A stretch of DNA of 44,181 bases from positions 1 to 44,181 of the forward strand of contig REEG01000134.1 in the NCBI GenBank assembly GCA_007695195.1. Direction: 5' to 3'. The stretch comes from Gemmatimonadales bacterium (GTDB lineage Bacteria > Gemmatimonadota > Gemmatimonadetes > Longimicrobiales > Gaopeijiaceae). A program made the translations under genes and the position numbers. The first letter of the stretch is position 1. Each line of letters begins with the position of its first letter. Positions 1 through 44,181 of the stretch are shown piece by piece. The notes below the pieces were generated by a model that was not told the origin of the DNA, ran no database searches, and worked only from the letters and a program-made list of their open reading frames with translations.

Positions 1-100
1 TTCACTCGCCGGCTTGTCCATGCCCTCACTCGCTGGCCGCTCCCGGTCCACCGCCTCCCCACCGCCGCTTCCGGCCCCTCTTCCGCTGAAAGAGCGGCGA

Positions 101-144
101 AAATCGCGACCTCACCATCCCGGGATGTGCTGACGTCGCGATTT
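101..144. repeat. Nested palindrome (cruciform-like)
   Basis: AAATCGCGAC (101-110) is perfectly repeated in inverse as GTCGCGATTT (135-144). The 24 bases between them contain a second perfect 12-bp palindrome, CATCCCGGGATG (116-127). No gene flanks it closely, so it could be a remnant of a mobile element end, a protein-binding site or a transcript hairpin. Confidence 0.5.
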
Positions 145-240
145 GTCCCGGTGTCCCGTGCCGTAATCCTCGTCCCCTCGCGCTCCCAGCGCCCTACGCC
201 CCCGGCGTCCTGCCCATCCTCGCGTACCTCGAGAATGCCC

Positions 241-273
241 CTCAGCCCTTGTTCCGGGATCGTGTTGGTGGCG
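241..273 (+). repeat. Interspersed repeat, copy A
   Basis: This copy matches copy C (1042-1075) at about 25 of 34 positions when aligned by eye, sharing the core TTGTTC-GG-AT followed by TGTTGG. It is even closer to copy D on the opposite strand: both carry GATCGTGTTGGTGGC. It faces copy B about 70 bases downstream, giving an inverted pair. Confidence 0.55.
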
Positions 274-320
274 GGCCGCCAGGGGACGTTCCCTTCGGCT
301 TCAGCTTTGGGCATGAGTCG

Positions 321-372
321 GGGAGGTGCGCGCATCACCAACAGCAAGCCAGAACAAACGCTGAGGGGCGGC
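321..372 (-). repeat. Interspersed repeat, copy B
   Basis: Read on the minus strand, these 52 bases differ from 1038-1089 on the plus strand at about eight positions. The shared core is CAGCGTTTGTTCTGG. The identity is too long for chance and continues outside the core on both sides. With copy A it forms an inverted pair. Confidence 0.7.
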
Positions 373-1037
373 ATTTTCATGTGCTGCGGATAGCAGCGCA
401 TCCCGCACCCACAGCGTCGAACCCAATCGGAGCGATGTCCGGGCGGGCGTTGGAAAACCAGGGTCCTTGCCCATGGGCTTGTCCGGACCCGAGCGAGAAA
501 CACGCCGCCGAAGAGCCCCGGAACTGGTGCCCTCCTCACGGCGACATGGCCGTGGGACACCCCACCTCCTTTCGTCCACACACATGCCGGATCGGCCCAT
601 CCAGAACAGCGAAGAGCCAAAGGACCGGACCGGCGGACTGAGAGGCCCCAGGGGGAGACGGATGTCGAACCAGGGTAAACCCGCTACGGGGTATCCATCT
701 TGGTGGCCCTCCCGATGCACCGGGTCTACCCATAGATCTGAGGCTAGGGGCGATGGGCGCGGCAGAGCGGCTACGTGGAGACTTTCGTTCACATGTGGGC
801 GAAATCCTACACGCACCCCACAGCCCAGCCCCCACTCCCCCCAAGCCCCCCTAAGAGCTCCTATGCCCCCCCACAGCAACGGAGCCGCAAAGGGCCGTTA
901 TGCATCCATAAGGTGGCACCGCATCTGACACCGGCCCCTTCGCTTGGGCCGGTAAGATGGATACCCCTGAACCCGCCTTATCTCGGGGCGGAACCCCCTT
1001 CGCGGGCCTCTGGCATCGTGGGTTCCTGGTGCCCGGT

Positions 1038-1089
1038 GCCGCCCTTCAGCGTTTGTTCTGGAATGCTGTTGGCGACGCGCGCTCATCCT
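1038..1089 (+). repeat. Interspersed repeat, copy C
   Basis: Best preserved copy. The core CAGCGTTTGTTCTGGAATG can fold as a stem (CAGCGTT with AATGCTG, one G-T pair) around a short loop and is followed by TTGGCG. The same core with a different but still pairing stem occurs at 42257-42277. It faces copy D about 40 bases downstream. Confidence 0.7.
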
Positions 1090-1110
1090 CCGGGGTTACC
1101 CTACCCGGAG

Positions 1111-1147
1111 ACGGGCCACCAACACGATCCGCGAACAATGGCCCATG
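1111..1147 (-). repeat. Interspersed repeat, copy D
   Basis: On the minus strand this reads ATTGTTCGCGGATCGTGTTG and continues GTGGC. That is nearly the same as copy A (241-273) over about 25 bases. With copy C it makes the second inverted pair of the cluster. Confidence 0.6.
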
Positions 1148-1308
1148 GACTCACTCCTGGGGACCCTTGAGAGATGCACGGATGAGGATGGGGACCAGGA
1201 CCGGGCTGGGGTTCAGGGGGTGGTAGCGTGGGCGGAAGGGGAGGGTCAACTTCTCAACCCCTGGTCGTGTTCACGCTCACAATCGGTTCAATGAAAACCT
1301 CGGAGAGC

Positions 1309-1336
1309 CGAAATTAGAACCTGCATTCTAATTTCG
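1309..1336. repeat. AT-rich perfect hairpin
   Basis: CGAAATTAGAA (1309-1319) and TTCTAATTTCG (1326-1336) are a perfect 11-bp inverted repeat around a 6-base loop, CCTGCA. The stem is strikingly AT-rich against its GC-rich surroundings. There is no T-tract after it on either strand, so it does not look like a standard intrinsic terminator. A related half, ATTTCGCGGGCARTGGG, occurs twice at 1331-1368 and joins it to the tandem array. Confidence 0.7.
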
Positions 1337-1360
1337 CGGGCAATGGGGCAGATTTCGCGG

Positions 1361-1413
1361 GCAGTGGGCAGTGGGCAGTGGGCAGTGGGCAGTGGGCAGT
1401 GGGCAGTGGGCAG
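1361..1413. repeat. 7-bp tandem repeat array
   Basis: Seven full copies of GCAGTGG in perfect tandem (1361-1409), then a partial unit. The array directly follows the AT-rich hairpin. Heptamer arrays of this kind are prone to slippage, so copy number may vary between strains. It lies in no gene. Confidence 0.9.
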
Positions 1414-1751
1414 AGCCGCGGAGCGGAGTGGTTGGACGGGCTTCTGAGAGGTCGAACGACTTACCCGCTGCACCTTGGCCTACCCCAAGAGGCGAACTTG
1501 GACCGGTCGGGCGAGCATGAAGGGCGACCCGGCCATCGTGCTCATTGGTGCTTCCGCTGGTTCGTGTACGCATAGAGCAATGTCACGACCGGGGCATCGC
1601 GACGCACCATCCCGGCGGACCGCTCTGGACGGAAATCGGAGGGCGGCGGCACCTTTGCATGGTCTATGGACCCCATTTACCTTCCCAGCACCGCGAGCCG
1701 CTGACTCGGTTCGTTCGCATCCAAACGCGCCCCGAACCCGGGAGCATTCCG

Positions 1752-2891
1752 GTGAGAGTTGACGGAAGAGCGTATCGCAGCATCTGGCTCGATCCCGACG
1801 GCTGGTCCGTGCAGATCATTGATCAGAGCCGCCTTCCCCATCGGTTCGACATCGTCCGGCTCACCTCGGCGGCCGAAGCGGCCGAGGCCATCGCCGGGAT
1901 GCAGGTTCGAGGAGCGCCCCTCATCGGCGCCACGGCAGCCTACGGTCTGGCCCTGGGCCTGCGGGAGCGCCCGGATGATGGGGGCCTGGCCGCCTCCATT
2001 GCCCGCCTCCGGGCCACCCGGCCCACCGCCGTCAATCTCCAGTGGGCGCTGGAGCGGGTACGTCGGGTCGTCCAGGACCTTCCGGCCGGGGAACGGGCGG
2101 CGGCGGCCTACCTTGAAGCCGAGTTCATCGCCCGGGAAGATGTGGAGCAGAATCGGGCCATTGGGGAGCACGGCCTCACCCTCATCCGGGAGATGGCCGA
2201 GCGGCGAAATGGCGCCCCGGTCCGGGTGCTGACTCACTGCAACGCCGGCTGGCTTGCGACGGTGGATGTGGGGACGGCCACCGCTCCTCTCTACCTGGCC
2301 CATGACCAGGGGATTCCCCTCCATGTGTGGGTGGGCGAGACCCGGCCTCGGAACCAGGGCGGGGCCCTCACGGCGTGGGAGTTGGGTCATGAGGGGATCC
2401 CCCACACCGTCATCGTGGACAACGCCGGGGGGCACGTCATGCAGCGGGGTGAGGTGGATCTCTGCATCGTCGGGACCGACCGGACCACTGCCGCCGGCGA
2501 TGTGGCCAACAAGATCGGGACCTACCTCAAGGCGCTGGCGGCCCATGACCTGGGGATCCCCTTCTACGTGGCGTCCCCCTCGTCGTCCATCGACTGGACG
2601 CTGGGGTCCGGAGCCCACATCCCCATCGAGGAGCGGGCGGCCCGCGAGGTTTCCCACCTCTCCGGGGCCACCGCCTCCGGTGATCTGGCCACCGTGCAGG
2701 TGACGGCGCCGGGCTCCCCGGTGGGGAACCCGGCCTTCGATGTGACCCCGGCCCGGCTCATTACCGGCCTCATTACCGAGCGGGGTGTGGCACCGGCCAC
2801 CCTGGCCGGGCTGGCCGGGCTGTTCCCCGAGATGGCCGGCCCGTTACCCGGTGAGGCCGGTAAGGCCCCATCGGTCAGCGTTCCGGAGTGA
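1752..2891 (+). CDS. mtnA: S-methyl-5-thioribose-1-phosphate isomerase
   Basis: Converts methylthioribose-1-phosphate to methylthioribulose-1-phosphate in the cytosolic methionine salvage pathway. The 379-residue product has the eIF2B-alpha-like isomerase fold and its family signatures: RGAPLIGATAAYGLAL (from residue 53), RPTAVNLQWAL, THCNAG with the catalytic Cys at about 163, and IVGTDR with the catalytic Asp at about 243, followed by ANKIGTY. Bacillus MtnA uses the equivalent Cys160 and Asp240. I chose the GTG at 1752 because GGAG lies 7 bases upstream and the family N-terminus begins here; the frame is open back to 1545 but that extension is not family-like. No other salvage gene is adjacent. 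Its 3' end overlaps the convergent lipoprotein gene by 17 bases. Confidence 0.93.
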   Translation: MRVDGRAYRSIWLDPDGWSVQIIDQSRLPHRFDIVRLTSAAEAAEAIAGMQVRGAPLIGATAAYGLALGLRERPDDGGLAASIARLRATRPTAVNLQWALERVRRVVQDLPAGERAAAAYLEAEFIAREDVEQNRAIGEHGLTLIREMAERRNGAPVRVLTHCNAGWLATVDVGTATAPLYLAHDQGIPLHVWVGETRPRNQGGALTAWELGHEGIPHTVIVDNAGGHVMQRGEVDLCIVGTDRTTAAGDVANKIGTYLKALAAHDLGIPFYVASPSSSIDWTLGSGAHIPIEERAAREVSHLSGATASGDLATVQVTAPGSPVGNPAFDVTPARLITGLITERGVAPATLAGLAGLFPEMAGPLPGEAGKAPSVSVPE

Positions 2892-3393
2892 ACCGCAGGT
2901 TCGTGGACACGGGGGCCGTAGGACGCTGAATGACCAACTCCGCCTTGTCGGAGGCGATGTGGCAAGCGTTGCACGCGACGGTGAGGTCGTCGTAGGCTCG
3001 CTGGAAGGCGGCCAGATCCCCGGCATCCACCGCATCCTCCAGATCCTCGATGGCGGGATGGGTCATCTCGCCGATGAGCTCGGCGACCCGGATTTCCCGG
3101 TACATGGGGTGGAGCTCCTCGATCTCCTCCACCAACTCTTCCAGCTCGTGGACCATATAGTCGGCCAGGGGCCAGTTCCCGGCCTCTCCAGCGAACCACA
3201 GGTTCGCATGCCTCACGCCCAGGTCCACCATGAGGGTGTGGAGGCCCGGGGTGAAGCGGTCTTCCAGTTCGGCCTGCATCTCACCCAGGCGGGCCTCCAG
3301 CGCCGCCTCGTCCATTCCGGAATCACAGGCGGTGAGACCCAGGGTCAGGAGCAGTGCCCCTGGGATCAGAAACTTCGCTCGGCTAGCGCTCAT
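2875..3393 (-). CDS. Lipoprotein with one c-type haem motif
   Basis: 172 residues. The N-terminus is a lipoprotein signal peptide (positively charged start, hydrophobic stretch, lipobox LTAC with Cys at about 23), so the protein should be membrane-anchored outside the cytoplasm. Near the C-terminus is CNACH, a single CxxCH haem c attachment site. The middle carries a stretch like HANLWFAGEAGNWPLADY followed by a Glu-rich helix, seen in a widespread unnamed family of small mono-haem proteins. I infer an electron-transfer or sensor role, but no partner oxidase is visible. GAGAGAAG sits just upstream of the ATG. It follows the M14 peptidase gene by 73 bases on the same strand and may share its transcript. 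Confidence 0.75.
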   Translation of the reverse strand: MSASRAKFLIPGALLLTLGLTACDSGMDEAALEARLGEMQAELEDRFTPGLHTLMVDLGVRHANLWFAGEAGNWPLADYMVHELEELVEEIEELHPMYREIRVAELIGEMTHPAIEDLEDAVDAGDLAAFQRAYDDLTVACNACHIASDKAELVIQRPTAPVSTNLRFTPER

Positions 3394-3415
3394 GGTCTTC
3401 TCTCTCTGGTGGTGC

Positions 3416-3449
3416 GGTGGTGGGAAGGTCGAGGTGGTGGGAAGGTCGA
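3416..3449. repeat. 17-bp tandem duplication
   Basis: GGTGGTGGGAAGGTCGA occurs twice in direct, uninterrupted tandem (3416-3432 and 3433-3449) in the short gap between the peptidase and the haem-lipoprotein genes. It looks like a recent slippage duplication, or two adjacent binding sites. Confidence 0.8.
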
Positions 3450-3466
3450 GGTGACGCCCGGCCCCA

Positions 3467-6208
3467 TCAGAAGGCAGGCGCCAGGAGTACCGCGTTCATG
3501 AAGAGGAGCTGGGTGCCTTCGGCGTAGCCCCGGAAGTTGGGGTCCTCGGCGAAGGCGATGATCCGGCCACGCCCAAGGGGCTGACGCACGAGGAAGGCCT
3601 TGGAGGCCCGCTGGGGACGAGCTTCTTCCCAGACCACCCCGCTCAGAACCAGATCATCCAGTGGCGCGTAGACGCCTACGTTCCGCCCTTCATTGAGACG
3701 GAGGGGGCTGAAGATCCGGGTGCCTGAGACCAGGACGGGAAGTTCCGTCCCGGCCCCCGCGGCCAGGACGTCGCCGGGATCCAGATGTACCCGGAGGAGC
3801 GCTCCTGAGATGGATTCCGGGGGCTCACGCTCGGGGGTCACCGCTTCAAGAAGGTCGATGGGGGTTCCGGGCTCCGTGGCGGGAGGCGATACGCGGTCCC
3901 TGGATTCGGCTCGGGTGGCCAGGAGACCCACATCCTCCGATGCCGCCCACCGGGTGGATTCGCCCATGGTGATGAGGGTCCCCCCGTCCCGGATCCAGTG
4001 CCGCAGCCGGTCCAGGAGGGGACCGTCCAGCGTCCCTCGGAAGTTCCCCTGGGGGACCACGATGACGCTGTACCGCGAGAGCTGGGCACGCCCCAGCGAA
4101 CCGGCCCGGACCACGGAGACAGGGAGCCCGTACCGCTGCTCCAGGACCCACCGGGCCCACCCCGCCGACTGGCTCGAGCTAGGCTCGTCCCAGAGGAGCA
4201 GAACCCGTCCCCCCGGGAGGCGCCGCATCTGGTTGCTTCCCAGCGAGATTCCCCGGTCCACGAAGCCGTCGCCCACGGCCATGGGCTCGACCCCGTGGTG
4301 ATGAGCGAGCCGGGCCAACTCGCGTCGATCGTCTCCTGAGAGCTCGGCCGCTCGGGCCAGGATCGTTCCTACGCCGAAGTCCCTTCCCTGGACCGCGAAC
4401 GAACCGCCCGCCGCGTTCAGGGAGATGCCGGCCGACAGGGCTCCAGCCGTCACCATGGCCGTGGCGCTGTTCCAGGGGAGAAGCCATCCGACCCGGGCCG
4501 GGGGGAGGTCCGCAGGCACGGCGGCGCCGTCGCCCGGGGCCTCATCCAGGAGGGCGGGGGGGACCCGATCCCTGGGAACAACGACAGCGCTCCGGACCGG
4601 CACGGACTCCACATTCCACAGGTAGGGCAGACTCCAGGCCGTGAGGTCGTAGATCTGAGCCGGGAGTCGCTGGGCCCTGCGCTCTTCCTGGAGCGCCAGG
4701 AACGTCGGGTCCATGGGGGTCTCCGGATCCAGGAGATTCCGCACCAGCCGGCCTGCGGGCTGATCCATGGCGACAATCCAGGTCCCGTCCGGAAAGTCCC
4801 TGCCCTCGGCGGAAAAGGATTCGGTGGCCTGATCCACCTCGATCCCGTTGGCGGCAAGAACCCCCGCCAGGCGTCGGGTCAACCCCGGATCCCGACCCGG
4901 CGGAAGCAGGTAGGCCCGGACCCCGGTTTCGCCCTCCGCAATGGCGGACCGTCGGAACTCCAGGTAGCTGCGCAGGATGCGTTCCCGATTCTCGGCGGCG
5001 GTGAGGGCCGTGCGGAGGGCTGCCTCGAAGTTCCGTTCCGCTCCGTCTGCGTAGCTGAGAATCGCCCCGTCGTCCCGTTCCACCACCATCCCCCGTGGCG
5101 AAGCCTGCTCGAAGGTCTTGCCCAGGGCCCCGTGGGCAGTGGGCCAGGTGGCGCCGTACCCCGGGTACGTGCCGTCGAAGATCTCCCGGATGAAGTAGGG
5201 CCATCCTCGCTCGTCGAAGACCCTGGCATTCTCCCGTCCGAAGAGGGTGAAAAGGGTGTCCTGGGTCGCCGTGGTGTGGGGGTTTCCGGGAGCGGCCGAA
5301 GGGGGGAAGTAATAGGTGCTGTTGCTCCCCATCTCGTGGAGGTCCACCACCACATGGGGACTCCAGCGCAGGAGTTCCCGGACCCGTTCCCGGGTCTCGA
5401 CCTGGGTGAGGCCGAACCAGTCCCGGTTCAGATCGAAGAGATAGTGGTTGGACCGGGAACCGGGCCAGGGATGATCCCGCTCCGCCGCCAGGGGATCGGA
5501 GTCCGGGGTGGGGCCCACACCCAAGGCGTTCTCCGCCAGGAAGCGGGCGCGTCCGTCCGGGTTCTGCAGTGGATCGATGAGTACCACCGATTCACCCAGG
5601 ATCCGGGCCACATGGGGGTCGTTCGGGGCGGCCAGGAGGTGGTGGGCCAGCATCAGGGCCGATGCCACCGGCGTGACCTCATTCCCATGGACGGCGTGGA
5701 GGAGGGCCGTGACCACCGGCATCTCCGACACCAGAACATGGGCTTCGGCAGGAGCCAGCCCACGGGGGTCGGCGAGACGTGCCAGGCCCGCCATCACCTC
5801 CTCCTCCCGCTCCCACCACCCGGGGGCGGCGATGGCCAGCATCACCAGAGGGCGCCCTTGCCACGACTGTCCATACCGGATCAGACGGGTTCGTTCCGGA
5901 GCCGCTTCCGCCAGGGCCTCCAGATAGCGAACCACCTCAGCGGGCCGGGTGAGGCGTTCGGTTGGCCCGTGCCCCACCACCTCTTGAAGCGTAGGAATAT
6001 CTGGATCGGACGGAGTCCGGGAGGGGGGCGTGACCTGCGGCGACCATTCGGCGAATGATTGACTGATTGCCTTTCGGGGTTCCGCCTCCACCGCTGCGGC
6101 CCCCAGCATGACCCAGAGCAGCGGGAGGCAGATCAATGGGAAGCAGGCCGGTGGCCCCCAAGGACGTCGCAGTATGCCTCTCAGAATGGCGCTCGCACTA
6201 TCGGACAC
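3467..6208 (-). CDS. Exported M14-family zinc carboxypeptidase
   Basis: About 913 residues. A hydrophobic segment near residues 20-40 ending in VEAEP looks like a signal peptide. The M14 fold is shown by GQSWQGRPL, the zinc motif HGNE (His and Glu ligands), NPDGRARF, DLNRDWFGLTQ and VDLHEMGS with the third His ligand; FEQASPRG may hold the catalytic Glu. The C-terminal 350 residues include a glutamine-amidotransferase-like region (ILLWDEPS, VIVVPQGNF, DGGTLITMGES), a layout common in large M14 enzymes of Gemmatimonadota and Bacteroidota. Likely role: digestion of peptides outside the cytoplasm. The start is uncertain: GTG at 6208 overlaps the stop of the upstream kinase gene, which would allow translational coupling; the frame stays open to 6457 but that part lies inside the kinase gene. 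Confidence 0.82.
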   Translation of the reverse strand: MSDSASAILRGILRRPWGPPACFPLICLPLLWVMLGAAAVEAEPRKAISQSFAEWSPQVTPPSRTPSDPDIPTLQEVVGHGPTERLTRPAEVVRYLEALAEAAPERTRLIRYGQSWQGRPLVMLAIAAPGWWEREEEVMAGLARLADPRGLAPAEAHVLVSEMPVVTALLHAVHGNEVTPVASALMLAHHLLAAPNDPHVARILGESVVLIDPLQNPDGRARFLAENALGVGPTPDSDPLAAERDHPWPGSRSNHYLFDLNRDWFGLTQVETRERVRELLRWSPHVVVDLHEMGSNSTYYFPPSAAPGNPHTTATQDTLFTLFGRENARVFDERGWPYFIREIFDGTYPGYGATWPTAHGALGKTFEQASPRGMVVERDDGAILSYADGAERNFEAALRTALTAAENRERILRSYLEFRRSAIAEGETGVRAYLLPPGRDPGLTRRLAGVLAANGIEVDQATESFSAEGRDFPDGTWIVAMDQPAGRLVRNLLDPETPMDPTFLALQEERRAQRLPAQIYDLTAWSLPYLWNVESVPVRSAVVVPRDRVPPALLDEAPGDGAAVPADLPPARVGWLLPWNSATAMVTAGALSAGISLNAAGGSFAVQGRDFGVGTILARAAELSGDDRRELARLAHHHGVEPMAVGDGFVDRGISLGSNQMRRLPGGRVLLLWDEPSSSQSAGWARWVLEQRYGLPVSVVRAGSLGRAQLSRYSVIVVPQGNFRGTLDGPLLDRLRHWIRDGGTLITMGESTRWAASEDVGLLATRAESRDRVSPPATEPGTPIDLLEAVTPEREPPESISGALLRVHLDPGDVLAAGAGTELPVLVSGTRIFSPLRLNEGRNVGVYAPLDDLVLSGVVWEEARPQRASKAFLVRQPLGRGRIIAFAEDPNFRGYAEGTQLLFMNAVLLAPAF

Positions 6209-7721
6209 CCTCTGCCATGGGAGGCTCGGTGTGCTCCGTTGGGAGACGGACCGTGAAGGTGGATCCCACCCCCGGAGTGCTCTCCACATCCACCGTTCCT
6301 CCACTCTGAATGATGGTACCATGGACGGCGGCAAGCCCAAGACCCGCGCCGGGCTCCGATTTGGTCGTGAAAAAAGGGTCGAATGCGCGCTCCAGCGTCG
6401 TGTCATCCATCCCCACCCCATGATCCCGCACCCGGAGCACGACCAGGGGCATCCCATCCGGCTTCACAGGTTCTTCCACCATTGTTTCCACCAAAATGGT
6501 CCCACCGTCGGGCATGGCCTCGGCGGAGTTGACCAGGAGCTGATGGAGAACTGCCTCCAGTTGCCTGGCATCGGCTACGATGGGAGGCATTCCTCCACCC
6601 GGCCGGAACTTCAGGCGAATGTCCCTTGGCAGCATGGGCCGGGCGGTGGAGATTCCGTCTTCCACAAGGTGGTTCAGGACGAGGCGTTCAGGCCGCAGTA
6701 CCTGCCGTCGGGCCAGGGCCAGCAGTTGGCCGGTGAGGCGGGCTCCTCGCCGAGCCGACTGTCGTACCTGTTCCAGGTCGGCTCGCGCCTGCGGGTCCGT
6801 GGGTGGATCCAGGAGCAGGAGCTCAATGGATCCAAGGATGGAAGCCAGGGCATTGTTGAAGTCGTGGGCGATGCCTCCCGCCAGCCGGCCCAGGCTCTCC
6901 AGGTTCCGGCTCCTGGCCAGCTGCTGCTCCAGCTCATGATGGCTGGTGAGGTCGGTCATGCCTCCCACCACACGGATGACCCGGCCGGATTCGTTCCGGA
7001 CGAGCTGGGCCCGGACCAGGACCCACGCCCAGCGCCCGTCGGCCCGACGAAACCGGTGCTCCCCCGCCCAGGTCGTGCTACGGCTCTTGAAAGCCTCGGT
7101 CAGCGAGGCCCGGACCTCCGCCCGGTCGTCCGGGTGGATCATGGCCATCCATCGCGCCATTTCGGTCCCGACCTCCTCCTGCCGATACCCGAACAAGGTC
7201 TCAACCCCGTCGTTCCACCAGACGTCGTCAGTCTCGAGGTTCCAGTCCCAGATGGCGTCGTTGGTGGCCGATGCCAGGAGGCGGAATCGTTCCTCCTGGA
7301 TCCGGAGGGCTTCGCGCATCCGGTGGAGGGACGTGACATTCTGGCAGATGCCGTGGATATGCGCGGCTGCGGCTCCCGGCGGACGGACCGATTCACCGAG
7401 GGTACGGAGCCGGATCCTGTTCCCCCGGGCGGTCCGAGCGGGCGCATCCACATCGAAGGGGATCCCTTCGTTCAGGCACCGGTCCAGGGCGCTTCGCACC
7501 CGGCGCCGGCCGGAGGGAAGGAAGAAGGCGAGGCCTTCCTCCAGGGAGGGGAGGTAGTTCGACCCCACCTCGAGGAGTGCACAGAGCTCCGGGGACCAAT
7601 GGAGGCGGCCGGTGCCGGTGTCCAGCGACCAACTGCCCACCTTGGCCACCTGATGGGTGAGGCGAAGGTGAGTGGCCTGCCCGCAGGAGGGGAAATCGGT
7701 GAGGTGTGGAGCGGATGACAC
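6198..7721 (-). CDS. PAS-domain sensor histidine kinase
   Basis: 507 residues, no membrane segment. Two PAS domains (roughly 20-125, starting THQVAKVGSWSLD, and 140-260, with ATNDAIWDWNLETDD) precede the phosphoacceptor helix GGIAHDFNNALASILG, whose His is autophosphorylated. The ATPase domain follows with the N-box LLVNSAEAMPDGG, the G1 box DHGVGMD, the F-box FDPFFTTK and the G2 box GAGLGLA. There is no receiver domain and no response-regulator gene next to it. The start is GTG with GGGGA 8 bases upstream. It is the first gene of a minus-strand set and overlaps the following peptidase gene. The divergent neighbour at 7940 is also a kinase, so both may be controlled from 7722-7939. Confidence 0.88.
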   Translation of the reverse strand: MSSAPHLTDFPSCGQATHLRLTHQVAKVGSWSLDTGTGRLHWSPELCALLEVGSNYLPSLEEGLAFFLPSGRRRVRSALDRCLNEGIPFDVDAPARTARGNRIRLRTLGESVRPPGAAAAHIHGICQNVTSLHRMREALRIQEERFRLLASATNDAIWDWNLETDDVWWNDGVETLFGYRQEEVGTEMARWMAMIHPDDRAEVRASLTEAFKSRSTTWAGEHRFRRADGRWAWVLVRAQLVRNESGRVIRVVGGMTDLTSHHELEQQLARSRNLESLGRLAGGIAHDFNNALASILGSIELLLLDPPTDPQARADLEQVRQSARRGARLTGQLLALARRQVLRPERLVLNHLVEDGISTARPMLPRDIRLKFRPGGGMPPIVADARQLEAVLHQLLVNSAEAMPDGGTILVETMVEEPVKPDGMPLVVLRVRDHGVGMDDTTLERAFDPFFTTKSEPGAGLGLAAVHGTIIQSGGTVDVESTPGVGSTFTVRLPTEHTEPPMAEGVR

Positions 7722-7788
7722 AATCAGATTCCCCGGTGAAGGTGTCCGGGATGCAGCGAAGTGCCATAAGGCCTTCCCTGAAGCCTCT

Positions 7789-7804
7789 ACTACTTAAAGG
7801 TAGT
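7789..7804. promoter_or_regulatory. Small dyad between divergent kinase genes
   Basis: ACTACTTAAAGGTAGT has 5-bp inverted arms (ACTAC and GTAGT) around an AT-rich centre. It lies in the 218-base gap between two divergently transcribed kinase genes, so it is placed to bind a regulator of either. The short arms make this a weak call. Confidence 0.25.
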
Positions 7805-7939
7805 TTCCAGCTTGCGAGGTAGAAAGGGAGTCCCCTTGCTGGCCACGGATGTGGTTCCGTCATCCACTCCACCATGACTCGACGGAGACCTTGGTGAATC
7901 ACCACCTTCAAACACCCCCCCCGAATCCGGGAGCTCTCC

Positions 7940-9442
7940 ATGCCAACTCGCCCCCCTTCGTCCGACCCCCGAATCCGGGCCTATACGGAGGCGACGCATG
8001 CCATGGCCCAACGCCATTTCGACGTGGACGTGCCGGTGGATCCGGAGTCGGAAGACGAGGTCAGTCAATTGGGACGGGCGCTGAGGGCCCTGGCTTCATC
8101 CATGGAGCGCAGCTTCCGGGAGATGCAGGAGCTGACCCGGGTGACGGAGCGCGTGAACGCCGGTCTCCTCCTGGATGAGGTCCTGGACGGGATCTACGAA
8201 GCGTTCAAGGGCCTCATTCCCTACCAGAGGATAGGCCTGTCTCTCATCGATGACAGCGGGGAGCGGGTGGTGGCACGCTGGGCCCGTAGCGAAACCGGCG
8301 ACCTGCGGCTGAAGCAGGGGTACTCCGCTCCGCTATCCGGGAGCAGCCTCGAACAGATCATGGAGACGGGACAACCTCGGATCTTGAACGATCTCGAAGC
8401 CTATCTGCGGGAGAAGCCCGGTTCCAAGGCCACCCGACTGGTTGTGGCCGAGGGGATCCGGTCTTCCCTGACCTGTCCACTGGTGGCCATGGGCCGGCCG
8501 GTGGGGTTCATCTTCTTCTCCAGCGGAGAGCCGGGAGCCTACCGCGATGTGCACGTGGGTGTCTTCACCCGGCTCGCCGGGCAACTCTCGGTCATTGTGG
8601 AGAAGAGCCGCCTCTACCAACGGCTGGTAGAACTGGATGGGCTCAAGGATCGCTTCCTGGGAATGGCCGCACACGACCTGAGGAGCCCCCTCAACTCGAT
8701 CCTGGGGTTCCTCCTCCTGTTGGAACGGGAGTACTATGGCCCGGTGTCCGAATCACAGCGGGAGGTCCTGGACAAGATCCGGAAGGGATCACTCTCCATG
8801 CTGACGCTGGTGGAGGACATTCTGGATGCAAGGCAGATCGAGTCCGGACACCTGAGACTGGATCCGCAAACCATGAGGGTCTCGCAGGTGGTGACCGAAG
8901 AGGTGGAGGCCATCCATCCTCTCCTTGCTGCCAAGAATATGGCCATGCGAGTGGATATTCCAGAGTCCGACCCGGAGGTTCGTGCCGACCCTGTCCGCGT
9001 TGGCCAGGTCCTGGCCAACCTCCTCTCCAATGCTGTGAAGTACTCCTCGCCCGGGGGTGCCATCCGCCTAACCGTGGAAGACCACCTCAGGGAGTTGGCT
9101 GTCCACGTTCGGGACGAGGGTGCGGGCATTCCACAGGATGAGGTGGCGACCCTCTTCACCGAATTCGGTCGGACCAGTGTCACTCCAACGGCCGGGGAGG
9201 GAAGTACCGGCCTGGGTCTGGCCATCGTGCGCCGGATCGTCGAGGCTCACGGAGGCCGGGTGGCGGTGGAGAGTCAGGTGGGCCAGGGCTCCACCTTCTC
9301 CTTCTTTCTTCCACGGGAAGGGGATGCGAATCAGGAGCAACCCGACTCCGCCGCAGTAGCGCGGAACGGAGCACCGGTGAGTCCCTCACCCTCACCGGTG
9401 GTTCCGGGGTCCCGGGCGGGATCATCTCCCGTACCACCCTGA
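7940..9442 (+). CDS. Cytoplasmic GAF-domain sensor histidine kinase
   Basis: 500 residues, no membrane segment. Residues 15-70 resemble a HAMP linker ([20 protein letters not shown]) although no transmembrane helix precedes it. A GAF domain spans about 75-225. The dimerisation helix contains [19 protein letters not shown] with the phosphoacceptor His. The ATPase domain shows [16 protein letters not shown] (N-box), RDEGAGIP (G1) and [12 protein letters not shown] (G2). The last 45 residues are a Pro/Ser-rich tail. The ATG has GGAG 6 bases upstream. No response regulator is adjacent. It runs toward the cbb operon and ends 33 bases from the end of cbbX. A link to CO2 fixation is only positional. 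Confidence 0.88.
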
Positions 9443-9475
9443 TGAGCTCGGGATTGGCCCTTGTGATCTTCCGGG

Positions 9476-10429
9476 TCAACTCCTGGAACGTACCTTGCCG
9501 GGCATCCCTTCGCCGGGCATCCTTCCCTGGAAGACCCGACTGGCCAGGATGTCGACGGCCTCCAGGGTGGAGAGGGCATCGGCGTCCACCGGCCCCTCGG
9601 ACGACTCGAACAGACGATTGGCCTGGCGGAGTCGGGCCCGATCCAGGGCATTCCGGATGGAGCGGGCGTTGGCGAAGTGGGGCTGCTCCCGCCGGAGCCC
9701 GATGTAGCGTCGGAGGGCCTCCTCGGCCTCGGCGGAAAGCCGGTAGCTCTGCTGCGCCAGCATGGTGGAGGCGATCTCCAGGAGCTCTCCGTCCGAGTAG
9801 TCGGGAAAGTCCACGTGGTGGGCAATGCGGGAGCGAAACCCTGGGTTGGCCGTGAAGAAGGTCTCCATCCGGTCCGCGTACCCGGCCAGGATCACCACCA
9901 GATCGTCGCGCCGGTTCTCCATGACCTGCAGGAGGATCTCGATGGCCTCCTGCCCGTAGTCGCGCTCGTTCTCGGCCCGGTACAGGTAGTAGGCTTCGTC
10001 GATGAAGAGGACTCCGCCCATGGCCTTCTTGAGGACCTCCTTGGTCTTGGGCGCGGTGTGTCCGATGTACTGGCCCACAAGGTCGTCCCGGGTCACCGAC
10101 ACGAGATGTCCCCGGCGGATGTAGCCCAGCCGGTGGAGAAGGTCGGCCATCCGCTGCGCCACGGTGGTCTTCCCGGTTCCCGGATTCCCGGTGAAGCTCA
10201 TGTGGAGGGTGGGAGGCTCGTGGGAGAGCCCCAGCTCCCGCCGGGCCCGCTCCACCAGGAGGAGGGCCGAAATCTCCCGGATCCGGCGCTTCACGGGAAC
10301 GAGCCCCACCAGCTCCCGATCCAGCTCTTCCAGGATGTCCCGGACTCCGGAACTCTCGAAGGCAGCACGCAGGTCCACGGACCCCGGGGGGGAGGGACCC
10401 TCCCCCCCGGACGTTCCACCGTCAGTCAT
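9476..10429 (-). CDS. cbbX: Red-type RuBisCO activase CbbX
   Basis: AAA+ ATPase that frees red-type RuBisCO from inhibitory sugar phosphates by pulling on the C-terminus of the large subunit. The 317-residue product has the family pattern: [19 protein letters not shown], Walker [10 protein letters not shown], the pore-loop region [14 protein letters not shown], Walker [14 protein letters not shown], the sensor region VILAGY and the arginine-finger region NPGFRSRI. Length matches proteobacterial CbbX. The ATG overlaps the last codons and stop of cbbS by 8 bases (ATGACTGA), which suggests translational coupling. It is the last gene of the operon. The N-terminal 20 residues are Gly/Pro/Ser-rich, from a GC-rich inverted repeat at about 10383-10410. 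Confidence 0.96.
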
Positions 10430-10853
10430 TTCCGTACCGTTCCCCCGCCGGCTTCCCGGCGGCGTAGGGGTGGGTGGTGTAGCGCATCATGCGCCCTGCC
10501 AGTTCCTGGCGCTCCAGCCGGAAGCCCGGTTCCTCGGCCGGACGGTTCACGATGAACGAGAGGCGGAGGGACTCCCACCCGGGGGAGGAGTCGAAGGCCG
10601 AGAGGCGGATGTAGCGGTCACCGTAGACCTTCCGGCACTCGGCCAACTCCATCATGACGCCGCCGGCGTCGGCCACGTCGAACATGGGGTGTCCCCACAT
10701 CTCCCAGTAGGTGTTCCGGGGGTGGGGGTCGTCGGTGAACTCGATGTTCACGGCCCACCCCCGGTCCAGGCAGTACTGGACCTGGGCCGTGATCTGCTCG
10801 TCGGTGAGATCGGGGAGGAACGAGAAGGTGCCTTGAGTCAGTCGCATGGGCAT
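10422..10853 (-). CDS. cbbS: RuBisCO small subunit, form I red-type
   Basis: Caps the L8 core of RuBisCO. The 143-residue protein begins [18 protein letters not shown] and contains the family segments [22 protein letters not shown] and GRYIRL-like [12 protein letters not shown]. The C-terminal extension of about 30 residues past RLSFIVNRP is typical of form IC/ID small subunits and forms part of the central-channel barrel. GGAG lies 7 bases before the first ATG at 10853; the ATG two codons later would be equally family-like. It follows cbbL by 15 bases and overlaps cbbX. Confidence 0.96.
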
Positions 10854-10868
10854 GGGTCGGCTCCGGGT

Positions 10869-13341
<2,473 letters not shown>

Positions 13342-13398
13342 GGGATCCGGGGTTCGGGCGGTGCGGGATGGTGCGGGAAAATCCGGTGGCGAGGGCGC

Positions 13399-14448
13399 TC
13401 AACTGCGAAAGAGACCCCGTCGGCCGAAGAGGGGGGCCATCTCTTCGCCGTCCCGGTTCCGACTCTCCTGGAAGGCGGCGATGAGGTTGGACGATCCAAA
13501 GACCAGGCCCGATGCTCGCTCGGCGCCGGGGACGGGTTGGTCCAGGAGTTCGGAAGTTCCATCACAGGCCCGTCCCCCGGCCGTTTCCAGGATGCGTGCG
13601 ATGGGGGCAGCCTCGGCCAGGAGGGGGTGGCCGCCGCCGTTTCGCTCCCCGGCCGGGTGGGGACGGAGGTAGAGGCCCCCTTCCTGGACGATGCGGTACG
13701 CTTCGGCGCTCAGGCAGCGCACCCTGCGAACGTCCGGGGCCGTGGCGAAGGGAAGCGTGGGATCCAGGAAGTGCTTCCGGCCGAAGGCCAGGGACTCCTG
13801 GCTCCATCGACGACATTCCTCGGTCTTGAAGGCGAATCGATTGGGGCGTTCGGGCACCTTCAGATCCCGGCGGACCAGTTGGAATCCACCGTCCCTGGGG
13901 TCCATGCGGAGGAGGTGGGTCGCACCCCCCACCGAGAGCAGCAGGCCTGTGTGACCCCCGTAGACGGCGACCCCGGCCAGGAGGAGAGCGGCCCGGAGGG
14001 AGTTCTGGGACTCCGTGTCCCAGATTCCGAAGATGGAGCCCACGGGACCGGCGTCGCGAGGGCGGGCGCGCCCGTGCCTCCACTCCAGCGGCACCAGGGT
14101 CAGCCCGATTCGGGAGGGGTCCGCCGCAGGCGTCTCCGCATGGGTCTCCGAGGGCGTCCCGTGGAACCGGATGGGGTGCGGCAGGGGAAGCTCGTGGAGG
14201 GCAGAATCGAAACATCTGGCCACCAGGGCAGGAAGTGCTTCATCTTCCGGGTGGAGTGCCACCACCCTTGATGCAGAGGCAACGCCCGAGACGAGAGCTC
14301 GAAGCAGGGGGGTCAGGTGCGCGCCGGTGTCGGTGGGCCGTGTGTCGTCCAGCAGCGCCTGCACCGGAACGGGCAACGGGACCGGCGCCACTGCACGGAC
14401 GGACGGGTCGCTGTGGGGATCGGCGGGTGGATCCTGACGGGTGCTCAC
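13399..14448 (-). CDS. Degenerate class I FBPase-like protein (CbbF position)
   Basis: First gene of the cbb operon, the usual place of cbbF. The 349-residue product aligns by eye with class I fructose-1,6-bisphosphatase over most of its length: GPVGSIFGIW (134-143; family VGTIFSIY), AGVAVYGGHTGLLLSVGGATH (AGYVVYGSSTMLVYTTG), GGLYLRP (257-263), LLAEAAP (276-282) and ETAGGRACDG (288-297). The C-terminus PLFGRRGLFR is CbbF-like. However, the metal motif DPLDGSSN is replaced by VPLEWRHG (119-126), and the sugar-phosphate contacts INEGNY, SRYIGS, LYP and GKLRLL are changed too, with only the late Glu of YECNPMA kept. No frame on this strand restores them, so a frameshift is not the cause. A pseudoenzyme, regulator or altered phosphatase are all possible. 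GTG start, with GAGAGG just upstream; the frame is open far upstream antisense to cbbR, without family similarity. Confidence 0.8.
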   Translation of the reverse strand: MSTRQDPPADPHSDPSVRAVAPVPLPVPVQALLDDTRPTDTGAHLTPLLRALVSGVASASRVVALHPEDEALPALVARCFDSALHELPLPHPIRFHGTPSETHAETPAADPSRIGLTLVPLEWRHGRARPRDAGPVGSIFGIWDTESQNSLRAALLLAGVAVYGGHTGLLLSVGGATHLLRMDPRDGGFQLVRRDLKVPERPNRFAFKTEECRRWSQESLAFGRKHFLDPTLPFATAPDVRRVRCLSAEAYRIVQEGGLYLRPHPAGERNGGGHPLLAEAAPIARILETAGGRACDGTSELLDQPVPGAERASGLVFGSSNLIAAFQESRNRDGEEMAPLFGRRGLFRS

Positions 14449-14571
14449 AGGCCTCTCTTCCTCCGGCGTGGGGGCCACCGCGGATACAGACCGCGGGTGG
14501 GGTTTCCGAGTGCGATGTGGACAAATGTGACTCTGCTGGCGCCTGAAGAAAAGAGAAAATAGATTCATATC
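14449..14571. promoter_or_regulatory. cbb/cbbR divergent control region
   Basis: These 123 bases separate the minus-strand cbb operon from cbbR. In CO2-fixing bacteria this is where CbbR binds to switch the operon on. AT-rich sequence is concentrated at the cbbR end (14547-14571). I cannot see a convincing -35/-10 pair toward the operon. TTGTCC on the minus strand at about 14520-14525 is the best -35-like element, without a good partner. Confidence 0.5.
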
Positions 14572-14576
14572 ATGAA
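14564..14576. promoter_or_regulatory. LysR-type T-N11-A box
   Basis: TTCATATCATGAA is a perfect 5-bp dyad with a 3-base centre and fits the T-N11-A rule for LysR-family sites. It overlaps the ATG of cbbR (14572), so binding there would block the regulator's own expression. CbbR is the obvious candidate. Confidence 0.5.
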
Positions 14577-15534
14577 AGAAAAATTGAACATCCGTATGGA
14601 CCGGGTTACGCTTCGGCAACTTCGGGGTCTCGTTGCGGTGGAGCAGGCCGGTACCATCACCGGGGGGGCAGACGCTCTGGGACTGACGCCTCCGGCGGTG
14701 AGTATGCAGATCCGGCAACTGGAAGAGACGGTAGGGATGCCCCTGGCCGAACGGACGGCCGGAGGGTTCGTCCTGAACGAAGCCGGCAAGGAGGTTCTGG
14801 ACACGGCCCGTCGCATCGAGGCGGCGCTCCGGGAGTGCGGGGAAGCCCTGGAAGCCCTCCAGCAGAAGGAAGGTGGTCGGGTGGTGGTGGGGGGAGTGAG
14901 TACCGCCAAGTACTTCCTGCCCCAGGCGGTGGCAGCCTTCGCCGAGGCGTGGCCGGGCGTCTCGGTTCGTCTCGAGATCGGTAACCGCGACGAGACCATG
15001 GCGAAGCTCCGGGCCTACGAGATCGACCTGGCCGTCACCGGACGTCCCCCCCTGGACATCCCTATCCGCCGCGCCGTCATCGGGGAGCATCCCTACGTCA
15101 TCATCGGGTCGCCGCGGCACCACCTGGTGGCCAGGGGATCCGTCCCCTTCTCGGCTCTGCGGGCTGAGACCTTCATCATGCGGGAGAATGGATCCGGCAC
15201 CCGGACCCTGGCTGCTCGCCTCATTGGCGCGGCGGGATTTCCCGCTCGGGTAGGGATGGAGATGGGGAGTAACGAGAGTATCAAGCAGGCGGTCATGGCG
15301 GGCCTGGGCATCGCCGTGATCTCGGCCCACACCGTGTCCACGGAGGTAAAGGACGGACGCATCGCCATTCTTCCCATTCGAGGCCTCCCCGTCATGAAGC
15401 AGTGGTATGTCACGAGCCGGGAAGACAAGCGGCTCCTGCCTCCCGCCCTGGCCTTCTGGGAGTTCCTGGCCACTCGCGGGAAGGGTCTGCTTCCCGTGAT
15501 CCCCGAGCTCGCCATCGGCGTCGCTTCGGGATGA
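14572..15534 (+). CDS. cbbR: LysR-family regulator of the cbb operon
   Basis: 320 residues. An N-terminal winged helix-turn-helix (about 10-70: LRQLRGLVAVEQAGTITGGA then PPAVSMQIRQLEE) is followed by a periplasmic-binding-like effector domain (about 95-305: GGVSTAKYFLPQAVAAF, IDLAVTGRPP, MRENGSGTR, KQAVMAGLGIAVIS). These phrases are typical of CbbR, which senses metabolites such as RuBP, PEP or NADPH and activates cbb genes. The divergent position beside the operon supports this. No Shine-Dalgarno sequence precedes the ATG at 14572, but TAGATT at 14560-14565 is a possible -10 element; transcription from it would begin at or near the ATG, giving a leaderless message. An ATG at 14596 is an alternative start. 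Confidence 0.9.
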   Translation: MKEKLNIRMDRVTLRQLRGLVAVEQAGTITGGADALGLTPPAVSMQIRQLEETVGMPLAERTAGGFVLNEAGKEVLDTARRIEAALRECGEALEALQQKEGGRVVVGGVSTAKYFLPQAVAAFAEAWPGVSVRLEIGNRDETMAKLRAYEIDLAVTGRPPLDIPIRRAVIGEHPYVIIGSPRHHLVARGSVPFSALRAETFIMRENGSGTRTLAARLIGAAGFPARVGMEMGSNESIKQAVMAGLGIAVISAHTVSTEVKDGRIAILPIRGLPVMKQWYVTSREDKRLLPPALAFWEFLATRGKGLLPVIPELAIGVASG

Positions 15535-15601
15535 AGACCCCCTGGTTGCCGCATCCCTGCGGCAGGGCTTCCACATCCACCCCCTATAGAGGAGGTGTCC
15601 C

Positions 15602-16426
15602 ATGCAGGTCCAAGATCATCGGCTGGTGCTGGACAACGGTGACCCCGTGCGCTTCGAGGCCAGTCCAAACCAGGGGGGTGCGCTGAAGCCCCGGTTCCTG
15701 GTGATGCACTACACCGCCGGTCGGGACGCCGAGAGTTCCATTCGGTGGCTGACTCGATCTGACGCCCGGGCCTCGGCCCATCTGGTCATCGCCCGGGACG
15801 GCGCCATCACCCAGCTTGTCCCCTTCGACCGGGTGGCGTGGCACGCCGGGCCCAGTCGGTGGCAGGGAGTCTCTGGACTCAATCACCACTCCATCGGGAT
15901 CGAACTCGACAACGCCGGGCTACTGGAGCGAAAGGGCGAGCGCTGGTGCGCCTGGTTCGGAACGGCGTATCCGGCCGAGGAGGTCATGGAAGCGCCGCTC
16001 CGTGGAAGCAGCCGCATCTGCGGGTGGCACCTGTACACGCCGGAACAGCTTGACGTGGCCCTGGAGGCGTCCCGGGCCATCATCCACGCCTACGGGCTGC
16101 GGGAACTCCTGGGCCACGACGACATCTCCCCCGGCCGGAAGTTCGATCCCGGTCCGGCCTTCCCCATGGGGTCGTTCCGTGCGAAGCTATTCGGCCGGGC
16201 GGAGGATGAGGCCCCCACCTACGCCACAACGGTGAATCTGAACATTCGCCGGGGGCCCGGCACCCACCACGATCGCCTGGACGTAAGCCCGCTTCCCAAG
16301 GGTACCCCCCTGGAGGTCCTCCGGGAGGACGGGTCATGGCGACAGGTCAACGTCCGCGGAGAGGTCCAGGGGCAACGGGACATCCAGGGCTGGGTGCACG
16401 GCGATTACATTCGACGGTCCGACTGA
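15602..16426 (+). CDS. N-acetylmuramoyl-L-alanine amidase with SH3 domain
   Basis: 274 residues, no signal peptide. The amidase_2 (AmpD-like) domain spans about 25-195 and shows the zinc and catalytic pattern: VMHYTAG, SAHLVIARDGAITQLVP, AWHAGPSRWQG, NHHSIGIELDN, and HDDISPGRKFDPGPAFPM with the last His and Asp/Lys of the site. A bacterial SH3-like domain (about 205-272: TVNLNIRRGPGTHHDRL ending GWVHGDYI) would bind the peptide stem of peptidoglycan. AGGAGG lies 6-7 bases before the ATG, a strong site. Without an export signal it may act on recycled muropeptides in the cytoplasm, or leave the cell by another route. The same layout also occurs in phage endolysins, but no phage genes are near. 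Confidence 0.88.
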   Translation: MQVQDHRLVLDNGDPVRFEASPNQGGALKPRFLVMHYTAGRDAESSIRWLTRSDARASAHLVIARDGAITQLVPFDRVAWHAGPSRWQGVSGLNHHSIGIELDNAGLLERKGERWCAWFGTAYPAEEVMEAPLRGSSRICGWHLYTPEQLDVALEASRAIIHAYGLRELLGHDDISPGRKFDPGPAFPMGSFRAKLFGRAEDEAPTYATTVNLNIRRGPGTHHDRLDVSPLPKGTPLEVLREDGSWRQVNVRGEVQGQRDIQGWVHGDYIRRSD

Positions 16427-16492
16427 CGGGGTAGCCGGAAGGCCCCACCGGCACGGACCGTCCAACCCGCATCCACGGATGCGCAGTCATCC

Positions 16493-16966
16493 ATGAGTTT
16501 TGACGAAGTCGATCGGTCCATCGCCTCCTTCATGGACCGCTGGGGCATCTGGTCCCTGCGTGTGTCGCTGGGAGTCATCTTCATCTGGTTCGGCATTCTG
16601 AAACCCCTGGGGATCTCCCCGGCCGAGCCCCTGGTCCTGGCCACGGTGGAGTGGCTCCCGGTCCTGGAGCCCCGGGGGTGGCTGATGGTCATCGGGTGGT
16701 GGGAGGTCCTCATCGGGGCCTCCTTCCTCTTCCATCGCACCCTGCGCCTGGCCATCGGCCTCCTCCTCCTTCAACTGGGCGGGACCTTCCTGCCGTTGGT
16801 GGTTCTCCCCGAGGTGGCCTTTCAGTCGGGCCGCGTCCCCTGGGCCCCCACCATGGAGGGGCAGTACATCATCAAGAACCTCCTCATCGTTTCAGCCGCG
16901 CTGGTGGTGGGCGGGACGGTTCGGAGGCGGGAGGCCGGGCAGCCTCACTCCAGCTCGAAGGTGTGA
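16493..16966 (+). CDS. Small four-helix membrane protein
   Basis: 157 residues with about four hydrophobic helices: LRVSLGVIFIWFGILKPLG (22-41), GWLMVIGWWEVLIGASFLF (61-79), LAIGLLLLQLGGTFLPLVVL (84-103) and NLLIVSAALVVGG (128-140). The pattern recalls DoxX or DUF417-like membrane proteins, but I cannot assign a family firmly or name a substrate. The 3' end overlaps the convergent trehalose-phosphatase/GH65 gene by 22 bases. No clear ribosome-binding site precedes the ATG. Confidence 0.75.
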   Translation: MSFDEVDRSIASFMDRWGIWSLRVSLGVIFIWFGILKPLGISPAEPLVLATVEWLPVLEPRGWLMVIGWWEVLIGASFLFHRTLRLAIGLLLLQLGGTFLPLVVLPEVAFQSGRVPWAPTMEGQYIIKNLLIVSAALVVGGTVRRREAGQPHSSSKV

Positions 16967-19900
16967 GAGTGTCCGGGGGCCAACTCCACCACCTCGTCGC
17001 GCACCGCTACCTTTACGGAGGGGGACGACCCACGATCCACGGCGACCTGGAAGTTGTCCCGACCCATGAAGAGCGTCAGCCAGTGGCCCCGGTACCGCAT
17101 CCGCATGCGGACATCGGAGATCTCATCGGGGAGGAGCGGGTCGAACCGGAGGACATCCTCTTCGATGACCATCCCGGTGTGGCCCCGGTGGATGATGTCC
17201 ACCGTACCGGACATGGCGCCCAGGTGGATGCCCTCAGGGGTGGTACCCCCCTGGATGTCCTCGATGTCGCTGTGTAGGGCCTGCTGCCAGAAGCTCCAGG
17301 CCTGGGCCCGGTCGCTCCGGGCCAGCACCCACGAGTGCACGATCTGGCTGAGTGTCGATCCGTGGGATGTGCGGGTCATGTAGTACTTCACCGTCCGGTC
17401 CATGGTCTCCTGGGTGAACTCGTAGCCCATATGCCCGAACAGGTCCACCAGTTCGTCGAAGGAGAAGAGGTAGAAGAGCATGAGGACGTCGGCCTGCTTA
17501 CTCGCCTTGTAGCGGTTGACGTCATCGCCCTCCGCCTCCAGGAGTCGGTCCAGACGGTGGATGTCGTCGTGTCGGTCCCTGTATCCTGCCCAGTCGAACT
17601 CTTCCAGCCGCTCGTAGCCTTCGAACTGGCTGATGATCCCGTCATCGTGGAAGGGGACCATCAGCTTCCGGGCCATGTGCCCCCACTGGGCGATCTCGGT
17701 CCCGGTCAGGCCCAACTCCTGCTTGAGCCAGTCCGTCCGTTCCTCGTCCAGGAGTTTCAGGACGCGAAGGGCGCACCGGAGGACCCAAGACGCCATGACG
17801 TTGGTGTAGGCGTTGTTGGCCAGCGCCGGCCCGTCCCTGTTCGGGTCCTGGGTATGGAACTCGTCCGGCCCCACCACGCCCTCGATGACGTAGCGCTCCC
17901 GCCGGGGATCCCACTCCGTCAGGCTCGCCCAGAAGCGGGCGATCTCCAGGATCATCTCGGCGCCGAACGAGTCGAGGAATTCCAGATCGTGGGTGATCTT
18001 GTAGTAGCTCCAGACATTGTAGGCGATGGCGGCGTTCACATGACGCTGCCGGTGCGTCGTGTCGGGAACCCAGCGTCCGGACTTGGGATTGAGGTGCAAC
18101 ACCTGGGTCTCTTCACGACCGTCGCTTCCGCTCTGCCATGGGTACATGGCCCCGTGGAACCCTGAGTCACTGGCCAGGAGGCGGGCCTCGTCCAGACGTC
18201 GGTAGCGGTACATGAGGAGCGCCCGGGTCACCTCAGGCATACGGAAGACGAGGAGGGGGAAGATGAAGAGTTCATCCCAGAAGATGTGGCCCCGGTAGGC
18301 CTCGCCGTGCCAGCCTCGCGCCGGCACACCTGCGTCCCGATCGATGGTATGGGTCGATACGGACTGGATGAGGTGGAAGATGTGGAGGCGGAGGATCAGC
18401 TGTGTATGGACGTCTCCGTTGTGGAGTTCGATGTCGGAGATGTCCCAGATGTTCCGCCACCGCCTCACGTGGGAGGCCAGGAGCTCTTCGAAGTTTCCGG
18501 CGCGGCGGATGTCCTGGCGGGCCGCCACCTCGGTCTCGCTGATGGCCGGATCACCGGAACTCCGGACGGACACCACCTTCTCCACACTGAGGGTCTTCCC
18601 CTCGTGGCACCGGACCCGGAGAAGGTGGGACACACTCTCTTCCTCGAAATGCGGTTCCCGAAGCGTCGGCGCCGGTGCTCCTTCTTCGAACACCCGGGTC
18701 CGCGCCGCCTGCGTCATCCGCTTCCGGGATTGGTTGGTCTCGGCCGTGAGGAAGATTCCGTCATCCCCCTCCACGCCGGTGCCCAGGACCCGGAGGTGCT
18801 TCTTGGAGAGCTGGCCGTAGCGGGCCACGTTGTCGTTGATCACCGAACCGTCCAGCCCGGAGCGGATCTCCATCTCTCCCGACCAGTTCAGCGGTTTCAG
18901 ATCCCACCGGATTGCCGCCAGGTGGGGATGGGCCATGTGGACCAGACGGCGACTGACCAGGGAGAATTCCCGTCCGCCGGGATCGCGGAATTCCACCTCC
19001 CGGGTCAGGACTCCCTTCTCCACGTCCAGTCGGTAGTCGAAATCCAGGACCTCCACCTGGTCCATGGAGAACCACGGATCGTCCCCCACCCGGAAGGTGA
19101 GGGGAAGCCAGTTGGGCCAGTTGACCAGATCCTCGTTCACCAGGATCCGTCCCGAAACCTCGGTTTCCAGCCGGTTGTACCCGCCGGCCAGGTACGTCCC
19201 GGGGTAGTGGACCCCATCAGCCGCCGATTCCTCGAAGGCGCCCCGGGTGACCAGGTTCCCGTTCCCCAGTGCGCAGAGCGCCTCCCTCAGGCCCTGCTCT
19301 TCCGGATTCCACTCGCGATACGCCAGCGTCCACGGCAGCAGTTCCCGGTGCCGGGGACCCTGGTGTACATCCGGCGACCCAAGCCGTTCAAGGACGGTGC
19401 GAAGGAATGAGAGGACCTCGTGGGTATCGGCGAGGACGTGGTGGGCCAGGGTCGGCTCATCCGCCGGACCCACCCGGATGCCCACCCCGATCTCACGTAG
19501 ACTCTCGAAGGCATCCTCATCGGTGACGTCATCTCCGATGTAGATGGGGAGAACGTCGGAGCCGGTCCATCCCAGCCGCTCCAGGATCCACTCTACTGCC
19601 CGGCCTTTGTGCCAGTCCACATCCGGCTGAAGCTCGAAGACCTTCTTGCCACCCTTTTTGCGGAGCCCGGTGCATTCGGTGATGACCCTGTCCACGGCGG
19701 TCTCAACGGCGTGAACTTCCTTGTCATGCACCTCGCGGTAGTGGACGGCGATGGCGAACTGCTTCCGCTCGACGCGAGCGCCGGGCACCTCCGCCAGTCG
19801 CTCGCCAAGAGCCTCCTCCGCGGCGTCCAGCTCCGGAAGGCTCTCCCTGGCCTCGTCGTGGCTGCGGAGGAGTCCCCCTGGACCCGAAATATCGAAACCG

Positions 19901-20223
19901 TGACTCCCAGCATAGAGGAGATCTTCGAGTCCAACCATCTCCTGGACCTCCTTCAGGTCCCGGCCACTCACCACTGCAACTGTGCAACACGAGGCCAACC
20001 GGTCCAGCACATCCCGCATCTCGTCGGACAGCAGCGCATTTTCCGGACGCTGCACGATGGGCGTCAGGGTCCCGTCGTAGTCCAAGAAGAAGACCAGTCT
20101 ACCCAGGACCGCCCGCTCGGCGAGGATATCGATTCGGTCCATGGCCGAGGTCGGCCGTTCTCCCTGCGTAGGGGAGGAATCGGGCGAGGCGTGCGCGTGA
20201 TCCCGATGGCGGGACTCAGTCAT
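16945..20223 (-). CDS. Trehalose-6-phosphatase / GH65 fusion
   Basis: 1092 residues. Residues 30-275 are a HAD-type trehalose-6-phosphate phosphatase: FFLDYDGTLTP with nucleophile Asp48 and acid Asp50, VVSGRD, GSHGFD, KKVFELQPDVDWHKG and IYIGDDVTDEDAF. Residues 300-1090 are a family GH65 enzyme (disaccharide phosphorylase/hydrolase): GNGNLVTRGAFEES, RGWHGEAYRGHIFWDELF, GVVGPDEFH with the likely general acid Glu788, KASKQADVLMLFYLF, and SHGSTLSQIVHSWVLAR. Mycobacterium OtsB1 (Rv2006) has the same combination. The fusion would dephosphorylate a phosphodisaccharide and then cleave the sugar, or act on separate alpha-glucosides. The ATG at 20223 has AAGGAG 7 bases upstream. No trehalose-phosphate synthase is in the window. 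Confidence 0.92.
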   Translation of the reverse strand: MTESRHRDHAHASPDSSPTQGERPTSAMDRIDILAERAVLGRLVFFLDYDGTLTPIVQRPENALLSDEMRDVLDRLASCCTVAVVSGRDLKEVQEMVGLEDLLYAGSHGFDISGPGGLLRSHDEARESLPELDAAEEALGERLAEVPGARVERKQFAIAVHYREVHDKEVHAVETAVDRVITECTGLRKKGGKKVFELQPDVDWHKGRAVEWILERLGWTGSDVLPIYIGDDVTDEDAFESLREIGVGIRVGPADEPTLAHHVLADTHEVLSFLRTVLERLGSPDVHQGPRHRELLPWTLAYREWNPEEQGLREALCALGNGNLVTRGAFEESAADGVHYPGTYLAGGYNRLETEVSGRILVNEDLVNWPNWLPLTFRVGDDPWFSMDQVEVLDFDYRLDVEKGVLTREVEFRDPGGREFSLVSRRLVHMAHPHLAAIRWDLKPLNWSGEMEIRSGLDGSVINDNVARYGQLSKKHLRVLGTGVEGDDGIFLTAETNQSRKRMTQAARTRVFEEGAPAPTLREPHFEEESVSHLLRVRCHEGKTLSVEKVVSVRSSGDPAISETEVAARQDIRRAGNFEELLASHVRRWRNIWDISDIELHNGDVHTQLILRLHIFHLIQSVSTHTIDRDAGVPARGWHGEAYRGHIFWDELFIFPLLVFRMPEVTRALLMYRYRRLDEARLLASDSGFHGAMYPWQSGSDGREETQVLHLNPKSGRWVPDTTHRQRHVNAAIAYNVWSYYKITHDLEFLDSFGAEMILEIARFWASLTEWDPRRERYVIEGVVGPDEFHTQDPNRDGPALANNAYTNVMASWVLRCALRVLKLLDEERTDWLKQELGLTGTEIAQWGHMARKLMVPFHDDGIISQFEGYERLEEFDWAGYRDRHDDIHRLDRLLEAEGDDVNRYKASKQADVLMLFYLFSFDELVDLFGHMGYEFTQETMDRTVKYYMTRTSHGSTLSQIVHSWVLARSDRAQAWSFWQQALHSDIEDIQGGTTPEGIHLGAMSGTVDIIHRGHTGMVIEEDVLRFDPLLPDEISDVRMRMRYRGHWLTLFMGRDNFQVAVDRGSSPSVKVAVRDEVVELAPGHSHTFELE

Positions 20224-20386
20224 CTCACTTCTCCTTAATGGCGGTCGGAACTTGGAGGACGGCACTTGGATGGGCCGGAATGTGTATCTTCTGACTGGGT
20301 CGTGCCCGAATACTTCGGCGCCAACCCACAATTCTGACTCGTTAGATCATGAATCAGACAAAAATGGATATTCAGTGGAGATTCGC

Positions 20387-20839
20387 ATGAGATTTCAAGG
20401 ATTCAAGGTTCGTCGCATGGCTCTACCCGTTCTTCTGCTCCTGGCCGCCATGGGCTGGTCGCCCACCCCGGCCGTCGCCCAGGACACTGCCATCTTCGTC
20501 GTGGTGACTCAGGAAGACAACATGACCCAGGGCATGGCCATGGTCTTGGCCAACCAGAGCCTGGACCAGGGCGCCGAGGTCCGGGTCCTCCTGTGTGGGG
20601 CCGGAGCCACCCTGGCTCTTTCCGGTCATGACGGAGAGCTTCTGCAGCCCCGTGAGGTCTCCCCCGGTCAGCTCCTGAACCGACTCATTTCCCAGGGCGC
20701 CCAGGTGGATGTGTGCGCCATCTTCCTTCCCAACACCGAGTGGACCGAGGCCGACCTTCGGGAAGGGGTGGGAGTGGCCCAGCCTCCTGAGGTGGCGGCC
20801 TACATGCTCCGGCCCTCTGTCCGCTACTTCACCTTCTGA
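20387..20839 (+). CDS. Exported DsrE-like protein
   Basis: 150 residues. A signal peptide (MRFQGFKVRRMALPVLLLL, cleavage likely after AVA at about 31) sends it across the inner membrane. The mature part resembles the DsrE/YchN fold: FVVVTQEDNMTQGMAMVLANQ, GAEVRVLLCGAG, LLNRLISQGAQVDVCAIF, then PSVRYFTF. The Cys in VDVC aligns with the reactive Cys region of related sulfur-relay proteins. Most DsrE proteins are cytoplasmic, so an exported form is less usual. GGAG lies 6 bases before the ATG. No sulfur-oxidation genes are adjacent, so the role is open. Confidence 0.75.
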   Translation: MRFQGFKVRRMALPVLLLLAAMGWSPTPAVAQDTAIFVVVTQEDNMTQGMAMVLANQSLDQGAEVRVLLCGAGATLALSGHDGELLQPREVSPGQLLNRLISQGAQVDVCAIFLPNTEWTEADLREGVGVAQPPEVAAYMLRPSVRYFTF

Positions 20840-20906
20840 CTCTGATGCTCCAGCCGGCGCCCCGGGGGGGGGACGGTTGCGTGCTCGTGCCCCCGGGAGA
20901 TCCGGC

Positions 20907-22898
20907 TCAGGCGGAGGGGGAGGGATCCTCCCCCTCCGCTTCGGGCAGGAGGACTGTGAAGCAGGTCCCTTCGCCGGGGCTGCTCTCGACCGAGATATGC
21001 CCCCCATTCTGCCGGACGATTCCGTACACCGTGGCCAGCCCCAGCCCGGTCCCCTGTCCGAGTTGCTTGGTGGTGAAGAAGGGTTCGAAGATGCGGCGGC
21101 GAACCACCTCCTCCATCCCCATCCCTTCGTCTCGGATACTGAGACGGAGATAGGTTCCGGGGCTGGGTTGGTCCAGGTCAGCGTCCTCGCCGCCTGGTAC
21201 GACGAAGCGATCCAGGGTAATCTCCACGATTCCTCCGTTGGGCATGGCATCCCGGGCGTTCAGCACCAGGTTGGAAACCACCTGTTCAAGTTGGCTCCGA
21301 TCGGCAAGCACCCCGGTTTGGGATGTGTCGATCCTCGTTTCAATGCCGATGTGGTCTCCCAACAAACGCTTGAGCATGGAGAGGGTTTCCGCCACCACTT
21401 CCGCAAGATCCAGGGTCCGCGGCCGCATGACCTGGCGTCGTCCGAAGGCCAGGAGTTGGGCGGTGAGCCGTGCGGCCCGTTCCGCTGCCTCATGGACTTC
21501 CTGGAATTCGTTCCGTAAGGGATCTCCCTTGGGGAGCTCCCGGAGCTTGACCTCGGTAGAAGACAGAATGACGGTGAGGAAGTTGTTGAAGTCGTGAGCG
21601 ATCCCCCCGGCCAGGCGCCCGATGCTCTCCAGCTTCTGGCTCCGTAGGAGTCGGTCTTCCAACGCCCTTCTCTCGGTGATATCCATCACCATTCCCACCA
21701 GGCGAAGAGGACGTCCGGTTTCATCCCGGTACACCTCGCCTCGCTGGAAGATGGTACGGAAATCCCCGTCCGGTCGCTGGATGCGATATTCCACGTCCAG
21801 GGTCGACTCGCCCTCCCGAGCCCGCTGAAGCGCCCGTCCCAGGCGATCTCGATCCTCGGGGATCACCATGGACAGGAAGTTCCGCAGGTCGTGGTTCAAC
21901 CCCTCGGCCGAAACTCCAAAGATGCGGTGGGTCTGTCCGGACCAACGGAGGTGGCGTCCACGCACTTCGTACTCCCAGGTGCCCATTCGTGCGATCCGCT
22001 GGGCATTGTTCAGAAGCGCTTCACTGCGGCGTAGTCGCTCTTCGTCCTCCAGGCGGCGGGTGATGTCATGTCCCGTCAGGTAGAGGAGCTTGTCTTCCCG
22101 CGCCGGCATACCTGACCAGGAAAGCGTCCGGCACTCGCCGCCTCGCCCCACGAACCGGGCGTCGAAGCGGGAGCCGGCCAGCCCCGAGGCAAGACGGCTC
22201 AACTCAAGCTCTACCCGGGTCCGGTCCTGCTGATGGATCAGGTCCGGGAGTCGGGTGCCGAGAAGGTCAGGTGTGTCATACCCCGACATTCGCTCGGTGG
22301 AAGGACTCACCATGCGGATAGTCCCATCCAGATCCAGCACCACCATGGGGTCCGGGGCCAGTTCGAATACCTGCTCCAGCCGCCGGGTGGCCCGCTTCTC
22401 GGCGGTGACATCCACCAGGGCCAGGAGTCCCAGACTCCGACCCCCATCAGCGCCCACCGGGGAAGCGTCGATACGGACGGTGAGGGACCGACCTTCCGTA
22501 TCCCGGAGACGGCACTCCTCTCGGGCGCTCTCCCCATCATCCAGAACCCGGGCCAGCACCCGCCCCAGCGTCTCCCGCTCCCCCGCCGGTACATGCTTCC
22601 GGAAGAATTCGGTCCGCAATTGGGCCGGGGGCGCACCCAGGAGCTGGGCGGCCGTCTGGTTGACCTCACGGATGCGGCGGTCCGAGTCGATGACCAGGAA
22701 CCCCGCCGGGGAAAGATCGAAGAGCTGGAAGTAGCGCTGACGGGCATCTTCCAGGGATGCCTGCGTTTCCCGAAGCTCCTGGTTCTGCATCTCCAACTCC
22801 ACCTGGTGGATCTGGAGCTCTGCCAGGAGTTCATGGGAAGGGCGATCCCTTCGATGGTCCTTTGAAGCGCCTCCTCCTTCGCGGGGAGAGGTGCTCAC
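20907..22898 (-). CDS. Three-PAS sensor histidine kinase
   Basis: 663 residues, soluble. After a short coiled coil (LLAELQIHQVELEMQNQELR, about 25-50) come three PAS domains: about 50-170 (FDLSPAGFLVIDSDRRI), 175-295 (LAPDPMVVLDLDGTI) and 300-425 (AQRIARMGTWEYEVRG). The kinase core has GRLAGGIAHDFNNFLTVILS with the phosphoacceptor His, then SNLVLNARDAMPNGG, DEGMGM, FEPFFTTK and GTGLGLATVYGI. No receiver domain. GTG start with GAGGGA 5 bases upstream. It follows the CheB/CheR fusion by 43 bases on the same strand. The fusion lacks a kinase core and ends in PAS domains, so the pair probably works together. Confidence 0.9.
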   Translation of the reverse strand: MSTSPREGGGASKDHRRDRPSHELLAELQIHQVELEMQNQELRETQASLEDARQRYFQLFDLSPAGFLVIDSDRRIREVNQTAAQLLGAPPAQLRTEFFRKHVPAGERETLGRVLARVLDDGESAREECRLRDTEGRSLTVRIDASPVGADGGRSLGLLALVDVTAEKRATRRLEQVFELAPDPMVVLDLDGTIRMVSPSTERMSGYDTPDLLGTRLPDLIHQQDRTRVELELSRLASGLAGSRFDARFVGRGGECRTLSWSGMPAREDKLLYLTGHDITRRLEDEERLRRSEALLNNAQRIARMGTWEYEVRGRHLRWSGQTHRIFGVSAEGLNHDLRNFLSMVIPEDRDRLGRALQRAREGESTLDVEYRIQRPDGDFRTIFQRGEVYRDETGRPLRLVGMVMDITERRALEDRLLRSQKLESIGRLAGGIAHDFNNFLTVILSSTEVKLRELPKGDPLRNEFQEVHEAAERAARLTAQLLAFGRRQVMRPRTLDLAEVVAETLSMLKRLLGDHIGIETRIDTSQTGVLADRSQLEQVVSNLVLNARDAMPNGGIVEITLDRFVVPGGEDADLDQPSPGTYLRLSIRDEGMGMEEVVRRRIFEPFFTTKQLGQGTGLGLATVYGIVRQNGGHISVESSPGEGTCFTVLLPEAEGEDPSPSA
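20911..20939. terminator. Long GC hairpin between convergent genes
   Basis: GCGGAGGGGGAGG (20911-20923) pairs perfectly with CCTCCCCCTCCGC (20927-20939) around a 3-base loop, GAT. It lies 72 bases after the DsrE-like gene and covers the last codons of the convergent kinase gene. No T-tract follows on either strand, so it is a possible, not a classical, terminator. Confidence 0.4.
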
Positions 22899-22941
22899 CG
22901 GAATCCCTCAGGAGAAGCAACGCAGATTGGGTCCCTGGTCA

Positions 22942-25900
22942 TCAATCCTGCTCTCCGGTACCAGTCGTCTCGGGAACCAGGACGAAGATCACACCATCCC
23001 GGTGGCCGTCGGGATGGATCATGGGCGCGAGCCAGAGCGTGCACGGGGTGGAAGACTCCGGAGTTGACCCGTTGACCCGAGCACGCCGCGTCTCTATCGG
23101 GCCACTTCCCTTGCCCTGCCCTGCCAGTGTGAGCAACTCCTGCTCCATGTTCATCCGTTCGGGGGGAATCAGGTCGAAATAGTCCATGCCCACCATGCCG
23201 GCTGGGGAAACCCCCAGGACGTCACCGGTGGGACCGGACATGGAGGTAATGCGCCCTTCGCCGTCGGTCGTTCCAACGAGGGAAGAGGGATCGCGGACCA
23301 GCGCCAGCAGACTCCCCAGCGCGGCTTCAGCCTGACGTCGCGTGGTCACGTCGAAGTGGGCGATCACCAGCCCCGATCGGTCCGGGAGGCTGGTGGCCGT
23401 GACCACGAACCACCGGTATTCACCGGGTGAGTGGCAGGGGTATTCCAGGGAGAAGGAGTCCCGTTCGCCCTCCAGGACGGACCGGAACCCGGACAGGCAG
23501 GTCCCGGCCTCCCGGCTCCGCTCGCCGTCCGATTCCCGACAGACCCCGAAGTAGTTGGTGCCGACTCCAACTCCACCGGAGGGGATGCTCCCAACGCCAT
23601 CGAGACTGTTCCGAGCGGCAAAATCCATCCAGGGTTGGTTCACGGCGATGATCACCCCTTCCGGGTCCAGCACGGCCACGTTGGCTGGAATCGCGTCCAT
23701 GACGCCCCGAATGAGCCGGCTCTGGCGGGCTTCCCTCTCCTCGGCACGCCGGCGCTCCGTGATGTCGATGACGGTGAGGACCATCCCCTCGATCAAACCG
23801 GTCTCGGTCCGGTACGGCATCATACGCAGCAGGAAGACGCGACCATCGGGCTGATCCGAAACCACTTCGCCCCCTTCCTCCCGGAGCAGAACGGAGCGGG
23901 CCATGTCCGGAAGATCGGGCTCGTGGAGATGACGAGCCAGGAGCTCAATGGGAACGCCCACATCCCCCTCCTTTACCGGAATCAGCCGTTCGAGACTTGC
24001 CGAGAGCTTGCGAATCCGGAGGTCTTGATCCAGAAGCAGGGTTCCTACGCTTGAGCTGGCGAAGAGGTTGTTGATGTCGTTGGTCAGTTCGTTCAGTTCC
24101 TCAATCCGGTACTGGGACTCCGAGTTGACGGTCTGGAGCTCCTCGTTCACCGACTGAAGCTCCTCATTGGTGGACTGTAGCTCTTCGTTTGTGGCCAGAA
24201 GCTCCTCGTTGGAAGACTGGAGTTCTTCATTGGATGTCTCGAGCTCCTCCACCGTGGCCTGCAGGCTCTCCTTGGTATAGACCAATTCCTGCTCCGTCTC
24301 GGCGAGGCGCCGGGCCAGAGCAGGACTCGCCTCTTCCGGATCGTATTCCTCAACTGACGCCGGGTCGTGGGTCTCACGCTCCCTTTCCTCGATGAAGACC
24401 AGGCGGAGTGCCGGCCCATCAATCTTTTCACGACCTACGTCCCGGATCCGGATGCGCACGGTCCGCACCATGTCGCCGTCCCTGATCCGGACATTGTCCA
24501 GGGTGAACTCACCGCCCTCACGGTCGACCCGATGGAGGGCTGTCCGCAGGGCCGGAGCAATGTTGTGCTGCGTCAGGCGAAGGAGGTCATTGCTCACCGA
24601 TCCCTCCCGGAACCGCAGGTACTCGGTGGCCCCACCGAAGAGGTGAACCACTTCGTTGCGGTGGTTCACCACGATGCACGCCGGCGAGTAGTCCGAGATG
24701 ATCTCCCGGTAGATGGTCTCCAACCGATGAAGCGCTTGAGAACGATCGGCAGCGGCGCTTTCGGCCGCGGGACCGGTGGTGGGAAGAGGGGTGCGGGGAC
24801 CGCCCTGGAGGGGAGGGGCCAGCGTTCTGGGAAGCGTCACCCCGCTCCGGGCCTGGAAGATCCGGTGCTTCAGACTGATCCCGCTGAAGCGGCTGGTCTG
24901 CTCGCCCAGGCTCTCGCTGGAGCCCAGGAAGAGGATGCCGTCCTTGCGCAGGGCATAGTGGAACATGGCCAGTACGCGGCTCTGGAGGGGCTGGCTGAAG
25001 TAGATGAGCGCATTCCGGCAACTGATGAGGTCGATGCGCGTGAAGGGCGGATCTTTCAGGACGTTGTGCTGGGCGAAGGTCACCATCTCCCGAAGGGACC
25101 GGGTGACCCGGTAGCCTCCCTGGGTGGCGGTGAAGTAGGTGTTCAGCTTCGACACGGGAATGTTGGTGACTTCGCTCTCCGTGTAGAATCCCTGGCTGGC
25201 AGTGTGGATGAAGGTGGACGAGATGTCGGTACCGAAGATGGTCACTTCCCGTCTGCGTCCGGTCCGGCGCATGGCATCGGCCAGGAGCATGGCGATGGAG
25301 TAGGCCTCCTCGCCGGTGGCACACGCCGGTACCCAGACCCGCACCGCTTCCTTCTCCGAGCCACGCGCCAGGATTCCCGGGACCACCTCCTGAGCCAGCG
25401 TTTCCCACGACTCCGGATCCCGGAAGAAGTTGGTCACCCCGATGAGGAATTCGTTGAAGAGCTGGTCCAACTCTTCGGGAAAGCGCTGAACGAAGGACTC
25501 GTACTCCTTCAGGCTGTGGAGTTGGTTGACGGAGATGCGGCGCGCCACCCGACGGTCGATGGTGGAGGCCTTATAGAAGGAGAAGTCAACCCCCGTCCGT
25601 TCCCGGAGGCGGAGGAAGAGCCTCCGCATGGTTACGTCGGTTGAGCCCTCTTCGCGTTGAATGAGCTCCTGGCGGGCCGCGAAGGGGTGGCGAACGAAAC
25701 GGAGGAGTTGCTCGGGCATCTCTTCCGGCGGGAGCACGAAGTCCGCGAGGCCCGTGGCGATTGCGCTCCTTGGCATCCCGTCGAACTGGGCCGAACCCTC
25801 ACTCTGTACCATGACCAGGCCGCCCACCTCCTTGATGGCCCGGATCCCCATGGTCCCGTCGCTCCCTGTTCCGGAGAGCACAACTCCCACGGCCCGGCCT

Positions 25901-26415
25901 CCCACATCCTCGGCAAGGCTCCGGAAGAAGATGTCGATGGCCAGGTTGACGCCCCTGGATGAGTCCGGGGGAACGTGGAGAAGTCTGCCCTGGTGCACCT
26001 TCAGGTTGGTGCGGGGCGGGATCAGATAGATGTGGCCCTCCTCCACCCGGGTTCCATCTTCGGCCCGATGGACGGGAAGGCGGGTCTGGCGTGACAGAAG
26101 CTCCACCATGAAGCTTCTGTGGTCCGGAGAGAGGTGCTGGATCACCACGAAGGCCATGCCACAGTCAGGCGGCATGCCCTCGAAGAACTTGCCCAGTGCC
26201 TCGAGCCCACCGGCCGAGGCGCCCACACCCACCACAAAGAACTCGTCGTCTTGCGGGCACTTCTGGTCTCCGGTCGGGGGGACGGCGGCCGGGACCCGAC
26301 CCTCCGACTCCGATGCCTCCGTTGGAACTTCGGACCCGTCGGGGGGATCTTGCGGAGCTTCCACCATATCCGCCTTCGGTGGCTGGGGGTTCGTCTCGGA
26401 TTCGGACTCGGTCAC
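22942..26415 (-). CDS. CheB/CheR/PAS fusion protein
   Basis: 1157 residues. Residues 58-240 are a CheB-type methylesterase with the triad elements GVGASAGG (Ser), VIQHLSPDH (His) and LSGTGSDG (Asp). Residues 265-520 are a CheR-type methyltransferase: [43 protein letters not shown] and [16 protein letters not shown]-like segment then precedes a coiled coil built from repeats of NEELQS/NEELLA (about 725-770), followed by further PAS domains ending at the C-terminus. Such fusions, often called CheB/CheR hybrids, act outside classic chemotaxis clusters; no CheA, CheW or receptor gene is here. GTG start with GGAGG 5 bases upstream. First gene of a two-gene unit with the three-PAS kinase. Confidence 0.92.
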
Positions 26416-26598
26416 GCATTCCTCCGTGGAGGTAAAGCGGTGGAGCCGGATCCTTTGCTGGGCTGGACTCCGACGTCAGCCTGAAGGGCCGGCTGCCCCC
26501 ATTCACCGTTGGACTCGCGCAAAGTATCGGTCGGGTTATGGAATGAAAAGGACGAACTGGATGATGGGGGTATCTTGAGCCAGGAAGGTGACACAACG

Positions 26599-27621
26599 GT
26601 GGCGGCGTCCGAATCGACCGGAATCGCCGGCGCCGACCGAATGGCGCGCGGATCCTCCGGGGAGACGGCGGTCGACGCCCCCGCTCCGGCAAGTGATCCC
26701 ATCACCGACCTTGGGCTGGTGGGGCTAACCCTTATCTGGGGGAGCAACTTCGCCGTGGTGAAGTGGGCTCTGGACGTGCTCTCACCTCTGGCCCTGAACG
26801 CCTTGCGGTTTCCGCTGGCCTGTCTGGTCATCTGGGTCGTGGTCCGGGCCACCGGGCCCCTACCGCGGATCCGGAAGCGTGATCTCCCGGCCCTGCTGGG
26901 CCTTGGTTTCCTGGGGAACGCGGCCTATCAACTCCTCTTCATCTACGGACTGGATGGGACCCGGGCGGGGAATGCCGCGCTTCTCATGGCCACGGTTCCG
27001 GTCTGGGCCCTGCTTCTGGCGGCGGTGACACGGGAGGGGACGCTGGACCGCACGGTCTGGTGGGGGGTCCTCCTCACTGTGGCTGGGGTCGGGCTCATGG
27101 TGGTGGGGGGGAGTGGCGGGGTGGGGATCGAGGGCGCTTCCCTGCGGGGAGATGTTCTCATGCTCCTGGCGGCCATGAGTTGGGCGGCCTATACGGTGGG
27201 GACCCGCCCCCTGAGCCTTCGGTATGGTGCCCTTCCCGTCATCGCCTGGACCCTTTGGTCCGGGTCCGCCGTGCTCGTGCTCCTGGGGCTACCCTCATTG
27301 GGCGATGCCCGGCTCTCGTCGTTGGGCGTCGGGCCCTGGATCGCCGTGGTGTTCTCGGGCGTGTTCTCCCTGGGGGTGGCCTACCTGCTCTGGTATCGGG
27401 GGGTGGTGCGTCTCGGGAGTGCACGAACCTCGGCCTACGCCAACCTGGTTCCCGTGGTAGCGCTGGTGGTGGCCTGGTACTGGCTGGGCGAGGTTCCAAC
27501 CGGAATCCAGTTGGCAGGGGCCGCGGTCATCCTTTCGGGGATCGTGATGGCGCGGTGGGGAGGGCGCTGGTGGGCCGGGAAGAGGGCGAGTCGCGCTGAG
27601 GTGGGCTCAGGCTCTTCCTGA
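26599..27621 (+). CDS. EamA/DMT-family transporter
   Basis: About 340 residues with some ten hydrophobic helices in two EamA halves. Signature phrases include GLTLIWGSNFAVVKWAL, ALRFPLACLVIW, ALLMATVPVWALLLA in the first half and LLAAMSWAAYTVGTRPL, FSLGVAYLLWYRGVVRLG, YANLVPVVALVVAWYWLGE in the second. Members export amino acids, nucleotides or other small metabolites across the inner membrane; the substrate cannot be read from sequence. I prefer the GTG at 26599, with AGGAAGG about 10 bases upstream; a TTG at 26509 or an ATG at 26641 are alternatives, and the first 40 residues are hydrophilic and poorly constrained. Confidence 0.88.
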   Translation: MAASESTGIAGADRMARGSSGETAVDAPAPASDPITDLGLVGLTLIWGSNFAVVKWALDVLSPLALNALRFPLACLVIWVVVRATGPLPRIRKRDLPALLGLGFLGNAAYQLLFIYGLDGTRAGNAALLMATVPVWALLLAAVTREGTLDRTVWWGVLLTVAGVGLMVVGGSGGVGIEGASLRGDVLMLLAAMSWAAYTVGTRPLSLRYGALPVIAWTLWSGSAVLVLLGLPSLGDARLSSLGVGPWIAVVFSGVFSLGVAYLLWYRGVVRLGSARTSAYANLVPVVALVVAWYWLGEVPTGIQLAGAAVILSGIVMARWGGRWWAGKRASRAEVGSGSS

Positions 27622-27675
27622 CCCTAACCCCCACTCTGAATCCTTCTCCGGTTCGGGGGCGTAGAGAGAGGTGCC

Positions 27676-29979
27676 ATGAACTTTCTCCTGACCCTCGTCT
27701 TCCTTGCTGCTCCGTGGGGGCCGGTTTCGGCCGGGCCCACGGCGTCACCCGCCACGGCCCCCGGTACCGTGACGGTTTCGGGTTCCTTTCATGCCATGGA
27801 GGCCCTGGCCTCACTGGCTTCCGACCCGGCAGTGGATCCTTCCACAGCGGGAGACACCCTCACCGCCGAGGACGCCTGGCTGGATCCCGGCGTACGTACC
27901 CTCGTTGAGCGGGCTCGCCGGGTGCGGGGCCGGACGGCCGAAGGAGTCGAACGCTACCAGGCCACGGTCTGGGAGCGGGTCGAGGTGGGGCTTACGGGAA
28001 ACCGCTTCCGCCGCGAACGGACGGCCTTTACCGACGAGCGTAGAGCGCGCGTGGCCTGGGAGGCGCCGGGGAACCGGGTGGTGCGGTGGGAGGGGGCCCG
28101 GCAGGCCATTCCCATGGCCGGGGTCCGAAGCGAGGATGACTCCGGGATGGCCGAGTCCCTCGCGAGGACGCTCGGTTCCATGACCGGAGGGTCATCCCCT
28201 GTCTTCAATGCGCCGGGCGACGACCGGATCTTCTTCGGCGGGTGGGGGGGCGACGACTGGGGCCTTCACCCTCTGGCCGACACGGCCCACCACGCCTACC
28301 GCTACGGGAGTGGAGATACGCTGCGGGTCACACTCCCCGGAGAGAGCCGGAGCCTGGAGTTGGTGGAGGTCCGGGTCGAGCCCCGGCGCATGGATCCACG
28401 GCTGGTTGTGGGGTCCCTCTGGTTCGATCTGGCCACGGGCGATCTGGTACGAGGCACCTACCGACCGGCCCGTCCCATCGTGCTTGTGGAGGACCTTCCG
28501 GACTCGCCCGGCGCGGAGGGGACCCGTGTTCCACTCCTCCTGCGTACGATCCAGTTGGAGGTCCGACAGGTCACTGCAGATTACACCCTCCAGGAGATGA
28601 CGTGGTGGCTCCCCCACCGATACGCCATCAGCCTCGAACTCCGCTTCGGCGAGTTCCTTCGCTTCCCAGTGGTCGTCCAGTGGCAGGTGGATGACTACCG
28701 GGTGAATGGTGACGAAGGGGAGTGGGGAAGGCTGGCGGAGGTTCCGGAGGCATGGGTCCGGGCTGAAACCCTGCGGCCGAGCCGGGCGCCGGGCGCCTCG
28801 GACGGGGACTCGGTCAGCGTGGTCACCCTGGTACCGCCGGCCGACCTCCTGGGCCAAGGTCTGGTGGGAGTTCCGGCGGGGGGGGCGGGGACCGAGCTGG
28901 GCGCCCCTGCTCCTCCTCGCCCCTTCACGGCGGAGGAACTGGAGGCCTTCCGACAGGATCTGGAGGGCATCCTCCCCCGGGTCGAGATCTTCGCTCCCCG
29001 CGTCACCTGGGGACTGGGCGATGGTCTCCTCCGCTACAATCGCGTGGAGGGCGTCAGCCCGGGCGTGGCCCTGGTGGCACCCCTGGTCCCCGGGTGGTCC
29101 ATCCGCACCGAGGCACGTCTCGGTTCGGCGGATCCGGTGCCGCTGGGGTCCGTTCGCGTCCGCCGCGGGGCAGGGGACCGGAGCCTGGACCTGGCGCTAC
29201 ACCACTCCCTGGCTCACGGCTCGGACTGGGACGATCCCCTGGGGCTCTCCGCCTCTCTTGCCACTCTGCTGGCCGGTGTGGACGCCGGTGAGTATCACCG
29301 GGTTTCCGGGCTCGAGGCGGGGCTCCACCGACGGGGACGGAGTGGGGCGATTCGTGCTATGGCCTTCGCCGAGCGCCACCGCAGTGCGGAAAAGAACACC
29401 GACTTCTCCATGCGCCGGTGGGTGGGGGGCGACACGCTCCGGACCAATCGGGAGGCTCTGCACGGGGCATGGGTGGGCCTTCGGGTCACAGCCGACGGAC
29501 ACCGTGGACGGGAGATGGCGGGAGGGCGGGCCTTCGGGCGGGTTACCCTGGAGGCCGCCACCGGGGAGACGGCCTACAGTCGCCTGGGCCTCTCCGGGGG
29601 GGTGATCCACCCTCTGGGGCCGGTGGAACTGGGGATGGAGCTCGGGGCTGGACGAGGGTGGGGCGACCTTCCGCCTCAGCGTGAGTTCCAACTGGGCGGA
29701 CCCCGGAGCGTGCGGGGCATCCGCCATGGCTCCCTGGTGGGGCCGGCCCACGGCTTCGCACGGGTGGAGGTGGCCCGGCCGGCCCGTGGCGCCAGACTCG
29801 CTCTCTTCGGCGACGCCGGGTGGGCCGGATCCACGGACCGGATCCGTTGGGACGAAACGGTACGCAGCGCCGGACTCGGAATATCCGTCCTCGACGGATT
29901 GATCCGCATGGATCTGGCCCGTGCCCTTCACGGCGCCGACGGGTGGCGGATCCACGTCTATCTGGACGGGATCCTCTGA
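27676..29979 (+). CDS. Outer-membrane beta-barrel protein
   Basis: 767 residues. A signal peptide (MNFLLTLVFLAAPWGPVSAG) leads to an N-terminal region of about 400 residues of alternating strands without a family I can name, then a C-terminal half with amphipathic beta-strands. Near the end is FQLGGPRSVRGIRHGSLVG, a close match to the conserved loop of Omp85/ShlB-type barrels (typically LGGxxSVRGY), and the last residue pattern DGIL is a weaker terminal strand. I infer an outer-membrane barrel that may carry or anchor substrates. AGAGAGAGG lies close to the ATG. It starts 54 bases after the EamA transporter gene, so the two may be co-transcribed. Confidence 0.72.
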   Translation: MNFLLTLVFLAAPWGPVSAGPTASPATAPGTVTVSGSFHAMEALASLASDPAVDPSTAGDTLTAEDAWLDPGVRTLVERARRVRGRTAEGVERYQATVWERVEVGLTGNRFRRERTAFTDERRARVAWEAPGNRVVRWEGARQAIPMAGVRSEDDSGMAESLARTLGSMTGGSSPVFNAPGDDRIFFGGWGGDDWGLHPLADTAHHAYRYGSGDTLRVTLPGESRSLELVEVRVEPRRMDPRLVVGSLWFDLATGDLVRGTYRPARPIVLVEDLPDSPGAEGTRVPLLLRTIQLEVRQVTADYTLQEMTWWLPHRYAISLELRFGEFLRFPVVVQWQVDDYRVNGDEGEWGRLAEVPEAWVRAETLRPSRAPGASDGDSVSVVTLVPPADLLGQGLVGVPAGGAGTELGAPAPPRPFTAEELEAFRQDLEGILPRVEIFAPRVTWGLGDGLLRYNRVEGVSPGVALVAPLVPGWSIRTEARLGSADPVPLGSVRVRRGAGDRSLDLALHHSLAHGSDWDDPLGLSASLATLLAGVDAGEYHRVSGLEAGLHRRGRSGAIRAMAFAERHRSAEKNTDFSMRRWVGGDTLRTNREALHGAWVGLRVTADGHRGREMAGGRAFGRVTLEAATGETAYSRLGLSGGVIHPLGPVELGMELGAGRGWGDLPPQREFQLGGPRSVRGIRHGSLVGPAHGFARVEVARPARGARLALFGDAGWAGSTDRIRWDETVRSAGLGISVLDGLIRMDLARALHGADGWRIHVYLDGIL

Positions 29980-30080
29980 CGGGGCGGCGATCCCCTGACC
30001 CGCGCTACGATTCGGGATACGGGCCGTGGCCCGGCCGACCCGGCAGCAGTCCCATCCCCGCCGCCGCCGGCGGGCACGCG

Positions 30081-31757
30081 CTACCGTTCTATCCCGAGCC
30101 GCTGGATCCGGGACGCCAGGGTCGTGGGCGGGATCCCCAGCAGCGCGGCGGCGCCTGCCTGCCCCCAGATTCGCCCCCCGGTCCTGGTCAGAGCCGCTCG
30201 GATGTTTCGGCGCGTCAACGCCTCCATCTGGTCATCGGTCAGTACCGGGACCGCGTCCAGCGGAACGTCGGGGTCCAGAGGAAGGGTGCGCGGTTCGGCT
30301 TCATCGTTGGGAGGGGTCCATCCATGACTGCGATCGGACGGAGTCTCTGGGCCCTCCTCCACAGGCTCGACCGGGGGTGAAGAGGGCGACGCGGGGGTGG
30401 AGGGCGTTCCAACCTCGCCGGAATCCCGGAAGAGGTCCTGGAAGTCGAGGCGGTTGTCGGAGCAGGTGATGAGGCACCTCGCCACCACATTACGGAGTTC
30501 CCGCACATTTCCCGGCCACCGGTGCGCCTGAAGGCGCGCGAGCCCCTCCGCTGTCGGTCGGACCTCATCCTTCCACCCCCAGCGCTGGGTGATCTCCCGG
30601 ATGAAGTGGTATACCAGGAGCGGGATGTCCTCCGGACGATTCCGCAGAGGGGGCGTGCGGAGGGGGAAGACGGAGAGTCGGTAGTAGAGGTCTTCCCGGA
30701 ACCGCCCGGCTCGGACCTCCGGGGCCAGGTCCCGATTGGTGGCGGCGATGATCCTCACGTCGGCCGTCCGGACGCGGTTCTCTCCTACCCGCTGATAGCT
30801 ACCGTCCTGGAGGACCCTCAGCAGTTTGCCCTGGAGTTCGAGGGGAAGCTCGCCCACTTCATCCAGGAAGAGGGTTCCTCCGCTTGCCGCCTCGAAACGC
30901 CCGGGTCTGGCCCGGATGGCGCCGGAAAAGGCGCCCTTCGTGTGCCCGAAGAACTCACTCTCCCAGAGGTTCGTGGGGATCGCCGCACAGTTGACCTTCA
31001 CCAGGGGGGCCTGGGCCCGAGCGCTTCGCTCGTGGACGGCCTGGGCCACCAGCTCCTTTCCTGTCCCTGATTCCCCTTGGATGAGCACGGTAGCGGAGGT
31101 GCCGGCCACCAGGTTGAGCTGTTCCAGGAGGTGCAGGATCAGCGGGCTGCCCCCGACGATTCCACCGGGTGCCTCCGCCTCCCTGACCCGAGTCCGCAGA
31201 TCGCGGTTCTCCCGGCTCAACTCCCGGCGGAGTCGGTCCAGGCGCTCGAACGCCAGCATGTTGTCGACGCTGAGGGCAACCTGATCGGCCACCCGCTCCA
31301 TGAATGCGGCATCGGATTCATCGTACCGGGCAGGGGTTCGGCTCCCCACGGCCATGACGCCGATGGGGGCGGAATCGGTGCGGAGTGGAGCCGAGACGTA
31401 GGAGCGGATTCCCTTTTCAAAGAGTAGCTGGTCATCCCGAAAGCGAGACGGTGATGTCGCCAGGTCTCTTCGGATGTGGGCCCGACCCTCTTGAAGGATC
31501 TGGCCTGTGGCGGTGTTGGCCACGGGCAACTCCGAGCCGGTGGCTTCCATGGTCGCCGAGTCGGAGTCGCCCATGAGGGTGATCACGGAGAAGGCGTCGC
31601 CGGAGGCGTTCAGGAGCAGCAGGCTCATACGATCCACGGGGAGAACCCGGCGCAGCGTCTCCGCGATTCCGCGGAACAGGTCCACTCGCTCCAGCTTGGA
31701 AACCAGACGGTTGTTGATGTCCAGAAGGACATCCGCACGGGTGTCGGGTTCGGACAT
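30081..31757 (-). CDS. GAF-AAA+-Fis sigma-54-type activator
   Basis: 558 residues: a GAF sensor domain (about 20-165), an AAA+ sigma-54 interaction domain (about 205-430: IQGESGTGKELVA, FFGHTKGAFSGAI, GGTLFLDEVGELP, RIIAATNRDL, FREDLYYRLSVFPL, WPGNVRELRNV) and a Fis-type helix-turn-helix at the C-terminus (GQAGAAALLGIPPTTLASRIQRLGI). The sigma-54 contact loop reads GAFSGA where GAFTGA is usual. A Pro/Ser-rich linker (about 445-500) precedes the DNA-binding end. It would activate sigma-54 promoters in response to a small ligand or redox signal bound by GAF. The ATG at 31757 has no good ribosome-binding site; the frame is open to 31853. It is divergent from the ECF sigma gene. Confidence 0.9.
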   Translation of the reverse strand: MSEPDTRADVLLDINNRLVSKLERVDLFRGIAETLRRVLPVDRMSLLLLNASGDAFSVITLMGDSDSATMEATGSELPVANTATGQILQEGRAHIRRDLATSPSRFRDDQLLFEKGIRSYVSAPLRTDSAPIGVMAVGSRTPARYDESDAAFMERVADQVALSVDNMLAFERLDRLRRELSRENRDLRTRVREAEAPGGIVGGSPLILHLLEQLNLVAGTSATVLIQGESGTGKELVAQAVHERSARAQAPLVKVNCAAIPTNLWESEFFGHTKGAFSGAIRARPGRFEAASGGTLFLDEVGELPLELQGKLLRVLQDGSYQRVGENRVRTADVRIIAATNRDLAPEVRAGRFREDLYYRLSVFPLRTPPLRNRPEDIPLLVYHFIREITQRWGWKDEVRPTAEGLARLQAHRWPGNVRELRNVVARCLITCSDNRLDFQDLFRDSGEVGTPSTPASPSSPPVEPVEEGPETPSDRSHGWTPPNDEAEPRTLPLDPDVPLDAVPVLTDDQMEALTRRNIRAALTRTGGRIWGQAGAAALLGIPPTTLASRIQRLGIER

Positions 31758-31830
31758 GGATGGCGGGATGAGAGGGGCGCGGGTTCGGACCTTCCCACAG
31801 TACAGCGCTACGAGACTTCGTGCCACGTGA

Positions 31831-31865
31831 CTACGATATATCGTGGTAACCACGAGAAATCGTAG
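31831..31865. promoter_or_regulatory. 35-bp palindromic operator
   Basis: CTACGATATATCGTGG (31831-31846) and its inverse partner CCACGAGAAATCGTAG (31850-31865) match at 14 of 16 positions around a 3-base centre. Inside it are a perfect 12-bp palindrome, ACGATATATCGT (31833-31844), and a 15-bp dyad, TCGTGGT-A-ACCACGA (31841-31855). It lies between the divergent sigma-54 activator and ECF sigma genes, so it probably binds a dimeric regulator of one or both. Confidence 0.65.
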
Positions 31866-32038
31866 TGCGGCATTCGGGGCATCTGGCGTTGTAGGTCATG
31901 ACATGGCAAGGCGTTATGGCGTCATGTGTCTGCGGCATGAGGCTTGTTCCTATGCAGAGGTGTTCGCCCGGATTCCCTCGACACCTGGGACCGGACCACC
32001 TGCCTCCGCCAGGACTGACCATCAACCTCCGAGGACCC

Positions 32039-32665
32039 ATGTTCCAGGCCCCAGGACGCACCGAGCCATCGACTCCCGACCCTTCTGCTCCCACCCTGGA
32101 GGGCGCCGCGCAACGGTTCCATGAGGAGGCCCTGCCGCACCGGGACGCGGTGCAGGCCTTCGCTCGTCGTCTCACGGGCGACCCGACGGAGGCGGACGAT
32201 CTGACGCAGGAGACCTTTCTCAAAGCCTGGCGCTCGTGGCTGCAATTCACCCCCGGCACAAGTTGTAGGAGTTGGCTCTTCACCATCTGCCGGAATCACT
32301 TTCTCAGGACAAGGGAGCGGCGAGTCCGGCACCGGGACCTGATCCTGCGCGAGACAATGGGCGGCCCGGCTCGCTTCTCCGGGAGTCGCGTTCTGCCGCA
32401 GCCCATCAGGGGGCCGGAGGCGGAATTTCACCAGGGCTTCATCGAAGCGCCGGTGCGCCGGGCCCTGGCCGATCTTCCCAAGGGCTACCGAGATGCCGTG
32501 GTTCTGTCCGATCTGCGGGGCATGTCCTATCAGGAGGTGGCCGATACCCTGGATGTCCCGGTGGGGACCATCCGTAGCCGGCTCTCCCGGGGACGACGGC
32601 AGCTCCGGGCGCGGTTGGAGCACCTGGCACGCGAATACGGGTATCACCTGGCCACGGCCGGGTGA
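32039..32665 (+). CDS. ECF-type RNA polymerase sigma factor
   Basis: 208 residues. Sigma region 2 is seen as FARRLTGDPTEADDLTQETFLKAWRSW (about 40-66) and region 4 as LPKGYRDAVVLSDLRG followed by MSYQEVADTLDVPVGTIRSR (about 140-180). There is no region 3, as expected for extracytoplasmic-function sigma factors. The linker between the regions is longer than usual (about 45 residues, RDLILRETMGGPARFSG and onward). The ATG at 32039 follows GAGGA closely; the frame is open upstream to 31898 without sigma similarity. No anti-sigma gene is adjacent, so control may be by transcription from the divergent region. Confidence 0.87.
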   Translation: MFQAPGRTEPSTPDPSAPTLEGAAQRFHEEALPHRDAVQAFARRLTGDPTEADDLTQETFLKAWRSWLQFTPGTSCRSWLFTICRNHFLRTRERRVRHRDLILRETMGGPARFSGSRVLPQPIRGPEAEFHQGFIEAPVRRALADLPKGYRDAVVLSDLRGMSYQEVADTLDVPVGTIRSRLSRGRRQLRARLEHLAREYGYHLATAG

Positions 32666-32668
32666 CCT

Positions 32669-32684
32669 GTGAACATTCATTCAC
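32669..32684. promoter_or_regulatory. Small dyad after the sigma gene
   Basis: GTGAACATTCATTCAC has 5-bp inverted arms (GTGAA and TTCAC) around six bases. It lies 48 bases before the HesB-like gene and right after the sigma-factor stop, so it could be an operator for the HesB-like gene. The arms are short and the call is weak. Confidence 0.25.
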
Positions 32685-32731
32685 CACTTGGCCGGAGTTG
32701 GCCCCTTCTCCCTCAACCCTGGAATCCGACC

Positions 32732-33097
32732 ATGGCTGTCCTGGATCCTGAGCATGTCGAGTCCGGCGTGACCCCTGTCCGCCTGAACCTCACCGCGTCG
32801 GCCCTGGAGCGCATCCGTGAGATGCTGGCTGAAGAGGACCTCCTGGAGGAAGGGGGGCTGCGCATCACCATGAAGCCCGGCGCCGGGTGTTCCGGGACGC
32901 CCAGGTTCGGAATGGTCATGGAGGTGGAGCCGGACGACGATGACACGGTCCTGGAGGCCGATGGGGTCCGCATCTTCCTGGATCCCACCAGCGCTTGGGC
33001 GTTGGATGGGCTCCGCCTGGATTGGGTGGATTCTCCTACCATGGGATCAGGGTTCGCCTTCCAGCACCCGCGCGGTCGCGGCGGCCGGGCCTGCTGA
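32732..33097 (+). CDS. Atypical HesB/IscA-like protein
   Basis: 121 residues with the A-type iron-sulfur carrier fold: LTASALERIREML, GLRITMKPGAGCSGTPRFGM and DGVRIFLDPTSAWALDGLRLDW. Typical IscA/ErpA proteins bind iron or clusters with one Cys in GGCSG and two in a C-terminal CGCG motif. Here the first Cys is kept (about 53), but the C-terminal motif reads MGSGFAF, with a single Cys as the last residue. The ligand set is therefore altered, and the protein may not carry a cluster in the normal way. The ATG at 32732 has only a weak ribosome-binding site; GTG at 32669 is an alternative giving a 21-residue extension. Confidence 0.78.
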   Translation: MAVLDPEHVESGVTPVRLNLTASALERIREMLAEEDLLEEGGLRITMKPGAGCSGTPRFGMVMEVEPDDDDTVLEADGVRIFLDPTSAWALDGLRLDWVDSPTMGSGFAFQHPRGRGGRAC

Positions 33098-33137
33098 GGT
33101 TGGGAAGTCCGGGGAAGGGATTCAGGGTTTGTCGCTG

Positions 33138-34133
<996 letters not shown>

Positions 34134-34137
34134 CGTC

Positions 34138-34167
34138 CTGAACGTTCAGTAGAAATTGAACGTTCAG
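34138..34167. promoter_or_regulatory. Tandem palindromic operator of efflux operon
   Basis: CTGAACGTTCAG (34138-34149) is a perfect 12-bp palindrome. TGAACGTTCA, its core, recurs at 34157-34166. The centres are 18 bp apart, close to two helical turns, so two dimers would sit on nearly the same DNA face. The site lies about 50 bases before the GbsR/MarR-type regulator gene, which heads the efflux operon, so autoregulation by that protein is the simplest reading. Confidence 0.72.
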
Positions 34168-34219
34168 AATAGCGTGGTGTTTTCTTCTCCACCTCCCCCT
34201 CCCCCAGGTGTCGTTTCCC

Positions 34220-34717
34220 ATGCATAAGGACTCCGAGCGGTTCATCGAGCGGATGGGCCTTCAGTTCGAGACGGACGGGCTTCCGCGCACGGCCGGGCGG
34301 ATCATGGGGCTGCTCCTCCTCAGGGAAGCGCCCCTCTCCCTGGACGACATTTCCGGTGAGTTGGGCGTGAGCAAGGGGTCTTCTTCCACCAACTGCCGAC
34401 TGTTGGAGAGTGGCGGATGGGCGGAGCGGGTGTCGCGCCGCGGCGATCGCCGGGACTTCTACCAGGTGGCGCCGGACATGGCGCTGCGGAGTCTCGACGC
34501 GGCCCAGACCAGGATCAAGTCTCTCCTGGCCCTCCTCGACGACGCTCTGGAGAGCCTGCCGGCAGAGCTGGAGACCGGGCGCCGTAGGATCCGGGCCGTG
34601 GGGGATTTCCACCGTTTTCTCGTATCCGAACTCCAGGACATCATGGAGCGTTGGGCCCGGATCGAGTCTGCTCCGGCCGAATCCGGATCGGACTTGGGGG
34701 AGGGAAGCCATGATTGA
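34220..34717 (+). CDS. GbsR/MarR-type transcriptional regulator
   Basis: 165 residues. A winged helix-turn-helix spans about 15-75: RFIERMGLQFETDGLPRTAG, LLLREAPLSLDDISGELGVS, KGSSSTNCRLLESGGWAERV, RRGDRRDFYQV. This matches GbsR-like members of the MarR superfamily. The C-terminal half is helical and may bind a ligand or mediate dimerisation. It is first in the operon and overlaps the TolC-like gene by 8 bases (ATGATTGA), so it most likely controls the efflux genes that follow, probably as a repressor released by an exported compound. GTG at 34208 is an alternative start. Confidence 0.87.
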   Translation: MHKDSERFIERMGLQFETDGLPRTAGRIMGLLLLREAPLSLDDISGELGVSKGSSSTNCRLLESGGWAERVSRRGDRRDFYQVAPDMALRSLDAAQTRIKSLLALLDDALESLPAELETGRRRIRAVGDFHRFLVSELQDIMERWARIESAPAESGSDLGEGSHD

Positions 34718-36209
34718 CGGAATCCGGAGACGGCCTGCGCATCGGTGGGTGGTTTCGATATTCGCCGCCGCAGGGCTCCTTATGGGTCTCTGGGGCATCC
34801 CCTCGGCAAACGCTCAGGAAGCGGACCGGCCACTGCGGGGCGTGGAGTCCGCCGACCCACTCCGGCTGTCTCTGGATCAGGCCGTGGAGCAGGCGCTGGA
34901 GACCGGCGAAGAGGTGCGCCTGGTGCGCGAGCAGATCCTCCAGGCCGAGGAAGAGATCACCCAGGTCCGGTCGGGGGCCTTCCCCCAGGTGTCCACCAAC
35001 CTCACCTACACCCGCCAGATCCGGAGCATCTTCGACGATCTGGCCACCATGCCCGGAATGACGCCGGGGAACGGGATGGGGAATGGGGACGATGAGAACC
35101 CCTTCGCGAACCTCCCCTTCGGCCGTCCCAACACCTGGATCGCCAGTCTGTCCATCAATCAGACTCTCTACGCCCAGGGGCAGGTCACCATCGGGCTGGA
35201 CATCGCCGAGCGGGTCCGCACCCTCCTGGCCAGGGAGCTGGACGAGACGGAGGCCGAGATTCGGGCCGAGGTGCAGCAGGCTTACTTCCAGGCGGTCTTC
35301 TCGGATCGTCTGGTGGAGATCTCCACCGAGGCATGGGAGCTGGCGGATCGCCAGTTGGAGGAAGTGCGTTCGTTCCAGGAGCGCGGCCTGGCCTCGGAAT
35401 TCGACGTCCTTACCGCTCGCGTCGAGCGGGACAACCTGCGGCCCGGGATCGTGGAGGCCGAGAACACCCGTCGCCTGGCGCGGCAGAATCTCCGGCGCCT
35501 GGTGAACCTGCCCCGGGACGGGGAGTTGGAGCTCACCACGGCCCTGGAGGCGGAGCTGTCGGATGTGGACCGGAGGGCGCTGGAAGAGGCGGTCCTGGGG
35601 CGTCCCGCCTTGCAGGCCGCTGCCGAACAGATCCGGATCCAGGAAGATCAGGTCCGCCTGGCTCGGGCCGGGTTCCGGCCGTCGGCCTCCGCCTTCGCCG
35701 ATATCGGCTACCAGGCGTTTCCCACCTCGGTGTTTCCCGGAAGCGACTGGCGGGAAGACTGGAACGTGGGGGTTCAGGTCTCCATTCCCCTCTTCACCGG
35801 CTTCCGGCGCACGGCCGAGGTGGAATCAGCCCGCTCGCAGGTCCGGACCTCGCAGCTCGAACGGCAGCGGCTCGAGGAGGGTCTCCTCCTGGAGTTCGAC
35901 GGAGCATTGGCGGAATTCGACGGTGTGCTCGCCGATGTGGAGGCTCGGCGGGGAACCGTGGAGCAGGCGACCCGGGCGCTGGAGCTGGCCGAACTCCGCT
36001 TCGCCGCCGGCTCGGCCACGGCGCTGGAAGTCTCCAACGCCCGGCTCAATCTGCAGCAGGCCCGCCTGAACGAGGCCGAGGGACTTCTGGGCTACGTGCA
36101 GGCCCTGAGTCGTCTGGAACGGGTCACGGGAGGGGAGGTGCCCCTCTTGACCACCCGCATCCAGGCGGTGGGAGAAAACCACATGGATTCCGATCCGAGG
36201 GATGGGTAG
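34710..36209 (+). CDS. TolC-like outer-membrane efflux channel
   Basis: 499 residues. A signal peptide ends at about residue 33 (SANAQ). The mature protein has the two OEP repeats of TolC: LRLSLDQAVEQALETGEEVRL opens the first, and the second begins near RRALEEAVLGRPALQAAAEQI. Long coiled-coil helices (EIRAEVQQAYFQAVFSDRL; RQRLEEGLLLEFDGALAEF) and the barrel strands WNVGVQVSIPLFTGFRR are clear. The family phrase ELRFAAGSATALEVSNARL is near the C-terminus. It would form the trimeric exit duct for the RND pump. GGAGGGAAG precedes the ATG. It overlaps its neighbour upstream, and the next gene begins 4 bases after its stop, pointing to one transcript. Confidence 0.93.
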   Translation: MIDGIRRRPAHRWVVSIFAAAGLLMGLWGIPSANAQEADRPLRGVESADPLRLSLDQAVEQALETGEEVRLVREQILQAEEEITQVRSGAFPQVSTNLTYTRQIRSIFDDLATMPGMTPGNGMGNGDDENPFANLPFGRPNTWIASLSINQTLYAQGQVTIGLDIAERVRTLLARELDETEAEIRAEVQQAYFQAVFSDRLVEISTEAWELADRQLEEVRSFQERGLASEFDVLTARVERDNLRPGIVEAENTRRLARQNLRRLVNLPRDGELELTTALEAELSDVDRRALEEAVLGRPALQAAAEQIRIQEDQVRLARAGFRPSASAFADIGYQAFPTSVFPGSDWREDWNVGVQVSIPLFTGFRRTAEVESARSQVRTSQLERQRLEEGLLLEFDGALAEFDGVLADVEARRGTVEQATRALELAELRFAAGSATALEVSNARLNLQQARLNEAEGLLGYVQALSRLERVTGGEVPLLTTRIQAVGENHMDSDPRDG

Positions 36210-36213
36210 CGAT

Positions 36214-37251
36214 ATGGCACGCATGGGACGAACCGGGTGGACCCTCTCCATCCTCGGGCTGCTCCTGGTGGTGGTTGTGGTGGTCCGGGTCTTCCAGCTT
36301 GCCGGAGACGAGGATCCGGAGCCAACCGTGGACGAGATCCGGGAGCGGAGTGGATTCGCCGTCCTGGTGGCCGAGGTGGACCGGGGAGACCTGGAGACGT
36401 GGCGGCGATTTTCCGGTACGGTCCTGGGAGAGCGGGAGGCCGTTCTCCGGGCCCGGAGCGACGACGAGATCCGGGAGATCCGGGTGTCCGTGGGGGACCG
36501 AGTGCAGGCCGGGGATCTGGTGGTCCGTCAGGCGGGTCAGGGATCCGATGCCCGGATCCGTCAGGCCCAGGCCTCTTTTGAGCAGGCGCGGCGCAACGTG
36601 GAGCGGCTGCGACCTCTCTGGGAGGCCGGCGCGCTATCCGATCAGGACTGGGATGACGCCAACACCCGACTGGAAGTGGCCGAGGCCGACCTGGAGGCCA
36701 CGGCCGAGGCCCAGGACGGCCTGGCACCCATCTTCGGCATCGTCTCCGAGGTGCCGGCGCGGGTGGGGAGCTTCCCCCAGCCCGGGGATCCCCTGGTGCA
36801 CATCGTGGACGACAGCGCCTACCGGATCCCCCTGCGCATGAGCGAGCGGCAGGCCCTCGAGATCGAGCCGGGGATGCGGGTGGAGGTGATGGGCGTCGAG
36901 ACGGCGGGATCCGTGGATCGGGTATCCATCCAGGCCGACCTTCGCACCCGGCTCGTGGAGGTGGAGGCCCGGTTTCCTGGGGCTGCCTCCCTCAGGCCCG
37001 GCACGTTGGCCGGCGTCCGGATCCTGGTGGATGCCCGGGAAGATGTGGTGCGCGTGCCGGACCAGGCCCTTCGGGACGGCGGCGTCTGGGTGGTCCGGGA
37101 CGACGATACGGTGGAATTCCGGGAGGTGGAGACGGGACTCCGGAATGACGAGATGGTAGAGGTGACGGCGGGTCTGGAGGTGGGTGAGAAGGTGGTGGTG
37201 GAGGGGGCTTCCCTCCTGTCGGACGGTGCCCGTGTGCGGGTGGTGGACTGA
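36214..37251 (+). CDS. RND efflux membrane fusion protein
   Basis: 345 residues. One N-terminal membrane anchor (WTLSILGLLLVVVVVVRVF) precedes the lipoyl-like half-motif IREIRVSVGDRVQAGDLVV, a short helical hairpin (RIRQAQASFEQARRNVERL to TAEAQDG), the second lipoyl half (IFGIVSEVPARVGSFPQPGD) and a beta-barrel/membrane-proximal end (VDRVSIQADLRTRLVEVEA; VRVPDQALRDGGVWVV). It links the permease to the TolC-like channel. Two starts are possible, 36202 (overlapping the upstream stop) and 36214; the latter has GAGGG at better spacing. Its stop overlaps the permease start (TGATG). Confidence 0.93.
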   Translation: MARMGRTGWTLSILGLLLVVVVVVRVFQLAGDEDPEPTVDEIRERSGFAVLVAEVDRGDLETWRRFSGTVLGEREAVLRARSDDEIREIRVSVGDRVQAGDLVVRQAGQGSDARIRQAQASFEQARRNVERLRPLWEAGALSDQDWDDANTRLEVAEADLEATAEAQDGLAPIFGIVSEVPARVGSFPQPGDPLVHIVDDSAYRIPLRMSERQALEIEPGMRVEVMGVETAGSVDRVSIQADLRTRLVEVEARFPGAASLRPGTLAGVRILVDAREDVVRVPDQALRDGGVWVVRDDDTVEFREVETGLRNDEMVEVTAGLEVGEKVVVEGASLLSDGARVRVVD

Positions 37252-40200
37252 TGCTCTTCCGATTCCTTCCCCGGCTGGCGGTGCAGCGGCCGGTTCTGGC
37301 GACGATGCTGGTCATCGTCTTCGCGGTCCTGGGGCTCTTCTCCTTCACCAACCTCCGGGTGGAGCTCTACCCGGATGTGGAGTTCCCGGTGGTGAGCGTG
37401 ACCACCGCCTATCCCGGCGCCGGACCCGAGGAGGTAGAGGTCCAGGTCACCGAGCCCATTGAGGACGCGGTCTCCAATATCGCCAACCTGGACAACCTCA
37501 CATCGTTTTCCCGGGACAACGTCTCCATCGTGATCATGCAGTTCGATCTGGATGTGGACGCGGATCTGGCCGCCATCGATGTGAAGGACCAGGTGGACGC
37601 CATCCGGGCCCAGCTCCCCGACGGGGTGGACCCGCCGGTGGTACAGAAGTTCGACATCGATGCCTTCCCGGTGCTGAATGTGGCGCTGTCCGGACCTCAG
37701 GGTGCGGACCTACTCTTCGATCTGGCCGATGATCAGATCCGGGAACGGCTCTCCCGGGTGGAGGGCGTGGCCGATATCAGCGTGGTGGGTGGGCGGGTCC
37801 GGGAGGTGGAGGTCCTGGTGGACCCGGATCGCCTGGACGCCTTCGACCTGACGCTCCCCGACATCGTGGAGCTGATCCGGGCCGAGAATGTATCGGTGCC
37901 GGCGGGAAGCCTCCGGAACCCCCGCACACAGACGTCCATTCGGGTGCTGGGCGAATACCGGGCCATCCGTGAACTGGAGGATCTGCGCCTCTTCGTGGCC
38001 GACGACGAGGTGGTGACGCTGGGCGAATTGGCCACCATCCGGGACGGCTACGGGGACCGGGAACAGTTGGCCCGGGCCCAGGGCCAGGAGGCCGTCTCCA
38101 TCTCGGTGCAGCGCCAGACCGACGCCAATACCGTGACCACGGTGCGGCTCCTGAGGGAAGAGCTCGACGCCATCCGCGATGAACTCCTCCCGGCCGGGGC
38201 CCAGTTGGTGGTGATCCAGGACGGCAGCGTCTTCATCAACGACGCCGTCTGGGACGTGCAGATCTCCATCCTCTTCGGGATCCTCCTCACCACGCTGGTC
38301 CTCTTCCTCTTCCTCCACTCGTGGCGCGGAACGGTGATCGCGGCGGTGGCCATGCCCGCCACCATCGTCTCCACCTTCCTCCTTCTGGACCTGGCAGGGT
38401 TCTCCCTCAACGTCATGACCCTCCTGGCGCTGGGGGTCACGGTGGGGATCCTGGTGACCAACACCATCGTGGTGCTGGAGAACATCTACCGGTATCTGGA
38501 TCAGGGGAAGACACCGGAAGAAGCGGCGGAAGAAGGAACGGCGGAGATCGGGATCGCCGTGGCGGCATCGGCCCTCACCAACGTGGTGGTGTTCAGCCCC
38601 ATTGCCTTCATGGAGGGGATCCTGGGGCAGTTCTTCTACGCCTTCGGCCTCACGGTGGTCTTCGCCACCATCTTCTCCCTCCTCATCTCATTCATTCTCC
38701 CGCCGCTATTGGGTGCTCGGATCCTGCGCCGAAACGAGTCGGAGCGGAGCCGGGATACCTGGCTGCGCCCCCTTTGGGATCGGTGGGACGCCGGGTATGC
38801 AGGAATCCTGGGCGCCTACCGAAACGGCCTGGGCTGGGCGCTGGACCGGCCCAGGAACGGATGGCTCGTCATTGGCGCCGTGGGAGTGTTCTTCGTGGGA
38901 TCCCTGGGGCTCTCGTCCCAGTTCATTGGGGGCGAGTTCTTGCCGCAGCCCGACGAGGGAGTCATTCAGATCGAACTGGAGCTTCCCTCTGATGTGAGTC
39001 TGGAACGGACGGAGGCAGTGGTTGTCCGGGCCGAGGACCTTCTGGCCGATCTGGATGATGTGGAGTCCATTCTCAGCACCGTGGCCGGCGGGACGGGCTT
39101 CATGGCCGTGGCCGAGGCCACGAATCGGGCCGAGGTCCTGGTGACGCTGGAAGCCGACCGTACACGATCGACGCAGGAGGTGATGCGGGAGATCCGGCCC
39201 CTCATGGCTTTGCTCCCGGATACGGAGGTGACGGTGCAGATGGGCGGGGGCGCGGGGGGGCCCGGGGCGGGAGCAGCCATTCAGGTCCAGGTCTCGGGGC
39301 CCGCCGAGGAGTTGGAGCAGGTGACGGAGCAGGTCACGGAGTGGGTCCGTGAGGTGGACGGCCTCACAGATGTACGGAACACCATCGATCAGCCTCGGAA
39401 CGAGCTGGTCTTCCGGCCTGATCGCGCCGCCCTGGGCGATCTGGGTCTCACGGTGGGTCAGGTGGGTAATCTGGTCCGGATCGCAGTGCAGGGCGAGGTG
39501 GCCGGAGTCTACCGGGAGGCCGGGGACGAAGTGGACATCCGGGTCCGGTTCCCGGAGAGCGAGCGGCAGCGCGCCCAGCAGTTGGAGCGTCTCCAGATCC
39601 CGGTGGACGGCGCCCGCGTGCCCCTGTCCGCCCTGGGAACCCTGGAACTGGAGGCGACGGTGCCCGCCATCCGCCGGGAGGATCGTCAGCGCGCCTACGA
39701 CGTGGAAGCGGAGATCGCGACGGGCACACTCACCGACCGGGTGGCCGCCGTGGAGGAGCGCCTGTCGGGTGAGTCCCTCCCCCCGGGGTACAGTTGGGCC
39801 ATCGGCGGAGAATTCGAGGACTTCGAGGAGGCGCTGAGTGAGATCCTTCGGGCCCTCATCCTGGCCATCATCCTCACCTACATCGTGCTGGCCATGATCC
39901 TGGAATCATTTGTGCATCCCGTCACCATCATGCTCACGCTGCCCTTGGGAGCTGCCGGCGCGGCCCTGGCCCTCATGCTGACGGCGACGCCCCTCAACAT
40001 CTTCGGGATGATGGCGGTCGTCATGCTGGTGGGGATCGTGGTGAACAACGCCATCCTCATCCTGGACTATACGCGGCAGCTCATGGACCGCGGCGCGTCG
40101 GCGGTGGAGGCTCTCCTTGAGGCGGGACCGGTACGCCTTCGTCCCATCCTCATGAGCAACGTTGCCATTGCGGTGGCCCTTCTTCCACAGGCCCTGGGCA

Positions 40201-40400
40201 CCGGGGCCGGTGCGGCCTTCCGCATTCCCATGGCCGTGGTCACCATCGGAGGTGCGGTGGTGGCGGCCGTCTTCACCCTCTTCCTGATTCCGGTGATCTA
40301 CCTGAAGGTGGAGGCGCTCCTGGCGGCGCTGCAGGCTCGCACCGCCGGAATCCGGGGGAGAATTACAGGCGAAGATCCCACAGCGGAGCCTTCGGGTTGA
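37251..40400 (+). CDS. RND efflux permease lacking canonical proton-relay residues
   Basis: 1049 residues with the AcrB layout: twelve membrane helices and two large periplasmic loops; starts FRFLPRLAVQRPVLATML, then VELYPDVEFPVVSVTTAYPG. The TM4 motif, usually GLVVDDAIVVVEN, is GILVTNTIVVLEN, so the two proton-carrying Asp (AcrB 407/408) become Thr403 and Asn404. In TM10 the relay Lys (AcrB 940, GLSAKNAIL) is Asn932 in GIVVNNAIL, and the TM11 Thr (978) appears to be Val. Asn at the TM10 site is common in RND pumps; loss of both TM4 Asp is not. The rest of the protein looks intact and the operon is tight, so decay is unlikely. Energy coupling must use other residues or another ion, or the protein works differently. 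Confidence 0.9.
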   Translation: MLFRFLPRLAVQRPVLATMLVIVFAVLGLFSFTNLRVELYPDVEFPVVSVTTAYPGAGPEEVEVQVTEPIEDAVSNIANLDNLTSFSRDNVSIVIMQFDLDVDADLAAIDVKDQVDAIRAQLPDGVDPPVVQKFDIDAFPVLNVALSGPQGADLLFDLADDQIRERLSRVEGVADISVVGGRVREVEVLVDPDRLDAFDLTLPDIVELIRAENVSVPAGSLRNPRTQTSIRVLGEYRAIRELEDLRLFVADDEVVTLGELATIRDGYGDREQLARAQGQEAVSISVQRQTDANTVTTVRLLREELDAIRDELLPAGAQLVVIQDGSVFINDAVWDVQISILFGILLTTLVLFLFLHSWRGTVIAAVAMPATIVSTFLLLDLAGFSLNVMTLLALGVTVGILVTNTIVVLENIYRYLDQGKTPEEAAEEGTAEIGIAVAASALTNVVVFSPIAFMEGILGQFFYAFGLTVVFATIFSLLISFILPPLLGARILRRNESERSRDTWLRPLWDRWDAGYAGILGAYRNGLGWALDRPRNGWLVIGAVGVFFVGSLGLSSQFIGGEFLPQPDEGVIQIELELPSDVSLERTEAVVVRAEDLLADLDDVESILSTVAGGTGFMAVAEATNRAEVLVTLEADRTRSTQEVMREIRPLMALLPDTEVTVQMGGGAGGPGAGAAIQVQVSGPAEELEQVTEQVTEWVREVDGLTDVRNTIDQPRNELVFRPDRAALGDLGLTVGQVGNLVRIAVQGEVAGVYREAGDEVDIRVRFPESERQRAQQLERLQIPVDGARVPLSALGTLELEATVPAIRREDRQRAYDVEAEIATGTLTDRVAAVEERLSGESLPPGYSWAIGGEFEDFEEALSEILRALILAIILTYIVLAMILESFVHPVTIMLTLPLGAAGAALALMLTATPLNIFGMMAVVMLVGIVVNNAILILDYTRQLMDRGASAVEALLEAGPVRLRPILMSNVAIAVALLPQALGTGAGAAFRIPMAVVTIGGAVVAAVFTLFLIPVIYLKVEALLAALQARTAGIRGRITGEDPTAEPSG

Positions 40401-40428
40401 ACAAACGTTTACCACCGGCCGATATTAA
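40397..40428 (+). promoter_or_regulatory. Possible promoter of the GGDEF regulator gene
   Basis: TTGAAC (40397-40402) and GATATT (40421-40426) are 18 bases apart and resemble vegetative -35 and -10 elements, each with four of six consensus bases. They lie just before the GGDEF response-regulator gene (40461). An AAACGTTT palindrome sits between them. This is a weak, by-eye call. Confidence 0.3.
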
Positions 40429-40460
40429 AACCCTTGAATGTGGGGACACGTGGGATCCCC

Positions 40461-41516
40461 ATGTCGAGACCGGCGGTGACGTCCGGACCTGTCCTCACCC
40501 CGCGTGAGGTAGTGCCCCAGATCCCACCCGAAGCCCCTGTCATGGACGTTCTCGTCGTTGATGACGACGCACTGGCGCTGGAAGCCCTGACGGCTCACCT
40601 CCGACACTGGGGTCATACGGTACTTCCGTTCCCCGATGCGGAGTCGGCCTGGAGGGCGCTGGAACATAGTACGGACGTGCGGATGGCCATTCTGGACTGG
40701 ATGCTGCCGGGCATGACCGGGATCGAGCTGTGCCGACGGATTCGGGACAAGGAGGGCCCCTACGTCTACACCCTCCTACTCACCGGTCGAAGCGAGCGGG
40801 GCGACCTCCTGGCGGGGTTCGAGGCCGGGGCCGACGACTATCTTACCAAGCCCTACGACTGGGATGAACTCAGGGTGCGGGTCCGAGCGGGCGAGCGAAT
40901 CGTCCGCCTCCAGAATGAACTCATCTCGGCCCGGGAAGCCCTCCGTACCCAGGCCATGCAGGATCCACTCACCAAGATCCTTAATCATGGCGCCATTGTG
41001 GACGCCCTGAACGCCGAGATCGATCGGGCCGAGCGGGAGAGCCATCCGTTGGCCCTCATCCTTCTGGACATCGACCATTTCAAGGATGTGAACGACACCT
41101 TCGGCCACCTGGTGGGTGACGAGGTATTGCGAGAGGTGGCCCGCCGGCTCAGGAACTGCCTGCGCTCCTATGACTCCCTTGGTCGATACGGAGGCGAGGA
41201 GTTTCTGGTTGTGCTCCCCAATATCGAGCGCAACCAGGCGGTGAGTCTGGCTCAGCGGATCCGTCGGATCATCGCAAGCCAGCCCGTTCGCGTTGGGGAC
41301 TCCTCGGTCCCCATCACGCTCAGCCAGGGGATCGCGACTTGGGACCGCCCCAGGAAGAGCCCTTCCGACCCACTCATCGGAGCGGCCGATCGGGCCCTCT
41401 ACGCGGCCAAGGCGGCAGGTCGGGATGCCGTTCGGCTCGTCCGGTTCGAGTTCATCGATCCGGATTCCCAGGAGGTTGAGATTCCGTCCGGCATACCGCC
41501 GGAGCTTCCGGATTAG
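40461..41516 (+). CDS. Receiver-GGDEF response regulator (PleD-like)
   Basis: 351 residues. The receiver domain (about 28-145) has the acidic pocket VVDDD, phosphoacceptor Asp79 in AILDWMLPG, and Lys130 in YLTKP. The diguanylate cyclase domain (about 165-330) has DPLTKILNHGA, LLDIDHFKDVNDTFGH and the active-site GGEEF (244-248). RSYD at 235-238, five residues before GGEEF, is an RxxD inhibitory site for c-di-GMP feedback. All catalytic features are present, so it should make cyclic di-GMP when phosphorylated. No kinase is adjacent; the orphan kinases earlier in the window are candidates. The ATG at 40461 has a weak ribosome-binding site; ATG at 40542, at the start of the receiver, is an alternative. 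Its 3' end overlaps the convergent methyltransferase gene by 4 bases. Confidence 0.92.
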   Translation: MSRPAVTSGPVLTPREVVPQIPPEAPVMDVLVVDDDALALEALTAHLRHWGHTVLPFPDAESAWRALEHSTDVRMAILDWMLPGMTGIELCRRIRDKEGPYVYTLLLTGRSERGDLLAGFEAGADDYLTKPYDWDELRVRVRAGERIVRLQNELISAREALRTQAMQDPLTKILNHGAIVDALNAEIDRAERESHPLALILLDIDHFKDVNDTFGHLVGDEVLREVARRLRNCLRSYDSLGRYGGEEFLVVLPNIERNQAVSLAQRIRRIIASQPVRVGDSSVPITLSQGIATWDRPRKSPSDPLIGAADRALYAAKAAGRDAVRLVRFEFIDPDSQEVEIPSGIPPELPD

Positions 41517-42238
41517 GGTGAAGGATGCTCCTTCCGGTCCGCCCTCGGACCGGTCTTCCGGAAGAGTGTGACCCCTTGGGGAAAGAAGGTCGCTTCCCAT
41601 GCGAACCGGGCCGCGATCCAGGCAAGGGTTGGTCGGGAATAGAAGCAGACGTGCGTTGGATCTCGTAGATAATACCAGTCGGCCAACTCCTCGTCCCGGG
41701 GGGGCGGCTGGGTCATGAGGCCAAGCCATCCTCCCTCCCGAAGAAGTCGATTCAATCGCCGGAACTCCTTCCCCGGTTGATGGAAGTGCTCCGCCGTCTC
41801 GGTGCAGGTGATGAAGTCGTATCGGCGGCGAAGGACGTCCGGGTCCGGATGGTAGAAGGGATCCCAGATCTCGGTGGGAAACCCCGCCTCGTCCAGCATG
41901 GCCTGCAGGGCCGGACCCGGTCCGGCGCCGTAGTCCAGGCCCTCGTGACCGGGCCTCAGGTGGACCATGAGGGGATCGGCGAGTCGCGCCAGAAATGCCC
42001 GGTAGCGGGGGTCGTCGGGGTCGTTCTCATGGGTGTCGTAGCGACGCCTCTCTTCCTCCGGGTCCGGTAGCTGCGCCGCCGGCACAAAGAGCAGCCGGCA
42101 GGAGGCGCAACGGAGCAGGGGACGTAGCGCAACCACGCTCGTTGGCTGCGGCTCGTGGGCGCCGCAGAGGGGGCAGGCTCCACCTCCCTGGTGATCGGTG
42201 CTTGTTTTCAGTTGTACGTTCCGGGTTCGGGGCGGCAT
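41513..42238 (-). CDS. SAM methyltransferase with zinc-ribbon N-terminus
   Basis: 241 residues. The N-terminus has two Cys pairs, CPLCG and CASC, spaced like a small zinc ribbon. A class I methyltransferase domain follows: GLDYGAGPGPALQAMLDEAG is the SAM-binding motif I, YDFITCTETAEHFHQP the motif II/III region, and LLREGGWLGLMTQ the later strand. The pattern matches stand-alone methyltransferases that act on small molecules or sugars, but the substrate is unknown. The ATG at 42238 has AAAGG 11 bases upstream; the frame is open to 42334. It is divergent from the lytic transglycosylase gene across 167 bases that contain repeat copy E. Confidence 0.85.
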   Translation of the reverse strand: MPPRTRNVQLKTSTDHQGGGACPLCGAHEPQPTSVVALRPLLRCASCRLLFVPAAQLPDPEEERRRYDTHENDPDDPRYRAFLARLADPLMVHLRPGHEGLDYGAGPGPALQAMLDEAGFPTEIWDPFYHPDPDVLRRRYDFITCTETAEHFHQPGKEFRRLNRLLREGGWLGLMTQPPPRDEELADWYYLRDPTHVCFYSRPTLAWIAARFAWEATFFPQGVTLFRKTGPRADRKEHPSP

Positions 42239-42256
42239 GACGGTTTGAGCCTTTCT

Positions 42257-42292
42257 ACACGTTCTTCTGGAATGTGTTTGGCGCCAGGTCCT
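42257..42292 (+). repeat. Interspersed repeat, copy E
   Basis: TTCTGGAATG-TG-TTTGGCG matches the core of copy C (1038-1089), 41 kb away, with one gap. The stem arms differ (ACACGTTC with GAATGTGT here; CAGCGTT with AATGCTG in copy C) but still pair, including the same G-T pair. It lies between two divergent genes. Confidence 0.6.
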
Positions 42293-42405
42293 CTGGTTGC
42301 GAATTCTGCCCGGGGTCCCGCATATTTTGCCCACCTCTCCGTGGGACGGTCACACCGTCTGTTCCCCGGGGCCCGGTTTCCGTTCCCCCCACCCTGGATG
42401 CCGCC

Positions 42406-44019
42406 ATGCTCCGGAACGCCCACCTCGCCACGCTCTGCGCCACCGGGGTGGCGCTCCTTGCCGGACCGTTCGTATCGGGGATTCCCGGGGGTGGGGCGCC
42501 CCTTTCCGCCGTGCCGGTCCCCTTCGGCGCCCACGTGGCGGGCGAGGGGGATTCTCAGGATCTCTCGGTCCAGCTTCGGCCCCCGGCTCTGGAGCCTGAC
42601 GAAGTCGGGCCGGATCCAAGCCTCCTCACCCCCGATAGCCGGATCTCACGGGTGGTGGGAGAGCGGATGGACCGGGACCTGGAGGCCATGGCACACTTCC
42701 GTCCCGGTTATGCCTTCTGGCGGCACATCTTCACCATCCCTGATGGGTCCGTTGTCTTCGGCAGCGGACGGGATGGGCGGATGTTGGCCGTCTTTCCCGC
42801 TCAGGGGGACTGGCACCGGACCGGCAGGTGGGAAGAGCCGTCGCTTGAGCGCGCCCTTGACGGATACCGGCTGGAGGGTCGACTGGGAACCCGGCGGGAT
42901 CAGGTGGCGGAGATCCTGGAGGCCCGGCTCGGGGAACCGGTGGTCCACAACGCCACCCGGGGACGCTTCCTCCTTCCCAATGCCCGTCGGTACGGGAGCT
43001 TCATCGCCGAATGGGGCGAGATCTACCAGCGATTCGGGGTGCCGGCCGAGGTGGGTCTGGCCCAGGCGATCCTGGAGTCTGGCCTGAACGGAACGATTCG
43101 GTCCGAAGCCCGGGCCATCGGCTTCTGCCAGTGGCTACCTGCCAACTGGGACCGGATGAAGCGCCTGTCGCCCCATGAGATCGAGGGGCACAACCAAACG
43201 ACCCAGGCGGCCTATTGCGCCGCCTATCTTACAGTGCTGGCCACCAAATTCGGAAGCTTCATCCCGGCTCTTTCGGAGCACCATGCCGGGGGGACGAATG
43301 TGGGGCGCACCATCATCAAGGGGGAGCGTCTGGGCGGCGAGGACATCCGGGAGCAGTATCTGGTGGGGGCGGACTTCGCCCGGGATCTCCGGACCATTTC
43401 CAATCAGCGCTTCCGGCCCCTGGTCCGCAGCTACGGACCCCGCTCGTTCCTCTACTCCGAGATGGTCTTCGGGAACGCCCAAAACGTGGTGAATCTTCGG
43501 GAGTCCATCCATCAGGAGCGGATCCACGCCATGCGGGCGACCCGGCCCATCACCATCGAGGAGGTGGCGCAGCGGACCGGTCTCTCCCTGGATGAGATCC
43601 GTCGCTACAACCCGGCGCTGATCCGGCGCGTTCCTGCCGGAGCGGCGCTCTACCTTCCGGTCCATGTGCCCGAGTTCGGACCGGATGTGGCGTTCTGGCA
43701 TCGGGAGGCCCCTGAGGGCTTTTCCACCGTTCTGGCGGATTTCCTGCAGTTGGAGGCGGATCCGGAGACGTGGGAAGATCCGTCTTTCGGCCCGGTTCTC
43801 CGGGAGTTCCGCGATCGCTTCCGGGCCACCGAGTCCGAGGAGGGTACGGTGATGGCCACGGTGCTGGGGTACGTGGCCGGCGAGATGCATACGGGCCGGC
43901 GGGCCGAGATCCTCCGGGAATTCCGGACGGACCCGGCGATCGAGCGGCTGGTCCAGGAGGGGATCCGGGCCCGGAACGGCGGGCAGGGAGCCGGCATCCT
44001 CACCGGAGCGACTCGCTGA
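42406..44019 (+). CDS. Lytic transglycosylase with LysM-like domain
   Basis: 537 residues. A signal peptide (MLRNAHLATLCATGVALLAG) precedes a Pro-rich stretch and an SLT-type domain (about 205-350): VPAEVGLAQAILESGLNGT with the catalytic Glu of the ESGL motif, then AIGFCQWLPANW and YCAAYLTVLATKFGSFIPAL. A LysM-like region follows (ITIEEVAQRTGLSLDEIRRYNPALI, about 425-460) and would bind glycan. It cleaves peptidoglycan in the periplasm, as MltD-type enzymes do. The GCQ-type motif GFCQW replaces the common GLMQ. The ATG at 42406 begins the signal peptide; no strong ribosome-binding site is visible. The C-terminal 80 residues are helical and unassigned. Confidence 0.88.
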   Translation: MLRNAHLATLCATGVALLAGPFVSGIPGGGAPLSAVPVPFGAHVAGEGDSQDLSVQLRPPALEPDEVGPDPSLLTPDSRISRVVGERMDRDLEAMAHFRPGYAFWRHIFTIPDGSVVFGSGRDGRMLAVFPAQGDWHRTGRWEEPSLERALDGYRLEGRLGTRRDQVAEILEARLGEPVVHNATRGRFLLPNARRYGSFIAEWGEIYQRFGVPAEVGLAQAILESGLNGTIRSEARAIGFCQWLPANWDRMKRLSPHEIEGHNQTTQAAYCAAYLTVLATKFGSFIPALSEHHAGGTNVGRTIIKGERLGGEDIREQYLVGADFARDLRTISNQRFRPLVRSYGPRSFLYSEMVFGNAQNVVNLRESIHQERIHAMRATRPITIEEVAQRTGLSLDEIRRYNPALIRRVPAGAALYLPVHVPEFGPDVAFWHREAPEGFSTVLADFLQLEADPETWEDPSFGPVLREFRDRFRATESEEGTVMATVLGYVAGEMHTGRRAEILREFRTDPAIERLVQEGIRARNGGQGAGILTGATR

Positions 44020-44181
44020 GGTGGTGTGACCCTTCTGCTGGACATATTGACGGTTGGTCCGCATCCTTACACCGGTTTCGGAGTAGACAACCATGTAATC
44101 GAAGATTTCTCCAGAAGCGGGGGCAACCAGTGGGACGTGATCGGGGGCCGGAGTTGAGGGTCCAGGTGGACGACAGGTGGG

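Follow-up and report, generated by a model that had tools for sequence, protein, structure and literature searches.

The element that precedes a MarR-type gene in the window (the whole 44,181-nt stretch of DNA that was analysed) is probably the autoregulatory operator of the repressor encoded by that gene, a reading to which we assign a probability of about 0.85 on the basis of sequence comparison. The repressor would be of the Rv0678 (MmpR5) kind, and the operator is read as a single inverted repeat about a dyad axis at 34152.5. An earlier note on this DNA had described two palindromes with centres 18 bp apart ahead of the MarR-type gene, and these are present as described: read directly from the sequence, CTGAACGTTCAG contains a palindrome at 34139-34148 (centre 34143.5), and a second copy of TGAACGTTCA is centred at 34161.5. 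The gene order given for the row that follows, regulator-TolC-MFP-RND, also matches the domain matches of the ORFs (Table 1). The operator proposed here is exact and checkable. It would belong to a group of efflux repressors represented here chiefly by uncultured bacteria, and it illustrates that a symmetry centre which seems evident from one genome may have to be moved once relatives are compared.

Table 1. Features of the putative operator region and of the efflux gene row in the window
Feature	Position	Strand	Remarks
Core operator	34143..34162	+	Inverted repeat CGTTCAGT-AGAA-ATTGAACG, dyad axis 34152.5
Extended 34-bp operator	34136..34169	+	Outer half-sites TCC (34136-34138) and GAA (34167-34169)
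A/T pairs of extended operator	34141-34142 and 34163-34164	+	Same offsets informative in 67 other sites
First palindrome, CTGAACGTTCAG	34138..34149	+	Inner half-site 34144-34148 plus poorly conserved outer arm
Second palindrome, TGAACGTTCA	34157..34166	+	Inner half-site 34157-34161 plus poorly conserved outer arm
Tentative promoter	34130..34157	+	TTGACG 34130-34135, 16-bp spacer, weak -10 GAAATT 34152-34157 (3/6 letters)
MarR-type regulator, 165 aa	34220..34717	+	PF12802, 32.3 bits (cut-off 27); probable operator binder
TolC-family outer-membrane efflux protein	34710..36209	+	PF02321, 175 bits; 8-bp overlap with regulator gene
RND periplasmic adaptor (membrane fusion protein)	36202..37251	+	TIGR01730, 174.6 bits (cut-off 94.9); 8-bp overlap with TolC-type gene
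RND inner-membrane transporter, AcrB-type	37251..40400	+	PF00873, 790.6 bits; 1-bp overlap with adaptor gene

The extended operator ends 50 bp before the ATG of the regulator gene; a GTG at 34208 is an alternative start and would lengthen the protein by four residues. Because the genes from 34220 to 40400 overlap end to start, they are likely to be carried on one transcript.

Evidence for autoregulation, as the earlier note had proposed it, came from phylogenetic footprinting, which supports the claim well: a conserved element precedes the regulator gene in relatives. Searches found the regulator in 28 of 57 genomes, and in 45 of the 154 genomes of the order once the threshold was tightened; both counts include the window's own genome. 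A TolC-type match lies downstream in 25 of the 29 loci L005-L033; the four loci that lack it are L006, at a contig edge, L018, where a second regulator copy comes next, and L030 and L031, with none. In named genomes, a scan recovered 41 regulator loci, 13 of them titled as Gemmatimonadota of some kind. The remaining titles, of which those of MAGs may be wrong, are Chloroflexi or Ktedonobacteria, Proteobacteria, Verrucomicrobia, Deinococcales, Thermaceae, Actinobacteria and others. Upstream regions of relatives carry CGTTCAGTATTGACTGAACG or close forms of it, and the match to CGTTCAGTATTGACTGAACG went beyond all 200 shuffles in 25 of 30 loci, window included; the shuffle fractions of the other five were 0.005, 0.01, 0.015, 0.03 and 0.085.

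A larger set of upstream regions was assembled from tblastn matches, of which those under about 180 bases were dropped. Merging those that share an identical protein core brought the 120 remaining regulator matches down to 82, and omission of L063 (less than 60 bp upstream) left 81 non-redundant upstream regions. With a leave-one-out profile, 68 of these 81 regions, window included, have a site that exceeds the 99th percentile of the pooled shuffles, a count that is partly circular because these loci are also where the consensus had first been recognised. In the other 13 regions no site reached this level: L071, which falls just below, L105, L074, L113, L110, L066, L065, L067, L018, L068, L111, L112 and L109; six of the 13 belong to the window's own family. 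Since the consensus came from the same data, a profile trained on 47 other sites was applied to held-out loci titled as other phyla, where it found a site at p<0.01 in 16 of 24. Three of the eight misses have p values of 0.015-0.035, while L065, L066, L067, L068 and L074 show nothing. L037 and L043, whose record titles looked doubtful, were excluded from both training and test. The training sites had been placed by a profile that included all loci, so the held-out test is not wholly independent and answers the circularity in part.

The conserved site has the form TTC-nnnn-CGTTCAGT-ATTG-ACTGAACG-nnnn-GAA, with its axis equivalent to 34152.5, between both palindromes. Column statistics were taken from 67 of the 68 sites, the window's own being omitted, with C34143 numbered as position 0. 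The information shared between mirror-complement columns amounts to 18.3 bits about 34152.5, against 10.0 bits for the next best axis; the same symmetry measure gives 4.6 bits at 34143.5 and 5.4 bits at 34161.5, the centres of the two palindromes. In these 67 sites, positions 2-7 (TTCAGT) and 12-17 (ACTGAA) hold 0.85-2.26 bits, positions 9-10 (within TTGAC) 1.2-1.3 bits, the outer positions -7/-6 (TT) and 25/26 (AA) 0.84-1.16 bits, and the A/T pairs at -2/-1 and 20/21 0.59-0.67 bits. The half-site centres at -6, 4.5, 14.5 and 25 are spaced by 10.5, 10 and 10.5 bp, and all four therefore lie on one side of the DNA. Within the window, the best match to the 34-bp profile is the operator itself, at 31.9 bits, the next place scoring 12.0 bits; positions beyond the 20-bp core contribute 12.2 bits to the score of the operator.

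The inner and outer parts of the palindromes fare very differently in relatives. The inner half-sites GTTCA and TGAAC are each matched in at least four of five letters in 58 of the 67 sites, whereas the outer arms are intact in two sites (TGAA, left) and in none (TTCA, right). Mean matches to the outer arms, 1.55 of 4 letters for TGAA and 1.37 of 4 for TTCA, exceed the expected 0.88 and 0.89, and this excess is owed mostly to the A/T pair adjoining the core. Judged from these alignments, each palindrome is a conserved inner half-site joined to an outer arm largely private to the window genome. The spacing of the inner half-sites (GTTCA-N8-TGAAC) holds in relatives, whereas the two-palindrome form fails by the refuting condition named in the earlier note, since the palindromes as such are not kept before orthologous operons.

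A variant of the operator reading places two dimers symmetrically about 34152.5 on four half-sites (TTC, TTCAGT, ACTGAA and GAA) in successive major grooves. Because there are four half-sites, two dimers per site could be accommodated in a geometry other than one dimer per palindrome; each outer half-site repeats its inner neighbour in direct orientation at a distance of 9 bp, and this would leave room for a second dimer. In favour of this variant, the information outside the core, at -7/-6 and at 25/26, is mirrored across the axis. When TGAAC is scanned along the right side, its match peaks at the 9-bp offset, with a mean of 3.30 of 5 letters, while no other offset between 19 and 35 exceeds 1.69, and on the left side the scan for GTTCA peaks at the mirror offset (2.67). 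The left side is less clear-cut, however, with 2.15 for GTTCA at offset -3 and 2.27 for TGAAC at offset -4. Moreover, the outer pair stands in direct rather than inverted order to its neighbours, an arrangement that a plain pair of MarR dimers fails to explain, and a single dimer with long wing contacts could equally account for the outer half-sites. The variant is possible but somewhat doubtful.

The earlier note had instead pictured two dimers bound cooperatively to nearly one face of the DNA, each at its own 10-bp palindrome. Such a pair of independent sites is improbable. Both palindromes are perfect in the window genome, a genome of the same genus (G003) retains the left palindrome TGAACGTTCA, and the outer arms match somewhat above background across the 67 other sites, but this is outweighed by the rarity of intact outer arms, by the low symmetry at the palindrome centres and by the position of the conserved dyad midway between them. 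A distance of 18 bp corresponds to 1.71 turns (257 degrees) at 10.5 bp per turn, which does not bring the two palindromes to nearly one face. In addition, only 5 bp separate the half-site centres within one 10-bp palindrome, which leaves too little room for two MarR recognition helices.

A further possibility is that the palindromes serve an unrelated regulator, for example of the TetR type, and stand before the MarR-type gene by accident. The operator bound by BM3R1, a TetR protein, has TGAACGTTCA as its core, and MarR and TetR operators can resemble each other. This explanation is nonetheless very unlikely, because the site travels with the regulator gene between genomes. A search for GTTCAGTNTTGACTGAAC at up to one mismatch gave 22 copies in the 154 genomes of the order, 21 of which lie 60-181 bp ahead of the aligned start of the regulator; the 22nd (in G098) falls in a coding region, at the end of a truB-like ORF (named by eye). 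The two-mismatch level added 21 sites, only seven of them before a listed regulator, and a reversed control pattern gave six matches in the same search. Strong sites in other settings were not seen in the window's own genome or, apart from the copy in G098, in the 154 genomes.

The window genome itself encodes one homologue of the regulator, with no second at an E value of 0.01 or better, and holds one exact copy of CGTTCA-N8-TGAACG, the core operator, both of which support autoregulation. At up to two mismatches the same pattern occurs at 144 places in this draft genome, against 21 for the reversed pattern, an approximately sevenfold excess in view of which weaker further sites may exist. Eight of the 144, namely five one-mismatch and three two-mismatch places picked from those listed, score at most 9.3 bits; the operator itself reaches 19.7 bits, or 20.6 bits when the other strand is read. 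Given the single exact copy and the low scores of these eight places, the repressor looks local, and a strong regulon was rejected on the same grounds. A site on contig C11 with a good core was also set aside, as it overlaps the end of a transporter-like ORF (its kind judged by eye). A genome search for the palindrome, as the earlier note had suggested for defining a regulon, recovered the operator pair; the only other copy of TGAACGTTCA in the 3.92-Mb draft, on contig C59, falls within an ORF and was rejected as a regulon site.

Least credible of all is that the pair is a product of chance, or that it terminates transcription of the ORF upstream: the two copies of TGAACGTTCA are the sole identical pair of perfect 10-bp palindromes up to 40 bp apart in the window, and a scan found no terminator-like site at 33900-34300. 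Of 200 dinucleotide-shuffled versions of the whole window, three contained a comparable pair somewhere, which makes a chance pair unusual yet not impossible, and the conservation of position and sequence in relatives is a stronger argument against chance than this test.

Additional evidence for the operator reading came from promoter spacing. The operator centre contains TTGAC in 43 of the 67 other sites, and 34 of these 43 have TAnnnT exactly 17 bp further on, compared with 0-3 sites at each of the other spacers from 13 to 21 bp. Among the 24 sites without a TTGAC centre, two have TAnnnT at 17 bp. The positions of this spacing lie outside those used in the profile. A bound repressor would therefore cover the -35 element in most of the 67 sites. 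The window, together with the same-genus genomes G001 and G003, belongs to the minority without a TTGAC centre, and its site is atypical in this respect and in its weak -10. A consensus promoter scan found nothing at the window operator, while the tentative promoter listed in Table 1 would possibly place the operator over the spacer and the -10. The ORF upstream (32940-34133) has no Pfam match and contains an alternating Asp-Gly run; its stop codon lies inside the TTGACG of the tentative promoter.

The regulator belongs to the MarR superfamily by its winged-helix MarR domain (PF12802) and by fold matches to MarR proteins. The label GbsR/MarR-type used in the earlier note holds at the superfamily level; more closely, the best solved relative is 4NB5, which is Rv0678 according to PMC10156607. 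Among the solved proteins compared, 4NB5 gave E values of 9.2e-31 with a profile and 3.3e-14 with a single sequence. The predicted model of the regulator (mean pLDDT 93.4) also has 4NB5 as its best solved fold, with TM-scores of 0.83-0.84 when normalised to the length of the query and 0.93-0.94 when normalised to that of the target, and an rmsd of 1.2-1.5. The next folds, 5jbr and 1ku9, reach 0.61-0.70 overall and 0.61-0.65 by query length; other MarR proteins lie at roughly 0.3-0.6, the classical ones near 0.4. Sequence and predicted fold together make it most likely that the regulator is of the Rv0678 kind. The pump controlled by Rv0678 is MmpS5-MmpL5, whereas the window regulator heads a row of TolC, adaptor and AcrB-type RND genes, for which reason it is not filed as MmpR5 itself; MmpL5 is also a member of the RND superfamily.

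The operator points in the same direction. Rv0678 of Mycobacterium tuberculosis represses the efflux pump MmpS5-MmpL5, and the discussion in PMC10300004 gives its promoter sequence TTTCAGAGTACAGTGAAA at the transcription start, possibly the -10 region, and cites DNA-binding assays that point there. The Rv0678 element TTTCA-N8-TGAAA has the same half-site spacing as the window operator and nearly the same arms, TTTCA standing in place of GTTCA (PMC10300004). A TTCA-N8-TGAA operator, as in Rv0678/MmpR5-like regulators, is found at the window site, and its conservation before the regulator gene points to a putative MarR-type inverted-repeat operator in or near the regulator's own promoter. A fatty-acid glycerol ester has been proposed as a ligand of Rv0678 (PMC10156607), and passages of PMC10312376 give no binding consensus for Rv0678. 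Loss of Rv0678-kind repression matters for drug resistance, and the operator ties the window group to that kind.

Two other systems offer partial parallels. GbsR and OpcR of Bacillus subtilis form a subfamily of MarR, the superfamily of the window regulator, and Mj223 (1ku9), the modelling template of GbsR, ranks third among the solved fold families matched by the window regulator. The GbsR operator is an inverted repeat whose half-sites lie 4 bp apart, as do the 8-bp arms of the window operator, and the OpcR operator overlaps a -35 (PMC7396694). The GbsR and OpcR operators are, however, described there as A/T-rich and as standing before osmolyte genes (PMC7396694), whereas the neighbours of the window regulator are efflux genes rather than the osmolyte genes expected of the GbsR family. 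The window protein scores 33.9 bits with the CudC choline regulator model NF047500, against a cut-off of 218. MexR of Pseudomonas aeruginosa, a MarR protein, represses an RND pump and has inverted repeats as its sites at the promoter, but the MexR site consists of two separate inverted repeats, in contrast to one extended dyad at the window. MexR is named neither among the 14 solved sequences matched by profile nor among the 50 fold matches listed. Of the operator strings searched for in open PMC papers, TGAACGTTCA alone appears, under titles on other systems, and three longer strings appear in none; among the open PMC papers that a search on autoregulated MarR/RND/TolC operators brought up, none contains the word Gemmatimonadetes.

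Taken as the operator of a dimeric Rv0678-kind repressor, the site suggests the following mechanism. The two recognition helices of the dimer would enter the inner half-sites TTCAGT and A(C/T)TGAA, whose centres are 10 bp, or one turn, apart about 34152.5. Wings or further subunits may add contacts to the flanking A/T pairs and to the outer TTC and GAA triplets, which lie on the same face, roughly a turn farther from the axis. The bound repressor would block RNA polymerase at the promoter and so keep the regulator and the TolC-MFP-RND pump genes off, and a ligand or pump substrate would release it and turn the genes on.

In sampled loci of relatives, the genes downstream of the regulator encode an ABC exporter in L045, L047, L053, L060 and L064, an RND transporter in L051, L052 and L059, and sugar-modification functions in L072. 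A tentative wider reading, to which we give somewhat less than an even chance, is that this Rv0678-kind branch of MarR proteins uses a four-half-site operator across several phyla while its exporter switches from TolC-RND to ABC. The operator centre would be re-used either as a -35 (TTGAC) or, in further lineages that include the genus of the window, as another sequence that possibly holds the -10, so that one interface would serve two promoter designs. As part of the same tentative reading, the four half-sites would form two direct-repeat pairs around the dyad, in four successive major grooves on one face.

Several loci depart from the common pattern. The operator is absent from L065, L066 and L068 (titled Microbacterium and Auraticoccus), and in L065 and L068 at least, other inverted repeats with TTCACGAA/TTCGTGAA-like arms precede the regulator. 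The Verrucomicrobia-titled loci L071, L072 and L075 have arms of the CGTTTA/TAAACG type. Duplicate regulators occur in tandem in L107 (G034) and L108 (G048) and divergently in L022 (G008), and the second regulator copies of L107 and L108 have an operator centre other than TTGAC.
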